A stretch of 64,000 nt of DNA from Bacteroidota bacterium (lineage in GTDB: Bacteria > Bacteroidota > Bacteroidia > Sphingobacteriales > Sphingobacteriaceae). Within the stretch, counting starts at the first letter, position 1; the number at the start of each line of letters is the position of its first letter. The stretch covers positions 1 to 64,000 of the forward strand of contig JABDDX010000002.1 of the NCBI GenBank assembly GCA_013287375.1. The letters are read 5' to 3'. The notes beneath the pieces are model-generated. The model searched no databases. It saw only the letters and a program-made list of their open reading frames with translations, and was not told the DNA's origin. A program made the translations under genes and the position numbers. Shown here piece by piece: positions 1 to 64,000 of this stretch.

Positions 1-375
1 TGAGCGGTGGATCACCTCAAAAAAATCTTCCTTCGGGATAAAGCTTAAAGCACTTGCTTCCAAGGCTGATGCGGAATCGGGATAGCGTTCCTCCGCCAGC
101 ACCGCGTGGTAACCGATCAGTTCACCCTGGTTGGCTACATAGATGATCTGCTCTTTGCCGATCTGGTCAACCTTATATTTCTTGACCTTACCGCTTCTGA
201 CCAAAAAGATCCCTGACGGAACGGCGCCTTCCCGGAAGATCACATCGCCTTTCTGATATTTCTGTTCACTTTGATGAGCCACCAACAACTGGTAATCCTC
301 TTCCGACAAAATATTCAAAATAGATTGCGTTGTAAAATTCCAACGGTCAATAGGAAAGATCCCTGATAAACTCAT
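1..375 (-). CDS. Crp/Fnr family transcriptional regulator, partial (C-terminus beyond window edge)
   Basis: Minus-strand translation from ATG at 375: MSLSGIFPIDRWNFTTQSILNILSEEDYQLLVAHQSEQKYQKGDVIFREGAVPSGIFLVRSGKVKKYKVDQIGKEQIIYVANQGELIGYHAVLAEERYPDSASALE..., a cyclic-nucleotide-binding fold pattern; not in the ORF track because it is truncated. Confidence 0.88.
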   Translation of the reverse strand, partial: MSLSGIFPIDRWNFTTQSILNILSEEDYQLLVAHQSEQKYQKGDVIFREGAVPSGIFLVRSGKVKKYKVDQIGKEQIIYVANQGELIGYHAVLAEERYPDSASALEASALSFIPKEDFFEVIHRS

Positions 376-465
376 ACCACAAAGATACGATAATATAAAA
401 AACTGATAAATATCGTGTTATGGACTGATTTTATTCAATAAACCGGCTATGCCAGGCGGGTAAAT

Positions 466-1140
466 TTGCTGTTAATGGATGCTTACCCTTTTTCTCATTT
501 CCCGCCCGTCTGTAATGCCCCGGCTAAAACAGGGTTGATCATCCCTTTACAAACGGAACCGCTCAACGTTGCGCTGTTTAGAACGGATGCGGATTTCGAC
601 TGGCTTTATCCCGAGCATTTTCAATTGATATCGGCTAAACAATGGACACCTTTAGCTATCGCGCGAAAAGCCGCCGAGTTTTTGGCGGAATCCGGCGCTA
701 AAGTGCTGGATATAGGCAGCGGCATCGGGAAATTCTGTTTGACCGGGGCCTTTTTTTATCCTGAAGCTACTTTTTATGGTGTTGAGCAAAGGCATGAACT
801 GCATCATTATGCAAAGATTGCCAAGAACTATACCCAGTTGGAAAATGCCTACTTCATACACAGCAACATTACCCAGATCAATTTTAAAGAGTTTGACCAC
901 TTTTATTTTTTTAATGCTTTTTATGAAAATATAGACCGGGAGAATGCCATTGATGATACCATCGAAACATCCTACAGCCTTTACGTCTATTATACGGAAT
1001 ACCTGTTAGCTGCTTTAAAAGAAGTCAAACCGGGCACACGCCTGGTCACTTATCAGTGCCTGGATGAAGCGCTCCAAATCAATTTCAAGTTGGTATGGAC
1101 CTCTGAAGATAGCTTGCTGCGCATGTGGATCAAAGAATAA
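466..1140 (+). CDS. Class I SAM-dependent methyltransferase-like protein
   Basis: Motif I-like VLDIGSGIGKFCLTGA and downstream GVEQR acidic-loop context. Confidence 0.75.
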   Translation: MLLMDAYPFSHFPPVCNAPAKTGLIIPLQTEPLNVALFRTDADFDWLYPEHFQLISAKQWTPLAIARKAAEFLAESGAKVLDIGSGIGKFCLTGAFFYPEATFYGVEQRHELHHYAKIAKNYTQLENAYFIHSNITQINFKEFDHFYFFNAFYENIDRENAIDDTIETSYSLYVYYTEYLLAALKEVKPGTRLVTYQCLDEALQINFKLVWTSEDSLLRMWIKE

Positions 1141-1187
1141 TGAAGACCTCAATGGACTTTATAACGCAATAGCACTAATTATAACCA

Positions 1188-1775
1188 ATGGAAACTGATA
1201 CCTTAAATTTTTACCTGTTTAGAAAAGATACTTCTTTCGATTACTTATATCCCGATCATATCAAAGAATTGTCCCGGATGCACTGGACCCCACTTGATAT
1301 AGCCAAAAAAGCCGCGTTCTTTTTAGCGATACCCCATACCAGGGTATTGGATATCGGCAGCGGCGTCGGGAAATTTTGTATCACAGCCGGTGCCCACTTT
1401 CCCAACACCCACTTTACCGGCATTGAACAGCGCCAGGCACTCTGTGCATACGCTGAAATAGCGAAAGACGAGATCAGTCTGGATAATGTATCTTTTATCC
1501 ACGGTAACCTAACCGAGCTTGACTATAATGACTACGACCATTTTTATTTCTACAATTCCTTTTATGAAAATATAGAACCGGATAGCCGGATAGATTATTC
1601 GGTACGGACATCTTTTGAGCTGTATGAGCGTTACACCCGCTTTGTTTATGCCATGCTGGAAAATGTGATCAGGCTGTTAAAGGAATTTAAGGCGGAAGGC
1701 ATCCTGGAAACCGATGGCCGGAAGATCATTATAAAAGACATCAAATTGCTGGTCAAAAGGGCCAATTACCGGTAA
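1188..1775 (+). CDS. Methyltransferase-like protein with C-terminus replaced by a Crp/Fnr HTH tail (chimeric ORF)
   Basis: N-terminal ~150 aa parallels ORF 466..1140 (VLDIGSGVGKFCITAG; FYENIEPDSRIDYSVRTSFELYERYTRFVYAML); last ~37 aa ENVIRLLKEFKAEGILETDGRKIIIKDIKLLVKRANYR reads as the C-terminus of a Crp/Fnr regulator. Confidence 0.75.
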   Translation: METDTLNFYLFRKDTSFDYLYPDHIKELSRMHWTPLDIAKKAAFFLAIPHTRVLDIGSGVGKFCITAGAHFPNTHFTGIEQRQALCAYAEIAKDEISLDNVSFIHGNLTELDYNDYDHFYFYNSFYENIEPDSRIDYSVRTSFELYERYTRFVYAMLENVIRLLKEFKAEGILETDGRKIIIKDIKLLVKRANYR

Positions 1776-1781
1776 TATACC

Positions 1782-2534
1782 TCATTCGGTATGCCCGATC
1801 GTACGCTTGACGGCATTGACACCGGTACGGTAATATCTTTTGGCCTTAATTCTCAGCATATCATATAGCAGCGCGAACAACAGGATCGTTATCGGTGCGA
1901 AAAAGGACGGAAACGAAAAACGGTGGAACAGGTAGGCACCCAAGACCGCGCCAGTCATAAAAAAGAAAATGATATACGTCCGCAATTTGATCTTTGACCT
2001 CAGTGTTGGCCGAGCCGCCTTATCGCCATGCAGGATCTGCGCAAGGTCGATTCCGAGGTCGGTAAATGTCCCGGTAAGGTGCGTCGTTCTGACGACCGAT
2101 CCCGACACCATGGATACTAACGCATTTTGAAGACCCATGGCAAAAAGCAGGCTTCCTGCAAAAAACTCCTTAGAAACCAATGTTCCATCATATTTATAAC
2201 CATAAAGGGCCGATACCAGTAAAATCAATATTTCGATGATCACTGGGATGAAATAAGAGAAACGCTGGTTTTCGCCCGTGAAGGAAAGGATGAGGCTGGT
2301 AAAGAAAGCGCCTGCTAAAAACAAAAACATCCAAAGGGCAATAACTACTGCTGTTTTCCAATCCTGGAACGCGATCCTTTCGGCAAACAAAGCTGCATGG
2401 CCCGTTACGTTCGTCGTTAGTACCGAAAATCCTAAAAATCCTTCTGCATTGACAAACCCCGCTGTCAGCCCCAACAGGGTTGCCAGCCTCAGGTTATGCT
2501 GCGGGGTACGTTTTGCTCCTAAGTGCCTTAACAT
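1782..2534 (-). CDS. YoaK/DUF1275 family membrane protein
   Basis: GLTAGFVNAEGFLGFSVLTTNVTGHAA...FFAGSLLFAMGLQNALVSMVSGSVVRTTHLTGTFTDLG is the characteristic DUF1275 pattern. Confidence 0.85.
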   Translation of the reverse strand: MLRHLGAKRTPQHNLRLATLLGLTAGFVNAEGFLGFSVLTTNVTGHAALFAERIAFQDWKTAVVIALWMFLFLAGAFFTSLILSFTGENQRFSYFIPVIIEILILLVSALYGYKYDGTLVSKEFFAGSLLFAMGLQNALVSMVSGSVVRTTHLTGTFTDLGIDLAQILHGDKAARPTLRSKIKLRTYIIFFFMTGAVLGAYLFHRFSFPSFFAPITILLFALLYDMLRIKAKRYYRTGVNAVKRTIGHTE

Positions 2535-2846
2535 CCATCATTTTTTTGCGGCGGTGAAATTGATTAACCTTTTTCTTTAAGGTACAAAAAATCAGACAAA
2601 GATAGACCGATATTCAGCATAAAATTTAAAAATTACATTATTGCGATTTTTAAATTCGTTTCCTGTGTTAAAGTTTAAGCCCGTTTTAAAGTGTATCAAT
2701 ATCACTCACCTGCCCCGGAATACCATACCTTATTTTTATGAAAAAAACTGGTGTCGGGTCATCTCAGCAAATGCCCCCCGTCACATTTTGTACGCTATTT
2801 GTTTTGCAGATTTACGGTAATTCACCTGGTGAATGTAAAATAATAT

Positions 2847-3704
2847 ATGGTAAAAACGATCGCTGTCCTGACTGATTTTTCAGCAGGTTCTGTGCATGCT
2901 ACGAGGTACGCCATGCACATGGCCCAAAAAATGAAAGCCAAAATATTGCTGTTTAGCCTGAGTCCGGTAACCGCAAATAGGCGGTTAAAGTTTGCAGGTA
3001 TTGATGAGTGGTTGCAGGACGAGTCAGCGCCTGATAACCTCTTAGTCGGTTTTTGCAACGCAATGAATTTATTACAGCAACAATCCACTTTTCCGACTGC
3101 TTATCGCCCGGAGATTTCGTATAATAATGAAAGTTCGGAGATGGAGGATATCATGACCTCAATTGGCAATGACGACCAGGTGGTATTATTGGTGACCCCG
3201 CTTTTGGGATGTGAAGACCTCTCCAGTTTTATAGCAGGCGATACCTGCTCCAAAATAATAGACTGGGCATCGGTTCCCGTATTGGTGATACCCGCGGGTG
3301 CAGCAATTAAAAATTATGAAAAAATCGCTTTTGTTACCACTTTACATCAACAGGACATCAACGCTATTGCCTGGCTCGGTGAGCTAATAGAAGTCTTCGC
3401 GGCTGATTTAATGGTCGCTCATTTGAATGAAGATCCCGGGGACTGCTTAAAAACCGCCGCTGAACAAACGCTGAGCAGGGGGCTTTATGAAAAAACAGAT
3501 TACGGCCGGATCTATTTCAGAAGTATACCCGACTTACATCCCCAAAAAGATTGGGAATGGTTGAAAGCGAACAAGAAAACAGACTTGCTCGCCTTGGTCC
3601 AGCGGTCCCGCGAACAGATGACTGCATTTTTTAAGCGGGGACAAAATATACAGCGCACCCTGCACCTCCATATACCGGTAATGATACTTCCTAAAATGCC
3701 CTAA
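2847..3704 (+). CDS. Universal stress protein (tandem UspA-type)
   Basis: KTIAVLTDFSAGSVHATRYAMHMAQKMKAKILLFSL...SVPVLVIPAGA. Confidence 0.8.
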   Translation: MVKTIAVLTDFSAGSVHATRYAMHMAQKMKAKILLFSLSPVTANRRLKFAGIDEWLQDESAPDNLLVGFCNAMNLLQQQSTFPTAYRPEISYNNESSEMEDIMTSIGNDDQVVLLVTPLLGCEDLSSFIAGDTCSKIIDWASVPVLVIPAGAAIKNYEKIAFVTTLHQQDINAIAWLGELIEVFAADLMVAHLNEDPGDCLKTAAEQTLSRGLYEKTDYGRIYFRSIPDLHPQKDWEWLKANKKTDLLALVQRSREQMTAFFKRGQNIQRTLHLHIPVMILPKMP

Positions 3705-3718
3705 AGCAAAATAGGTAT

Positions 3719-3756
3719 AAAAAACAGCCTGCATGATCATGCGGGCTGTTTTTTTG
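3719..3756. terminator. Hairpin terminator between convergent usp and 593-aa gene
   Basis: aaaacagcctgcatgatcatgcgggctgttttttt. Confidence 0.65.
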
Positions 3757-3776
3757 CGTTGAAACCCGCCAGTAAT

Positions 3777-5558
3777 TTATATCGTGATGGCGTTCAATTG
3801 TTTTTCTGATAAGTTCAATTCGTTAATCCAATCCTGCACCGCAATAGAAGTCTGCACCGCAGAATCAGCGAAAAGGTCTTTATAATAACTGATACCTTCT
3901 TGTAACTGCAGTTTGAATTTGGTCAGTTGTTTGACCTTTTTATCATTCAGATTTTTGAATTGCGCCTGAATATCTGCCTGCAGGTAGTCGATGTAAAGGT
4001 TCAACTCCTTGATAAACATATTGGGCCGCTTAACTTTATCCAGCAGATCGGTAGTGCCGTAGATATGTTTCACCATTTCATCAAGCGAATAAATACGGGA
4101 AAAGTAAGCGAGGTTTGGCCCCGGACAAATAGCGACGGCTTTATTTTCTCTCGGTTTGCTGATCGCATACTTGATGTAAGTGGATGAACACAGACCCTCA
4201 CACAAGCATATTTTTTCTGTGATCGTGTCAAATTCCTTTTGATATTCCTCAACCGGTAAGTCCAGTGACTGTATTTGTTGGATCTTCAAATGTTGATATT
4301 CCCGCGAAGCCGTGCAAATAGGCTGCTCGGTAAACTCAGTATTCGTACATAGATATTTCTTTGTACACGGACTGCCGGGATGGCCTTTCTCCAAACGGCT
4401 GATCCGTTGCTGTTCCGCTGTGCTGTTTTTAAAGTTATTGAATAAAATACCCAAAGGGGATGCCCCACTGATGTAAAACTCCTCTTCTTTAGCTGCGGTT
4501 AGCTGATTTAGCGTTTGCTCATCCACATTGGTCACTTCGGGCACCAATAGGAAAGGGCTTCCCCAGCCGGTGGCATCAAGGTCATAATAGCTTAAAAGAA
4601 AATCATTCTCATCCGCAGTTCCGATGCCGCCCTGTGCGCTAACTTTTTGTTGTGGAATGAATTTAGGGGTCAGGCCCTTCGCGATAAGAGCTGATTGATA
4701 GCTATTCGACAATTCATGCAGCATTTCATGCCTTTTGAGCTTAAACTCTTCTAATATCGGTCCCATCAAATAACCTTCGGTCGCAAATGCATGGCCGCCG
4801 CAATTTAAACCGGATTCTACCCTGAATTCTGAAACCCACAACCCTTTTTTAGCCAGGAACTTCGCTTGTATAAAAGCCGACCGGAAATCGCTCACTTTTA
4901 ATATGATCCTTTTTTTTAACCATCCGTTTTCATCGGGAAAGAAGTCATTAAATGTCTCCAGGTAACTATATAATCTTGGGTTCATGCCCGCTGATAAAAT
5001 AACAGCAGATTCCAGGTTGCTTTCCGCGAATCCTCTCAATGCAGTAAGCGCGTCTGTATTTTCATTTCCGGTGCACTCGCCCTCCACATTAAAATTCATT
5101 CTATCCACTTTAGACATGATGTTGACGTCGATGGCTCCCAGGGTCATTCGCCGGCGAAGGATATTCTGAAAGATGGTCTTACGTTCATTATCCGGGTATT
5201 CCATCATTAGGTCGTAGCCCTGCTTCATTTGTGATCCTTCCGGCATTAATTCAAAATAGCGACACAGATCGGTTCCCGCTTCAAATACCTGGCTTTTCAA
5301 TTGCTCAAATTGCTGGTTAACGGTAGTGGCCATCAGGTTAAGGTAGGCGGTGATCCTTTTAGCCCGGCTATCCGGCGCCGATTTGGTAATGGTCAGGAAA
5401 GCCTCGTTGTTTTTTTCGGAATGGTATTCGCGCATTCTTTCAATCAGTTCATCGTCAACTATGGAAACAACTGAGGAAATGCCATATCGGGCCACTTTAA
5501 GCGGTGTGTCGATGGAATAACCTAATCCTAATACGGGAATATGAAAGGTATGATTCAT
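3777..5558 (-). CDS. Uncharacterised 593-aa protein, possible nitronate-monooxygenase-like TIM barrel with Cys-rich region
   Basis: N-term PVLGLGYSIDTPLKVARYGISSVVSIVDDELIERM; VSAQGGIGTADENDFLLSYYDLDATGWGSPFLLVPEVTNVD resembles the FMN-phosphate segment of NMO/IMPDH-like barrels; clusters CTKKYLCTN, CLCEGLCSS, CPGP. Confidence 0.6.
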   Translation of the reverse strand: MNHTFHIPVLGLGYSIDTPLKVARYGISSVVSIVDDELIERMREYHSEKNNEAFLTITKSAPDSRAKRITAYLNLMATTVNQQFEQLKSQVFEAGTDLCRYFELMPEGSQMKQGYDLMMEYPDNERKTIFQNILRRRMTLGAIDVNIMSKVDRMNFNVEGECTGNENTDALTALRGFAESNLESAVILSAGMNPRLYSYLETFNDFFPDENGWLKKRIILKVSDFRSAFIQAKFLAKKGLWVSEFRVESGLNCGGHAFATEGYLMGPILEEFKLKRHEMLHELSNSYQSALIAKGLTPKFIPQQKVSAQGGIGTADENDFLLSYYDLDATGWGSPFLLVPEVTNVDEQTLNQLTAAKEEEFYISGASPLGILFNNFKNSTAEQQRISRLEKGHPGSPCTKKYLCTNTEFTEQPICTASREYQHLKIQQIQSLDLPVEEYQKEFDTITEKICLCEGLCSSTYIKYAISKPRENKAVAICPGPNLAYFSRIYSLDEMVKHIYGTTDLLDKVKRPNMFIKELNLYIDYLQADIQAQFKNLNDKKVKQLTKFKLQLQEGISYYKDLFADSAVQTSIAVQDWINELNLSEKQLNAITI

Positions 5559-5718
5559 GGGACATAATTTAATAAAACTGTGGGTTTGTTGTTTTTTGTA
5601 ATGCGCAAACGTATCAACTCCTGCCGGTATAAAAACTGATGAAAATCACTTTTTCAGACATTTTAAATCACTCTTTTCAGCCCCGGAATCATGCAGCTTT
5701 GCGGGATAAGCGAACACT

Positions 5719-8109
5719 ATGGCCCAAAGCACCACTCTTGATAAAACGACCTGCTATCATTGCGGCGACGATTGCGTGGCAGGTTGTTACAGCAGCGCGG
5801 AAAAAGACTTCTGCTGTTCCGGCTGCAAAGGCGTTTATGAGGTATTATCCCGGAACAGCCTTTGCAGTTATTATAATTATAACGATCATCCGGGTACCAG
5901 CAGGCAAACAATCAATAAGCGGTTTGATTATCTAAGTGAACCAACGATTGTCAGCGAACTGATCGATTATACTGACTCCGAAAAGACAATTGTTACGTTT
6001 TATATCCCACAGATCCATTGCAGTTCCTGCCTCTGGCTGCTTGAAAAACTCAATCAAATCAATCCTGCTATTCATTACTGCCGGGTCGATTTTTTGAAAA
6101 AGCAATTGAATATCAGGTTCGATCACCAGCAACTCAGTCTGCAGGGCCTGGTCGAATTATTGGATCGTATCGGCTATGAACCGCTGATCAGTCTGCAGGA
6201 TATCATCAAAAAGCAAAACGCGGAACCAAAGGATAACCTCGTTTTAAAAATAGCCGTCGCGGGTTTTTGTTTTGGCAATGTCATGCTGCTGAGTTTTCCG
6301 GAATATTTCGGGATGGGTGCCACTGAGCAATCGTTCAGGCATTTCTTTGGATGGCTGAATATCCTGTTCTCCCTGCCTGTGGTTTTTTACAGCGGAAATG
6401 GTTATTTCATTTCGGCCTGGCAAAACCTGCGCAATAGGGTATTGCATATTGATTTCCCGCTGGCACTGGGTATAGCCGTACTATTTATCCGAACCGTGGC
6501 CGAGATCATCACCCGCAGCGGGGCCGGTTTTGCAGACACGCTCTGCGGTCTGGTATTCTTCTTGTTGGTGGGCAAGCTTGTTCAGCAAAAAACCTACCAC
6601 CACCTGTCTTTTGAACGTGATTACCGTTCGTTTTTCCCTGTAGCCGTAACCATAATCGATGGCCAAAGTGAAAGGATTGTTCCGCTTTCAGCGCTAAATA
6701 CCGGCCATCGAATGGTGATCCGTCACCAGGAAATTATACCGGCAGACGCCATTCTTTTAAAAGGTGAGGCGCTGATCGATTTTAGTTTCGTGACCGGCGA
6801 GGCTATCCCGGTTAATAAAACCCTGGGGGAGATCATCTACGCCGGCGGCCGTCAAATGGGCCAGGCCATCGAACTTGAGGTTGTTAAGCCCGTGTCGCAA
6901 AGCTATCTTACCCAGCTATGGAATAATGAGGCATTTACTGGTAAACAGGATAACCGGCTCCAAACTTTTAGTGAAAGGGTCAGCAAGTATTTTATCGTGA
7001 TCCTGCTGGTCATCGCATTCGCTGCTTTACTTTATTGGTTGCCTGCGGACCCCAAGCGGGGCTTGGCCGCTTTTACAGCGGTGCTGATCATCGCCTGTCC
7101 GTGCGCACTGGCCCTCAGCACCCCGTTCACGATGGCAGCAGCGCTGAGCATTTTTGATCGCAACGGGTTTTATTTAAAAAATACGGCGGTTGTTGAACAA
7201 ATGGCCGATATAGATACCATTGTACTGGATAAAACCGGAACAATTACTGACGGGGACAAAAATAACCTGACGCTGAATGCGGTTTTAACGCGGGAACAGG
7301 AACAACTTGTTTATAGTACCTGCATGAACTCCGGCCACCCGCTTAGTCGATTGATCTGTAGTTACCTGGGCAGCCAGGACCGATTGGAATTAACCCATTA
7401 CATCGAAACTCCGGGTGGGGGGATCAGCGCAGGTATCGGGCAATATCACATGCGTATCGGGAGCGGGAAATTTGTCATCGGCAGCCGGGAAGACCCAGCC
7501 CATACCACGCAGGTACACCTGATGGTCGATGAAAAATATCTGGGCTATTTTTCTTTCTTACAGCATTACCGGGAGGGCCTTGAACAAATCGCAGGATTGA
7601 AGACGGAATACCGACTTCATTTACTATCCGGCGATGGTGATTACGAGAAGAACGCGCTGCTTTCCTATTTTCAAGATGCCACGCAAATGCATTTTAACCG
7701 GTCACCACAGCAAAAGCTGGATTTCGTCCGTGCATTGCAGCTAAAGGGTAATAAAGTGATGATGATGGGTGACGGGCTGAACGACTCCGGAGCACTCAAA
7801 CAAAGTGACCTGGGTATCGCCGTAACGGATAACGTGAATAATTTTTCGCCGGCTTGTGATGCGATACTGGATGGCAGCTCCTTCGCCAAACTGCCCGCAT
7901 TTCTGCGGTTTTCCAAAGATACGGTCAGGATCATTCATTGTTCCTTTATGATATCGCTGGTCTACAACCTGCTGGGACTGAGCTATGCGGTAACTGGAAA
8001 ACTCTCCCCGCTGATGGCCGCAGTGCTGATGCCGGTAAGCACCGTAACCATTATTCTATTCACCAGCCTGGCCACCCGCCTGGCCGCCAAAAGAAGGAAA
8101 CTGTTATGA
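5719..8109 (+). CDS. ccoI: Heavy-metal (Cu) translocating P-type ATPase, cbb3 assembly (CcoI/FixI)
   Basis: N-terminal Cys-rich metal-binding region, CPCALALSTP, DKTGTITDG, GDGLNDSGALKQSDLGIAV; sits directly before ccoS and ccoNO. Confidence 0.93.
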   Translation: MAQSTTLDKTTCYHCGDDCVAGCYSSAEKDFCCSGCKGVYEVLSRNSLCSYYNYNDHPGTSRQTINKRFDYLSEPTIVSELIDYTDSEKTIVTFYIPQIHCSSCLWLLEKLNQINPAIHYCRVDFLKKQLNIRFDHQQLSLQGLVELLDRIGYEPLISLQDIIKKQNAEPKDNLVLKIAVAGFCFGNVMLLSFPEYFGMGATEQSFRHFFGWLNILFSLPVVFYSGNGYFISAWQNLRNRVLHIDFPLALGIAVLFIRTVAEIITRSGAGFADTLCGLVFFLLVGKLVQQKTYHHLSFERDYRSFFPVAVTIIDGQSERIVPLSALNTGHRMVIRHQEIIPADAILLKGEALIDFSFVTGEAIPVNKTLGEIIYAGGRQMGQAIELEVVKPVSQSYLTQLWNNEAFTGKQDNRLQTFSERVSKYFIVILLVIAFAALLYWLPADPKRGLAAFTAVLIIACPCALALSTPFTMAAALSIFDRNGFYLKNTAVVEQMADIDTIVLDKTGTITDGDKNNLTLNAVLTREQEQLVYSTCMNSGHPLSRLICSYLGSQDRLELTHYIETPGGGISAGIGQYHMRIGSGKFVIGSREDPAHTTQVHLMVDEKYLGYFSFLQHYREGLEQIAGLKTEYRLHLLSGDGDYEKNALLSYFQDATQMHFNRSPQQKLDFVRALQLKGNKVMMMGDGLNDSGALKQSDLGIAVTDNVNNFSPACDAILDGSSFAKLPAFLRFSKDTVRIIHCSFMISLVYNLLGLSYAVTGKLSPLMAAVLMPVSTVTIILFTSLATRLAAKRRKLL

Positions 8110-8267
8110 ATATTCTTTACCTCCTTATTGGCTGTAGCATCGTGCTGGCCCTGGCTTTTTTAACCGCCTTTATCTGGGCGCAAAAAAGCGGACAGCATGA
8201 TGACCTGCATACACCGGCCATCCGCATGTTGCTCGATGAAGAACTGGAAGAGGAGGAAGAAAGGTGA
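8106..8267 (+). CDS. ccoS: cbb3-type cytochrome oxidase assembly protein CcoS
   Basis: MNILYLLIGCSIVLALAFLTAFIWAQKSGQHDDLHTPAIRMLLDEELEEEEER; ATGA overlap with ccoI stop; inside ORF-track entry 7938..8267. Confidence 0.88.
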   Translation: MNILYLLIGCSIVLALAFLTAFIWAQKSGQHDDLHTPAIRMLLDEELEEEEER

Positions 8268-8347
8268 TGGTTATCATTATTTAGTATAACCACTGTCATT
8301 CTTTAAACTACCTGCGCACAATATTTTTGTCACCATAAACAATCACT

Positions 8348-10471
8348 ATGCAACCTGAAAAATTTTACTACGATAACAAGATCGTCCGGAACTTTGGCAT
8401 AGCAACCGTCATCTGGGGAATCGCCGGAATGAGCATCGGCCTGTTGATAGCCATACAGCTTTACTATCCGGGTGCAAATATGCATAACCAGTACACTACG
8501 TTTGGCAGGATAAGGCCATTACACACCAATGCTGTGATTTTTGCCTTTGTCGGTAATGCCATATTTATGGGGGTGTATTATTCGCTGCAACGGCTGTTAA
8601 AAGCAAGAATGTACAGCGATAAATTAAGCGCCATCCATTTTTGGGGCTGGCAGCTGATTATTGTCAGCGCATTGATCACGTTACCGTTAGGTATTACCAC
8701 GTCTCACGAGTATGCAGAACTGGAATGGCCGATAGATATCGCGATTACCATTATCTGGATCGTTTTCGGCTGGAATATGTTTGGCACCATATTTAAGCGG
8801 CGCGAAAGGCACCTCTATGTAGCCATCTGGTTCTACATTGCCACTTTTGTTACTATAGCGGTATTACACGTGGTTAATTCGGTTGAAATACCCGTTACCT
8901 TCTGGAAAAGCTATATGGTGTACGCCGGGGTACAGGACGCGCTGGTGCAATGGTGGTACGGCCACAATGCGGTTGCGTTTTTCCTGACCACGCCTTACCT
9001 GGGCATGATGTATTACTTCCTGCCAAAAATGGCCAACCGCCCTATTTATTCTTATAAGCTCAGTATCCTACATTTTTGGGCGCTTATCTTTATTTATATA
9101 TGGGCAGGGCCGCATCACTTGCTCTATACTACGCTACCCGGATGGGCACAGTCATTAGGTGTTGCCTTTTCCATTATGCTGATCGCGCCAAGCTGGGGTG
9201 GTATGATCAATGGTCTGCTTACGCTCCGCGGTGCCTGGGATAAGGTGCGTGATGATGTGATCCTGAAGTTTATGGTGGTTGGATTAACTGCTTACGGCAT
9301 GGCAACGTTTGAAGGCCCGATGCTGGCACTAAAACAAATTAACGCGATAGCGCATTTTTCAGACTGGATCATCGCGCATGTGCATGTTGGGGCACTGGGT
9401 TGGAACGGGTTTCTAACTTTCGCGATTTTGTACTGGGTGATCCCGAGAATTTACAGAACAGAACTTTACTCCAAAAAACTGGCCTCTTTCCACTTTTGGA
9501 TCGGCACGCTGGGGATCTTGTTTTATGTAATACCGCTGTACTGGGCAGGCTTTACCCAGGGATTGATGCTGAAGGAATTTACACAGGAAGGCATATTAAA
9601 ATACAGCTTTTTAGAAACGGTATTACGCATCATCCCGATGTGGGTTACCCGTTCCTTAGGCGGTATGATGTACCTGACCGGCGTAATTGCAATGGCTTAT
9701 AACTTAACACGCACCGCCCTGCAAGGTAAGTTGCTGGCTAATGAACCTGCGCAGGCGATGGCCTTAGCACCGGTAAGCACTATGGCGAAGGAAGCCAGCT
9801 GGCACCGCAGGCTTGAACGCAGGCCGATACAGTTTATGATTCTCGCGCTGATCGTCATACTGATCGGGTCGTTTATCGAGATCATGCCTACATTAACCAT
9901 ATCATCAAATATACCCACCATAGCGAGTGTGAAACCTTATACACCGCTCGAGCTTCAGGGAAGAGATATTTATATCCGTGAAGGCTGCATGGGCTGCCAT
10001 TCGCAAACCGTGAGGCCGTTCCGTTCGGAAACCGAGCGTTACGGGCAATACAGTAAAGCCGGTGAGTTTGTTTATGATCACCCCTTCCTGTGGGGATCAG
10101 AAAGAAAAGGACCGGACCTGGCACGTATAGGCGGCAAATATCCTAACGCCTGGCATTATAATCACCTGATGGACCCGCGCCTGATGTCGCCGGGGAGTAT
10201 TATGCCGGATTATGACTGGCTGATTACCCAGGATCTGGATACGACCACCACGATTGCAAAAATAAACGCGATGCGGAAAATAGGTGTGCCTTATCCCTTA
10301 GGTTATGAAAATGTTGCAAATCGTGACCTGGATAAACAAGCTAAAGGCATTGCCGCCAATTTAGCTGAAGACCATATCAAAGTATCCAGCCGGAAAGAAA
10401 TTATTGCCATTACCGCGTACCTGCAACGGTTAGGAATGGATATTAAAGCAGATAAAACAACCACTAAATAA
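8348..10471 (+). CDS. ccoNO: cbb3-type cytochrome c oxidase fused subunits I/II (CcoNO)
   Basis: 12-TM CcoN N-terminal part (WWYGHNAVAFFLTTPYLGMMYYFLPK, HFSDWIIAHVHVGALGWNG) fused to CcoO with GCMGCHSQTVRPF. Confidence 0.95.
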   Translation: MQPEKFYYDNKIVRNFGIATVIWGIAGMSIGLLIAIQLYYPGANMHNQYTTFGRIRPLHTNAVIFAFVGNAIFMGVYYSLQRLLKARMYSDKLSAIHFWGWQLIIVSALITLPLGITTSHEYAELEWPIDIAITIIWIVFGWNMFGTIFKRRERHLYVAIWFYIATFVTIAVLHVVNSVEIPVTFWKSYMVYAGVQDALVQWWYGHNAVAFFLTTPYLGMMYYFLPKMANRPIYSYKLSILHFWALIFIYIWAGPHHLLYTTLPGWAQSLGVAFSIMLIAPSWGGMINGLLTLRGAWDKVRDDVILKFMVVGLTAYGMATFEGPMLALKQINAIAHFSDWIIAHVHVGALGWNGFLTFAILYWVIPRIYRTELYSKKLASFHFWIGTLGILFYVIPLYWAGFTQGLMLKEFTQEGILKYSFLETVLRIIPMWVTRSLGGMMYLTGVIAMAYNLTRTALQGKLLANEPAQAMALAPVSTMAKEASWHRRLERRPIQFMILALIVILIGSFIEIMPTLTISSNIPTIASVKPYTPLELQGRDIYIREGCMGCHSQTVRPFRSETERYGQYSKAGEFVYDHPFLWGSERKGPDLARIGGKYPNAWHYNHLMDPRLMSPGSIMPDYDWLITQDLDTTTTIAKINAMRKIGVPYPLGYENVANRDLDKQAKGIAANLAEDHIKVSSRKEIIAITAYLQRLGMDIKADKTTTK

Positions 10472-10478
10472 TACGACC

Positions 10479-10670
10479 ATGTTTGATCAATTTGTAAAAG
10501 GCCTTTCGGGACAACAAACGTACCTGATCTTCTCCCTTTGGATATTCCTTGTATTTTTCGTAGTGGTCAGTATCCTGCTTTTTATTACCAAGAAACAGCA
10601 CACCGATTATATGAGTGATCTTCCATTAGAAGACGGAACACCGGATGCCCCTCAATCTTTACCGTTATGA
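10479..10670 (+). CDS. ccoQ: CcoQ-like small cbb3 subunit
   Basis: 63-aa single-TM protein between ccoNO and ccoP. Confidence 0.72.
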   Translation: MFDQFVKGLSGQQTYLIFSLWIFLVFFVVVSILLFITKKQHTDYMSDLPLEDGTPDAPQSLPL

Positions 10671-11569
10671 CCAGCCTGTTAATAATTGGTTTGGTCGATG
10701 ACCATAGCATGATTCCCGGAGACATTGAAAACTACATCGGCTACGGCGCAATTATGACAGCAATGCTGCTGTTCCTCGCGGCTATGCTGGTGTTGCTGCG
10801 GACATTCAAAGTATTGACACGGATTGTCTTGAAGTCCGAAGGTTATACTGAAGAACAGATCATTGCGGAAATGAACCCGGTTAAACTCAAAAAGGTGAAG
10901 AAGCCATCGGGAGAGGTTTGGAACAAGTTATTGTCTTTAAGGCCTTTATCAGAGGAAAAGGAGATTTTGATTGCCCATGATTATGATGGTATCCAGGAAC
11001 TTGATAATCCCATTCCGGCCTGGTTCATGTATTTGTTTTATGGCACGATCATTTTTGCTGTGGGCTATTTGTTGAACTATCATGTTTTTCATACCGGCCA
11101 ATTGCAATACGAGGAATATAAAACGGAAATGGCCCAGGCTGAGGTGGCACATAAATTATATCTGAGCAAAGCGGCTAATCAGGTTGACGAAAATACCGTG
11201 AAGCTGGTGCATGACCCGGCAGTTATTGCTTCAGGGCAGGCGATATTTAAGACCAATTGTGTTCCTTGCCATGGCGATCATGCGCAAGGGGTGGTCGGGC
11301 CTAATTTAACCGATGACTACTGGCTACATGGCAATAAGATTGGCGATTTGTTTAAAACGGTTAAATACGGGGTTTTAACAAAAGGGATGCCTACCTGGGA
11401 GAAGGTATTGACCCCAAAACAGATCTCGGACGTGGTGAACTTTGTGAAATCCATTCATGGGACAAATCCCGCAAATCCTAAAGCACCGCAGGGAATAAAA
11501 GAAACAGACGATGCGCCCGCTTCAGTAAAAAAGGAATCCGCAAAATTAGTGTCAACTAACAGATCATGA
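10667..11569 (+). CDS. ccoP: cbb3 oxidase subunit III (CcoP-like c-type cytochrome, one CxxCH)
   Basis: DNPIPAWFMYLFYGTIIFAVGYLLNYH and TNCVPCHGDHAQGVVGPNLTDDYWLHG. Confidence 0.93.
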   Translation: MTSLLIIGLVDDHSMIPGDIENYIGYGAIMTAMLLFLAAMLVLLRTFKVLTRIVLKSEGYTEEQIIAEMNPVKLKKVKKPSGEVWNKLLSLRPLSEEKEILIAHDYDGIQELDNPIPAWFMYLFYGTIIFAVGYLLNYHVFHTGQLQYEEYKTEMAQAEVAHKLYLSKAANQVDENTVKLVHDPAVIASGQAIFKTNCVPCHGDHAQGVVGPNLTDDYWLHGNKIGDLFKTVKYGVLTKGMPTWEKVLTPKQISDVVNFVKSIHGTNPANPKAPQGIKETDDAPASVKKESAKLVSTNRS

Positions 11570-12933
11570 ACGGACTGCTGGAGGCAAAGGAAGACGGTGC
11601 GCGAAAATGGATTTATCCATTACTTCGTAAAGGTAAATACTACCAATGGCGCAGCGCGATAAGCTATATCTACCTGATTGTTTTTTTTACAGGTCCGTTT
11701 ATCCGGATCAATGGGCAGCCGTTACTAATGCTGAATGTAATCGACAGGCAGTTTGTGTTGCTGGGGCAGGTATTCTGGCCACAGGATATCTTCCTGTTCA
11801 TGCTGGCATCACTGATATTCGTTGTTTGCATCGTATTATTCACTATCGTTTTTGGGCGCATATTTTGTGGCTGGATATGTCCGCAGACGATATTTATGGA
11901 AATGGTTTTCCGTAAGGTGGAAGTCTGGATAGAAGGGGATGCTAATAAAAGAAAAAAACTTGATGCAGGAGCATGGACCACCGATAAAATATTTAAGAAA
12001 ACGTTGAAGCATATCCTGTTTATTATCTTGTCATTTCTGATTGCCAATACCTTTTTGGCTTACATTATCGGGAGTGTTAATTTAATAAAGATCATGACCG
12101 AGCCCGTAAACCTGCACTGGGTTGGCTTTTTCAGCATATGGGTATTCTCCGCCATTTTTTATCTGGTTTACAGCCAGGTCCGGGAATTGGTGTGTACGGT
12201 AATTTGCCCCTACGGCAGGTTACAGGGCGTGCTGATGGATGAAAATACGCTGGTGGTAGCTTATAATGATGTTAGGGGGGAGCCCAGGGGCAAACTGGAT
12301 AAAACCGGCAGTTCATCAAAAGGTGATTGTGTGGATTGTGGATTATGTATTGCCGTATGCCCGACTGGCATCGATATCCGCAACGGCACGCAGATGGAAT
12401 GTATCAATTGTACCGCTTGCATAGACGTTTGTGACGAGGTGATGGATAAGATACATAAACCCCGGAGCTTGGTAGGTTATTACGCTGAAAACATGATCCA
12501 TACAAAGGAAAAACCGTCGTTTAATATTCGGATGATCGGTTATAGCTGCGTTATAGCGGTTTTGATGGGCGTAATGAGCTTTTTTATTTTCAGCCGGAGT
12601 GATATGGACATCACCGTAATGCGTAGCGCAGGCATGCTTTACCAGGAGCAACCAAATGGCTATGTCAGCAATATTTATACCGCGGACATTACCAATAAGG
12701 CAAATAAGGATCGCGCCGTAATATTAAGGGCCGAAGACCCGGAGATTAGGATAAAATATATTCAGGCGCCGGGCATTGCCGGTAAGGGTAGTGACGTGAA
12801 AACTGTCTTCTTTATCCTGATACCTGCCCGCAAAATTCATTCCGTAGAAACGGATGTGCGTCTACAGCTTATCAGCGGAAATCAAATTATTCAAACCGTA
12901 ACGACCACTTTTGTGGGACCATTAAACAATTAA
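11566..12933 (+). CDS. ccoG: Cytochrome c oxidase accessory protein CcoG (FixG/RdxA)
   Basis: CGWICPQTIFMEMVFRKVE, VCTVICPYGRLQGVL, CVDCGLCIAVCPTGIDIRNGTQMECINCTACIDVCD. Confidence 0.95.
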   Translation: MNGLLEAKEDGARKWIYPLLRKGKYYQWRSAISYIYLIVFFTGPFIRINGQPLLMLNVIDRQFVLLGQVFWPQDIFLFMLASLIFVVCIVLFTIVFGRIFCGWICPQTIFMEMVFRKVEVWIEGDANKRKKLDAGAWTTDKIFKKTLKHILFIILSFLIANTFLAYIIGSVNLIKIMTEPVNLHWVGFFSIWVFSAIFYLVYSQVRELVCTVICPYGRLQGVLMDENTLVVAYNDVRGEPRGKLDKTGSSSKGDCVDCGLCIAVCPTGIDIRNGTQMECINCTACIDVCDEVMDKIHKPRSLVGYYAENMIHTKEKPSFNIRMIGYSCVIAVLMGVMSFFIFSRSDMDITVMRSAGMLYQEQPNGYVSNIYTADITNKANKDRAVILRAEDPEIRIKYIQAPGIAGKGSDVKTVFFILIPARKIHSVETDVRLQLISGNQIIQTVTTTFVGPLNN

Positions 12934-12936
12934 GAA

Positions 12937-13359
12937 ATGAACTGGGGAAAAGCAACTATATTGATCTTAGTGATTTTTGTACTTTTTATAAGCGGCATGA
13001 GCTATTATATGTTCAGTTCGCCGAAGGATGAATATGATCACCAGTATTATGAAAACGGCTTAAATTTCGATCACGATTATATCCGTGAAAAACAGGTAAC
13101 TGAAGATCATGCCGCCCCGACCATCAGGGTCGGTACTGATTCTATCAAATTTACTTTTCCGCAGGTTATTAAAGGCGAGGTGAAATTCTCCCGCCCATCG
13201 AGTGATGCGGCAGATGTCAGCTATCCACTGGATTCCAAAGATCCCAAATCACTTCAGTTGGCGGCCACGCACCTTTTAAAAGGAAGGTGGCAATTAGTTT
13301 TTGAGTGGAAAAGTGGCAACAAGGCTTACTTGTATCAGCACGAAATTTATATCAAATGA
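12937..13359 (+). CDS. ccoH: FixH/CcoH family protein
   Basis: MNWGKATILILVIFVLFISGMSYYM, position after ccoG. Confidence 0.85.
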   Translation: MNWGKATILILVIFVLFISGMSYYMFSSPKDEYDHQYYENGLNFDHDYIREKQVTEDHAAPTIRVGTDSIKFTFPQVIKGEVKFSRPSSDAADVSYPLDSKDPKSLQLAATHLLKGRWQLVFEWKSGNKAYLYQHEIYIK

Positions 13360-14045
13360 GTAATAACGCCATCGCTTTTTTTATAGGGTTATTCGGAAGT
13401 ATCCACTGCGTCGGTATGTGCGGCCCTTTGGCTTTTGCCGTTCCTTCCATCCGGGCTAAATGGTGGCTGGTTGTTGCTGATAAGGTAAGTTATAATGCAG
13501 GCCGGGTTATCACTTATTCTTTTTTAGGTTTGCTCATTGGTTTTATTGGCAAACAACTGTGGCTCTCCGGGCTGCAGCAGTGGGTAAGCCTCGTCAGCGG
13601 ATTGTTTATCATCATGGCCGGGTTTTCACGGTTATTTAAGATCCACGTTGGGGATAACGGTTTTCTATCAGCGCTTTTATTACCTGTTAACCGCTCGTTA
13701 AACTACGCGCTGCGGCACCATGCCGGGCATTTTGTAGTTGGCTTGCTCAATGGCTTCCTGCCCTGCGGCTTTGTTTACCTGGCTTTGGCAGGTGCAATCA
13801 ATACAAATACGCCATTAGCAGCTGCGCAATTCATGTTTTTCTTTGGGGCTGGTACGTTTCCATTGATGCTTTTGGCAACGCTTAGCGCGGGTTTTGTTGG
13901 CCCGGTGGTACGCAGGCGGATCAATCGGGTTATGCCATACCTGATGGTTTGCCTTGGTTTTTGGTTTATTCTGCGAGGTATGAATTTAGCTATTCCTTAC
14001 CTGAGCCCTGCTAAACCATCGGCAGGGGTGAACGTTTGCCATTAG
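13356..14045 (+). CDS. Sulfite exporter TauE/SafE (UreH-like) membrane protein of the cco locus
   Basis: MSNNAIAFFIGLFGSIHCVGMCGPLAFA...NGFLPCGFVYLALAGAI; start refined to ATG 13356 (ATGA overlap with ccoH). Confidence 0.88.
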   Translation: MSNNAIAFFIGLFGSIHCVGMCGPLAFAVPSIRAKWWLVVADKVSYNAGRVITYSFLGLLIGFIGKQLWLSGLQQWVSLVSGLFIIMAGFSRLFKIHVGDNGFLSALLLPVNRSLNYALRHHAGHFVVGLLNGFLPCGFVYLALAGAINTNTPLAAAQFMFFFGAGTFPLMLLATLSAGFVGPVVRRRINRVMPYLMVCLGFWFILRGMNLAIPYLSPAKPSAGVNVCH

Positions 14046-14065
14046 GCCTTGCCACCCCATGGTAT

Positions 14066-15343
14066 TTAGATGGACATACTGAATAGCTGGCTGGTGGGTT
14101 TGTTTTGCCATAACCGGGCATCAAGGCACATACAGACGTTGCGCAGGAACCGCTTACCCAAAGGGGTGACCTCTAATCCCCGGGAGTTCAGTCGGATTAA
14201 TTCATCGTCTGCCAGGGCTTGCAGCCTTTCTATCCCTTCAAAAATAGCTGTTGAATATTGCGTATGATGGTTCCAGCCGGTATATCCATTACACATGATG
14301 TCAAGGATGTGCTGGCGAATGATCAGATCTTCATCCGTTAATAAATGACCTTTAAAAACGGGCAGCTCACCTTGTTTGATGATTTCCAGGTACTCTTCCA
14401 GCACCTTCACATTTTGTGCAAAGGCATATAAAGAGTCGCTGATGGAGGATACTCCTAATCCGATAAGCAACTGCGTGTGTTGCTGGGTATATCCCATAAA
14501 ATTGCGGTGAAGTTTTCCAGCGCATTCAGCCTTAATGAGGGCATCGCCGGGAAGCGCAAAATGATCCATGCCAATTTCTTCATAACCGAAACTTTTCAGC
14601 AGGTTGCGCCCTGTTGCGTAAAGCCTGCTTTTTTCATGGGCATCTGGCAGGTCCATTTCCGTGAACTTTCTTTGTCCTGCTTTAAGCCAGGGAACATGTG
14701 CATAACTGTAAAAAGCGATTCTTTCGGGCCTTAGTTCGGCAACCTGATGAAGTGTGGTGATTAATCCATGTGTGGTTTGTAGTGGGAGCCCATAAATGAG
14801 ATCGAAATTGATGGAAGTATAACCTATTCTGCGTGCCTGTTGTGTAACTATCTTTACCTGTTCAAAGCTTTGATACCTGTTAATGATCTCTTGTACTTTA
14901 GGGTCGAAATCCTGGACACCCAGGCTAAGCCGGCGAAATCCGAGCGTATATAGCACTTCCAAATGGTCTACAGTCGTGTTTGCAGGATGCGCCTCAAAGC
15001 TAAACTCGGCTTTTGGGTGTATACTGGCAGTTTTAAGTAATCCGCCAATTAGTAACTTAAGATTTTCTGCGGTAAAAAAAGTCGGTGTCCCGCCGCCCAG
15101 ATGCAGTTCACGGATCACGGGAACGTCATCAAGCAAATTTAGATAGATATTCCACTCCTTTAATACGGCATTGATGTAAGGTTGTTCAACCCGGTGGTTC
15201 TTGGTAATCCGGGTATTACAGCCGCAATAAGTACAGCCGCTTTCGCAGAATGGCAAATGGATATAAAGGCTGATTCCATCCTTGTTGTTGCTCTCCCAAA
15301 TCGCTATAGTGGGTGACGATTTTATGGCATCTCCATCGCCCAA
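14066..15343 (-). CDS. hemN: Oxygen-independent coproporphyrinogen III oxidase-like radical SAM protein (HemN), apparently N-terminally short
   Basis: YIHLPFCESGCTYCGCNTRITKNHRVE, ELHLGGGTPTFF, HFALPGDALIKA; initiates at TTG, overlaps P-ATPase 3' end by 22 nt. Confidence 0.85.
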   Translation of the reverse strand: MGDGDAIKSSPTIAIWESNNKDGISLYIHLPFCESGCTYCGCNTRITKNHRVEQPYINAVLKEWNIYLNLLDDVPVIRELHLGGGTPTFFTAENLKLLIGGLLKTASIHPKAEFSFEAHPANTTVDHLEVLYTLGFRRLSLGVQDFDPKVQEIINRYQSFEQVKIVTQQARRIGYTSINFDLIYGLPLQTTHGLITTLHQVAELRPERIAFYSYAHVPWLKAGQRKFTEMDLPDAHEKSRLYATGRNLLKSFGYEEIGMDHFALPGDALIKAECAGKLHRNFMGYTQQHTQLLIGLGVSSISDSLYAFAQNVKVLEEYLEIIKQGELPVFKGHLLTDEDLIIRQHILDIMCNGYTGWNHHTQYSTAIFEGIERLQALADDELIRLNSRGLEVTPLGKRFLRNVCMCLDARLWQNKPTSQLFSMSI

Positions 15344-17703
15344 AATCTTAATAATCCGTATTTGGCCAGGTCATTTAACGTAAAGGAAATTATAGCCGTA
15401 TAACCGATTACAATTAGCGTGTCTTTTATTGGGATCGCTGTAAAGCTCAACAGCCCGTATGTGACTAAAAAAATTCCTAAAACCATATCTCCCAAAATAA
15501 GGTATAGCAGGGTTTTACTTGGCCACGAATTCCAAAAGTGCCTCTTTTCCCTTACGATAAATAGCGAAAATAGCCCGAAGTAAAGTATGATCACAAAGCT
15601 GTAGGTACTAAGCGCAGCATTATTATTATTAAGGTTTAAATGATGAAGCCCGTAATATAAAAGGGGGAAAGCTTCAATAGTCATCAGCAAGCCTAATACC
15701 AAGCCAACTTTAGCTAAGGCATTGATCGCCCATTTAGATGGTTTTTTAGAAATGATAACATTATCAGTGGCTAATGAGATCTTTACAAAATCGGTCATAA
15801 AAATGATGATCAGTATGGCTGAGGCAGATATCACATACTTGCCGAATACCAGGTAGGCAATCACCACGAAACAGGTTTTAAAAATGGAGCGGGTGATCTT
15901 ATTCAATATCCAGATATTGATCCGCTCGAACATTTTGCGCCCGGTAATGATTGGAGCGGGGATGCTGGATAACCCTTCCTTAGTAAGTACAATGCTGGCA
16001 GCTCCCTTGGCAACATCTGTCGCATTACTGACCGCGATGCCGACTTCTGCCTGTTTCAGGGCAGGAGAGTCATTTACACCATCTCCTGTCATACCAACGA
16101 TATGCCCGTTCGCTTGGAAAACTTTTACAATATTGTATTTATCCTCTGGATAAACGCCCGCGAAACCGCTGTTTTCTTCCAGTAATGCTATCGCCTTTTT
16201 AGGATCTGGTAAGCAATCTTTGAAAATCGATGCATTCAATATTTTATCACCGATCTGTAGTGTCTTTGACATTTCCTCAGCTATTGGTAATGCATCCCCG
16301 GTAAGCATTTTAACGGTCACACCCAGTGCGGCAAGGTCCTTTATGATCTGCATGGAATCAGCCCGCGGCGGGTCGTGCAGTGCTACCAAACCCACAAATT
16401 GGGTATTGTTATCCTTGGTTTGCGCTACGGCAATAGCCCGATAGCCGGATTTCGCCAGTTCATCAATCTGTTTGTTCCAGTTAGCAATAACCACTGCATC
16501 CAGTTTACAAAGCGGATATAAGGTTTCCGCCGCGCCTTTAATCACGCTAAATTGTTCCTTGACATTGACAATTACAGCCTCCGTTTTGCGCGTTTTGGGA
16601 TCAAATGGCACGAAGCTCTTTTGTACAAAACTATCGTTAATGATTTTCTTATCTTTCGCCGCCCCGATCATGGCCATATCGATCGCGTCATGGTCAGCTT
16701 CCTGAGAAGCTAAAGCGCCATAAAGCAAAACCTGGTCTTCGGTAAACCCATCAGCAGGAATCAATTTAGCTACCGTCAATCTATTGATCGTAAGGGTCCC
16801 TGTTTTATCCACGCATAAGGTATCCATGCTGGCCGCGTCGTTTGGTGCATTCAGCCTTGTAACCAATACGCCCTGGCCCGAAAGTTCCTTCGAGCCGAGC
16901 GCCATGCTAATAGTAAACATTGCCGTCAAAGCAACCGGAATAGCGCCTAACAATAATACCAGCATTAATGGCAACAGTTGTAATGGATTCATACCCCTGA
17001 TGATAGAAACTACGAAGGCAATCAGCAATAGCGCAGCAACAATGTATAATAACCATTGCACTACTTTGGCTAATACTTCATCAATATGTGATTTGGGGGC
17101 CGCTGATTTAACCAGCGATGCTGTTTGGCCAAAATAGGTATTCAGCCCAGTTAAGTTGACGATTCCTGTGGCCTCACCTTTAGTGACTACCGACCCGGAA
17201 TAAACCGTCTTCCCTGCCGGCATATCTACCTCACCGGATTCACCGGTCAAGGCAGACTGGTCGACACTTAATTGCCCTTCAGTGATCATAAAGTCAGCAG
17301 GCACAAAATCACCTATCCTAACCCGGATCATATCACCCGGCACCAATTCACGGGCTAAAGCAGTTTTCCAAACACTGTCACGCAGCAGCTTTACATTAAC
17401 CTGTAGCTTTTTTCTGAGTTCAGCCACAGCATTTGCGGCGCTTTGCTCCAGGGTAAAGCTGATCAGCGCATTTAAAATCAATAAACCGCCAACCACATAC
17501 GCATCAGAAAAATTATGCAGGAACACGGAGAGGACAATAATGAATTCCAGCATCCAGGCAGTGAGTCCCCAAAATTTTGATAAAAAATTAAGTAACGGAT
17601 GTGTTTTAATTTCAGTGATCTCGTTATAGCCAAACTGCTTCAGCAAAGCGGGTACTTCACTTTGACTTAACCCTGTTGCCGGATTGGTTTTTAATTCTGC
17701 CAT
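15322..17703 (-). CDS. Plasma-membrane proton-efflux-type P-type ATPase
   Basis: [61 protein letters not shown]. Confidence 0.93.
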
Positions 17704-20081
17704 TTCCAGTCAAGTATTTCAGGCATATCCTTGCCATGGGTACCGATATAATGTTTATGTTCAATTAATTTGTTCTGTAATAATTGTTTAAGGTAAACCC
17801 CTTTAGTGCCGGTTTGGGGTAAACGGTCAATTACATCTATAACCAGGTGGAACCTGTCCATTTCGTTTAATACGGTCATGTCAAATGAAGTGGTGATAGT
17901 TCCTTCTTCTTTATAACCACGCACATGCATATTGACATTGTTCGCCCGGTTATAAGTTAATCGATGTACCAGGTAGGGATAACCATGAAAGGCAAAAACA
18001 ACCGGTTTATCAGTAGTAAATAGTGCATTATAATCGACGTCTGTTAGCCCGTGCGTATGTTCGGTGCTTTTTTCCAGTTTAAAGAGATCGACCACATTAA
18101 TTACCCTGATCCTGATCTCCGGCAAATGCTCTCTTAGAATGGAAACAGCGGCCAGGATTTCTAAAGTAGGTACGTCGCCGCTACAACCCATGATTACATC
18201 AGGTTCCTGTTCCTGGTCGTTACTGGCAAAGTTCCAGATGCCGATCCCGCGTGTACAATGCTCAACCGCTTCATCCATAGTCAGCCATTGTGGTGCCGGA
18301 TGTTTACCGGCGACAATCACGTTTACATAATGATAGCTGCGCAGGCAATGATCCATGACCGATAACAGGCAGTTGGCATCCGGCGGCAAGTAAACGCGCA
18401 CGATGGTAGCCTTTTTATTGACAACATGGTCGATAAAGCCCGGATCCTGGTGCGTAAAGCCGTTATGATCCTGTCGCCAAACCGTCGAGGTTAACAATAT
18501 GTTCAACGAAGCAATTCTTCTTCTCCAGGGTAATTCCGCGCTCGCCTTTAGCCATTTGGCATGCTGGTTAAACATGGAATCGATGATATGAATAAAGGCT
18601 TCGTAGCAGTTAAATAAGCCATGCCTGCCAGTAAGTAGGTAGCCTTCCAGCCAGCCTTCGCATTGGTGCTCGCTCAGCATTTCCATAATGCTGCCATCTG
18701 CGGCAAGAAATTCATCATGCTCGACAATGGGGGCTATCCATTGCCGGTTCGAAGCTTCAAAAATAATATCCAGCCGGTTAGATACCGTTTCATCGGGCCC
18801 AAAGATCCTGAAGTTGCGGTCTTGCTGGTTTTCCTTTATCACATCTCGAAGAAAACGGCCGGAGACATAAGTGTCACCCTCGCCGTCAGCCCCTGGTTGA
18901 TCAACAACGACAGCATAGTTCCGAAAATCAGGCAAACGGAGGTCATGTAAAAGCTGGCCACCATTGGTGTGTAGGTTTGCGCCCATCCGACTTTCGCCTT
19001 TCGGCGCAAGTTCCTGGAGTTCAGGTATGAGCTTGCCGGTTTCATCAAACAGTTCTTCCGGTTTATAACTCTTCATCCAGTTTTCCAGCATGACTAAATG
19101 CTCGGGCGGGGTACTTGCAGAAACAGCCAAAGGGATTTGATGCGCCCTGAAATTACCTTCAATTTTATAACCGTCAACCTCTTTTGGGCCCGTCCAGCCT
19201 TTTGGCGATTTCAATACGATCATTGGCCAACGCGGGCGACTGGTATCCTCTTTAGCCACAGTATCACTTTTGATCTGGTGAATCTGCGTTATGACTTTAT
19301 CCAATGCGGCTGCCATCAATTGATGCATGAGTTCGGGTTCATCACCTGATACAAAATATGGGGTCCAGCCGTAACCTAAAAATAATTGTTCCAGTTCTTC
19401 CTGGCTGATACGCGCTAATACCGTAGGATTGGATATTTTGTAACCATTTAAATGCAGTATAGGTAAAACCACGCCGTCAGTTATTGGATTTAGAAACTTG
19501 TTTGAATGCCAGGCGGTTGCCAGTGGCCCTGTTTCCGCTTCCCCATCGCCTACTACACATGCGGCTATTAATCCGGGGTTATCCAAAACAGCACCAAAAG
19601 CATGGCTTAATGAATAGCCAAGTTCGCCGCCTTCATGAATAGAGCCGGGTGTTTGCGGCGAGGCATGACTGGAGATACCTCCCGGATAAGAAAACTGGGT
19701 AAATAATTTTTTTAATCCGTCCTCATCCTGGGTAATGTTTGGGTAAACTTCGGTATAAGTGCCCTCCAGGTAAGTGCTACCAACCACTGCGGGCCCACCA
19801 TGCCCGGGACCGGAAATGTAGAACATATCCAAGTCATATTGCTTGATCACGCGATTTAGGTGCGTATAAATAAAATTTTGCCCGGGCGTTGTCCCCCAAT
19901 GGCCCAGCAGCATATGCTTTACATGTTTCAGTTGCAATGGTTCTTTAAGCAACGGATTATCCCTTAAGTAAAGCTGCCCAACAGCTATATAATTGGCTGC
20001 GCGCCAGTAGGCATGCATTTTTTGCAGTAATTCCGGCGAAAGCGCTTCGCTTATACCGGCTGTTTCTTCAATTACGTTCAT
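17691..20081 (-). CDS. xfp: Phosphoketolase (Xfp family)
   Basis: [66 protein letters not shown]. Confidence 0.96.
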
Positions 20082-20109
20082 AGGTGGTATTTTAATAGAA
20101 GTAAATAGT

Positions 20110-21261
20110 TTAAATATCGATCATATTGCTGACCAGTTCAGCGATCATCAATTCTTCGTTAGTAGGAATTACATAAACCGGTACCCGGCCTTTATTTTTT
20201 GATATGAGCAATGAATTTTTAGTATTTTCTCTGTTATTCAACTCAATCCCTAAAAAACCCAGTTCGCCGCATATTCTTGCTCTGATAGCTGCTGAGTGTT
20301 CACCGATGCCGCCTGAAAATACCAATGTGTCGATCCCGCCTAATGCTGCTGCAAAAGCACCGATCCATTTTCTTACCTGGTAACAGAAGTGATCAACAGC
20401 TTCTGCTGAATGAATGTCTTCATCTTCTTGTGACAACAGTACACTCATATCTCCATTCGTTCCTGATATTCCCAGCAAGCCGGATTGGTGATTAATAACC
20501 TGATCAAACTGCCTGGGCGAAAGTTTTTCGGTTTTTATCATGATCCAGGCAACTCCCGGGTCAATGTCTCCCGAACGGGTGCTCATTGGAATTCCGCCGG
20601 CAGGAGTGAAGCCCATACTGGTATCCACACTCTTTCCCTTATATACGGCAGCTAAGCTGGCCCCATTTCCTAAATGCGCTAAAATAACCCGGCCATGGGC
20701 TGTTTTTTTCCCTGCCAGATGTTCTAATTCTTTGATCAAATATTGATAGGACAAACCATGGAATCCATACTTCCGAATTCCCTGTTTTTCAAAACGACGG
20801 GGAATTGGCAGTAATTGCGCGATTCTTGGTATAGTTTGATGAAATGCTGTGTCGAAACATGCGAACTGCTTTATTTGAGGATAATGTATTTTGAACGCTT
20901 CAATTAATTTGATCTCGGTAGGTAGATGATCCGGATCATAGAGAATAATGGATTTTAATTCTTTTAGTAGATCATTGGTAATGAGGCAGGTTTTAATCTG
21001 CTGCATACCATGAACAATGCGATGACCTATAGCATTTATTTTCGATGTACTTGTGTTTTCATTGATCCATGTAACCAGGCAGGAGACTGCCGAGGGCAAA
21101 TCATTAGCATTGCAGGGCAAATTGATATTATCGACGATAAATTTGGTATCACTTGAACCTATACCATTGATCTGCCCAAAATGTACTCTTTTTAACGTAG
21201 GTATGGTTTGGTACAAAGCAAATTTAATGCTGGAGGACCCGCCGTTAATTGTCAAAATCAT
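20110..21261 (-). CDS. ackA: Acetate kinase
   Basis: [69 protein letters not shown]. Confidence 0.95.
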
Positions 21262-21524
21262 GGTAGTGGTTTATCTGGCGGAGGTAAGAAGTATAGTTGC
21301 GTTGTTTCATAGCTGGATCGTGTTAAAAAATGAAAGTAAAAGCTAAAATTACCGGTAGCAAATGGTGGTAGATGCCGTGTAAATGATATAAAAAGAAGGT
21401 ATTTCTTATTCCCTTCCTTTTGAGTAAAAACAGGTTGCTGATTGTACCTGTCTTTGATGTAGTCTATTTTGTAACTGCCCGGTAATTGAATTGTTTTAGT
21501 GAGGCTGGATTAAATATTTATTAC

Positions 21525-22028
21525 TCACCCTGTTAATCCTAATCGTCCCAACCAAATGCCTAAAAGAAAAACAATTCCTCCGCCGAAAATAACCTGCAGT
21601 ACTGTTGACCAGAACGAAGATCTCATGAACTTATATCTGATCATGGCAATGGTTATCAATTCAACCACCACCACCATATAGGCCAGGTGCAAAGCATTGT
21701 TTAGATTCCCAATCAAAAATGGAAGTGTATGCAACATGCCGCCTATGGCGGTAGCAAACCCGGTAATCATCCCCCTGTAAACCGGGTTTCCGCGGCCGGT
21801 TACTTCGCCGTCGTCAGATAAAGCTTCCGCCAGTCCCATGCTGATACCTGCACCAATCGCAGCAGCAAGCCCAACCAGAAAAGCCTTATGGCTCTGATTA
21901 GTCAGGCCTGCAGCTGCAAATAGGGGTGCCAGTGTTGATACCGAACCATCCATTAAGCCAAGAAGTGCCGGTTGAACTTTTTGCAACACATATCGTGCGG
22001 CATTTTCTTTTATTGTTCTTCTTTGCAA
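21525..22028 (-). CDS. VIT1/CCC1-like transporter family protein
   Basis: [23 protein letters not shown]...[24 protein letters not shown]. Confidence 0.72.
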
Positions 22029-22046
22029 TCTTTTGGGCGTTAAATT

Positions 22047-23429
22047 TTAAAACGGGTCGGCATATTCGCTAAATCTGATCAGCTTTTTATTGACAAATTC
22101 TTCAACCCCAAGACTTGACAATTCGCGTCCATATCCGGAGCGTTTTGTTCCGCCAAAAGGAAGATCCGGCTGTGTCCAGGTTGGGTGATTGATAAACACC
22201 ATACCGGTATCAATCAGCGAGGCTACATATTCTCCCCTTTTTTTATCAGCTGTGAATACGGAGCCACCGAGACCAAAAGGTGAATCATTCGCTAGTTTTA
22301 TAGCTTCCGCTTCATTCTTAACGCGATAAAAAGAAGCAACCGGGCCAAACAGCTCTTCGTGGTAGGCTGCCATACCGGGCTTAATATCAGTTAATATAGT
22401 GGCTTCTATAAATGCACCCGGACGGTCAATACGGTTGCCGCCAAGGATAACCTTCGCACCTGCATCAACAGAACGCTGTACCTGGTCGGCAAGCTGTACC
22501 GCTGCGCCTTCGCTGCTCAACGGCCCAAGTTCTGTATCGCTGTCCATTGGATCGCCTACTTTCAAACCTGTTAATTTAGTTTTGAACTTCGCTAAGAATT
22601 CATCCGCGATAGCGTCTACCACGATAAATCTTTTAGCAGCCACGCAGCATTGGCCGGTATTGTTCATTCTCCCGATAACTGCCCAGGCCACTGCCTGATC
22701 AATATCCGCATCTTCTAAAACAATGAATGCATCGCTGCCTCCCAATTCTAATACCGATTTTTTTAACGCTTTCCCAGCCGCGGCTGCAAGGCTTGCACCC
22801 GCCAATTCGCTGCCTGTAAGAGAAACGCCTTTGATACGTTCATCGGCAATGTAGGCGGATACATTTCCCCCGGAAATAAACAAGTTGGTGTATAACCCTT
22901 TCGGTGCACCCGCTTCGGTAAATATGTCTTCAATGGCCTGGGCACATTGCGGTACGTTAGATGCATGTTTCACGAGCACTACGTTCCCGATCATAATATT
23001 GGGAGCCGCAAAACGCGCTACCTGGTAAAACGGGAAGTTCCATGGTTCCACACCAAGTAAAACACCAATCGGGCTCTTCTTAATGTAGGCTTCTCCAAAT
23101 TCCGGGTTTAATTGCTCATCAGCGAGGAACTTTTCCCCGTTAGTCGCATAATAGTCAATAATATCTGCGCTTAAGGCGATTTCACCTTCACTTTGTGCAT
23201 AAAGTTTACCCATTTCGAGCGTAATCAAGGCAGAGAGCTGTGCTGATTTGTTACGCATGATTTTTGCAACGCGGTGCAGTAATGCCGATTTTTCCGCAAA
23301 GGGCTTGCTGCGCCAGGTTTCGAAAATAGTTTCGGCTTGTGTTATCGCTGCGTTGATGACATCTGGTGTCATTTCGTCAAAAGATTTAACAACTTTATTG
23401 TTAAACGGATTAATAGTTTGAATACTCAT
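22047..23429 (-). CDS. NAD(P)-dependent succinate-semialdehyde dehydrogenase / aldehyde dehydrogenase
   Basis: [50 protein letters not shown]. Confidence 0.93.
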
Positions 23430-23520
23430 AGTTAGTTTTGATAATTGATTTACAAGAATATTCTACTTGAATTATCGTAACAAATCTGCCCAATATATAC
23501 TGCCGGGAAAATGATGCCGA

Positions 23521-23940
23521 TCAGCTTTTATGATGATTACCATCAAATAAAAGCAACGTATGGATAGTATTAACTTCTGTTAGCTCGTTTAACTTCCCGG
23601 TTAGCTCAATCACAGCGAACTTTATTTTATCCAGATGAATAAATAATCTTTTTTTATCTAAGCGATCATAATACCGCTCGATCAATGAGGTTGACAATTG
23701 AATGCTGGTTAATCGGGAACGGCAATCATGGGATGCGGTGGAAAGGGACTGGGCTTTTTCTATGTTTAGAAGTTTTTCCTTTTCGAGCAGGCTGATGAAT
23801 CCGGCATCTTCCTTTTCCAGTACCTGGATCCGCGCCAGCAACACCACAGTTTTTTGATTAAAAGGTACGTGTGCTTTTCTTCTCTTCGGATCCTTGCACG
23901 TTTGCGTTCCTTTTTTCTGACTTTGGTGTGTTTCAGGCAC
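23521..23940 (-). CDS. Truncated histidine-kinase-like protein (HisKA phosphoacceptor region only)
   Basis: LEKEKLLNIEKAQSLSTASHDCRSRLTSIQLSTSLIERYYDRLDKKRLFIHLDKIKFAVIELTGKLNEL resembles coiled-coil + H-box of hybrid/PAS kinases; no HATPase domain. Confidence 0.6.
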   Translation of the reverse strand: MPETHQSQKKGTQTCKDPKRRKAHVPFNQKTVVLLARIQVLEKEDAGFISLLEKEKLLNIEKAQSLSTASHDCRSRLTSIQLSTSLIERYYDRLDKKRLFIHLDKIKFAVIELTGKLNELTEVNTIHTLLLFDGNHHKS

Positions 23941-23979
23941 GGTAAGATTAATTCAAACAACGATTATTTTATATGCGGC

Positions 23980-24156
23980 TTAACTTCGTTTGATCAGTTC
24001 CATCTCAATTATCTTTTTTCGTTCTTCGTATTCTTCCTTGCCTATCTCACCGGCAGCGAAACATTTGAGCAATACGTCAAGCGGGGAGTTTTTTCTATTG
24101 CGCTGCCCGGGGATGTTGTAGTGAACAGCAAATATCCATGCAAACCACCAACCCAT
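23980..24156 (-). CDS. SHOCT-domain small membrane protein
   Basis: 58-aa MGWWFAWIFAVHYNIPGQRNRKNSPLDVLLKCFAAGEIGKEEYEERKKIIEMELIKRS; below ORF-track size cutoff. Confidence 0.7.
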   Translation of the reverse strand: MGWWFAWIFAVHYNIPGQRNRKNSPLDVLLKCFAAGEIGKEEYEERKKIIEMELIKRS

Positions 24157-24688
24157 CGGGTTTTCATACAGGAAATCTTAAATAAGCATCTCTCTTTTGC
24201 CTTGCACGACTTTACAGTCAGGAGCTGTCAGATTTAATTTGACAATTTTAAAATCGTCAAACTTGCCGTTATTAAAAAAAACTGTTTATAACGCAGTTTG
24301 GAGTTACCAATTCAAATAGTAGATAAACAGGGGGGATATTTTCCTTTAGTTAGGACAAGCCTCTTTTTTTCAAAATCAGAATAATATTCTAAGCTATTTT
24401 TGACAATATAGTCATTATACAATTTCTAATTGTACTTGATCCAATGCTATGATCGGAGCAAAAAGCACAGTCAAATACTATATTGATAAGTTAAAGGGGA
24501 TTTCGAACACCCAAAATGACCATTTCACAACATCTTAGAGGTTTTATAGAAGTACTTAGATTGGGTGTTGATCAGTATCAAAGTTTAGAACACCCGAATT
24601 TCATTTCCAAAATGTCGGTAATGATTTTAGGGTTAGCTATTTATAGGAATAAAAAAGGAGATGAAAAAAAGTTGTTCATCCCCTTAAG

Positions 24689-24760
24689 TGCTCCCGACGA
24701 GATTCGAACTCATATCGATGGTACCGGAAACCATAATTCTATCCGTTGAACTACGGGAGC
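24689..24760 (-). tRNA. tRNA-Arg (anticodon CCG)
   Basis: RC gctcccgtagttcaacggatagaattatggtttccggtaccatcgatatgagttcgaatctcgtcgggagca: 7-bp acceptor GCTCCCG/CGGGAGC, anticodon stem ATGGT/ACCAT with loop TTCCGGT, T-arm GTTCGAATC. Confidence 0.92.
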
Positions 24761-24860
24761 AGCGCTGCAAATATATAAATTGCTTTTAACCTAGCGCGGA
24801 AATACTATAGGTAAATTTTATCGGAACGGTATATAGCTTTATTAAAGATAATTAGTTCAA

Positions 24861-26315
24861 TTATTGAAAAGTAACCACCTTAGTTTCTTCCGGATTACCA
24901 TATAATAGCATCAGTTTATTATTATCGGCATTAAAAAACTGTGGGTAAAGCCTCAACCTGTCATAAGTAAAATCAAAATCTTTTACAAATGGCTGCGGGG
25001 CTTCCATTAGGCCGTTGTTGTTTACAGCCACAGCAACAGCAAGTTTGTGGTTACGACGATATATATCATCAACATATTTACCACACTGATCATTATATAC
25101 CAAAACCAGCTTATTGTTAATTATGCCAGAAGCAATCATTAAATCTTGATCGAAATTTTTTGCATTCCAGATACGAGGCGATGATACATCATATTTCCTG
25201 ATGCCATCCATCGCAAAACCGGTTACTAATACATCACCATGTTGATAATCATAAACAGGATCGGTCATATTTAATGTGCCCATACCTGTTGTTGTATTCT
25301 CTGCAGCGGTGGCTTTATATTGTTCACCTACTAAAAAGAATGTATCGCCGTTATATACAATGTTTCTGGCGGTTGCATTGGTTACGGGCTTATCAAACAT
25401 AGATGTTTTCACCTCTGATGGTTTTGAAGAATTAAATATCCATGTACCAACCGATTTGGTATCACCCATTGAAAAAGACTCCTTCTTTTGCATGTAACCG
25501 GCAATCAGCAAATCGCCCGCAGGTGTTATTCTTGATATGTAATTGAAATTTTTAAGTCCAGCGTCTCCAATAGTTACAGGTGTTATTGTAGCAACTCCGC
25601 TTGATGAGTACTGATAGAGTATAGGATACTTGTATGATTTGTCGAAATCCGCAGCAACAATGTACAGATCACCTTTATCCGAAGCTAAAAAATCAGATAT
25701 ACGAATTTCTTTTCCATTAGCCGCCGTGAAACTGAATTGCCCTTTATTGATTACCTGCAACTGTTCGTCAAGAATGTAAAAACTAAATTGGTTCGGCTGG
25801 CCTTTTTCGTAGGGAGACTTACCAATTACGGCAACGTGTTTTTTATCGGGAGTTAATGCCGAGTACCAATCGCCTGCATTCGACCATTTTGTATAATCCA
25901 TACTGGCAATAGGCAATTCTTCGGTACCTATATTTCCATACTGATCAATTACACGGGCGGTGAATGCGTTTTTGCCATCGGCTTTTGTGCGATGCTGTAC
26001 GAAAAGCAAAGGGGTGTACCCAACAACCAACAGGTTTTTAACATCATAGGAGTTATTCATCGTTCCCATGCTCAGGCTGATATCTTTAGTTATAACGATG
26101 TTGCCCGCTTTATCAGTAATAATAAGGTTGTTTATCTTTTGGAAATTATCGGTATGGCAGCTGACAAAGTAATTGTTATTGGGGCTGCTGAAAGAAGTAA
26201 AAACAGGCTGTTTAACCATTTCAATGGCAGCGTTGTTGTTTCCCTGGGTAACTCTTATTTGCCCAAAGCTGTTAATACTTGTAGCGAGAACCAATAAAAG
26301 GAATAAATATTTCAT
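24861..26315 (-). CDS. Secreted hypothetical protein
   Basis: Signal peptide MKYLFLLLVLATSINSFGQ; no recognised domain. Confidence 0.6.
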   Translation of the reverse strand: MKYLFLLLVLATSINSFGQIRVTQGNNNAAIEMVKQPVFTSFSSPNNNYFVSCHTDNFQKINNLIITDKAGNIVITKDISLSMGTMNNSYDVKNLLVVGYTPLLFVQHRTKADGKNAFTARVIDQYGNIGTEELPIASMDYTKWSNAGDWYSALTPDKKHVAVIGKSPYEKGQPNQFSFYILDEQLQVINKGQFSFTAANGKEIRISDFLASDKGDLYIVAADFDKSYKYPILYQYSSSGVATITPVTIGDAGLKNFNYISRITPAGDLLIAGYMQKKESFSMGDTKSVGTWIFNSSKPSEVKTSMFDKPVTNATARNIVYNGDTFFLVGEQYKATAAENTTTGMGTLNMTDPVYDYQHGDVLVTGFAMDGIRKYDVSSPRIWNAKNFDQDLMIASGIINNKLVLVYNDQCGKYVDDIYRRNHKLAVAVAVNNNGLMEAPQPFVKDFDFTYDRLRLYPQFFNADNNKLMLLYGNPEETKVVTFQ

Positions 26316-26405
26316 GAGTTTAGGTTTAGTTGTTTTTTTATTGTCGGTTTAAGTTTCTGCAATGTACATCAAAATTGTCTCAATTTTGATGTACATATGA
26401 TTAGC

Positions 26406-27509
26406 TTAAACGTTAAACCTGAAGTGCATAATGTCGCCATCTTCCACAACGTAGGTCTTACCTTCAACAGATAGTTTACCGTTTTCTTTAATAACAGTTT
26501 CTGATCCGTTGAATTTTACAAAATCTTCGTACTTAATTACTTCGGCACGTATAAATCCTTTTTCAAAGTCAGTATGAATTACACCTGCGGCTTGTGGTGC
26601 TGTAAAGCCTTTAGTGATAGTCCATGCACGAACTTCCTGCACACCGGCAGTAAAGTAAGTAGCCAGGTTAAGCAAGCTGTAGGCCGATTTAATCAGTTTA
26701 TTTACACCTGATTCAGTTAAACCCAAATCATCCAAAAACATCTGACGCTCTTCGTATGATTCTAGTTCAGCTATTTCAGATTCGATCTGTGCTGAGATGA
26801 CCAGCACCTGGGCATTTTCGTCCTTCACGGCTTCTTTAACACGATCAACATACGCATTGCCAGTATTTACATCGCCTTCGGCAACATTACAAACGTACAT
26901 TACCGGTTTGGCTGTTAATAACCATATGTCGGCAATATATTCCTGATCCTCTTCGGCAACTGGTGCTGTACGGGCGGATTTGCCAGAGAGTAAATGGTTT
27001 TTGTATATGGTTAAAACATCAAAAGTTTTTTTTGCTTCCTTATCGTTACCAACTTTTGCTGCCTTCTCAACTTTCTGTATCTTCTTTTCTATCGAGTCCA
27101 GATCTTTTAATTGAAGTTCTGTATCAATGATCTCTTTATCGCGTATAGGATTAACCGAACCATCCACGTGTATCACATTATCATTATCAAAACAACGCAA
27201 TACGTGTATAATGGCATTGGTTGAGCGTATATTGGCTAAAAACTGGTTACCTAAACCTTCGCCTTTACTTGCACCTTTAACCAGGCCTGCTATATCAACA
27301 ATCTCAATAACATTGGGTACAATGCTTTTGGGATTTACTATTTCGGTTAATTTAGTCAGGCGCTCATCGGGCACGGTTATTACGCCAACATTCGGCTCAA
27401 TTGTACAAAAAGGAAAGTTTGCCGCCTGTGCTTTAGCGTTTGATAAGCTGTTAAAAAGTGTTGATTTACCCACGTTAGGCAAACCTACTATACCACATTG
27501 TAGTCCCAT
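26406..27509 (-). CDS. ychF: Redox-regulated ATPase YchF (OLA1-type GTPase)
   Basis: CGIVGLPNVGKSTLFNSLS...NFPFCTIEPNVGVI...DIAGLVKGASKGEGLGNQFL; C-terminal TGS. Confidence 0.96.
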   Translation of the reverse strand: MGLQCGIVGLPNVGKSTLFNSLSNAKAQAANFPFCTIEPNVGVITVPDERLTKLTEIVNPKSIVPNVIEIVDIAGLVKGASKGEGLGNQFLANIRSTNAIIHVLRCFDNDNVIHVDGSVNPIRDKEIIDTELQLKDLDSIEKKIQKVEKAAKVGNDKEAKKTFDVLTIYKNHLLSGKSARTAPVAEEDQEYIADIWLLTAKPVMYVCNVAEGDVNTGNAYVDRVKEAVKDENAQVLVISAQIESEIAELESYEERQMFLDDLGLTESGVNKLIKSAYSLLNLATYFTAGVQEVRAWTITKGFTAPQAAGVIHTDFEKGFIRAEVIKYEDFVKFNGSETVIKENGKLSVEGKTYVVEDGDIMHFRFNV

Positions 27510-27666
27510 ATTTTTATTTTAGTATCAAGTAGTTAGCATCAAGTATCAAAAATCCTAACTCTTATGTATTGTTATATTCTTTTCGGGCGCAAAGATAACA
27601 GAAAAAATCACCTTGTAATTTGAAAAATTAGGTGTATTAATTTGCTTTAGGCGTCGATGCAAAATA

Positions 27667-27700
27667 AAAAACCTCCTGCCATTACAGCAGGAGGTTACAT
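27667..27700. terminator. Intrinsic terminator-like hairpin
   Basis: aacctcctgc-cattaca-gcaggaggtt. Confidence 0.65.
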
Positions 27701-27725
27701 AAATTATAATAAGTTTAGTTTGGGC

Positions 27726-28058
27726 CTATATTTCGAATGAGAAGTCCTCATCAGCCGATGTTTTGGCCGCTTCAGGGGTTTCGCTAAATTCATAGCGTTT
27801 TTCTACTACTTCCTGGTTGTCTTTTATATATTCAATGGTTTCTTTTAACCCCTCTGCAAACTTTTCGAAATCTTCTTTATATAAAAAGATCTTGTGTTTA
27901 ATGAAAACGCCATCCTCTAAACGCTTTTTGCTTTCGGTAATAGTAACATAATAATCGTTTGATCGTGTTGCTTTTACATCAAAAAAATAAGTTCGTTTAC
28001 CTGCTCTTACCTTCTTTGAAAATACCTCTTCACGTTCTCTGTTGTCAAAGTCTCCCAT
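27726..28058 (-). CDS. PUR-family DNA/RNA-binding protein (DUF3276)
   Basis: REEVFSKKVRAGKRTYFFDVKATRSNDYYVTITESKKR. Confidence 0.88.
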   Translation of the reverse strand: MGDFDNREREEVFSKKVRAGKRTYFFDVKATRSNDYYVTITESKKRLEDGVFIKHKIFLYKEDFEKFAEGLKETIEYIKDNQEVVEKRYEFSETPEAAKTSADEDFSFEI

Positions 28059-28205
28059 ATAAAATCAATTGTAATTAGTTTTGATTGGCATAAATATAAA
28101 TAAAATTTCAATCTACAAGTATTTATGTAAATAATATTGTGATTTAAGTATAGGTTTATTTCGAATATTTTAATGTTTTTTTATTTTTCCAGGAGCGTAC
28201 GCTAA

Positions 28206-28700
28206 TTACTCGCTTAAAAGCTTCTTTTTTTGCGCATCAAATTCTGCCTGGGTTAATGCTCCCGAATCAAGTAATTCCTTTAACTTTTTAATTTCATCGG
28301 CAACAGATCCGGATGGGGTGGGGGTGCTCGCCTGGCATGGTACAACCTCGCAGGCCAGAATTGCATCGTTAATATAAACGGAGAAACGAAATGGGCCGCC
28401 TGCACCCACTATAAACATGTATTTGTCTATGCCGTTTAAATGGTCTTTTATAATGTTTTTGATTATTACACCGCCATTGGTAAACGCTTTGGGTAAACCC
28501 GGTGATGGGTGGGGAGAAGGAAATGGGATGCCCCGTTGCTCAATATATAAAAATGAACCATTATTGCCTGACCCTTTACCAAGCCTAACTGTATCATTTA
28601 AATGATAGGTGATGCCGTTAGCCGCTTTATATGATGTTATTTTTTGAGCTTTGGTTAATAAGGGGACTAATAACAATATAAGTATTGATATTTTTTTCAT
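28206..28700 (-). CDS. Secreted SHOCT-domain protein
   Basis: Signal peptide; C-term DEIKKLKELLDSGALTQAEFDAQKKKLL. Confidence 0.78.
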   Translation of the reverse strand: MKKISILILLLVPLLTKAQKITSYKAANGITYHLNDTVRLGKGSGNNGSFLYIEQRGIPFPSPHPSPGLPKAFTNGGVIIKNIIKDHLNGIDKYMFIVGAGGPFRFSVYINDAILACEVVPCQASTPTPSGSVADEIKKLKELLDSGALTQAEFDAQKKKLLSE

Positions 28701-28779
28701 AATTGGTAAAAGGTTTAATATAAATACGTGCTACTAAGTAAGCAAATAATTTGATAAAATCCGCTCACGAATTATTTCA

Positions 28780-30567
28780 TCAGGCATTTTCTTCTTCTTC
28801 CAGCAATTGCTTTTCGTACAGTTCAAAGTAAGTGCCTTTTTGTTGCATCAGGTATTCGTGGTTACCTTGTTCTATGATCTGGCCGCTATCCATCACTAAA
28901 ATCTTATCGGCATTTTTTATGGTTGATATGCGGTGGGCTATAATAATGCTGGTTTTACCCTTCATTACATTACCGAGATTATTGAGAATTTCTTCTTCGG
29001 TGCGGGTATCAACCGCCGAGAGGCAATCATCAAACACCAAAACTTGCGGATGTTTTACAATGGCACGGGCAATAGATACACGTTGTTTTTGTCCGCCGGA
29101 TAATGTAACACCACGCTCACCAATTAATGTCTCAAAGCCTTTTTCCAACTCCATAATGTTTTTATAAACGGCGGCATCTTTAGCAGCTTGCTCAACAACC
29201 GGCATATCTAAAACATCGGCACTAAAGGCAATGTTGTTGGCGATGGTATCTGAAAACAGGAAAACCTCCTGTGGTACAAACCCAATCTGTGAACGATAGC
29301 CTTCCAGGTCGTATCCAGGGAGTGGCTTGCTATCAATCAATACCTCGCCGCCTGTGGTATCATACATTCGCATTAACAAGTTGGCAATAGTTGATTTACC
29401 GGAACCTGTGCGCCCAATGATAGCCACCATTTCGCCGGGATGTATGGTAAATGATACTGATTTTAATGCCTGTATGCCGGTATCAGGATAAATAAAGGAA
29501 ACATCGTTAAAAGTAATTTTACCGCTGATGTTTTCTTTTGGAACTTTGGGTGATATGATCTCGGGCTGTTCGTGCAGAAATTCATTAATACGTTTTTGCG
29601 ATGCGGACGCACGCTGAATGAGTGAGGTTACCCAGCCTAATGACATTACAGGGAAGGTAAGCATATTAAGATACACGATAAACTCCGCCACATTACCCGC
29701 ACTGATGTTGCCTTTCATCACCTCCACACCGCCAACATAAATAATAATAACGTTACTGATACCAACTAATAAGAGCATGGTGGGGTAGAACAGCGCCTGC
29801 ACTTTTACCAAGGCCATGGAGTGTTCTTTATAATGCTCGCTTTCAGCTGCGAAGTTTTTGCGGACATACTTTTCGCGCACGTATGATTTTATTACCCTAA
29901 TGCCTGAGAAATTTTCCTGCACAAAGCTGGAAAGGATAGATAAACGCTCTTGTATCTTCTCGCTACGGAAATTGATGACATTGTTGATATAAAATATAAT
30001 CAACACTAATATTGGTAGTGGTAATATCGAGAGTACAGCCAAGCGGGTATTTACCGTGAGCATTAGATAAATAACCATTACAAACAGGATGATGGTATTT
30101 AGACTATACATAATACCAGGGCCAAGGTACATGCGTACACGGGAAACATCCTCGGTTACCCGGTTCATCAAATCGCCGGTGTTATGGCGGCGATAGAAGG
30201 CCAATGACAATACCTGGTAATGGGCATATATCTCGTTTTTAAGGTCGTATTCAATATGACGCGACATCAGGATGATAGTCTGCCTCATGAAAAACAAGAA
30301 TAAGCCACGTACCAATGATAACCCCAATACTACTAAGCCAAACAATAATAACCCTGAACCGAATATTTTATAGATAATAGCCTGCCTGTTGAATCCATTA
30401 AAAAGCTCGTAGATGCTGATATTGTCGGCTACCATATCAAAAGCCATACGCACAACAGGAGCAAGCAACACACTGAATATATTAGATATCACCACAAAAA
30501 GTATACCCGGTATTAACCGCCAGCGATATTTAAGAAGAAATTTATTGAGGTATGCGAGATGTTTCAT
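28780..30567 (-). CDS. ABC transporter, fused permease/ATP-binding (MsbA-like)
   Basis: Walker A GRTGSGKST, LSGGQKQR signature, VFDDCLSAVD. Confidence 0.94.
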   Translation of the reverse strand: MKHLAYLNKFLLKYRWRLIPGILFVVISNIFSVLLAPVVRMAFDMVADNISIYELFNGFNRQAIIYKIFGSGLLLFGLVVLGLSLVRGLFLFFMRQTIILMSRHIEYDLKNEIYAHYQVLSLAFYRRHNTGDLMNRVTEDVSRVRMYLGPGIMYSLNTIILFVMVIYLMLTVNTRLAVLSILPLPILVLIIFYINNVINFRSEKIQERLSILSSFVQENFSGIRVIKSYVREKYVRKNFAAESEHYKEHSMALVKVQALFYPTMLLLVGISNVIIIYVGGVEVMKGNISAGNVAEFIVYLNMLTFPVMSLGWVTSLIQRASASQKRINEFLHEQPEIISPKVPKENISGKITFNDVSFIYPDTGIQALKSVSFTIHPGEMVAIIGRTGSGKSTIANLLMRMYDTTGGEVLIDSKPLPGYDLEGYRSQIGFVPQEVFLFSDTIANNIAFSADVLDMPVVEQAAKDAAVYKNIMELEKGFETLIGERGVTLSGGQKQRVSIARAIVKHPQVLVFDDCLSAVDTRTEEEILNNLGNVMKGKTSIIIAHRISTIKNADKILVMDSGQIIEQGNHEYLMQQKGTYFELYEKQLLEEEENA

Positions 30568-30723
30568 AGCCTCTACAAAAATAGATTATTTGGTTCATAG
30601 TTAATGGATGATAGTTCATGGAATGATCATATTTTATGCTTGTTTTTATTGCAGTTATCAATAATGAACAAGTATTCCATTTTGCTACACCGAAAAAAAC
30701 ATCTACTTTTGCAGGCGAGCCTT

Positions 30724-31821
30724 ATGCTTAATAAAATGCCTCTTCAAAACTCAACAGAATCGATATTTAGCCAGCTGGAGGCGTTGGGACACAAGAAAAT
30801 TGTGTTTTGCAGCGACCCCGATACGGGGCTAAGGGCAATCATTGCTATTCATGATACTACATTGGGCCCTGCTTTGGGTGGTACACGTATGTGGGCCTAC
30901 AAATCTGAAGCCGACGCGTTAAGCGATGTATTAAGGCTATCAAAAGCCATGACTTATAAGGCATCCATAAATGGTTTAAACCTGGGTGGAGGTAAAGCCA
31001 TTATTATTGGTGACTCTCACCGGGATAAAAATGAAGCTTTACTGCGTAAATTTGGCAGGTTTATTAAGAACCAAAATGGTGAATTTATTACTGCCGAAGA
31101 TGTAGGTACCAATCCTAAGGATATGGAATACATCCGGATGGAAACTCAATATGTTACCGGTATGCCTGAAAGCATAGGCGGTAGTGGCGACCCGGCTCCA
31201 GTAGCAGCACAAGGTGTTTTTATGGGGATGAAAGCGGCTGTGAAAGAGCTTTATGGTAACGATAGTCTGGCCGGAAAATCAGTCATTGTACAGGGGATAG
31301 GCCATGTGGGCGAGAATTTAGTTAAGATACTAAGAGATGAAAAAGCGAAAGTTTACGTTAGTGATATTAACGAGGATTTGTTAAGGCAAGTTGCCAAAAA
31401 ATACGGTGCAGAAGCCATCGCGCACAATAATATTTTTGACATTGATGCTGATATTTATTCGCCGTGCGCAATGGGCGCAACGGTTAATACACAAACCATC
31501 AACAAACTTAATTGCGCTATTATTGCCGGATCGGCCAATAACCAGTTAGAGGATGAACAGGTACACGGGCAAATGCTGCGCGAAAAAGGAATTTTATTTG
31601 CACCTGATTATGTAATTAATGCAGGTGGGCTAATTAATTGTTATTCAGAGCTGATGGGCTTTACCAAAAAGCGCACTATGCAGCTAACTGAAAATATTTA
31701 TGAAGCAACCCGAAATGTTTTAAAACTTTCTAAAGCCGAAAATATTTCATCAATAGAAGCCGCGAATAAGATCGCTGAGAAAAGAATCGCTGACATTAAA
31801 AAAGTAAAATCGTCATACTAA
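30724..31821 (+). CDS. Glu/Leu/Phe/Val dehydrogenase (leucine dehydrogenase-like)
   Basis: GPALGGTRMWAYKSEADALSDVLRLSKAMTYKASINGLNLGGGKAII; start refined inside ORF 30604..31821. Confidence 0.92.
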   Translation: MLNKMPLQNSTESIFSQLEALGHKKIVFCSDPDTGLRAIIAIHDTTLGPALGGTRMWAYKSEADALSDVLRLSKAMTYKASINGLNLGGGKAIIIGDSHRDKNEALLRKFGRFIKNQNGEFITAEDVGTNPKDMEYIRMETQYVTGMPESIGGSGDPAPVAAQGVFMGMKAAVKELYGNDSLAGKSVIVQGIGHVGENLVKILRDEKAKVYVSDINEDLLRQVAKKYGAEAIAHNNIFDIDADIYSPCAMGATVNTQTINKLNCAIIAGSANNQLEDEQVHGQMLREKGILFAPDYVINAGGLINCYSELMGFTKKRTMQLTENIYEATRNVLKLSKAENISSIEAANKIAEKRIADIKKVKSSY

Positions 31822-31874
31822 TAAATTAATAATCAACCGCCGGGATGTACCGGCAAAAAATCGTTCTTACAATT

Positions 31875-32819
31875 ATGTTAAACAGAAGGCACCTACGGGT
31901 AAAAGTATTACAGGCATTATATGCCTTTCATCAGACAGGCGGGGATATCAAGGCCCAGGAAAAGAACCTGCTGCAAAGTATCGACAAAGTATACGAAATG
32001 TATATCTGGATGCTATCACTAATTTCGGAAGTAGCTAACTATGCCGAAACTGACGCCATTGAGCGGTCAAATAAGCATATCAAAACCGAAGAAGACAAAA
32101 ATCCAGATCTGAAAATATTAACTAACCGGTTCATCACCACGTTAAACGATAATAAAGAATTTCTTGTTTCTGCAAAGAAATACAAGGTAGAATGGAGCTT
32201 TGAACCAGAGCTTATCAAAACACTTTTCATTGTCCTTAAAAGTTCTCCTGAGTATGCGGAATATTTGAAGCATACAGGTGATACCATCCAGACTGATAAG
32301 GACATTATCAAATTCATTTTCAAGAAAGTAATCCTAAAATCGTCATTAGCCGAACAGGTTTTTGAAGACAAATTTATTTTCTGGCCGGTTGATAAAGATG
32401 TATTACAGGCTTTGATAGCCAAAACCTTTAAAAACTTTGCTTCTGAAGATGCTAAACAAAACAAACTGGCAGAAATTACCGGAAATTGGGAAGAGGACAG
32501 GGAGTTTATAGTAACCTTATTTGAGCAAAACATCAGGCATGATAAAGAATATCAGACCATGATAGCTGAAAAAACCCAAAACTGGGAGCCGGAACGTATT
32601 GCTATGATGGATACTTTACTAATGAAGATGGCTATTACTGAGTTTATTAATTTTACATCGGTGCCGGTAAAGGTTACTATTAATGAGTACCTGGAAATAT
32701 CAAAGGAATTTAGTACACCTAAAAGTAATTCGTTTTTAAACGGTATCTTGGACAAGATTTTAATTGAACTAAAAGCTCAGCAAAAAATTAAAAAAATAGG
32801 AAGAGGTTTAATAGAATAA
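31875..32819 (+). CDS. nusB: Transcription antitermination factor NusB
   Basis: MLNRRHLRVKVLQALYAFHQ...TSVPVKVTINEYLEISKEFSTPKSNSFLNGILDKI. Confidence 0.92.
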   Translation: MLNRRHLRVKVLQALYAFHQTGGDIKAQEKNLLQSIDKVYEMYIWMLSLISEVANYAETDAIERSNKHIKTEEDKNPDLKILTNRFITTLNDNKEFLVSAKKYKVEWSFEPELIKTLFIVLKSSPEYAEYLKHTGDTIQTDKDIIKFIFKKVILKSSLAEQVFEDKFIFWPVDKDVLQALIAKTFKNFASEDAKQNKLAEITGNWEEDREFIVTLFEQNIRHDKEYQTMIAEKTQNWEPERIAMMDTLLMKMAITEFINFTSVPVKVTINEYLEISKEFSTPKSNSFLNGILDKILIELKAQQKIKKIGRGLIE

Positions 32820-32824
32820 ACAAC

Positions 32825-33292
32825 ATGAAAAAAGCTATTTTAAGCATTCTTGCTGCGGGGATACTTTTATCAGCCTGCAACCAATCAGCCAAAACCGCTC
32901 AATCGGCCGATTCATCAGCAACGCAAACGGCAGTTGGCGCATCAGGCAGCACAGGTTCAGCTACGCAAGCTAATGCTCCGGTGATGAATTTTGATAAATC
33001 ATCGTACGATTTCGGCAAAATCACACGCGGGGATAAGGTGACATACAATTTTAAATTCACTAATACCGGTAAATCGCCATTAATTATTACCAGCGCTGTG
33101 GCAAGCTGTGGCTGTACTACACCAAACTGGCCAAAAACTCCGATTACTCCGGGGCAGAGCGGTCAAATAACAGTTGTATTTAATAGTACAGGTAAAGTTG
33201 GCTTACAGGATAAAATGGTAACCATTACTGCTAATACCAACCCTGCACAAACGGTTGTACATTTGGTAGGCGAAGTTTTGGAAAAGAAATAA
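32825..33292 (+). CDS. DUF1573 domain lipoprotein
   Basis: Lipobox LLSACN; FDFGKITRGDKVTYNFKFTNTGKSPLIITSAVASCGCTTPNWP pattern. Confidence 0.88.
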   Translation: MKKAILSILAAGILLSACNQSAKTAQSADSSATQTAVGASGSTGSATQANAPVMNFDKSSYDFGKITRGDKVTYNFKFTNTGKSPLIITSAVASCGCTTPNWPKTPITPGQSGQITVVFNSTGKVGLQDKMVTITANTNPAQTVVHLVGEVLEKK

Positions 33293-33392
33293 ATTAGATA
33301 TGAGATTAGAGATAGGAGATGAAAAATGGCTTCTTCTTGTAATTCTCAACTCGAAAAGTAAAAATTAAAACAAAAAATAATATAAAATAATC

Positions 33393-33674
33393 ATGGCTAC
33401 ACAGCAAATTGTAATGTTGGTATTGATCGTAGTAGTATTTTACTTCTTTATGATCCGTCCGCAGGTTAAAAAACAAAAAGACCAAAAAAACTTTGTTAAC
33501 GATTTAAAAAAGGGTGATAAGGTAGTTACCACTGCAGGCGCGCACGGTAAAATAGCCGAAGTTGGCGACACTACTTTTTTAATTGAGCATGAAAGCGGCC
33601 ATAAAACCCGTTATGATAAATCGGCGATATCGTTAGATGCTTCAAAAGCATTAAACACACCGCCAAAAGCTTAG
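33393..33674 (+). CDS. yajC: Preprotein translocase subunit YajC
   Basis: VVVFYFFMIRPQVKKQKDQKNFVNDLKKGDKVVTTAGAHGKI. Confidence 0.94.
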   Translation: MATQQIVMLVLIVVVFYFFMIRPQVKKQKDQKNFVNDLKKGDKVVTTAGAHGKIAEVGDTTFLIEHESGHKTRYDKSAISLDASKALNTPPKA

Positions 33675-33729
33675 TTTAAGTTAAAAGTTGAATGTTCAAC
33701 GTTGAAAGTGACATTCAAATAAAAAAAAA

Positions 33730-33792
33730 TAAAAGGTAAAAGATGGAGATTAAAGCGTTAGATGGCTTTTAACTTTCAGCTTTTACCTTTTA
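33730..33792. repeat. 13-bp perfect inverted repeat in intergenic low-complexity sequence
   Basis: taaaaggtaaaag (33730-33742) / cttttacctttta (33780-33792). Confidence 0.75.
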
Positions 33793-33805
33793 ACATTTGT
33801 AATAA

Positions 33806-34750
33806 ATGGCAATCATAAAACTATCGGCAACAGAGCAAAGGCGTTTATCAGCATTTTTCACATGCCTGGTATTGGCCGCGTTGGCGTGGTTATGTATTAC
33901 GTTGTCAAACCCTTACAATTACACGGTTAAACGCGTGCTGAGTTATAAAAATACTCCCCAAAAACGGGCATTTCACTCCCTGCAATCAGATACGGTTGAT
34001 ATCACAATTAAAGGTACCGGGTGGCAAATGCTTTATGCCATGATGCATTATAGCAGCAATAGTTTAGTTGTGGATCTGAGACCCTTAAATACAGGGAATT
34101 ACGTAGTGTTGAGCTCGCAGGCAATGCAAATTGCTGATGGCGAAGTAAATCATGATGTGGTATCATTTAATCCCGATACGCTTTATTTTGACTTTTTAAA
34201 CCGGATGGTGAAAAGGGTGCCTGTAAAGTTATTAAGCAATGTTAGCTATCAACAACAGTTTTCGCAGGCAAATAATCCTATTGTGAGGCCATCGTATATT
34301 ACTATTGTTGGCCCTACAGACAGGCTTAATAGTATAACTGAATGGAATACGGATTCGCTTATCGTGAAAAAAGTTAATGAAACCATTCGCGCCAGGCTAA
34401 ACTTACAGCCGGTTAACGAGGGTAATATCACCATATATCCTAAAGCGGTGGATGTGGTTTTCCCTGTAGATGAGTTTACAGAGAAAACCCTGGAGATACC
34501 TGTGAAACTGATTAATAACAGCGATTTTTACAATGTGAAGGTTTTTCCGGAAAAGGTTACCGTTACATTTATGACATCGTTACGAAGGTATACCGAAACT
34601 GATGAGGATTTTTTTGAAGCGGAGGCTGATCTGAACTTATGGAAAAATCAAGGTTACAGTACCTTGCCGGTGAAACTTACGCGGATACCGCCATTTTGTA
34701 AAGTAATAAGTGTAGAGCCACAAAATATTGATTTTATAGTGAAAAAATAG
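33806..34750 (+). CDS. YbbR-like domain protein
   Basis: VRPSYITIVGPTDRLNSITEWNTDSLIVKKVNETI...LEIPVKLINNSDFYNVKVFPEKVTVTF, position before coaE. Confidence 0.72.
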   Translation: MAIIKLSATEQRRLSAFFTCLVLAALAWLCITLSNPYNYTVKRVLSYKNTPQKRAFHSLQSDTVDITIKGTGWQMLYAMMHYSSNSLVVDLRPLNTGNYVVLSSQAMQIADGEVNHDVVSFNPDTLYFDFLNRMVKRVPVKLLSNVSYQQQFSQANNPIVRPSYITIVGPTDRLNSITEWNTDSLIVKKVNETIRARLNLQPVNEGNITIYPKAVDVVFPVDEFTEKTLEIPVKLINNSDFYNVKVFPEKVTVTFMTSLRRYTETDEDFFEAEADLNLWKNQGYSTLPVKLTRIPPFCKVISVEPQNIDFIVKK

Positions 34751-35344
34751 ATGCTGAAAATAGGTATAACCGGTAATATAGGTAGCGGCAAAACTACGGT
34801 GAGCAAAATATTTGAGGTATTAGGCATTCCTGTTTTTTATGCTGATGACGAGGCTAAAAAAGTAATGGTTAATGATGCTATATTGATAGATGATCTTAAA
34901 CAAACCTTTGGTGCGCAATCGTATTTTGAAGATGGTTCACTAAACCGCAAACATATAGCCGGTATAGTTTTTAATAACGAAATGGAACTGAAAAAGCTAA
35001 ACGCTATTGTACACCCTGCCGTTTTTAGGGCTTTTGATAGTTGGGTACCCCAGTTTAAAAACGCGCCTTATGTGTTAAAAGAAGCAGCATTGCTATTTGA
35101 AAGCAGCTCGTATAAAATGTGTGACAGAAGCATTATGGTTACAGCACCTTTGGAATTGCGTATAGCACGCGTAATGTTGCGTGACGGGCTAAGTAGAGAT
35201 GAGATACTAAACAGAGAGGCAAGGCAGTTTTCTGAAGAGAAGAAATTGCAGCTTGCCGATTACGCTATAAAAAATGATAATACAGAGCTGGTGATACCGC
35301 AGGTGCTGGCTTTGCATGAGCAGTTTCTGGAGTTACATAGTTAA
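34751..35344 (+). CDS. coaE: Dephospho-CoA kinase
   Basis: LKIGITGNIGSGKTTVSKIFEVLGIPVFYADDEAKKV. Confidence 0.94.
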   Translation: MLKIGITGNIGSGKTTVSKIFEVLGIPVFYADDEAKKVMVNDAILIDDLKQTFGAQSYFEDGSLNRKHIAGIVFNNEMELKKLNAIVHPAVFRAFDSWVPQFKNAPYVLKEAALLFESSSYKMCDRSIMVTAPLELRIARVMLRDGLSRDEILNREARQFSEEKKLQLADYAIKNDNTELVIPQVLALHEQFLELHS

Positions 35345-35346
35345 CT

Positions 35347-35400
35347 CACCCGACTTCGCTTCGCTGGTCGACCTCTCTTCGCTTGCGGCGGAAAGAGGTG
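35347..35400. repeat. GC-rich intergenic repeat-like element with hairpin
   Basis: cacccgacttcgcttcgctggtcgacctctcttcgcttgcggcggaaagaggtg; arms acctctcttcgc/gcggaaagaggt. Confidence 0.5.
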
Positions 35401-35449
35401 TAAAAATTAAATTTTAATCAACTTACTGTTGGTTAATTACTAATTATCA

Positions 35450-36391
35450 ATGAATATCAAAGACGATTTCCTTTCTATCAATATAAACGGTTTATACTGT
35501 AAATACGGCGATTTCTACCTCGATCCTAAACAACCTGTGGAAAAGGCGGTAATATCGCATGCCCATGCTGATCATGCGGTTAGCGGGAATAACGAGGTGT
35601 TTTGTACTGAAGCTACTGCTGCTTTTATGCAGTTGCGTTATGGTAAAAACTCAGCTAAGGTTTTTAATATAGTTGGGTATCACCAATCATTTGATGTTAG
35701 GGGCGTTAAAATCACTTTTATATCTGCTGGGCATATGTTAGGTTCGGCCCAGGTATTAATGGAATACGAGGGCGTAAAATACCTTTATACCGGCGACTAT
35801 AAAATACAACCTGATGCTACCTGTGAGCCAATTGAGTGGGTTAAGGCTGATGTACTGATTACCGAAAGTACTTTTGCTGACCCTAAGGTGTTGCACCCCG
35901 ACCCGGTGGAAGAGATCAAAAAACTGAATGATATTAAGATCAATATTTTGTTGGGTGCTTATGGTTTGGGTAAAAGTCAGCGGTTGATACAGATGATTAA
36001 TGAACATGCCCCACAGAAAACGATATTGGTTCATCATCGCATTATGCCAATAAACTCTATTTATGAAAAGTTGGGTTATTCGCCGGGTAAATACCAGATG
36101 TATGGCCGTAAATTGATGAAGGAACAAAAGGAGTATGTATATATTGTGCCGCCTTTTACGTTTGATAGCTATATTAATGCAAAAGGGGTGAAGCGCCTGT
36201 TTGCTTCGGGGTGGAAGAATTTGCAGGTGAATCTGAACGATACACTGTTTATATCAGATCACGTGGATTGGAACGACATTCTGGAGGCTGTAAAGCAGGT
36301 TGAACCCAAACAATTATGGACTTTACATGGCAATGGAAAGCATTTAAAAGAACACTTTGGGAATGATATTGTTGTGAAACTATTGAACTGA
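35450..36391 (+). CDS. MBL-fold exonuclease/metallo-hydrolase
   Basis: VISHAHADHAVSGN, ISAGHMLGSAQVLMEYEGVKYLYTGDY, LFISDHVDW. Confidence 0.82.
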   Translation: MNIKDDFLSININGLYCKYGDFYLDPKQPVEKAVISHAHADHAVSGNNEVFCTEATAAFMQLRYGKNSAKVFNIVGYHQSFDVRGVKITFISAGHMLGSAQVLMEYEGVKYLYTGDYKIQPDATCEPIEWVKADVLITESTFADPKVLHPDPVEEIKKLNDIKINILLGAYGLGKSQRLIQMINEHAPQKTILVHHRIMPINSIYEKLGYSPGKYQMYGRKLMKEQKEYVYIVPPFTFDSYINAKGVKRLFASGWKNLQVNLNDTLFISDHVDWNDILEAVKQVEPKQLWTLHGNGKHLKEHFGNDIVVKLLN

Positions 36392-36549
36392 TGCTCGAGG
36401 AAAATATTGACTATTATATCAACGAGGATGGTAATTTCGTTTTTACCGAAGCTTACCATTTAAAGCGGGGCTATTGTTGCAAAAACAAATGCCTGCACTG
36501 CCCATGGAAATACGGAAAAACTGAAGAGGACGAACAAATTAAAAAATAA
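36391..36549 (+). CDS. DUF5522-like small Cys-rich protein
   Basis: MLEENIDYYINEDGNFVFTEAYHLKRGYCCKNKCLHCPWKYGKTEEDEQIKK (52 aa, below ORF-track cutoff). Confidence 0.7.
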   Translation: MLEENIDYYINEDGNFVFTEAYHLKRGYCCKNKCLHCPWKYGKTEEDEQIKK

Positions 36550-36576
36550 TAAGGATATTTGTATTTAACACAACCA

Positions 36577-37026
36577 ATGCGAATAGAAGACGAAATACAA
36601 AGCACTAAGTTTGAGGATAATTACCAAAAGGCGGTAATTAATATAAATTATACCCAGAACTGGCTTAGTAATCATTTGCGTGGTGAGTTTGATAAGTTCA
36701 ATCTTACTATGCAGCAGTTTAATATTTTGCGCATATTAAGAGGCCAGTATCCAAAACCTGCTACAGTAAATTTACTTAAAGAGCGCATGCTGGATAAAAT
36801 GTCGGATGCATCACGTATTGTTGATCGTTTGGTTCAAAAGGAACTTGTTTCGCGATGTACCAATACTTGTGACCGCAGGGCTGTTGATATTCGTATCAGT
36901 GATAAGGGCCTCGAAGTATTGTCCAAAATAGAGGTGGAATTTAAGACTAAAGACCTCATTAAGGATAATCTTACACAGGATGAAGCCCTGCAGCTTAGCG
37001 ACTTATTAGATAAACTGAGGGGCTAA
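36577..37026 (+). CDS. MarR family transcriptional regulator
   Basis: LTMQQFNILRILRGQYPKPATVNLLKERMLDKMSDASRIVDRLVQKELVSRCTNTCDRRAVDIRISDKG. Confidence 0.9.
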   Translation: MRIEDEIQSTKFEDNYQKAVININYTQNWLSNHLRGEFDKFNLTMQQFNILRILRGQYPKPATVNLLKERMLDKMSDASRIVDRLVQKELVSRCTNTCDRRAVDIRISDKGLEVLSKIEVEFKTKDLIKDNLTQDEALQLSDLLDKLRG

Positions 37027-37607
37027 ATTACCGGCACCCATTCAGGGAATTTAGGCTGGAGCTTTTTAAATAAAGTATAAAACAACCAGCCTACAAAGGA
37101 GCCGTATAACGCACCGCAAAAAACATCAATCGGGTAATGTACGCCTACGTAAACCTGGGCAAAACTGATACTCCCTGCCCAAAGTATCCCCCAAAACCAT
37201 ATCCAGCGCCAGCGTTTGCACCATAGTAATATCATGAATATTGCCATGGCGAAATGATTAGTAGCGTGGGCTGACGGGAAACTGTAGCCTGTTCCGCAAC
37301 CAATTCGCTCAACATCAGTAAGGGAAGTGATTGGATCTCTGCAAGGTCTTAGGCGATGTACTAAATGTTTAACTATTCCTGCGCTGGTTTGATCGGCAAA
37401 TCCAAATGCAAGGACTATAAATAAGATAATTACAATTCCTTTCTTTTTATATCTCCACAAACTAAATCCTAATATAAATACATACAGCGGTATCCATGAT
37501 TTTGGATTGCGTAACCAAGGCATTATCCAATCGAAAAAAGGATTGGTCATGCCATAGTTGATGATATGGAACAGGTGACGGTCGAATTGTAAAAGCTGCT
37601 CGGGCAT
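37023..37607 (-). CDS. PAP2-family phosphatase
   Basis: KHLVHRLRPCRDP...GYSFPSAHATNHFA...YVGVHYPIDVFCGALYG. Confidence 0.92.
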   Translation of the reverse strand: MPEQLLQFDRHLFHIINYGMTNPFFDWIMPWLRNPKSWIPLYVFILGFSLWRYKKKGIVIILFIVLAFGFADQTSAGIVKHLVHRLRPCRDPITSLTDVERIGCGTGYSFPSAHATNHFAMAIFMILLWCKRWRWIWFWGILWAGSISFAQVYVGVHYPIDVFCGALYGSFVGWLFYTLFKKLQPKFPEWVPVI

Positions 37608-37690
37608 AATTTATATTGCCAAATATAACCAATAAATGGAGTGGCTATTGGTTAATTGTTTTAATTTTGCATCAAAATAATACAACAGCT

Positions 37691-39079
37691 TTGACACTCA
37701 TAAAATCAATTTCGGGCATTAGAGGCACCATAGGCGGTGCAGCGGGCGATGGTTTAACACCCGTGGATATTGTAAAATTTACTTCGGCATTTGGTATCTG
37801 GGCCATCCAACAATCGGGGCTTAAAAAGATAGTTATCGGTCGTGATGCGCGTATATCGGGTAGTATGGTGAATAATTTGGTTGTAGGTACTTTACAAGGT
37901 TTAGGTATTGATGTGGTTGATTTAGGTTTATCAACCACACCGACTGTTGAGATAGCTGTTCCTGCTGAAGAGGCTGCGGGTGGTATCATTATTACTGCAA
38001 GCCATAACCCAAAACAATGGAATGCACTTAAATTATTAAATAGTAACGGTGAGTTTATCAGCGATGCTGATGGCCAGGCAGTACTTGAAATTGCTGAAAA
38101 TAGTGATTTTAACTATGCCGCGGTAGATGATTTGGGTAAAGTGGTGTTGGATGATAGCTATCTGCAAAAACATATAGATGTAATATTGGCTTTGCCACTG
38201 GTTGATGTTAAAGCGATTACCGCAGCCGATTTTAAGGTGGTTATAGATTGCGTTAACTCTACAGGAGGAATATTTGTACCTGCTTTATTAAAGGCGTTGG
38301 GCGTTAAAACGGTGCATGAATTGTATTGTGAGCCAGATGGTAAGTTTCCGCATAACCCGGAACCTTTGCCAGAGAATTTAGTGGCGCTATCAAAAGAAGT
38401 ATTGAGCAAACGTGCTGATATAGGGATTGCTGTTGACCCTGATGTTGACCGCCTTTGCTTTGTTTGTGAAGATGGCAGCATGTTTGGCGAGGAATATACA
38501 TTGGTTGCTGTGGCTGATTATGTGCTGAAGCATAATAAAGGCAATACGGTATCAAACTTATCGTCAACACGTGCTTTGCGCGATGTTACCGAGAAAGCTG
38601 GCGGCGAGTACAATGCGGCGGCGGTAGGAGAGGTGAACGTGGTTAACAAAATGAAAGAAACCAACGCGGTTATAGGCGGCGAAGGCAATGGCGGGGTAAT
38701 CTACCCTGAATTACATTACGGTCGTGATGCTTTGGCTGGTATCGCTTTATTTTTAACACATCTGGCTAAATCTGGCAAAACAGTATCTGCTTTAAGGGCA
38801 TCGTATCCAAACTATTTCATCTCGAAAAATAAAATAACGCTAACGCCAGAGATGGATATTGATGCGCTTTTGTTGAAAGTTGAAGAGAAATACAAAAAAC
38901 AACCCCATAGCACTATTGATGGCTTGAAAATAGAATTTGATAAAGAATGGGTACATTTGCGCAAATCGAATACTGAGCCAATTATCCGTATTTATTCGGA
39001 AGCAAGCTCGGAAACGGTGGCGAATAGCTTGGCAAATAAGATTATTGCCGATATAAAGGAAATATTACTTATTGAGTGA
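37691..39079 (+). CDS. glmM: Phosphoglucosamine mutase / phosphohexomutase
   Basis: LIKSISGIRGTIGG, GIIITASHNPKQWNALK, DPDVDRLCFV, GEGNGGVIYPELHYGRDALAG; probable TTG start. Confidence 0.88.
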   Translation: MTLIKSISGIRGTIGGAAGDGLTPVDIVKFTSAFGIWAIQQSGLKKIVIGRDARISGSMVNNLVVGTLQGLGIDVVDLGLSTTPTVEIAVPAEEAAGGIIITASHNPKQWNALKLLNSNGEFISDADGQAVLEIAENSDFNYAAVDDLGKVVLDDSYLQKHIDVILALPLVDVKAITAADFKVVIDCVNSTGGIFVPALLKALGVKTVHELYCEPDGKFPHNPEPLPENLVALSKEVLSKRADIGIAVDPDVDRLCFVCEDGSMFGEEYTLVAVADYVLKHNKGNTVSNLSSTRALRDVTEKAGGEYNAAAVGEVNVVNKMKETNAVIGGEGNGGVIYPELHYGRDALAGIALFLTHLAKSGKTVSALRASYPNYFISKNKITLTPEMDIDALLLKVEEKYKKQPHSTIDGLKIEFDKEWVHLRKSNTEPIIRIYSEASSETVANSLANKIIADIKEILLIE

Positions 39080-39081
39080 TG

Positions 39082-39106
39082 GACTGATTTAGCGAATGAG
39101 TGATTT
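39082..39106 (+). repeat. 25-bp inverted repeat, left arm, flanking four-helix-bundle pseudogene
   Basis: gactgatttagcgaatgagtgattt; 23/25 match to RC of 39518-39542. Confidence 0.88.
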
Positions 39107-39140
39107 TTTATTTATAAGGTGAATAAATTATATTCACCTT

Positions 39141-39514
39141 ATGGAAAGAATGGAAAAATCCGAATTTGCTGAATATTTTAGAAAGAGAACTAAGAAATTT
39201 GTTGTTGATAATATAGATTTATTTAGATCATTACCCAAAACAGAAGAAGCAAAAATAAAATAGGCCGACAATTATTAAGATGTTCTTCTTCTGTTGGTTC
39301 AAATTACCGGGCTGCCTGCCGGGCAAGATCACAGGCAGAGTTTCATTCTAAACTTTCCATCGTTGTAGAAGAAGCTGACGAAAGTGTTTTTTGGGTGGAA
39401 ATTTTAATTGACTCCAATATTGTAAAACCGGGTGAGATAAACGGTTTAATGAATGAAGCTAATGAAATATTAAAAGTTGTTTCAACTGCACGTAAGTCAG
39501 TATCAAACAAATAA
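39141..39514 (+). pseudogene. Four-helix-bundle protein (S23/IVP, Avd-like family), frameshifted
   Basis: MERMEKSEFAEYFRKRTKKFVVDNIDLFRSLPKTEEAKIK* then, in another frame, IGRQLLRCSSSVGSNYRAACRARSQAEFHSKLSIVVEEADESVFWVEILIDSNIVKPGEINGLMNEANEILKVVSTARKSVSNK*; frame break at ~39255-39263 (aaaataaaatagg). Confidence 0.85.
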
Positions 39515-39517
39515 GAT

Positions 39518-39542
39518 AAATCACTCATTCACTAAATCACTC
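39518..39542 (-). repeat. 25-bp inverted repeat, right arm
   Basis: aaatcactcattcactaaatcactc. Confidence 0.88.
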
Positions 39543-39559
39543 ATTCACAAATAAGAACT

Positions 39560-40696
39560 ATGCGTGTTTACTTAGATAATGCTGCTACTACTCCGTTAGA
39601 CCCGGAAGTGATGAAGGAAATGTGTAAAGTGATGGAAAATACCTATGGTAACCCATCGTCAATACACTCACATGGGCGGGAAGCACGTACGCTTATTGAA
39701 CGTTCACGTAAAACGGTTGCTAATTTATTGGGTACATCACCATCGGAGATATTCTTTACTTCGAGTGGTACCGAGGCGGATAATATGGCTATCAGGTGCG
39801 GTATTGTTGATCATAACATTAAACATGCTATAACTAGTCGTATTGAGCATCATGCGGTTATACATACTTTTGAAGCGCTTGAAAAAGCGGGTGTTATCAA
39901 ACTAAGTTTTGTTAATCTTGATTCAAAAGGAAACATCGACTACCAACATCTTGAAACTTTATTGAAGGATAACGAGCGTAGCTTTGTATCAATCATGCAT
40001 GCTAATAATGAGATAGGTACCCTGTCGGATATGGAGCGTATCGGCGATTTGTGCGAGGTTTATAACGCCATCTATCATTGTGATACGGTGCAAACAATGG
40101 GGCATTACAAGCACGATTTAAGCAAATTAAAGGCTCACTTTGTAGTATGTTCAGCGCATAAGCTGCATGGGCCAAAGGGTGTTGGGTTTTTGCATATCAA
40201 TCATCGTATAAAAATTAAACCGCTTATTTACGGCGGCGCGCAGGAGCGTAACATGCGTGGTGGTACCGAAAATATTTATGGCATTGTTGGCCTTGCCAAA
40301 GCTTTGGATATGGCCTATGCCGATATGGAGCAGCACCAACAGCATATACAAGGCCTGAAAACCTACATGATAGACCAGTTGAAGGAAAGTATCCCCGGTA
40401 TTGAATTCAATGGTGAGACGGCCCCTGATAAAAGCTTGTATACTGTTTTAAACGTTTCCTTCCCCGAAATGGAAATGGCTGATATGTTATTGTTTAACCT
40501 GGATATTGCCGGAATCTCTGCATCCGGTGGCAGTGCCTGTAGCTCGGGTAGCGATATTGGATCGCATGTGCTTACCGCAATCGTCGCGAGCCCATCTAGG
40601 CCCTCGGTAAGATTTTCCTTTTCAAAAAACACTACAAAAGAGGAGATAGACTATACAGTAACCAAAGTACGCGAACTGTGCTTGGTTAGCGCTTGA
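39560..40696 (+). CDS. Cysteine desulfurase
   Basis: VYLDNAATTPLDPEVM, SAHKLHGPKGVGFL, SGGSACSSGSDIGSHVL. Confidence 0.94.
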   Translation: MRVYLDNAATTPLDPEVMKEMCKVMENTYGNPSSIHSHGREARTLIERSRKTVANLLGTSPSEIFFTSSGTEADNMAIRCGIVDHNIKHAITSRIEHHAVIHTFEALEKAGVIKLSFVNLDSKGNIDYQHLETLLKDNERSFVSIMHANNEIGTLSDMERIGDLCEVYNAIYHCDTVQTMGHYKHDLSKLKAHFVVCSAHKLHGPKGVGFLHINHRIKIKPLIYGGAQERNMRGGTENIYGIVGLAKALDMAYADMEQHQQHIQGLKTYMIDQLKESIPGIEFNGETAPDKSLYTVLNVSFPEMEMADMLLFNLDIAGISASGGSACSSGSDIGSHVLTAIVASPSRPSVRFSFSKNTTKEEIDYTVTKVRELCLVSA

Positions 40697-40879
40697 TAGT
40701 TTTTTGCAGAAAATTGTTTTTTATTCGATTGTAACTTAGTACCTTAGTGTATTGAGTTTGGATTTACCCCGATTGGTTAAATTGTTGGCATGGTAATGGC
40801 TTCTAGTTAGTTATCAGTTAATAATTAAATTATGAAAGCCGTGGATGTTGTAATTACATCTGCACAATAAAAGCTAATC

Positions 40880-41149
40880 ATGGAAAAGAGTAAAAATATC
40901 AAACCTGGTCAGGCCCCTGAGAGAAAGCAACCGGAAAAAGACAAAACAATCTATCCGCACGAGAATGAGTTTTCTGAACCAGCAGAAGGTAGTGATGCGT
41001 CATATAGTGAGAAAAATGATGTTACTCCTCCAAATAAAAAGGAGTTTCCAGCAGTTGGCCCTGCAGAAACAGATTTTGTTAGCCGCCCTAATGGCCGCAC
41101 CACAGGTCGTATGGTAGGCCATGAACCAGGAACCGAAAACAATCTATAA
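40880..41149 (+). CDS. Hypothetical hydrophilic, predicted-disordered protein
   Basis: 89 aa, charged/polar low-complexity. Confidence 0.55.
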   Translation: MEKSKNIKPGQAPERKQPEKDKTIYPHENEFSEPAEGSDASYSEKNDVTPPNKKEFPAVGPAETDFVSRPNGRTTGRMVGHEPGTENNL

Positions 41150-41161
41150 TCTATTACAATT

Positions 41162-41362
41162 ATGAAAAGCGAAAACAAAATCTCGGAAAATGATCGTGAA
41201 ATGAAACCACACACCCACAGCAACGACTATAACAACGAAATGAGTTCGGGAACTATAGGCGCTGAAGGTGCGAATGATAATGGTGCAAGTACATTAAGGG
41301 CATTGCATAAGAAACATGCAAATAAATCTTTTGTCAAAAGCCATAGAAAACCTATATTATAG
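41162..41362 (+). CDS. Hypothetical hydrophilic small protein
   Basis: 66 aa, 12 nt after previous ORF. Confidence 0.5.
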   Translation: MKSENKISENDREMKPHTHSNDYNNEMSSGTIGAEGANDNGASTLRALHKKHANKSFVKSHRKPIL

Positions 41363-41415
41363 TTACCGGCTAAACCGGGATTAAATATCCCATTTGCTCA
41401 CAACACCGGTAATGG

Positions 41416-41443
41416 AAAAGGCCCTGAGAAATCAGGGCCTTTT
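41416..41443. terminator. Intrinsic terminator
   Basis: aaaaggccctga-gaaa-tcagggcctttt followed by T tract. Confidence 0.82.
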
Positions 41444-41644
41444 TGTTTTTTGATCGATTCTATATAAGCACAAGCATACTATGTCATTGCTTCGTACCTT
41501 ACAGCAATGACATAGTTTTACATCCATCTGGAAAGTTGGGAATTGTCGCTCTATCGCTCCACAATAACGACACTTTATCATATTAAATAGCTTCTTCCAA
41601 AGGCTCAATTTGTAAAGTTATTGTAAAACTGAAAATAATTCTTT

Positions 41645-41682
41645 AAACATATGATGTTTTGTTAAATAAACATCATATGTTT
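41645..41682. promoter_or_regulatory. Perfect 15-bp inverted repeat, candidate GntR operator
   Basis: aaacatatgatgttt-tgttaaat-aaacatcatatgttt, 20 nt upstream of the GntR gene start. Confidence 0.75.
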
Positions 41683-41702
41683 GTATCGTTAAATAAGATG
41701 AT

Positions 41703-42356
41703 ATGAACGTTAAAGAAAAACTTGGTGACCGTATTGTAAACCAAATTAGGGCGGATATAACAAGCGGAACCTATAAAATAAACGAAAAGATACCTGCTGA
41801 GCCCGAGCTGATGAAGCTATATGGCGTAGGGCGATCAACCATAAGAGAGGCAATCAAAACGCTGGCTACGTCGGGGATATTGAAAGTTCAGCAAGGCTTT
41901 GGTACCATTGTCAATTCGGCTGTCAGTGAACAAACAATTGATCAGCGATTGAGGAATGCTGACTTTGATGAGATAAACGCGGTACGAAAGTTATTGGAAA
42001 CCGAGATTGTGAAACTTGCTGTCGAGAACCACTCCGTATCACATATTGATGAGATAGAACGTTGCCTCGAAAATAGGCGACTAGCTATTCTATCTGAGCA
42101 GCACAACGCTTGTATCGAGGCTGATATCGCTTTCCATATGTCCATTGCCAGGGCGTCGCTTAATACCGTACTGGCCGATCTGTATCAAAGCTTTACCTTA
42201 ACTATCCGTGATTTCTTCTCGAAACGCGAAGTTAAAGGTGTAAGTCATTTCGCCATGAGTCACCATTTGCATGAGGCTTTGTATAAAGCCATCAGGGCAC
42301 AAAAAATCAAACAAGCTCAAACCATCATCAAAGAAATATTGGATAATAACTATTAA
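41703..42356 (+). CDS. GntR/FadR family transcriptional regulator
   Basis: RIVNQIRADITSGTYKINEKIPAEPELMKLYGVGRSTIREAIKTLATSGILKVQQGFGTIV. Confidence 0.93.
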   Translation: MNVKEKLGDRIVNQIRADITSGTYKINEKIPAEPELMKLYGVGRSTIREAIKTLATSGILKVQQGFGTIVNSAVSEQTIDQRLRNADFDEINAVRKLLETEIVKLAVENHSVSHIDEIERCLENRRLAILSEQHNACIEADIAFHMSIARASLNTVLADLYQSFTLTIRDFFSKREVKGVSHFAMSHHLHEALYKAIRAQKIKQAQTIIKEILDNNY

Positions 42357-42364
42357 TATATATC

Positions 42365-43198
42365 ATGACTATACTCACATTCACATTAATATTGCTTGCA
42401 GGGGCCTACCTGGCAGGCTTAGTTGGCTCGCTTACCGGGCTTGGCGGCGGCGTTGTTGTAATACCATTATTAACATTAGTGTTTCATGTAGATATCCGCT
42501 ACGCCATAGGTGCCGCGCTGCTGGCCTCTATCGCGAATTCATCGGGCGCGGCAAGTGCTTACGTTAAGGAAGGTATCACAAATATCCGCTTAGGTATGTT
42601 TTTGGAAATAGCTACCACCATAGGTGCGGTTGGAGGGGCCGTAATAGCGGTATATACGCCAACTAACACCATCGCTATATTATTCGGCGCGATACTTCTG
42701 TTTTCGGCTGCTATGACCATCCGTAAAAAGAACCAGGAAGTTAGCACAGAGGGGAGTCCTTTATCCTACAAATTAAAGCTGAATAGCAGTTATCCAACCA
42801 AGAACGGTGAAGTAAACTACAAGCTAAAAAACGTAGGTGCAGGTTTTTCCATCATGGCGCTTGCAGGGGTCTTATCCGGTTTGTTAGGCATTGGTTCCGG
42901 TGCTTTAAAAGTATTGGCTATGGATTCAACTATGCATATCCCTTTTAAGGTGAGTACCACTACCAGTAATTTTATGATAGGGGTTACAGCGGCAGCCAGC
43001 GCGGTAGTTTATTTACAAAGAGGTTATATGGATGCCGGGATAGCTTTCCCGGTGATGCTGGGTGTTTTAGGCGGTGCATTTACCGGATCAAAATTACTGA
43101 CCCGGATGGATCCCAAAGTATTGAAGTATATATTTTGCGTCGCCATAACTTTTGTGGCTGCTGAAATGATATTTAACGGCTATAACCACAAATTTTAA
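42365..43198 (+). CDS. TauE/SafE family sulfite/sulfonate exporter
   Basis: AGLVGSLTGLGGGVVVIPLLTL...ALAGVLSGLLGIGSGALKVLAMD. Confidence 0.9.
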   Translation: MTILTFTLILLAGAYLAGLVGSLTGLGGGVVVIPLLTLVFHVDIRYAIGAALLASIANSSGAASAYVKEGITNIRLGMFLEIATTIGAVGGAVIAVYTPTNTIAILFGAILLFSAAMTIRKKNQEVSTEGSPLSYKLKLNSSYPTKNGEVNYKLKNVGAGFSIMALAGVLSGLLGIGSGALKVLAMDSTMHIPFKVSTTTSNFMIGVTAAASAVVYLQRGYMDAGIAFPVMLGVLGGAFTGSKLLTRMDPKVLKYIFCVAITFVAAEMIFNGYNHKF

Positions 43199-43218
43199 TC
43201 TTATTAAAATAAAAAGAA

Positions 43219-43620
43219 ATGAAAAAAGTAATCAGCAAAAGTTTTCTGGCCGATGCAGATATTGAAAAAATCATCGGTTTGCAATTAAGATATGGCGTAG
43301 TAATTGCCAGCCTTATAGTTTTAATGGGAGGGATTTTATATTTGGTTCAGCAAGGGCAAGGGGCTATTCCTCCGTATCACACCTTTTTAGGCGAAAGTGC
43401 CGGATATACCAGCTTTTCGCAAATAGTTAATGGTATTGGAGCAGGGCAGGCCAAAGGTATTGTTCAGGCGGGTGTGGTGGTATTGATTGCTACTCCCATA
43501 CTTCGTATAGCCTTCTCTTTGGTCGGTTTTATTTTGGAGAAAGACAGGCTTTACATCATAATCACCGCTATAGTATTAAGCGTGATGTTGTTCAGTATTT
43601 TTGGAGGATTGAAAATATAA
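43219..43620 (+). CDS. DUF1634 membrane protein
   Basis: Three-TM protein following TauE gene; IVQAGVVVLIATPILRIAFSLVGFILEKDRLYIIIT. Confidence 0.82.
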   Translation: MKKVISKSFLADADIEKIIGLQLRYGVVIASLIVLMGGILYLVQQGQGAIPPYHTFLGESAGYTSFSQIVNGIGAGQAKGIVQAGVVVLIATPILRIAFSLVGFILEKDRLYIIITAIVLSVMLFSIFGGLKI

Positions 43621-43718
43621 GCAGGCCAGTTAGCTTAGATTTCGATTAATTATCTAACAAGAACATCCGGCACACATGCTGGACGTTCTTGTTAGATATA
43701 GACAATTTCTTCTATTAT

Positions 43719-44114
43719 TTATTTAACGTATTGCTCATCAGTTACGTGTTCCATCCAATCCACCGGCGAACCATTAAGTTTTTCCTGAATGGCAATATGT
43801 GTCATTGCCGTAGTTGATGTAGCGCCGTGCCAATGTTTCTCATCCGGCGCAAACCAAACAATATCTCCCTGGCGTATTTGTTCTATCGGCCCACCTTCGC
43901 GTTGGGCCCAGCCGCTGCCTGCGGTAACTATTAATGTTTGCCCAAGTGGGTGGGTGTGCCAAGCGGTGCGTGCACCCGGTTCAAAGGTTACCAACGCCAT
44001 AGCAACCCGTGCCGGGTCAGGTGGACTAAAAAGCGGATCAATCCTAACGGTTCCGGTAAAATATTCGGACGGCCCTTTACCTGATGGTTGGGAACCGCTG
44101 CGTTTAATTTCCAT
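43719..44114 (-). CDS. Cupin domain protein (carboxymuconolactone-decarboxylase-associated type)
   Basis: [56 protein letters not shown]. Confidence 0.88.
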
Positions 44115-44191
44115 AATTTTTATCTTTTATATTCTCTTAACAATATTAATCTGATGATGTTTAGTTTTAAAACTAAAGATTCCTTTAAACA

Positions 44192-44228
44192 AAAAAGCGG
44201 CTGTTCTTAAATAGAACAGCCGCTTTTT
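44192..44228. terminator. Bidirectional intrinsic terminator
   Basis: aaaaagcggctgttct-taaat-agaacagccgcttttt. Confidence 0.85.
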
Positions 44229-44244
44229 GTTGGATAATATTTTT

Positions 44245-45111
44245 TTAAGCCGCTATCATTTTTAAGAATGATGACAGCTTCTCTTTCATTTCTCTTCTAT
44301 CAACAATAAAATCTAAAAAGCCATGCTCTTGTACAAATTCAGCAGTTTGGAATCCTTTAGGCAGATCTTTTTTGATCGTTTCTTTAATAACGCGCGGGCC
44401 TGCAAATCCAATTAATGAACCTGGCTCAGCAATGTTAATATCGCCCAACATAGCGTATGATGCCGTTACACCACCTGTAGTCGGGTCGGTTAATAAGGAT
44501 ATATAAGGTATTTTAGCTTGTGACAATAGAGCTAGTTTGGCTGATGTTTTAGCCATTTGCATTAGCGAGTAGGCAGCTTCCATCATACGGGCGCCACCTG
44601 ATTTTGAGATCATCAAAAACGGAATTTTATTGGCGATACTATAATCGATAGATCTCGCGATCTTTTCACCAACTACCGATCCCATTGAACCGCCGATGAA
44701 GTTGAAATCCATACAGGCAATAACCAAATCTTCGCCATTCATTTTGCCGGTTGCGGAGCGTATAGCATCCTTTAATCCGGTTTTTTTCATGGTTTCTTTA
44801 ATCCTGTCGGTATATTTTTTGGTATCCTCAAACTGCAGCGGGTCGCCGGATTGAAGGTTGTTAAATAATTCAGTAAACTCATTATTATCAAACAGGATGG
44901 AGAAATATTCCTTCGATCCTATTCTTAAATGATAACCGCAGTAGTGACAAACGTATTGATTTTCAACCTGCTCAGAGTAGTGAAGGGGTTTTTTACATTC
45001 AGGGCATTTATTCCATATCCCGTCCGGTGCTTCCTTCTTTTCCTCAGTGGTCGTAATTATTCCTTTTATCTCGCGTTTAAACCAGGCCATATCAATATCA
45101 AGCTCTTTCAA
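44245..45111 (-). CDS. accD: Acetyl-CoA carboxylase carboxyltransferase subunit beta
   Basis: [29 protein letters not shown] zinc ribbon, [25 protein letters not shown]. Confidence 0.95.
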
Positions 45112-45343
45112 TATGATGCAAAGAAACGAATTTTTATTTAGATATAGGATTTTTGATAATTTACATCCTGAAGAGAAATGGGAGAGTTTTTAGCAGAAAA
45201 AACTACGTTTGAGATAAAATATATCTTAAATCTATAGTTTTTATCAATTTTGGCCCAAAAATCTAATATCGAAGCACGTATATCTAAAAAATCGATACCG
45301 TATATTCAAAATTTTTATAACTTCGGGGCCCAAAACAAAGTAA

Positions 45344-46423
45344 ATGGACTTAAAAAATTATAAAGGCGTATTGCACGGAGATCAGGTGCAGGAGCTATTT
45401 GAAGCAGCTAAAAAGCACCAATTCGCGTTGCCAGCTGTTAACGTTATAGGTACAAACACTATAAACGCTGTGATGGAAACTGCAGCCGCGGTTAAATCAC
45501 CTGTTATTATTCAATTGTCGCACGGTGGGGCGCAATTTTATGCAGGTAAATCATTAGATAACTCAAAATTACAGGCTTGTATATTAGGCGCTACATCTGC
45601 TGCTGAGCATGTGCATTTATTGGCTGAACATTACGGTATTGCTGTAATATTACACACTGACCATTGCGCTAAAAAATTATTGCCCTGGATAGATGGCTTG
45701 TTAGATGCAGGCGAAAAATTCTTCGCTAAAACAGGCAAACCATTATTTTCTTCACATATGTTGGATCTTTCTGAAGAGCCAATTGAAGAAAATATCGAAA
45801 TATCTGCTAAATACTTAGCCCGTATGGCTAAATTGGGTATGACCCTAGAAATTGAATTAGGTGTAACCGGCGGTGAAGAAGACGGTGTTGACAACTCTGA
45901 CGTTGACAGCTCACGTTTATACACTCAGCCAGAGGATGTTGCTTATTCATACGAAGAATTATCTAAAGTTAGCCCTCGTTTTACAGTTGCGGCTGCTTTT
46001 GGTAACGTACACGGTGTTTACAAACCTGGTAACGTTAAGTTACAACCCGTTATTTTGCATAACTCACAGGAGTATGTGAAAAAGAAATTTAACCTTGCTG
46101 CTGAAAAACCGATCAACTTTGTATTCCATGGTGGGTCAGGTTCAACTCAGGAAGAAATTCGTGAGGCGATATCTTATGGCGCTATAAAAATGAATATCGA
46201 TACCGACATGCAATGGGCATACTGGGAAGGTATTAAAGATTTTTACCAGGCTAACGAAGGCTACCTGCAAACCCAGATCGGTAACCCGACAGGCGAGGAT
46301 TCTCCAAACAAAAAATACTATGATCCACGCGTTTGGTTACGTAAGGGCGAAGAGAATTTTGTAAAAAGGCTTACTGAAGCGTTTGCTGATTTAAATTGTA
46401 TTGATGCTACCAGCAAATTATAA
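45344..46423 (+). CDS. fbaA: Class II fructose-bisphosphate aldolase
   Basis: HTDHCAKKLLPWIDGLL, TLEIELGVTGGEEDGVDN, FHGGSGSTQEEI, GAIKMNIDTDMQWAYW. Confidence 0.95.
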   Translation: MDLKNYKGVLHGDQVQELFEAAKKHQFALPAVNVIGTNTINAVMETAAAVKSPVIIQLSHGGAQFYAGKSLDNSKLQACILGATSAAEHVHLLAEHYGIAVILHTDHCAKKLLPWIDGLLDAGEKFFAKTGKPLFSSHMLDLSEEPIEENIEISAKYLARMAKLGMTLEIELGVTGGEEDGVDNSDVDSSRLYTQPEDVAYSYEELSKVSPRFTVAAAFGNVHGVYKPGNVKLQPVILHNSQEYVKKKFNLAAEKPINFVFHGGSGSTQEEIREAISYGAIKMNIDTDMQWAYWEGIKDFYQANEGYLQTQIGNPTGEDSPNKKYYDPRVWLRKGEENFVKRLTEAFADLNCIDATSKL

Positions 46424-46442
46424 TTGCTGATAATTATATTTG

Positions 46443-46473
46443 AAAGCGCTAATGTGATAAACATTAGCGCTTT
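46443..46473. terminator. Intrinsic terminator
   Basis: aaagcgctaatgt-gataa-acattagcgcttttttt. Confidence 0.82.
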
Positions 46474-46495
46474 TTTATTGAAAGGGAATTAGATA

Positions 46496-46927
46496 ATGTC
46501 GACAAGCAAAAAGTTGGAAATAAATAAAATAAGTGATGTTGAGCGCCTGAAGATAGTTCACGCCATACGCCATGAGGTTTTTGTGGAGGGACAAAACTGT
46601 CCTGCTGAGTTGGAATATGCTAATGAAGATGAATCGGTACACTTTTTGGCTACGGTTAATGGCATACCTGCCGGTGCCTGCCGCTGGCGTAAAACGGATA
46701 ACGGCTATAAGTTGGAGCGTTTCGCAGTGTTAAATGATTTTAGAGGAATGGGTGTAGGGCAACAGATGATTAAAACTGTTTTAGATGATTTGCCAAAAGA
46801 TGCTGAATACATCTACCTGAATTCGCAGCTGGATGCTGTGACCCTATATGAGAAATTTGGCTTTGTAAAAGAGGGCGCTGAGTTTACCGAGGCGGGTATA
46901 AGGCATTATAAAATGGTGAAAGTTTAA
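46496..46927 (+). CDS. GNAT family N-acetyltransferase
   Basis: RHEVFVEGQNCPAELEYANEDESVHFLA...LERFAVLNDFRGMGVGQQMI. Confidence 0.92.
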   Translation: MSTSKKLEINKISDVERLKIVHAIRHEVFVEGQNCPAELEYANEDESVHFLATVNGIPAGACRWRKTDNGYKLERFAVLNDFRGMGVGQQMIKTVLDDLPKDAEYIYLNSQLDAVTLYEKFGFVKEGAEFTEAGIRHYKMVKV

Positions 46928-46933
46928 CGCTCT

Positions 46934-47518
46934 CTATTTCTGTATTTGAAAACCGTTTACAATACTATCTAATTGGCTCCAGACGGCATTACTGTAAGGT
47001 TTTGGTGAAATCTCAAAAAATATAGCTGTCTCGTTTGCATCCGCATAATGTTGAACATGGATGGTAGCATAAAACTCAATTGGTTTTTTGGTTAGAAAAT
47101 TTAGCGTTGATATTTTTCCGCTATAGGTTTCCTGGTCGCCAGTGGCTGTTGCGGCCGTGTTTATAGTTGTTTTTGTGAAGCCGGTACTATCTGGGGAAGA
47201 TTTATTGTTGCTGTGATATAAGCCATCAAAATAGTTTGTCAGATAGGTATTTAGCAGGTTGACATTTACTTGTGGTGAACCGTCAACAAACCATAAAAAT
47301 GTATAAGCCCAATATTCGTTGCTGTTTGCATCAGCCCAACCGGGTGTAAAGCGGAGCTCTTCAATACCTTGGTAGGGTATACCGGGTGCAAAGTCAATAG
47401 GAAAGGGGATAGTTTCTGATTTCCACTTTTCAGGTAGTGGCAGCGAATAGCCTGTACTCTGGGCAAAGCATTTACCGAAAGCAAAAAGAATTAACAGGGT
47501 AAATATCGCTTTTTTCAT
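46934..47518 (-). CDS. Secreted hypothetical protein
   Basis: Signal peptide MKKAIFTLLILFAFGKCFAQ. Confidence 0.6.
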   Translation of the reverse strand: MKKAIFTLLILFAFGKCFAQSTGYSLPLPEKWKSETIPFPIDFAPGIPYQGIEELRFTPGWADANSNEYWAYTFLWFVDGSPQVNVNLLNTYLTNYFDGLYHSNNKSSPDSTGFTKTTINTAATATGDQETYSGKISTLNFLTKKPIEFYATIHVQHYADANETAIFFEISPKPYSNAVWSQLDSIVNGFQIQK

Positions 47519-47605
47519 GAATAGGAATTTGATTTAATAAAGCTATGAATGAAAATTAGAAACGGGTGTTAATATTTGTTAATTCTCATCATGGCGTTAT
47601 TTTTT

Positions 47606-47741
47606 GGCTAAAGCCATCAATAGGAGAGGTTAACCCTCTACCTAAAGGTCGGGGCAATGATGATATAGTAAAACTAAGTTGCATTTCGTTGCCGTCCGCT
47701 TTAGCGGGCGGTGTTTGTATAAAGTAATTTGGGCTTTAGCC
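47606..47741. repeat. Small repeat element bounded by ggctaaagcc/ggctttagcc with internal ccgtccgctttagcgggcgg hairpin
   Basis: Inverted arms at 47606-47615 and 47732-47741; internal inverted motif 47692-47711. Confidence 0.55.
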
Positions 47742-47749
47742 CCAACTGA

Positions 47750-48616
47750 CTATTTAAAAACCTGATCAGCAAACATCATCGCTTCGCCAAATTTGTCTGA
47801 ATCAAGCCCCAGGAGTTCTTTTTTTGATTGGAGGTATGAGATTAGGTTTTCAGTAGCGATATTGCCTGTAAGCTCATCTTTGGCCATCGGGCAGCCTCCA
47901 TAACCTTTAAGAGCAGCATCAAAACGTTTGCAGCCGCTATTATAGGCAGCTTCAATTTTGAGTTGCCAGTTATCTGGGGTGGCATGCAGGTGCAACCCAA
48001 ATTCAGTATCGGGGAAGGTATTACATAAGGCAGGATAGATTTCGTTGATCTGCGCTGGTGTTGCAACGCCAACTGTATCTGATAAAGCAATAATGTTGAT
48101 GCCTTCGCTAACTAATCTCCCTGTCCATTTTTGTACAATCTCCACGTTCCATTCATCACCATAAGGATTACCAAAACCCATCGAAAGGTATACCAATAAT
48201 TCTTTATTCTTAACAGAACAAAGCTCATTGATGCGTTTTACGGTATCAAAAGCATCAGCTATTGATGTATTGGCATTTCGCTGCTGGAAAGTCTCAGAAA
48301 TAGAAAAAGGATAACCCAGGTAAGTTATTTCATCATGCTGGGCTGCATCCTCTGCACCGCGATAATTGGCTATGATGGCCAATAGTTTGGATCGGGTAGT
48401 GCTTAGGTCGAGTTTTTTTAATACCTCGGCAGTATCCTGCATTTGGGGTATGGCTCTGGGCGATACAAAACTGCCAAAGTCAAGGGTGTCAAAACCAACT
48501 TGCAGTAATAAATTAATGTACTTGGCTTTAACGTCGGTAGGGATAAAGTCATGGATACCCTGCATGGCATCACGCGGGCACTCGGTAATTTTTATAGTTT
48601 GGTCAGTATTATTCAC
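47750..48616 (-). CDS. Hydroxymethylglutaryl-CoA lyase
   Basis: ITECPRDAMQGIHDFIPTDVKAKYINLLLQVGFDTLDFGSFVSPRAIPQM...GGCPMAKDELTGNIATE. Confidence 0.92.
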   Translation of the reverse strand: MNNTDQTIKITECPRDAMQGIHDFIPTDVKAKYINLLLQVGFDTLDFGSFVSPRAIPQMQDTAEVLKKLDLSTTRSKLLAIIANYRGAEDAAQHDEITYLGYPFSISETFQQRNANTSIADAFDTVKRINELCSVKNKELLVYLSMGFGNPYGDEWNVEIVQKWTGRLVSEGINIIALSDTVGVATPAQINEIYPALCNTFPDTEFGLHLHATPDNWQLKIEAAYNSGCKRFDAALKGYGGCPMAKDELTGNIATENLISYLQSKKELLGLDSDKFGEAMMFADQVFK

Positions 48617-49922
48617 CTTTGGTTACTTCTTCGGCATTGTATTTAACATCGCCCCGTACAAATCTACGTATAATCAGCCTACTACCGCCATTATAGGTCA
48701 TATAATTGCCTATCCAGTTTAAAAATACAATAAGCTTGTTGCGTGTGCCCAATAGCGAGAATAAATGCACAAATATCCATACCAGCCAGGCAAAAAATCC
48801 CTGGAATTTGATCTTGCCCAAATCTGCCACGGCTTTATTGCGGCCTATGGTGGCTAATGAGCCTTTATCGTTATATTTAAACGGTTCTGTTGCTTCGCCC
48901 CTTACTAAATGAGCTATGTTTTTGCCTACATTGTCGCCCATTTGTATAGCTACCTGTGCTACGCCAGGGTGGCCTTTTGGTGTTTCGGGGGTTATCATAG
49001 CAGCTACATCGCCAATGGCAAATATATTTGATGAGCCGTCCACGCGGCAAATATTATCGGTACGGATGCGGTTACCCCGCTCCAGTATGTTTTTATCAAT
49101 ACCATGAGGTACTACACCCGTTACACCCGCCGACCAGATCACATTTTTAGTTTCGATCACCTTTCCGCCTTCAAAAGCTATTTGATGACCATCGTAGCTT
49201 TCCACTTTCGCGTTTAATAAAAGCTCAACACCCAAATTTTGGAGGTAATCGTGCGCCGCATTTGATGCCTGTTCCGACATCGGGCCTAAAACTCTTGGTA
49301 GAAAGTCGGCAAGGTATATTTTAACGTCTTCTTTTTTAAGCTCGGGGTAGTCCTGTTCCAGTACATGATTGCGGAACTCCGCGATAGCGCCTGCCAGCTC
49401 AACACCGGTAGGGCCTGCACCCACTAAAACAAAAGTGAGGTATGGTATGCGTTCTTCTTTTACCTTTTTTAAAACCGCGTCCTCTAAATGCTGAAATATC
49501 AAGTAACGAAGATTCAATGCTTCGGGAATTGATTTCATCGGCATAGCATAATGCTCCACATCTTTGTTCCCAAAGAAATTTGTTGTTGAACCGGTTGCTA
49601 TCACCAGATAGTCATAGGTTATTTCGCCAATATTGGTTTCAATAGTGTTCTTTTCCGCATTCACTTTTTTTACATCGGCAATGCGAAAACGAAAGTTTTT
49701 TTGACCGCTAAAATTTTTACGAAAGGAGAAGGCGATGGATTCTGATTCTAGGCTACCTAAAGCCACCTGGTAAAGCAAAGGTTGAAAAGTATGGTAATTA
49801 TGCTTGTCGAGCATTAATATCTCTACAGGCGCGTCCTTAAGCCTCAGGGCAACTTCAAGCCCACCAAAGCCTCCGCCAACAATTACAACTAATGGGAATT
49901 TTGATTGGTCTGTAGTGTTCAT
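48609..49922 (-). CDS. NAD(P)/FAD-dependent oxidoreductase (type II NADH dehydrogenase-like)
   Basis: VVIVGGGFGGLEVALRL, NYHTFQPLLYQVA, LVGAGPTGVELAGAIAE, FAIGDVA. Confidence 0.92.
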   Translation of the reverse strand: MNTTDQSKFPLVVIVGGGFGGLEVALRLKDAPVEILMLDKHNYHTFQPLLYQVALGSLESESIAFSFRKNFSGQKNFRFRIADVKKVNAEKNTIETNIGEITYDYLVIATGSTTNFFGNKDVEHYAMPMKSIPEALNLRYLIFQHLEDAVLKKVKEERIPYLTFVLVGAGPTGVELAGAIAEFRNHVLEQDYPELKKEDVKIYLADFLPRVLGPMSEQASNAAHDYLQNLGVELLLNAKVESYDGHQIAFEGGKVIETKNVIWSAGVTGVVPHGIDKNILERGNRIRTDNICRVDGSSNIFAIGDVAAMITPETPKGHPGVAQVAIQMGDNVGKNIAHLVRGEATEPFKYNDKGSLATIGRNKAVADLGKIKFQGFFAWLVWIFVHLFSLLGTRNKLIVFLNWIGNYMTYNGGSRLIIRRFVRGDVKYNAEEVTKGE

Positions 49923-49959
49923 GGTACGCTATTTAAAATCAGATTATCTTATTAAACAA

Positions 49960-49990
49960 AAAAGGCTCCAAATGTTCTTTGGAGCCTTTT
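49960..49990. terminator. Intrinsic terminator
   Basis: aaaaggctcca-aatgttctt-tggagcctttt. Confidence 0.82.
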
Positions 49991-50008
49991 AAAATATGAG
50001 TTGTTATA

Positions 50009-52987
50009 TTATCTCAAGTCTTTCTTTCCAAAGTCTACGATTACCGGAGTAGCGATACAGATTGACGAGTATGTACCAAAACATACACCAATCAATAAAG
50101 CGAACGAGAATCCTCTGATAACATCACCACCGAATACGAATAATATTATCAATACGAAGAATACTGTTAAAGCTGTAATAACCGTACGGCTTAATGTATT
50201 GTTAATCGCATTGTTGATAACTGTTTTCGGATCATCAGTTTTTGAATGGTGTAATTCAAGGAATTCACGTATCCTGTCAAACACCACCACGGTATCATTT
50301 ATGGAGTAACCTATAACTGTTAATATAGCCGCTATAAATGCCTGGTCAATATCAAGCGAGAACGGAAGCACGTCCTTAAATAAAGAAAAGAAGGATAGTA
50401 CCATCAACGCATCATGCGCTGTTGCAACCATCGCACCTAAACTGAACTGCCATTTGCGGAACCTTACCAGTATGTATGCTGATATAATTAAGATAGCGAA
50501 TATAACGGTCCAGATAGCTGATTTTTTCAGCTCATCGGCAATTGTAGCACTTACTTTATGATGACTTAATATACCATCTTTAGCTATGTGAGTTGATGCA
50601 CCTGCATTTAATGATGAGATTAACGTTGATTGTACTTTTGCTTCTGCATTTTCAGAAGTATCATCAATTAAGTAGTTTGTAGTGATGCTGATGTCAGAAC
50701 CAAACGTTTTTACTTCGGTACCACGACCTAATGTTTTATCAACAGCGTTGTGTATATCTTCGGTAGTTACATTCTTATTTTCAAAACGAACCACATAGCT
50801 GCGGCCACCTTCAAAATCGACACCGTAGTTAAAACCACGGGTTGCCATAGATATTAAACCGGCAATAATGAATAAACCAGAGAAGGCGTAAAATTTGAAA
50901 CGGTTTTTTACGAAAGCGTAATTAGCGTTTTTGAAGGTATGTGAGCTCCATGGGTTTGAGAATTTAATATCCCAGCCTTTAGTAAGCATCCACTCAAATA
51001 TTAACCTCGAGATTAATAATGAACAGAATAATGAAGTTATGATACCGATCATCAAAGTAGTTGCGAAACCCTGGATAGGGCCTGAACCGAATATGAACAG
51101 GATTAAACCAGTTAGGAATGTACTGATGTTTGAATCGAGAATTGATGATAATGCATGCTTAAAGCCATCGGAAATAGCAATACGAACGGATTTGCCTAAA
51201 GCCATTTCCTCGCGGACACGCTCATAGATCAATACGTTGGCATCTACCGCTATACCTAATGTTAATACGATACCTGCAACACCCGGCATGGTTAATACCG
51301 CATGTAAGCCTGTAAGTACCCCCATCAGGAAGAACATGTTTACGATTACCGCAACTACCGCAACGGTACCTGCACGATTGTAATAAGCAACCATGAACAC
51401 CAATACTACCAGTAAGCCTAAACCTTCTGATAATAAACCGGCGTTGATAGCTTCCTGACCTAATGACGGGCCTACCACGCTTTCGTCAACTATACGTGCG
51501 GGAGCAGGTAAACGGCCAGCTTTCAATATGTTGGCTAAATCTTTGGTATCATCAGTAGTAAAGCTACCTGAAATAGAAGAGGTTCCACCGGAAATTTCAT
51601 TTTGAACAACAGGAGCTGAATAAACATTGTTATCCAATACTATGGCAATAGATTGTTTGTTATTAGGATCAGCTGATGCTTCACGTGTAATGGTTGCCCA
51701 TTTTTGTGCACCCTGTGAGTTCATATCCATCACTACTTCAGGAGTTCCTTTTTGTGGATCAACGTCAGATCGTGCATCATTAATTACATCGCCGGCAAGT
51801 ACAGCACCATCGGCACCTACTAATTTAATAGCGTATAATTCAAATATTTTGGTTTTATCAATCGGTTTTACGCCCCATAAAAATTTCATGTTGCTAGGGA
51901 TAGCCGATTTTACCGCTGGATTGTTTAAATAAGCATCCACGGTTGCAGTATCTTTTATTGCACACCAGCCAACAGTTGGGCCCGGCCTAAGTTTTTGCTG
52001 GCCTGTTTGATCCTGGTAAGTAACAGGAGCAAGAATAGCGAATAAAGGGTTTTGCTCGGCTAACTTACTTTTACCTGATAGGCCGGAAGTATCTTTAGCG
52101 GCAGTTTTTTGAACTTTATTTAATAAAGATAAGCCGCCTTTTGCAGGAGCAGCAGTAGTATCTTTTTTAACAGATGCGTTATTAGCAAGTGCTTTAGTTG
52201 TATCAGTGGCACTAGCTTTTTTAGTATCAGCTAATATTTTGTTTACGCCTGCTAATACCTGGTAAGCCTGTCCGTTTTCAAAAGTTTGATAAAACTCCAA
52301 CTTAGCAGTACCGCTTAATAGCTTACGAACACGGTCCTCATCTTTTACACCCGGCAATTCGATAAGGATACGGTTTGTACCTTCCTGTAACTGGATGTTA
52401 GGTGAAGTTACGCCAAACTGATCGATACGGGTATTTAAAACCGTGTATGATTGTTTAACCGCTGCTTTACCCTGATCTTTTAGCCAGCTTTCAACTTCAG
52501 CGTTTGACGCATCAAATTTAATGTGCGACTGATTGTCCCTGGTTGAGAAGATGGCTGCTAACTTGCCGTTAGGATTTAATTTTTCATATTCACTTACAAA
52601 TAGTGATACGAAATCACTTGTGCTGGTTTTAGTGTCAGCTTCGGCAGTGTTCAATGCCTGATTAAATGCAGGATCAGGATTATTGTCTGATAATTTCTGT
52701 ACCAGTTCTTTTAACGAGATCTGCATGGTAACGCTCATGCCACCTTCAAGGTCGAGACCTAAAGCTAACTCGTTATTTTTACAGTATTGGTAATTGTGAC
52801 CTAATATTGGATATACCGGAATAGCGGACATAGAGTCCAGATATTCCTTTTCTTTAAGCATATCGCCCTTGGCATAAGCTTTTGCATCACTTTCAACTTT
52901 GCGTGTTACCCATGTAAATGAAAGCTGGTACAAACACACCACCGCCAGCAATATGGCGAAAAATTTAACAACCCCTTTACCTTGCAT
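50009..52987 (-). CDS. secDF: Fused protein translocase SecDF
   Basis: LGLDLEGGMSVTMQI, GRLPAPARIVDESVVGPSLGQEAI, NYGVDFEGGRSYVVRF, IGYSINDTVVVFDRIRE. Confidence 0.96.
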   Translation of the reverse strand: MQGKGVVKFFAILLAVVCLYQLSFTWVTRKVESDAKAYAKGDMLKEKEYLDSMSAIPVYPILGHNYQYCKNNELALGLDLEGGMSVTMQISLKELVQKLSDNNPDPAFNQALNTAEADTKTSTSDFVSLFVSEYEKLNPNGKLAAIFSTRDNQSHIKFDASNAEVESWLKDQGKAAVKQSYTVLNTRIDQFGVTSPNIQLQEGTNRILIELPGVKDEDRVRKLLSGTAKLEFYQTFENGQAYQVLAGVNKILADTKKASATDTTKALANNASVKKDTTAAPAKGGLSLLNKVQKTAAKDTSGLSGKSKLAEQNPLFAILAPVTYQDQTGQQKLRPGPTVGWCAIKDTATVDAYLNNPAVKSAIPSNMKFLWGVKPIDKTKIFELYAIKLVGADGAVLAGDVINDARSDVDPQKGTPEVVMDMNSQGAQKWATITREASADPNNKQSIAIVLDNNVYSAPVVQNEISGGTSSISGSFTTDDTKDLANILKAGRLPAPARIVDESVVGPSLGQEAINAGLLSEGLGLLVVLVFMVAYYNRAGTVAVVAVIVNMFFLMGVLTGLHAVLTMPGVAGIVLTLGIAVDANVLIYERVREEMALGKSVRIAISDGFKHALSSILDSNISTFLTGLILFIFGSGPIQGFATTLMIGIITSLFCSLLISRLIFEWMLTKGWDIKFSNPWSSHTFKNANYAFVKNRFKFYAFSGLFIIAGLISMATRGFNYGVDFEGGRSYVVRFENKNVTTEDIHNAVDKTLGRGTEVKTFGSDISITTNYLIDDTSENAEAKVQSTLISSLNAGASTHIAKDGILSHHKVSATIADELKKSAIWTVIFAILIISAYILVRFRKWQFSLGAMVATAHDALMVLSFFSLFKDVLPFSLDIDQAFIAAILTVIGYSINDTVVVFDRIREFLELHHSKTDDPKTVINNAINNTLSRTVITALTVFFVLIILFVFGGDVIRGFSFALLIGVCFGTYSSICIATPVIVDFGKKDLR

Positions 52988-53102
52988 CTTAAATTATATA
53001 TGTAATTATTTAGTTTATAAGCCTTTTTAAAATAGACGGCAAATCTAATAAAATTTCGCTATCAAGAAATTTTAAATTAAAACAAAAAAATGACAAAAAT
53101 TG

Positions 53103-53585
53103 TTACAGCCGTTCCAGTGTTATGAATGAATACGGAAGCGGGTTTTTCTCGTCGGGTTCGAAGTCTTCATGTTCAACTTCTTTCCATTCGGTTTTGTCTA
53201 TCTCAGGGAAAAATGTATCAGCATCAAAGCTTTTGTGGATTATGGTTAGATAAATGCGATCGGTAAGATGCATTGCCAGTTTGTATATCTCGGCGCCGCC
53301 GCCAATGAAAACCTCGTCTTCATCTTTACATAAGGCTAATCCATCTTCGATAGATTTCACCACCTCACAGCCGGGGATCGTAATATCCTGACGGGTTACC
53401 ACGATGTTTCTGCGGCGTGGCAGCGGCTTGCCAACAGAATCAAAAGTTTTGCGCCCCATGATGATGGTACGGCCTGAGGTGATGTCCTTAAAATGTTTAA
53501 GGTCGTTAGGCATGTGCCATAACAGTTGGTTTCTTTTGCCGATGGCGTGGTTTTCGCCTATGGCGACTATGATGGATACTGTCAT
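53103..53585 (-). CDS. folA: Dihydrofolate reductase
   Basis: IIVAIGENHAIGKRNQLLWHMPNDLKHFKDITSGRTIIMGRKTFDSVGKPLPRRRNIVVTR. Confidence 0.96.
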   Translation of the reverse strand: MTVSIIVAIGENHAIGKRNQLLWHMPNDLKHFKDITSGRTIIMGRKTFDSVGKPLPRRRNIVVTRQDITIPGCEVVKSIEDGLALCKDEDEVFIGGGAEIYKLAMHLTDRIYLTIIHKSFDADTFFPEIDKTEWKEVEHEDFEPDEKNPLPYSFITLERL

Positions 53586-53965
53586 TTGTTAATTTCTACT
53601 AATCGTTCCTGTATCCAGGATTTTATTTCTTCAATATGAATTTCACCTTTACTTGCGGCGATTGTCATGTGGTACTTGTCTTCTTGAAAAGCTATAATGT
53701 CGTATCCGAAAATATATAATGTTGCTCTCAACAAAACGTAAGCGGTACGTTTATTGCCATCCATGAAAGGATGATTGATAATGATGCTCTCAAATATGGC
53801 AGCTGCTTTTTCAACAGGTGATGGATACAGGTCTTGCTGATCGAAAGTAGCATAAGGTCTTGCAAGGGCTGCAAGCAGTAATCCTTTATCTCTTATCCCC
53901 TGACTCCCGCCATAATCATTAATAGACCTGTCGTGAATTTTTATTGCGAACTCTAAATCAATCAT
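53582..53965 (-). CDS. doc: Doc-type (death-on-curing, Fic-fold) toxin
   Basis: IHDRSINDYGGSQGIRDKGLLLAALARPYATF...NHPFMDGNKRTAYVLLRATL. Confidence 0.92.
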   Translation of the reverse strand: MIDLEFAIKIHDRSINDYGGSQGIRDKGLLLAALARPYATFDQQDLYPSPVEKAAAIFESIIINHPFMDGNKRTAYVLLRATLYIFGYDIIAFQEDKYHMTIAASKGEIHIEEIKSWIQERLVEINK

Positions 53966-54147
53966 TCCGCAAGGCGCCTTAAAAGCTCATCATCTTCTTT
54001 AAAAACCTTGTCAATAAATTTATCAAGATCTTTATTGGTGGATTGACGCTGGATGGAATTTATATAATTAAGAATTTCGGGCAATATATTTTCAGGCACA
54101 TTATCTATTGCTTTATGTATTTCCGATTTTAACTGCACCGTGGTCAT
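53962..54147 (-). CDS. Cognate antitoxin (DUF2281-like)
   Basis: MTTVQLKSEIHKAIDNVPENILPEILNYINSIQRQSTNKDLDKFIDKVFKEDDELLRRLAE; ATGA overlap with doc. Confidence 0.75.
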   Translation of the reverse strand: MTTVQLKSEIHKAIDNVPENILPEILNYINSIQRQSTNKDLDKFIDKVFKEDDELLRRLAE

Positions 54148-54167
54148 ATACAAATCTAGCAAAAACT

Positions 54168-54962
54168 TTAAACCGCAACAATACCCTTTATATGCGGATG
54201 CGGGTCATAATTCTCTAAAGTGAAGTCTTCGTATTTGAATGAAAATATATCTTTCACATCCGGATTTATCTTCATTGTCGGTAATGGCCTTGGATCGCGG
54301 CTGAGTTGCAGCTTGGCTTGTTCCAGGTGATTGTTGTAGATGTGAGCATCGCCGAACGTATGGATAAAGTCGCCATATTCTAAACCACATACCTGGGCCA
54401 TCATCATGGTAAGTAAAGCATAGGATGCGATGTTGAAAGGTACACCCAAAAATATATCGGCGCTGCGTTGATAGAGCTGGCATGATAATTTACCATCGAG
54501 CACATAAAACTGAAATAGACTATGGCAGGGTGGAAGCGCCATCTGGTTAACATCGGCCACGTTCCATGCCGATACAATCATGCGGCGGGAATCGGGATTG
54601 TTTTTGATTTGATTTACTACCTGACTAATCTGATCGATATGGCCGCCATCAGGCGTAGGCCATGACCGCCATTGGTAGCCATACACCGGGCCGAGGTTGC
54701 CGTCGGCATCTGCCCATTCATCCCATATGCGCACGCCGTTTTCTTTAAGATAGGCAATGTTGGTATCGCCGCTCAAAAACCATATCAGCTCGTGTATGAT
54801 GGATTTAAGGTGCAGCTTTTTGGTTGTTACCAGCGGGAAGCCGTCCTGCAGGTTAAATCGCATCTGGTATCCGAATACGCTTATCGTCCCCGTTCCGGTG
54901 CGATCGTGTTTCTGCGTGCCGGTATCCATCACATGGCGCATTAAATCCAGGTATTGTTTCAT
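54168..54962 (-). CDS. thyA: Thymidylate synthase
   Basis: [68 protein letters not shown]. Confidence 0.97.
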
Positions 54963-54976
54963 ATTATTGAGTGAAT

Positions 54977-55001
54977 GAGTGATTGGGTGAATGAGTGATT
55001 A
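54977..55001 (+). repeat. Solo copy of the four-helix-bundle-cassette 25-bp repeat
   Basis: gagtgattgggtgaatgagtgatta; 22/25 match to RC of 39518-39542. Confidence 0.75.
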
Positions 55002-55112
55002 TGATAAGCATCTTTAAATACCTCGCTCACTTATTATCCTACACAAATAAAAATATTCTAATTTTACCATCCTACGGATGTGCAAAAATACATACCGTTG
55101 TTAATCTTTTGT

Positions 55113-55916
55113 ATGGTAATTTTTCCGAACGCTAAAATAAATATCGGCCTGAATGTGATTGAACGCCGCGCCGATGGCTATCATAACCTTGAAACTGTTT
55201 TTTATCCTGTAAAGATAAACGATGTGCTCGAGATTATTCCGGCTGATGAGTTGAGCTTTGAGTCATCGGGTTTGGAGATACCCGGCAGGTTGGAGGATAA
55301 CCTTTGCATCAAGGCTTACCACTTGCTAAAAAAGGATCATGATATATCGCCGGTAAAAATCCATCTGCATAAAAATATCCCGATAGGCGCGGGGCTTGGT
55401 GGTGGATCAAGCGATGCTGCATTTTTTATAAAACTGATGAGTCAGCAATTCGATTTAAAATTGAGTGTTGACCAAATGCAGAATTACGCCCGCAAGCTTG
55501 GTGCTGATTGCGCTTTTTTTGTGGAGAGCAAGCCGGTGTTTGCTTTTGAGTTGGGCGATGAATTTGAGCCGATCAAACTCGATCTGTCGAAATATAAAAT
55601 TGTACTGGTGATGCCGCCAACCCAGGTGTCCACTGCTGAGGCTTATCGTGGGGTGAAACCTTCGCCAATTAAAACCACTTTGTATGAACTGATAGACCTG
55701 CCGGTTGCCCAGTGGAGAAAGCATATCAAAAATGACTTCGAGGAATCGATATTTAAAAACCATATTATGATACGCGGGGTGAAGGCTGCTCTTTATGAAG
55801 CCGGCGCATTGTTCGCCAGTATGAGCGGGAGCGGGGCATCGGTTTTTGGAATATTTGAAAATACACCCGACCTCTCACACCTGGAAGAAGAGAACCAGGT
55901 GTTTTATGATATTTAA
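55113..55916 (+). CDS. ispE: 4-(cytidine 5'-diphospho)-2-C-methyl-D-erythritol kinase
   Basis: FPNAKINIGLNVIERRADGYHNLETVFYPV, NIPIGAGLGGGSSDAA, MSGSGASVFGIF. Confidence 0.95.
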   Translation: MVIFPNAKINIGLNVIERRADGYHNLETVFYPVKINDVLEIIPADELSFESSGLEIPGRLEDNLCIKAYHLLKKDHDISPVKIHLHKNIPIGAGLGGGSSDAAFFIKLMSQQFDLKLSVDQMQNYARKLGADCAFFVESKPVFAFELGDEFEPIKLDLSKYKIVLVMPPTQVSTAEAYRGVKPSPIKTTLYELIDLPVAQWRKHIKNDFEESIFKNHIMIRGVKAALYEAGALFASMSGSGASVFGIFENTPDLSHLEEENQVFYDI

Positions 55917-55941
55917 TAGGGTTGTTATTCTTTAACATGAT

Positions 55942-56027
55942 TGTCATTCTGAGGAACGAAGAATCTTCTTCGATATGCCAAGCGAACTATGCTAGATGCA
56001 GAAGATTCTTCGTTCCTCAGAATGACA
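55942..56027. repeat. Perfect 28-bp inverted repeat with 30-nt loop
   Basis: tgtcattctgaggaacgaagaatcttct (55942-55969) / agaagattcttcgttcctcagaatgaca (56000-56027). Confidence 0.93.
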
Positions 56028-56043
56028 AGCGGTAAATCTAAAA

Positions 56044-56931
56044 TCAAACGCCCGCATCCTCACTAACGCCGCGAGATACGCCTTCCACCCAATCACTCTC
56101 GCCCCAGCCTTTGGCTACGGCCGATTGCAGTCTGTTATGAACCAACATCGCGGTTGGCATAGGGGTGAGGCTTGCCTGCGCAATTTTGAGGGTAAGACGG
56201 GCATCTTTAAAGCCCAGTTTAGTTTTGAAGCCTACCGGCTGAAATTGTTTGTTAGCGATGAGCCTGCCATAGTTTTGAAAGATGGGCGCGCTGAAAAGTG
56301 TAGTGCCAAAAAAGTCGGCAACCTGCGCGCGATCTAGTCCGTTCTTCTCGGCAAGGGTGTAAGCCTCGGCCATCATTTCCATTGATGCGGTAATCATGAA
56401 ATTGCCCGCTACTTTAACCACATTGGCGCCGCTTACTTTTTCACCAAAATCAATGATGCGCTGGCCCAGGCATTCCAAAATTGGTTTGGCAATTTCCTTG
56501 GCTTGCGGATCGCCGGAGATGCAGATAAATAATTTCCTCGCTGCGGCTGCGTCAGGGCGACCGAATACGGGTGAGGCGATATAAGTGTTGCCGGAATTTT
56601 TGTGAAGCTTATAGAGCTCCTCAGAGGTGTCAGGGGCGATGGTGCTCGTAGAGATATGCACCGCATCGGTCGGGAAGGTTTTTAAAATGCCATTCTCGCC
56701 GCTAACAGTCTCTTTGAGTACTTCGTCTTCCGAAAGCATGGTGATTAATATTTTTACGCCGTCGGCGGCTTGTGCCGGTGTTTTACAAATGGTGATAGAC
56801 GCTGCGTTCAACTCCTCCGCCTTTGATGCAGTGCGGTTGTAAACCTGTAAATGATAACCCGCCTCGATCAGGTTTTTTGCCATGGGCATACCCATGTTAC
56901 CCAGTCCGATAAATCCTATTTTCTTTTCCAT
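56044..56931 (-). CDS. NAD(P)-dependent beta-hydroxyacid dehydrogenase (3-hydroxyisobutyrate dehydrogenase-like)
   Basis: IGFIGLGNMGMPMAKNLIEAGYHLQVYNRT, GANVVKVAGNFM. Confidence 0.92.
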   Translation of the reverse strand: MEKKIGFIGLGNMGMPMAKNLIEAGYHLQVYNRTASKAEELNAASITICKTPAQAADGVKILITMLSEDEVLKETVSGENGILKTFPTDAVHISTSTIAPDTSEELYKLHKNSGNTYIASPVFGRPDAAAARKLFICISGDPQAKEIAKPILECLGQRIIDFGEKVSGANVVKVAGNFMITASMEMMAEAYTLAEKNGLDRAQVADFFGTTLFSAPIFQNYGRLIANKQFQPVGFKTKLGFKDARLTLKIAQASLTPMPTAMLVHNRLQSAVAKGWGESDWVEGVSRGVSEDAGV

Positions 56932-56935
56932 GATG

Positions 56936-57214
56936 TTAGTTTATATATTCCTTGTCCTCGTCGCTTAGTGTATTGGGGTTTTCGCGTTGATGTTCGCCTT
57001 CAATAAAAGTTCCACCCAGCTTTTTTACCCGGGAAGGCCTGCCAACCAAAAAGCCTAAAATAAATGCGACGACACCGACAGCGACCATCATAACCAGTTT
57101 AGACATTCGGAAAGTCGCCCACAAAAATGAAACGATTACAGGCCCGGTATTTTGCATCAACACAATGGTGAGCATTACCGTGATCAGGATTACAACGATG
57201 GTTTTTATTCTCAT
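56936..57214 (-). CDS. LapA/DUF1049-like small membrane protein
   Basis: MRIKTIVVILITVMLTIVLMQNTGPVIVSFLWATFRMSKLVMMVAVGVVAFILGFLVGR. Confidence 0.72.
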   Translation of the reverse strand: MRIKTIVVILITVMLTIVLMQNTGPVIVSFLWATFRMSKLVMMVAVGVVAFILGFLVGRPSRVKKLGGTFIEGEHQRENPNTLSDEDKEYIN

Positions 57215-58062
57215 GATTTTTGATGTTCTATTATTTACAATATCCGTTTTTTAATGGTGTTTTAAAAATGTGTTTTTTTGATCTGGTCGGCTCTTTTCCT
57301 GAAAAGCTATCCTGTTAAATTATTCTCCTTTTAATTTATGAGATGCCGTTGTTGCAAAATGTTAATTGATGTTATTGGCGGATGAGTGGTGGTGTTCGGC
57401 CGGATGGTGATTGAATGAGCGGATTCTTCAAAAAGCAGTTTGGAAAAAATGGTCGAATTTGAATCCATTTTTTGTTGGTGTAGATTTTCTTCTCCCTGCC
57501 GTCAATTTATCCATTTCTTTATTTTTTGATTTCAATACACTTTGATTCATTAATTCAATTAAATTCTTATTTGTTAACTTTTTCTTTATATAAAACAATA
57601 TAAAATACTGATTATAATTAGTTTATATAATATAATATATCAATTAAATATTATTTGCTAAAAAAAATGGCATTTTGATTTTTTAGATGAATTGTTTTTG
57701 TTCAATTTTTAATTTCATTAAAATTTATATGTGTACTGATTATAAGTATAATATATTATTAAGTGTTTGAGGTTTTTTCATTTTTATTTATTTGTTTTAA
57801 TGAAAATTTGATTTGATTTTGCATAAAATAAAGCTAATGATGTTATTGATTTTCGATACACTAACAATTTTTCACAATTGCCCTTAAATCGATTGTTTTG
57901 AGTGGGATGGTATAAACCTATGCTGGTGGAATGAAGCGCTTAGAAGCGCTTAAAATGCTTCGGATGTATACGGATTTCTTATCCCCTATCAGGATAGTTG
58001 TATACATTATTAAGTAAATGGGAGAATTTAGAGCAGGAAAATTGAGGCAGGAAAGATAGAGA

Positions 58063-58965
58063 TTAACGCGCCTTGCGTTTTGTGATTTGCTTTCGGGCTA
58101 CAGGATAAAGAAAGATAGTAGACAAAATAACCATCGCGCCGAGCCAGAAACCCAGCTTCAATTTATGCAGTTCACCAAAGAAAATAAAGGCCAGGATGAT
58201 GCCATATACTGGTTCGAGGTTGGTGATAAGTGCTACTTTGAAAGCCGAAAATTCTTTCATTACTGATACTCCGGCAACGTACGCAAGTGAGGTACAGATG
58301 GTGCCAAGGATCAATAAATAGCCAATGTCTGAGTTTTGCAAAACCATACTCTGGCCAAATCCGTGAGTGAAAAACAGGTAGAGGGTGATCCATACAAAGG
58401 CTCCTGAAAGCTCGTAAAAAGCAATAACTGGCGCCTCAATTTGTTTAACCTGGCGCGCGTTTATGATAGAAAAAAGGCTTGCACATATGGCGCTAACTAG
58501 GCCTAATATGATACCCTTAGTGTATTGTGTTTCAAATTTAAATATTAGTAATATCCCAACAACAATAAAAACACCAGCGATTATCTCGAGTTTTGAGATG
58601 CGGGTTTTATTAATTAACGGCTCGAATATGGCAGTGAAAAGTGTAATGGATGACAGGCAAACCAACGTTACCGAGACGGTAGAAACCTTGATGGAAGCGA
58701 AAAATAATATCCAGTGACCGCCCACCAAAGCACCCGTAAACATCAATTTTAACAACGTATTTCTATCAACTTTGATGGTGTTTTTGTTGAATTTGAAATA
58801 TAAAAAAAGTGAAATCGATGCGATAATAACCCTGTACCATACCAATTGTACAGCCTCTATGGTGATTAATTTACCTAAAATACTGGTAAATCCCCAGATG
58901 AAAACAGTAAAATGAAGGATTAAAAGGTTTTTGTCTACACCTGTAGTAGTAGGTTTTTGGGGCAT
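58063..58965 (-). CDS. EamA/DMT family transporter
   Basis: Ten-TM pattern; LHFTVFIWGFTSILGKLITIEAVQLVWYRVIIAS...NLEPVYGIILAFIFFGE. Confidence 0.9.
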   Translation of the reverse strand: MPQKPTTTGVDKNLLILHFTVFIWGFTSILGKLITIEAVQLVWYRVIIASISLFLYFKFNKNTIKVDRNTLLKLMFTGALVGGHWILFFASIKVSTVSVTLVCLSSITLFTAIFEPLINKTRISKLEIIAGVFIVVGILLIFKFETQYTKGIILGLVSAICASLFSIINARQVKQIEAPVIAFYELSGAFVWITLYLFFTHGFGQSMVLQNSDIGYLLILGTICTSLAYVAGVSVMKEFSAFKVALITNLEPVYGIILAFIFFGELHKLKLGFWLGAMVILSTIFLYPVARKQITKRKAR

Positions 58966-60071
58966 TATTTTGGTGCTTTATACAGCAAATATAAGCCTAA
59001 TAAGCCAAATAATATGTTGGGTATAAATGCCGCCATTAGTGATGACATGGTGCCTTTCTCGGCAAAAACGAAGGCGAATTTATCAACTATAATAAACGAA
59101 AAACACAGTATTATGCCTATGCCCAGTGGCAAGCCTATGCCGCCGCGCACCTTTTGTGACGATAATGCAACGCCAATAAGCATCAATACAAACGTTGAAA
59201 AAGGGTAAATAAAACGCCTGTATTTTTGATAAAGCATGTTATTTAAAACGCCCGATCCACGTATTTTTTCTTTGGCTATGGCTATGTTTAATGTCTTTAA
59301 ACTCATCGCATCATAGCTATCGTCATGCAGTACATTAAAGTCGCTTGGTAGCATATCCAAGGTCGTATCTTTAGTCACGCCCAACAATTGTCGCTCATGT
59401 AAGCCGTTCACGTAACGTATGGTGCAGTTGTTTAGCTTCCATTGCCTTTTAAGTGAATCGTAGGTGATGGTAGGTGCATATAATTTTTCCTTAAGCTCAT
59501 CGCCATTGAATTTCTCCATAATAAAGGTATACCCGGTATGCACATCCTGTTGGTATGATTCCAGATAAACGAAGGTATGAGTATCCAATTTTAAATGCAC
59601 CTGACTATTGGTAGAGGCCTGGTCGCCATTGAAACCGTGTGTGTTTTCGAAGTCTATTTTTAGCTTATTGGTGTATGGAATAAGGTAAACATTGGCAAAA
59701 AAGGATACAATAAATATAAGTGTAGCGGCAATAAAGTAAGGCCTTAAAAAACGATTAAAGCTGGCTTTCCCACTCAGGATCGGAACGATTTCTGTTTGGT
59801 TAGCCATCTTCGCTGTAAAGAAAATTACCGCCAGAAAGTTAATCAAGGGCGATAACATATTGATGTAAAATGGTATAAACCCGGCGTAATATTGGAAGGC
59901 TATTTCGTATAATGTAGCGTGTTTGGAAAGGAAGTTATCGAGGTGTTCAGATATATCAAATACAACAGATATCACTATAAAAAGCCCCAGGGTAAACACG
60001 AATGTACCCAGGTATTTATTGATGATATATCTATCAATAACTTTAACGTATCTGTTATATAATTCCTTCAT
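58965..60071 (-). CDS. LptF/LptG (YjgP/YjgQ) family permease
   Basis: IDRYIINKYLGTFVFTLGLFIVISVVFDISEHLDNF...FIPFYINMLSPLINFLAVIFFTAKMANQTEIVPILSGKASFNRFLRPYF. Confidence 0.9.
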   Translation of the reverse strand: MKELYNRYVKVIDRYIINKYLGTFVFTLGLFIVISVVFDISEHLDNFLSKHATLYEIAFQYYAGFIPFYINMLSPLINFLAVIFFTAKMANQTEIVPILSGKASFNRFLRPYFIAATLIFIVSFFANVYLIPYTNKLKIDFENTHGFNGDQASTNSQVHLKLDTHTFVYLESYQQDVHTGYTFIMEKFNGDELKEKLYAPTITYDSLKRQWKLNNCTIRYVNGLHERQLLGVTKDTTLDMLPSDFNVLHDDSYDAMSLKTLNIAIAKEKIRGSGVLNNMLYQKYRRFIYPFSTFVLMLIGVALSSQKVRGGIGLPLGIGIILCFSFIIVDKFAFVFAEKGTMSSLMAAFIPNILFGLLGLYLLYKAPK

Positions 60072-60097
60072 TTATTTAATATACTATAATTAAATAG

Positions 60098-60165
60098 GTC
60101 ATGCTGAGGCTCTCAAAGCATGTGGGTTGGCCTCTGCGCTCACCCTTCGAGAGCCTCAGGGTGAC
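60098..60165. repeat. Imperfect inverted repeat
   Basis: gtcatgctgaggctctc (60098-60114) / gagagcctcagggtgac (60149-60165), 15/17 pairs. Confidence 0.75.
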
Positions 60166-60195
60166 ACCCAGTACGCAACCAATTACTAGCCTCTT

Positions 60196-61326
60196 CTATA
60201 ACCTTTCACCCAGTCTTTTTACCATTACCTGTTTCCAGTTGTAAAACTCGCCGCTTATTATCTTTTCACGTGCTTCCTGTACCAGCCACAGGTAAAAGTG
60301 CAGGTTGTGCAAGGTAGCTATTTGTGCGCCAAGCATTTCGCCGCTATGTATCAGGTGCCTTAAATAAGCTTTTGTGTATGCTTTATCTGCAAACAGGTCA
60401 CTATCGGCTTCAATTGGCGAAAAGTCGTTCTTCCACTTCTCGTTTTTAATATTGATAATGCCATTTTTGGTAAATAACATACCGTTGCGGGCATTGCGGG
60501 TAGGCATTACGCAGTCAAACATATCAATACCTAACGCAATATTCTCCAAAATATTTATAGGTGTGCCTACACCCATCAAATAACGTGGTTTTTGCTCTGG
60601 TAATATATTGCACACAATTTCTGTCATGGCGTACATTTCTTCAGCGGGTTCGCCTACTGAAAGTCCGCCTATGGCATTGCCCTCGCGCTCAAATGAAGCG
60701 ATAACTTCTGCGGATCTCACCCTCAAGTCTTTATAAACCGAGCCTTGTACTATAGGGAAAAATGTTTGACTATAGCCGTATTTAGGTTCGGTAGTATCAA
60801 ACCTGTCGCAGCAGCGTTTAAGCCAGCGATGGGTCATTTCTATAGAGCGTTTGGCGTAGTTATAGTCGCAAGGATAGGGCGTACACTCATCAAATGCCAT
60901 AATGATATCCGCGCCAATGGTACGTTGTATATCCATCACATTCTCAGGCGTAAACAAGTGTTTTGAGCCGTCAATATGCGAGCGGAAGGTAACGCCCTCC
61001 TCCTTTATCTTACGCACTTCGGTAAGCGAATACACCTGGTAGCCGCCGCTATCGGTTAAAATAGGGCCATCCCAGCCATTAAATTTATGCAGACCACCAG
61101 CTTGCTCAATGGTGTTAAGCCCTGGTCGTAAGTATAAATGGTAGGTGTTTCCTAGTATAATTTGCGCCTTAATATCGTTCTTTAGCTCGTGCTGATGAAC
61201 GGCTTTTACGGTACCTGCGGTACCAACCGGCATAAAAATAGGCGTTTGTATGGTTCCGTGATCGGTAGTGATCTCACCCGCGCGGGCTTTTGAATGCGGA
61301 TCCTGGGCTGTTAAATTAAATTTCAT
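60196..61326 (-). CDS. tgt: tRNA-guanine transglycosylase
   Basis: IFMPVGTAGTVKAVHQHEL, ILTDSGGYQVYSL, MAFDECTPYPCDYNYAKRSIEMTHRW; start refined to MKFNLTAQDP. Confidence 0.96.
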   Translation of the reverse strand: MKFNLTAQDPHSKARAGEITTDHGTIQTPIFMPVGTAGTVKAVHQHELKNDIKAQIILGNTYHLYLRPGLNTIEQAGGLHKFNGWDGPILTDSGGYQVYSLTEVRKIKEEGVTFRSHIDGSKHLFTPENVMDIQRTIGADIIMAFDECTPYPCDYNYAKRSIEMTHRWLKRCCDRFDTTEPKYGYSQTFFPIVQGSVYKDLRVRSAEVIASFEREGNAIGGLSVGEPAEEMYAMTEIVCNILPEQKPRYLMGVGTPINILENIALGIDMFDCVMPTRNARNGMLFTKNGIINIKNEKWKNDFSPIEADSDLFADKAYTKAYLRHLIHSGEMLGAQIATLHNLHFYLWLVQEAREKIISGEFYNWKQVMVKRLGERL

Positions 61327-61923
61327 GTAAGTATGCAAAATTAACAAATTTATCAGGATGTGCGAATGTGCAAATTTGTGGATGTGCAAGTGTGCAGATA
61401 TGCAAATATGCGATGACTATATTGGGCCGTACTGTGTCATTATGCGGATGATACACCTGGTACAAGTGGTCGTTTTTGACCTAAAAACATCCAAAATAGT
61501 ACCCAAAAGAGCGATTTTACATGTCAAATTGCCTCGTTTTTAGACTAAAAATAGATGATTTTAGCCTAAAAAGTACCCCGAAACGACCGCTTTTTGACTG
61601 TTTTTGAATGATTTTTACCTGTTTTATCAATGTCTTGATGCGAAAATCCAATGACCAATCTCCAATCGACCGATCTCTAATCTCTAACCAATGGCATTCC
61701 CGCCGGTAGAAGCGGGCCGCGCTATTCGCTCATACTGCACAGGCCTTAATCGCCGGCCGGTATCCGCTACTATCGCTAATGCGGTAATCAGCACAAACAA
61801 AAATCAAGTAAATCCCTAAATCCCATAAATCATGGTTCAGACAATAATGTGGAAACTTAACCCACTTATAAACACAATAAATCCATTGATTTTTAACAAA
61901 TTTGCTCCTTATTATATCATTGT

Positions 61924-63042
61924 TTGGAAACGTATATAAAGGAAGCCTTATTTCTGCTTTTTCAGTTCTGTTTTATTATTCAGCTGTATTATCTGGTTAA
62001 CAATTATAGCAGGCTTGCAGGCTATAAACCACTGGAGGATTTGCTGCCCATAACTATCCCCGTTTCGGTAATTATCAGTGCCCGAAATGAGGCAAAAAAT
62101 TTACAACATTACCTGCCATTTATCCTGGAACAAAATTATCCCGATTACGAAGTTGTGGTAATAAACGATTGTTCTCACGATTCATCCGATACCGTATTAG
62201 AGGTTTTTCAGGAGAAATATCCCCACTTAAAAGTGGTTACTATTACCGAGCATGATCGTTTTAAAACCGGTAAAAAGTTTGCATTAACCCTCGGTATCAA
62301 AGCTGCAAAAAATGAGCATTTGTTATTTACAGATGCTGATTGCATGCCAGGTTCAGTTAACTGGATAGCCCGTATGGCCGCAAATTTTACCACATCCGCG
62401 CAAATTGTTTTAGGCTACGCACCTTATAATAAGAGTAAGAATTTTTTGAATCCCTTTATCAGGTTTGAGGGGGTAAAGGCCGCTATTAATTACTTCTCGG
62501 CTGCGCTAAATGGCAACCCTTACATGGGGGTTGGGCGCAATTTGGCTTATACCAAATCGCTGTTTTTTAGTGCCAAAGGTTTCGCTTCGCATATGCATTT
62601 GATAGCAGGCGATGACGATTTATTTGTAAATCAACACGCCACAGAAGATAATACAACGATCGAATTACACCCTGAAGCCTTCACTTATACCGATGCCAAA
62701 ACCACTCTGTCGTCATGGTACAAACAGAAAAAACGCCATTTTGGGGTAGGCAAATATTACAAAAATGAGCATCGCAGAATGTTAAGTATTGATGCGATTA
62801 GCGGCTATTTATTCTATGTTTTACTGATTATATGCCTTATATTTAGCTTCGAACCCATGCTCGTTTTGGGGATATTTATATTCAGGCTGATACTGCAAAT
62901 AGTGATTTATAGCAAAACCTTTAAGAAGCTGGAAGCCAATGATTTGGTGTGGTATTTACCCGGGCTTGATTTTTGCTATTACATATATATTAACACATTC
63001 GGACTACTAGCCACTTTTATTAAGACCACCCAATGGAAATAA
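61924..63042 (+). CDS. Glycosyltransferase family 2
   Basis: PVSVIISARNEAKNLQHYLPFILEQNYPDYEVVVINDCSHDSSDTVLEVF, LFTDADCMP. Confidence 0.92.
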   Translation: METYIKEALFLLFQFCFIIQLYYLVNNYSRLAGYKPLEDLLPITIPVSVIISARNEAKNLQHYLPFILEQNYPDYEVVVINDCSHDSSDTVLEVFQEKYPHLKVVTITEHDRFKTGKKFALTLGIKAAKNEHLLFTDADCMPGSVNWIARMAANFTTSAQIVLGYAPYNKSKNFLNPFIRFEGVKAAINYFSAALNGNPYMGVGRNLAYTKSLFFSAKGFASHMHLIAGDDDLFVNQHATEDNTTIELHPEAFTYTDAKTTLSSWYKQKKRHFGVGKYYKNEHRRMLSIDAISGYLFYVLLIICLIFSFEPMLVLGIFIFRLILQIVIYSKTFKKLEANDLVWYLPGLDFCYYIYINTFGLLATFIKTTQWK

Positions 63043-63638
63043 ACGCAAACTTTACCGAGAACGCGAAGAATGATTTTCACCTGGTGGTGAAGGCGCGCGA
63101 AGGCAACCAAAAAGCCTATGCCGACCTGATGCATCGCTACAAAGACTCCATCTATTTTATGGTATTAAAAATGGTTAACAACAAGGAGGACGCTATGGAC
63201 CTTACTGTTGAAACCTTTGCCAAAGCCTTTGAAAAGCTGGAAAAATACCAACCCGATTATGCCTTTAGTACCTGGCTTTTTCGCGTAGCTACTAATAATT
63301 GTATCGATTTTATCCGTAAAAAGAAGCTAAACACTACTTCCATACATGGTATGATGGATGATGATGGCGAGGATAAAACATTGCAGATTAAAGCTGATGT
63401 GCTAAATCCGGAAGAAACATCTATCAAAAAACAACAAACTGAAGAGTTAAAGTTATTGATAGAAAACTTACCGTTACGTTACCGCAACCTGATCACACTG
63501 AGGTACTTTGATGAATTATCTTACGAGGAGATAGCCCAACAGCTTGATTTACCTCTGGGTACAGTAAAAGCACAGTTATTCAGGGCTCGTTATTTATTAG
63601 GAAACATCCTTAACCGTTTAAATAGGGATGACATCTAA
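63033..63638 (+). CDS. RNA polymerase sigma factor (ECF/sigma-70 family)
   Basis: YADLMHRYKDSIYFMVLKMVNNKEDAMDLTVETFAKAFEKLEKYQ...LPLRYRNLITLRYFDELSYEEIAQQLDLPLGTVKAQLFRAR. Confidence 0.94.
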   Translation: MEINANFTENAKNDFHLVVKAREGNQKAYADLMHRYKDSIYFMVLKMVNNKEDAMDLTVETFAKAFEKLEKYQPDYAFSTWLFRVATNNCIDFIRKKKLNTTSIHGMMDDDGEDKTLQIKADVLNPEETSIKKQQTEELKLLIENLPLRYRNLITLRYFDELSYEEIAQQLDLPLGTVKAQLFRARYLLGNILNRLNRDDI

Positions 63639-64000
63639 TATTCTCTTAAAATATTTCCCTAATACTACTCCGCAGCAACAGCAGCAGTTTGAACAATTGC
63701 CCGGGTTGTATAACTTTTGGAATAACCAGATCAACGTTATTTCGCGGAAAGATATTGACCAGCTTTACGAGCGCCACGTACTGCATTCGCTTGGTATAGC
63801 TAAAGTGATAAACTTTTTACCCGGCGAAAACGTACTTGACGTAGGTACAGGTGGTGGTTTTCCCGGTATTCCACTGGCTATTTTATTCCCCGAAACGCAG
63901 TTTTTTTTGGTCGATTCCATCGGCAAAAAAATAAAAGTGGTTAAAGAAGTAGCCTCTGCACTTGGTCTTCAAAACCTTAAAGCAGAGCATTTACGAGCCG
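63628..64000 (+). CDS. rsmG: 16S rRNA (guanine-N7)-methyltransferase RsmG, partial
   Basis: MTSNILLKYFPNTTPQQQQQFEQLPGLYNFWNNQINVISRKDIDQLYERHVLHSLGIAKVINFLPGENVLDVGTGGGFPGIPLAILFPETQF. Confidence 0.94.
   Translation, partial: MTSNILLKYFPNTTPQQQQQFEQLPGLYNFWNNQINVISRKDIDQLYERHVLHSLGIAKVINFLPGENVLDVGTGGGFPGIPLAILFPETQFFLVDSIGKKIKVVKEVASALGLQNLKAEHLRA

Follow-up and report, generated by a model that had tools for sequence, protein, structure and literature searches.

The nearest described relative of the element analyzed here is the intervening sequence (IVS) of the Coxiella burnetii 23S rRNA, a stem-loop of ~430 bp with a 28-bp inverted-repeat stem, which carries an S23 ORF and has been called a selfish element (PMC4990558). 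Next nearest by organization are the REPIN/RAYT systems (PMC3116915, PMC2817692), in which a single gene is accompanied by cognate palindromic repeats that are also found dispersed and alone. Intergenic arrays of the heptamer TAACTGA, almost only direct repeats, are known from Beggiatoaceae, Cyanobacteria, and Bacteroidetes; a regulatory role was proposed for them, no obvious exchange mechanism was apparent, a repeat-binding protein was considered as a possible mobile element, and the S23 gene goes unmentioned (MacGregor, 2015; PMC4679880). The Avd protein of diversity-generating retroelements (DGRs; PDB 4DWL, 8UB7) shares the four-helix fold of the S23 proteins. A search of the open-access literature (preprints and most subscription journals lay outside its scope) returned no paper that links S23 genes to heptamer arrays.

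The window, a stretch of 64,000 nucleotides from a Sphingobacteriaceae genome, contains a frameshifted gene of the S23/IVP family (39,141–39,514, PF05635) in a region (39,068–39,550) flanked by glmM (37,616–39,079) and a cysteine desulfurase gene (39,560–40,696), both on the + strand. The 5' arm of this unit (39,068–39,106, + strand) is a degenerate array of the 8-nt unit GTGAATKA/GTGATTTA, as read on the G-led strand, and the 3' arm (39,516–39,550, + strand) is an inverse array that includes two perfect copies of TAAATCACTCATTCAC; in a repeat search, the best-matched core of the former (39,076–39,106) and positions 39,518–39,548 of the latter formed inverted arms of 31 nt with 87% identity. 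The first frame of the gene (39,141–39,263, + strand) encodes 40 aa, including an N-terminal motif also present in intact clade members, and stops within an A-rich stretch. The remainder lies in another frame (39,236–39,514, + strand), which is 65% identical to residues 26–109 of an intact congener copy and exceeds the curated cut-offs of both PF05635 (E = 2.6e-13, 50.5 bits vs. 33.8) and TIGR02436 (E = 2e-18, 66.6 bits vs. 24), placing the gene in the S23/IVP family. An earlier note, made from the sequence alone, had described a solo, frameshifted S23/Avd-like gene bounded by 25-bp terminal inverted repeats and lacking a transposase. Most of this description was confirmed: the 25-mer at 39,082–39,106 and its inverse at 39,518–39,542 match at 23 of 25 positions on recounting, a single gene between glmM and the cysteine desulfurase gene is split at the A-rich stretch, and the unit contains a sole PF05635 match and no Y1 (HUH) transposase. 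The inverted repeats are real as arms, but they are arrays of a short unit that also has solo copies, not a private terminal pair. We found no Rfam structure above threshold in the unit, no rRNA match in 38,900–39,700, no defense-system profile match, and no reverse transcriptase (RT) match in the genome, the assembly of which is 58.5% complete.

Like the Coxiella IVS, the unit holds an S23 ORF, here broken, in the loop of a terminal stem and is of similar size (about 430 bp); unlike it, the unit is located between protein-coding genes and not in an rRNA helix, and its arms are arrays of a clade-specific 7–8-nt unit that also exist alone. As in REPIN/RAYT systems, the gene is flanked by cognate repeats that are also dispersed; however, its product is a four-helix bundle that lacks a Y1/HUH nuclease, the repeats consist of short-unit arrays, and true Y1 genes of the same taxonomic family carry other palindromes. 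The TAACTGA heptamer is the complement of TCAGTTA, which is the unit of one S23 clade (the GTTATCA clade: L113, L116, L120, L173, and L176), whereas the window unit GTGAATKA has 8 nt. Finally, in contrast to Avd in DGRs, the unit is accompanied by no RT match in the incomplete assembly and apparently by no template or variable repeat.

The same arrays recur elsewhere in the source genome. In the 58.5% complete assembly, the 12-mer GAATGAGTGATT occurs 12 times vs. no match for its mirrored control, and the arms are therefore beyond chance. Outside the window element, this 12-mer lies in solo arrays without an S23 gene, and several of these arrays form hairpins whose loops range from a few bases to tens of bases; one solo array is located in the window at 54,971–55,000 (+ strand), and others on contigs C4, C5, C20, C50, and C99 match the 5' arm. 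The genome also encodes two further S23 genes, each between inverted arrays of a different unit. Separately, the window contains a perfect 29-bp inverted repeat (TTGTCATTCTGAGGAACGAAGAATCTTCT) with a 30-nt loop at 55,941–56,028; a similar motif adjoins a Y1 transposase gene in L508, thus this repeat is probably a REP-type palindrome of another system.

Inverted arrays accompany the S23 gene across the taxonomic family, where 89 of the 121 genomes contain PF05635, with up to 14 copies per genome and 451 in total. The array score was defined as the best local alignment between the upstream 200 bp and the reverse complement of the downstream 200 bp. Its median was 32.5 for 118 S23 genes vs. 18 for cross-locus pairs (n = 1404) and 17 for neighboring ORFs (n = 159), and a score of at least 24 was reached by 85% of S23 genes vs. 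13% and 14% of the two controls, respectively. G outnumbers C on the 5' arm strand at 98 of 100 loci, and the best-fitting array period is 7 nt at 68 of 77 loci and 8 nt at six. The earlier note had allowed that other copies of the gene family might lack the repeats; arrays in fact accompany most of them. Among 80 loci from named genomes, 67% of 78 reached a score of 24 vs. 4.6% across loci. Loci with the pattern came from Bacteroidota, Acidobacteria, Chloroflexi, Proteobacteria, Clostridia, and Planctomycetes, and AGCNNTC and AGTNNTC are among their units. In IMG/VR viral contigs, the majority of the S23 loci detected likewise have clear inverted arms; one query tried against INPHARED phages found no S23, and plasmid copies of S23 are mostly cyanobacterial. 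About 15–30% of S23 loci are without clear arms; 20 array-less loci were checked as candidate rRNA IVSs and contained no rRNA.

L117 (G113:C1:2560791-2563105) has very long 8-nt arrays of the GTTAGTTG type, with at least 24 units on one side of the S23 gene. L139, L151, L130, L163, L158, and L166 have pairs of S23 genes 1.4–1.9 kb apart with differing array units, several of which straddle a thiolase-like gene. The related viral contigs L273–L277 and L301 carry S23 between GGCNNTC arrays, apparently at a shared position, the arms of L301 matching almost perfectly, and four near-identical viral contigs (L291–L293 and L303) carry an S23 gene without detectable inverted arrays.

Array units are specific to S23 clades. 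Along the S23 tree, the 7-nt flavors are GTATTGA, GATTTGA, GACATTA, GTATCAA, GTTATAA, GTTGAAA, GTTATCA, and GTTGTGA, and the 8-nt flavors are GTTAGTTG and GTGAATKA. The k-mer similarity of the arrays correlates with S23 identity (Mantel r = 0.50), a value reached in none of 2000 permutations (permuted maximum 0.08). The match extends to unrelated sites: for paired loci of different genomes that have unrelated flanking proteins, mean array similarity was 0.38 when S23 identity was at least 60% vs. 0.07 when it was below 50% (p = 2e-14, with non-independent pairs). Therefore, the gene and its arrays change site together.

Close relatives of the window S23 (59–100% identity to the L101 copy) were identified in 33 of 101 genomes of the genus, that of the window included, and nearly all clade members inspected are located within 8-nt inverted arrays of the GTGAATTA type. 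As named from sequence, the clade occupies at least four sites: glmM/cysteine desulfurase (L387, L391, L397, L409, L415, and L416), a 22-locus site, thyA/ispE, and an RNase R gene. The median GTGAATKA count is 28 in genomes with a close clade member, 17 in those with distant members only, and 6 in those with none (p = 3e-5 for the two extremes, a statistic that ignores phylogeny); some genomes are array-rich yet have no detected clade member, for example G127 with 148 arrays. At the glmM locus, S23 or its remnant is present in four of 24 congener loci (the window, L096, L101, and L103), several of the remaining loci have arrays only, and others have neither. Thus, the unit is not fixed at this locus in relatives, and the decayed window copy is one of several decaying. 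Neither of the two refuting outcomes named in the earlier note was observed. The element at this locus is old, common to about eight congeners, and mostly being lost. Upstream of the cysteine desulfurase gene in L093, L100, and L104, the gap that holds the window element is occupied by arrays of clearly different units (GTTCATA, GTCCGAA) without S23. The frame break, read earlier as decay or slippage, is local decay private to the window copy, and conserved programmed frameshifting or slippage is ruled out because most clade members have an open frame in this region; assembly error may be the source of the break in this 58.5% complete assembly.

At orthologous phage sites, the element is present in some genomes and absent from others. 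In one group of phages, 3 of 80 contigs have it inserted between the head-decoration gene and the major-capsid gene, whereas in empty relatives, with ~87–93% capsid-gene nucleotide identity to a filled one, these genes are separated by 5–8 bp that carry no array. The three elements are 424 bp long and 96–98% identical. At third codon positions, their S23 genes are 91–97% identical vs. 50–73% for the capsid gene, and the element therefore entered or spread after phage divergence; judged by these identities, it is younger than its flanks, and the pattern may reflect lateral exchange of a short segment carrying the element. The flanks AAGGAGT/AAGGAAT could represent a duplicated 7-bp target or a retained ribosome-binding site; in the search for target duplications proposed earlier, this phage site gave the only candidate and none was clear. 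The window element has inverted arms. A second phage group shows reciprocal occupancy: L278 and L296 hold S23 with different arrays at a terminase-side site that is vacant in L290, and the S23 gene of L290 occupies a site that is empty in L296. Inserts of 135–262 bp at the terminase site of phage relatives were inspected and contained no arrays. On chromosomes, many sampled copies are located at a few sites between co-directional genes, read from sequence as fadJ/fadA, argC/argD, and metH/metF, in a sample weighted toward S23 genes with high scores; compared with inheritance, movement is therefore rare. The earlier reading as a whole is thus partly supported: the proposed mobility stands for the element class, on the evidence of the filled and empty phage sites, but the copy at the window locus is an old one.

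An alignment-based model of an intact congener S23 (pLDDT 96) matches the S23 structures 2RLD (TM 0.88) and 2GSC and also the DGR protein Avd (4DWL, TM 0.77), and a related S23 matches the bAvd Pfam profile with E = 1.8e-9, just under the profile cut-off, in agreement with the Avd-like fold noted earlier. The two S23 PDB entries have five chains each, and five is also the commonest unit count of an arm (59 of 154 arms, with 4–6 units in 75%), the mode in shuffled sequences being three, as counted by a detector that requires G and thus sets the mode of 5 partly by construction. Together, these numbers suggest one array unit per S23 subunit, on the presumption that the protein binds the arrays. 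The TRAP ring reads repeated short sites in a similar manner. We propose that an S23 homopentamer would bind its own array, as single-stranded DNA or RNA of either arm, with one unit per subunit, that this binding would bring the ends of the element together, and that the copying and insertion chemistry would be supplied by the host or some partner. The solo arrays would then be gene-less derivatives or targets. An RNA hairpin between operon genes is probably tolerated, like the rRNA IVSs, which would explain the long persistence of the element at such sites. Sense-strand G-U wobbles are not in excess among the arm mismatches (64 vs. 80, p = 0.21), and RNA pairing of the arms is therefore not supported as a selected feature.

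In the best reading, the element is an IVS-like S23 stem-loop with RAYT/REPIN-like organization without a transposase, its recognition and transposition chemistry being presumptive. We consider it rather probable that the complete explanation, a widespread minimal element that consists of an S23/IVP gene looped between two inverted 7–8-nt arrays, putatively recognizes its own arrays, and is decayed in the window, is correct. An unlikely alternative is that S23 is chiefly a TRAP/CsrA-like RNA-binding regulator and that the arrays beside its gene and elsewhere are its operators, the gene and operators being passed on vertically at sites within operons and only rarely transferred between lineages. 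The long stay of S23 genes between the fad, arg, and met genes, solo arrays matched to the clade, the combination of a ring protein with repeated short sites, and the regulatory role proposed for TAACTGA heptamers (MacGregor, 2015; PMC4679880) would all fit such a role; however, it does not account for the precise gain between phage structural genes of an element younger than its flanks, for how often copies are lost or decay at the window locus, or for the many different flanking genes across phyla.

Mobilization of non-autonomous hairpins in trans by Y1 (RAYT/IS200-type) transposases, with S23 as a passenger, is improbable. Y1_Tnp occurs in 55 of 89 S23-positive vs. 2 of 32 S23-negative genomes (p = 1.8e-8 for 121 genomes, ignoring phylogeny), and this co-occurrence may be phylogenetic; 34 S23-positive genomes are without a Y1 match, six genomes with 4–10 S23 genes have neither Y1 nor RT, the Y1 genes have their own, different palindromes with no heptad arrays shared at the 20 Y1 loci examined, and the covariation of S23 and unit is left unexplained. 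The earlier idea of a trans-acting RT fared no better, as RT showed no association with S23 presence across the 121 family genomes (Fisher p = 0.68). Arrays might alternatively be unrelated simple repeats that serve as insertion hotspots, S23 genes landing repeatedly in hairpin loops. The abundance of solo arrays and the hairpins of other flavors in the glmM–cysteine desulfurase gap of L093, L100, and L104 agree with this scenario, but it is already disfavored and has very little probability, given that the unit tracks the S23 clade even at unrelated sites and that the empty phage sites carry no array. An ordinary pseudogene beside a chance inverted repeat, which the frameshift of the window gene might suggest, is scarcely credible with arrays at most other copies and 12 vs. 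0 control matches in the genome, and it is refuted by the covariation of unit and clade.

The S23 genes and their clade-specific arrays in many bacteria and some phages point to a very small and mostly undescribed mobile element that lacks a recognizable transposase. More tentatively, and at somewhat less than even odds, S23/IVP genes with cognate heptad or octad arrays may constitute a distinct class of minimal mobile element found across bacteria. In this class, a nuclease-free pentameric ring protein would read one unit per subunit in each arm and drive the spread of the element via host enzymes, and the rRNA IVSs would be the particular instance in which the element inserted into rRNA. The "four helix bundle protein" S23/IVP is widespread but has no known function, and heptamer arrays are frequent in bacterial intergenic DNA, likewise without an explanation; the clade-by-clade match gives each a partner. 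The decades-old question of the role of the S23 ORF in rRNA intervening sequences is now open to direct binding and transposition tests. If the S23 protein moves the element, the latter would rank among the smallest known mobile elements, and it would lack its own nuclease.
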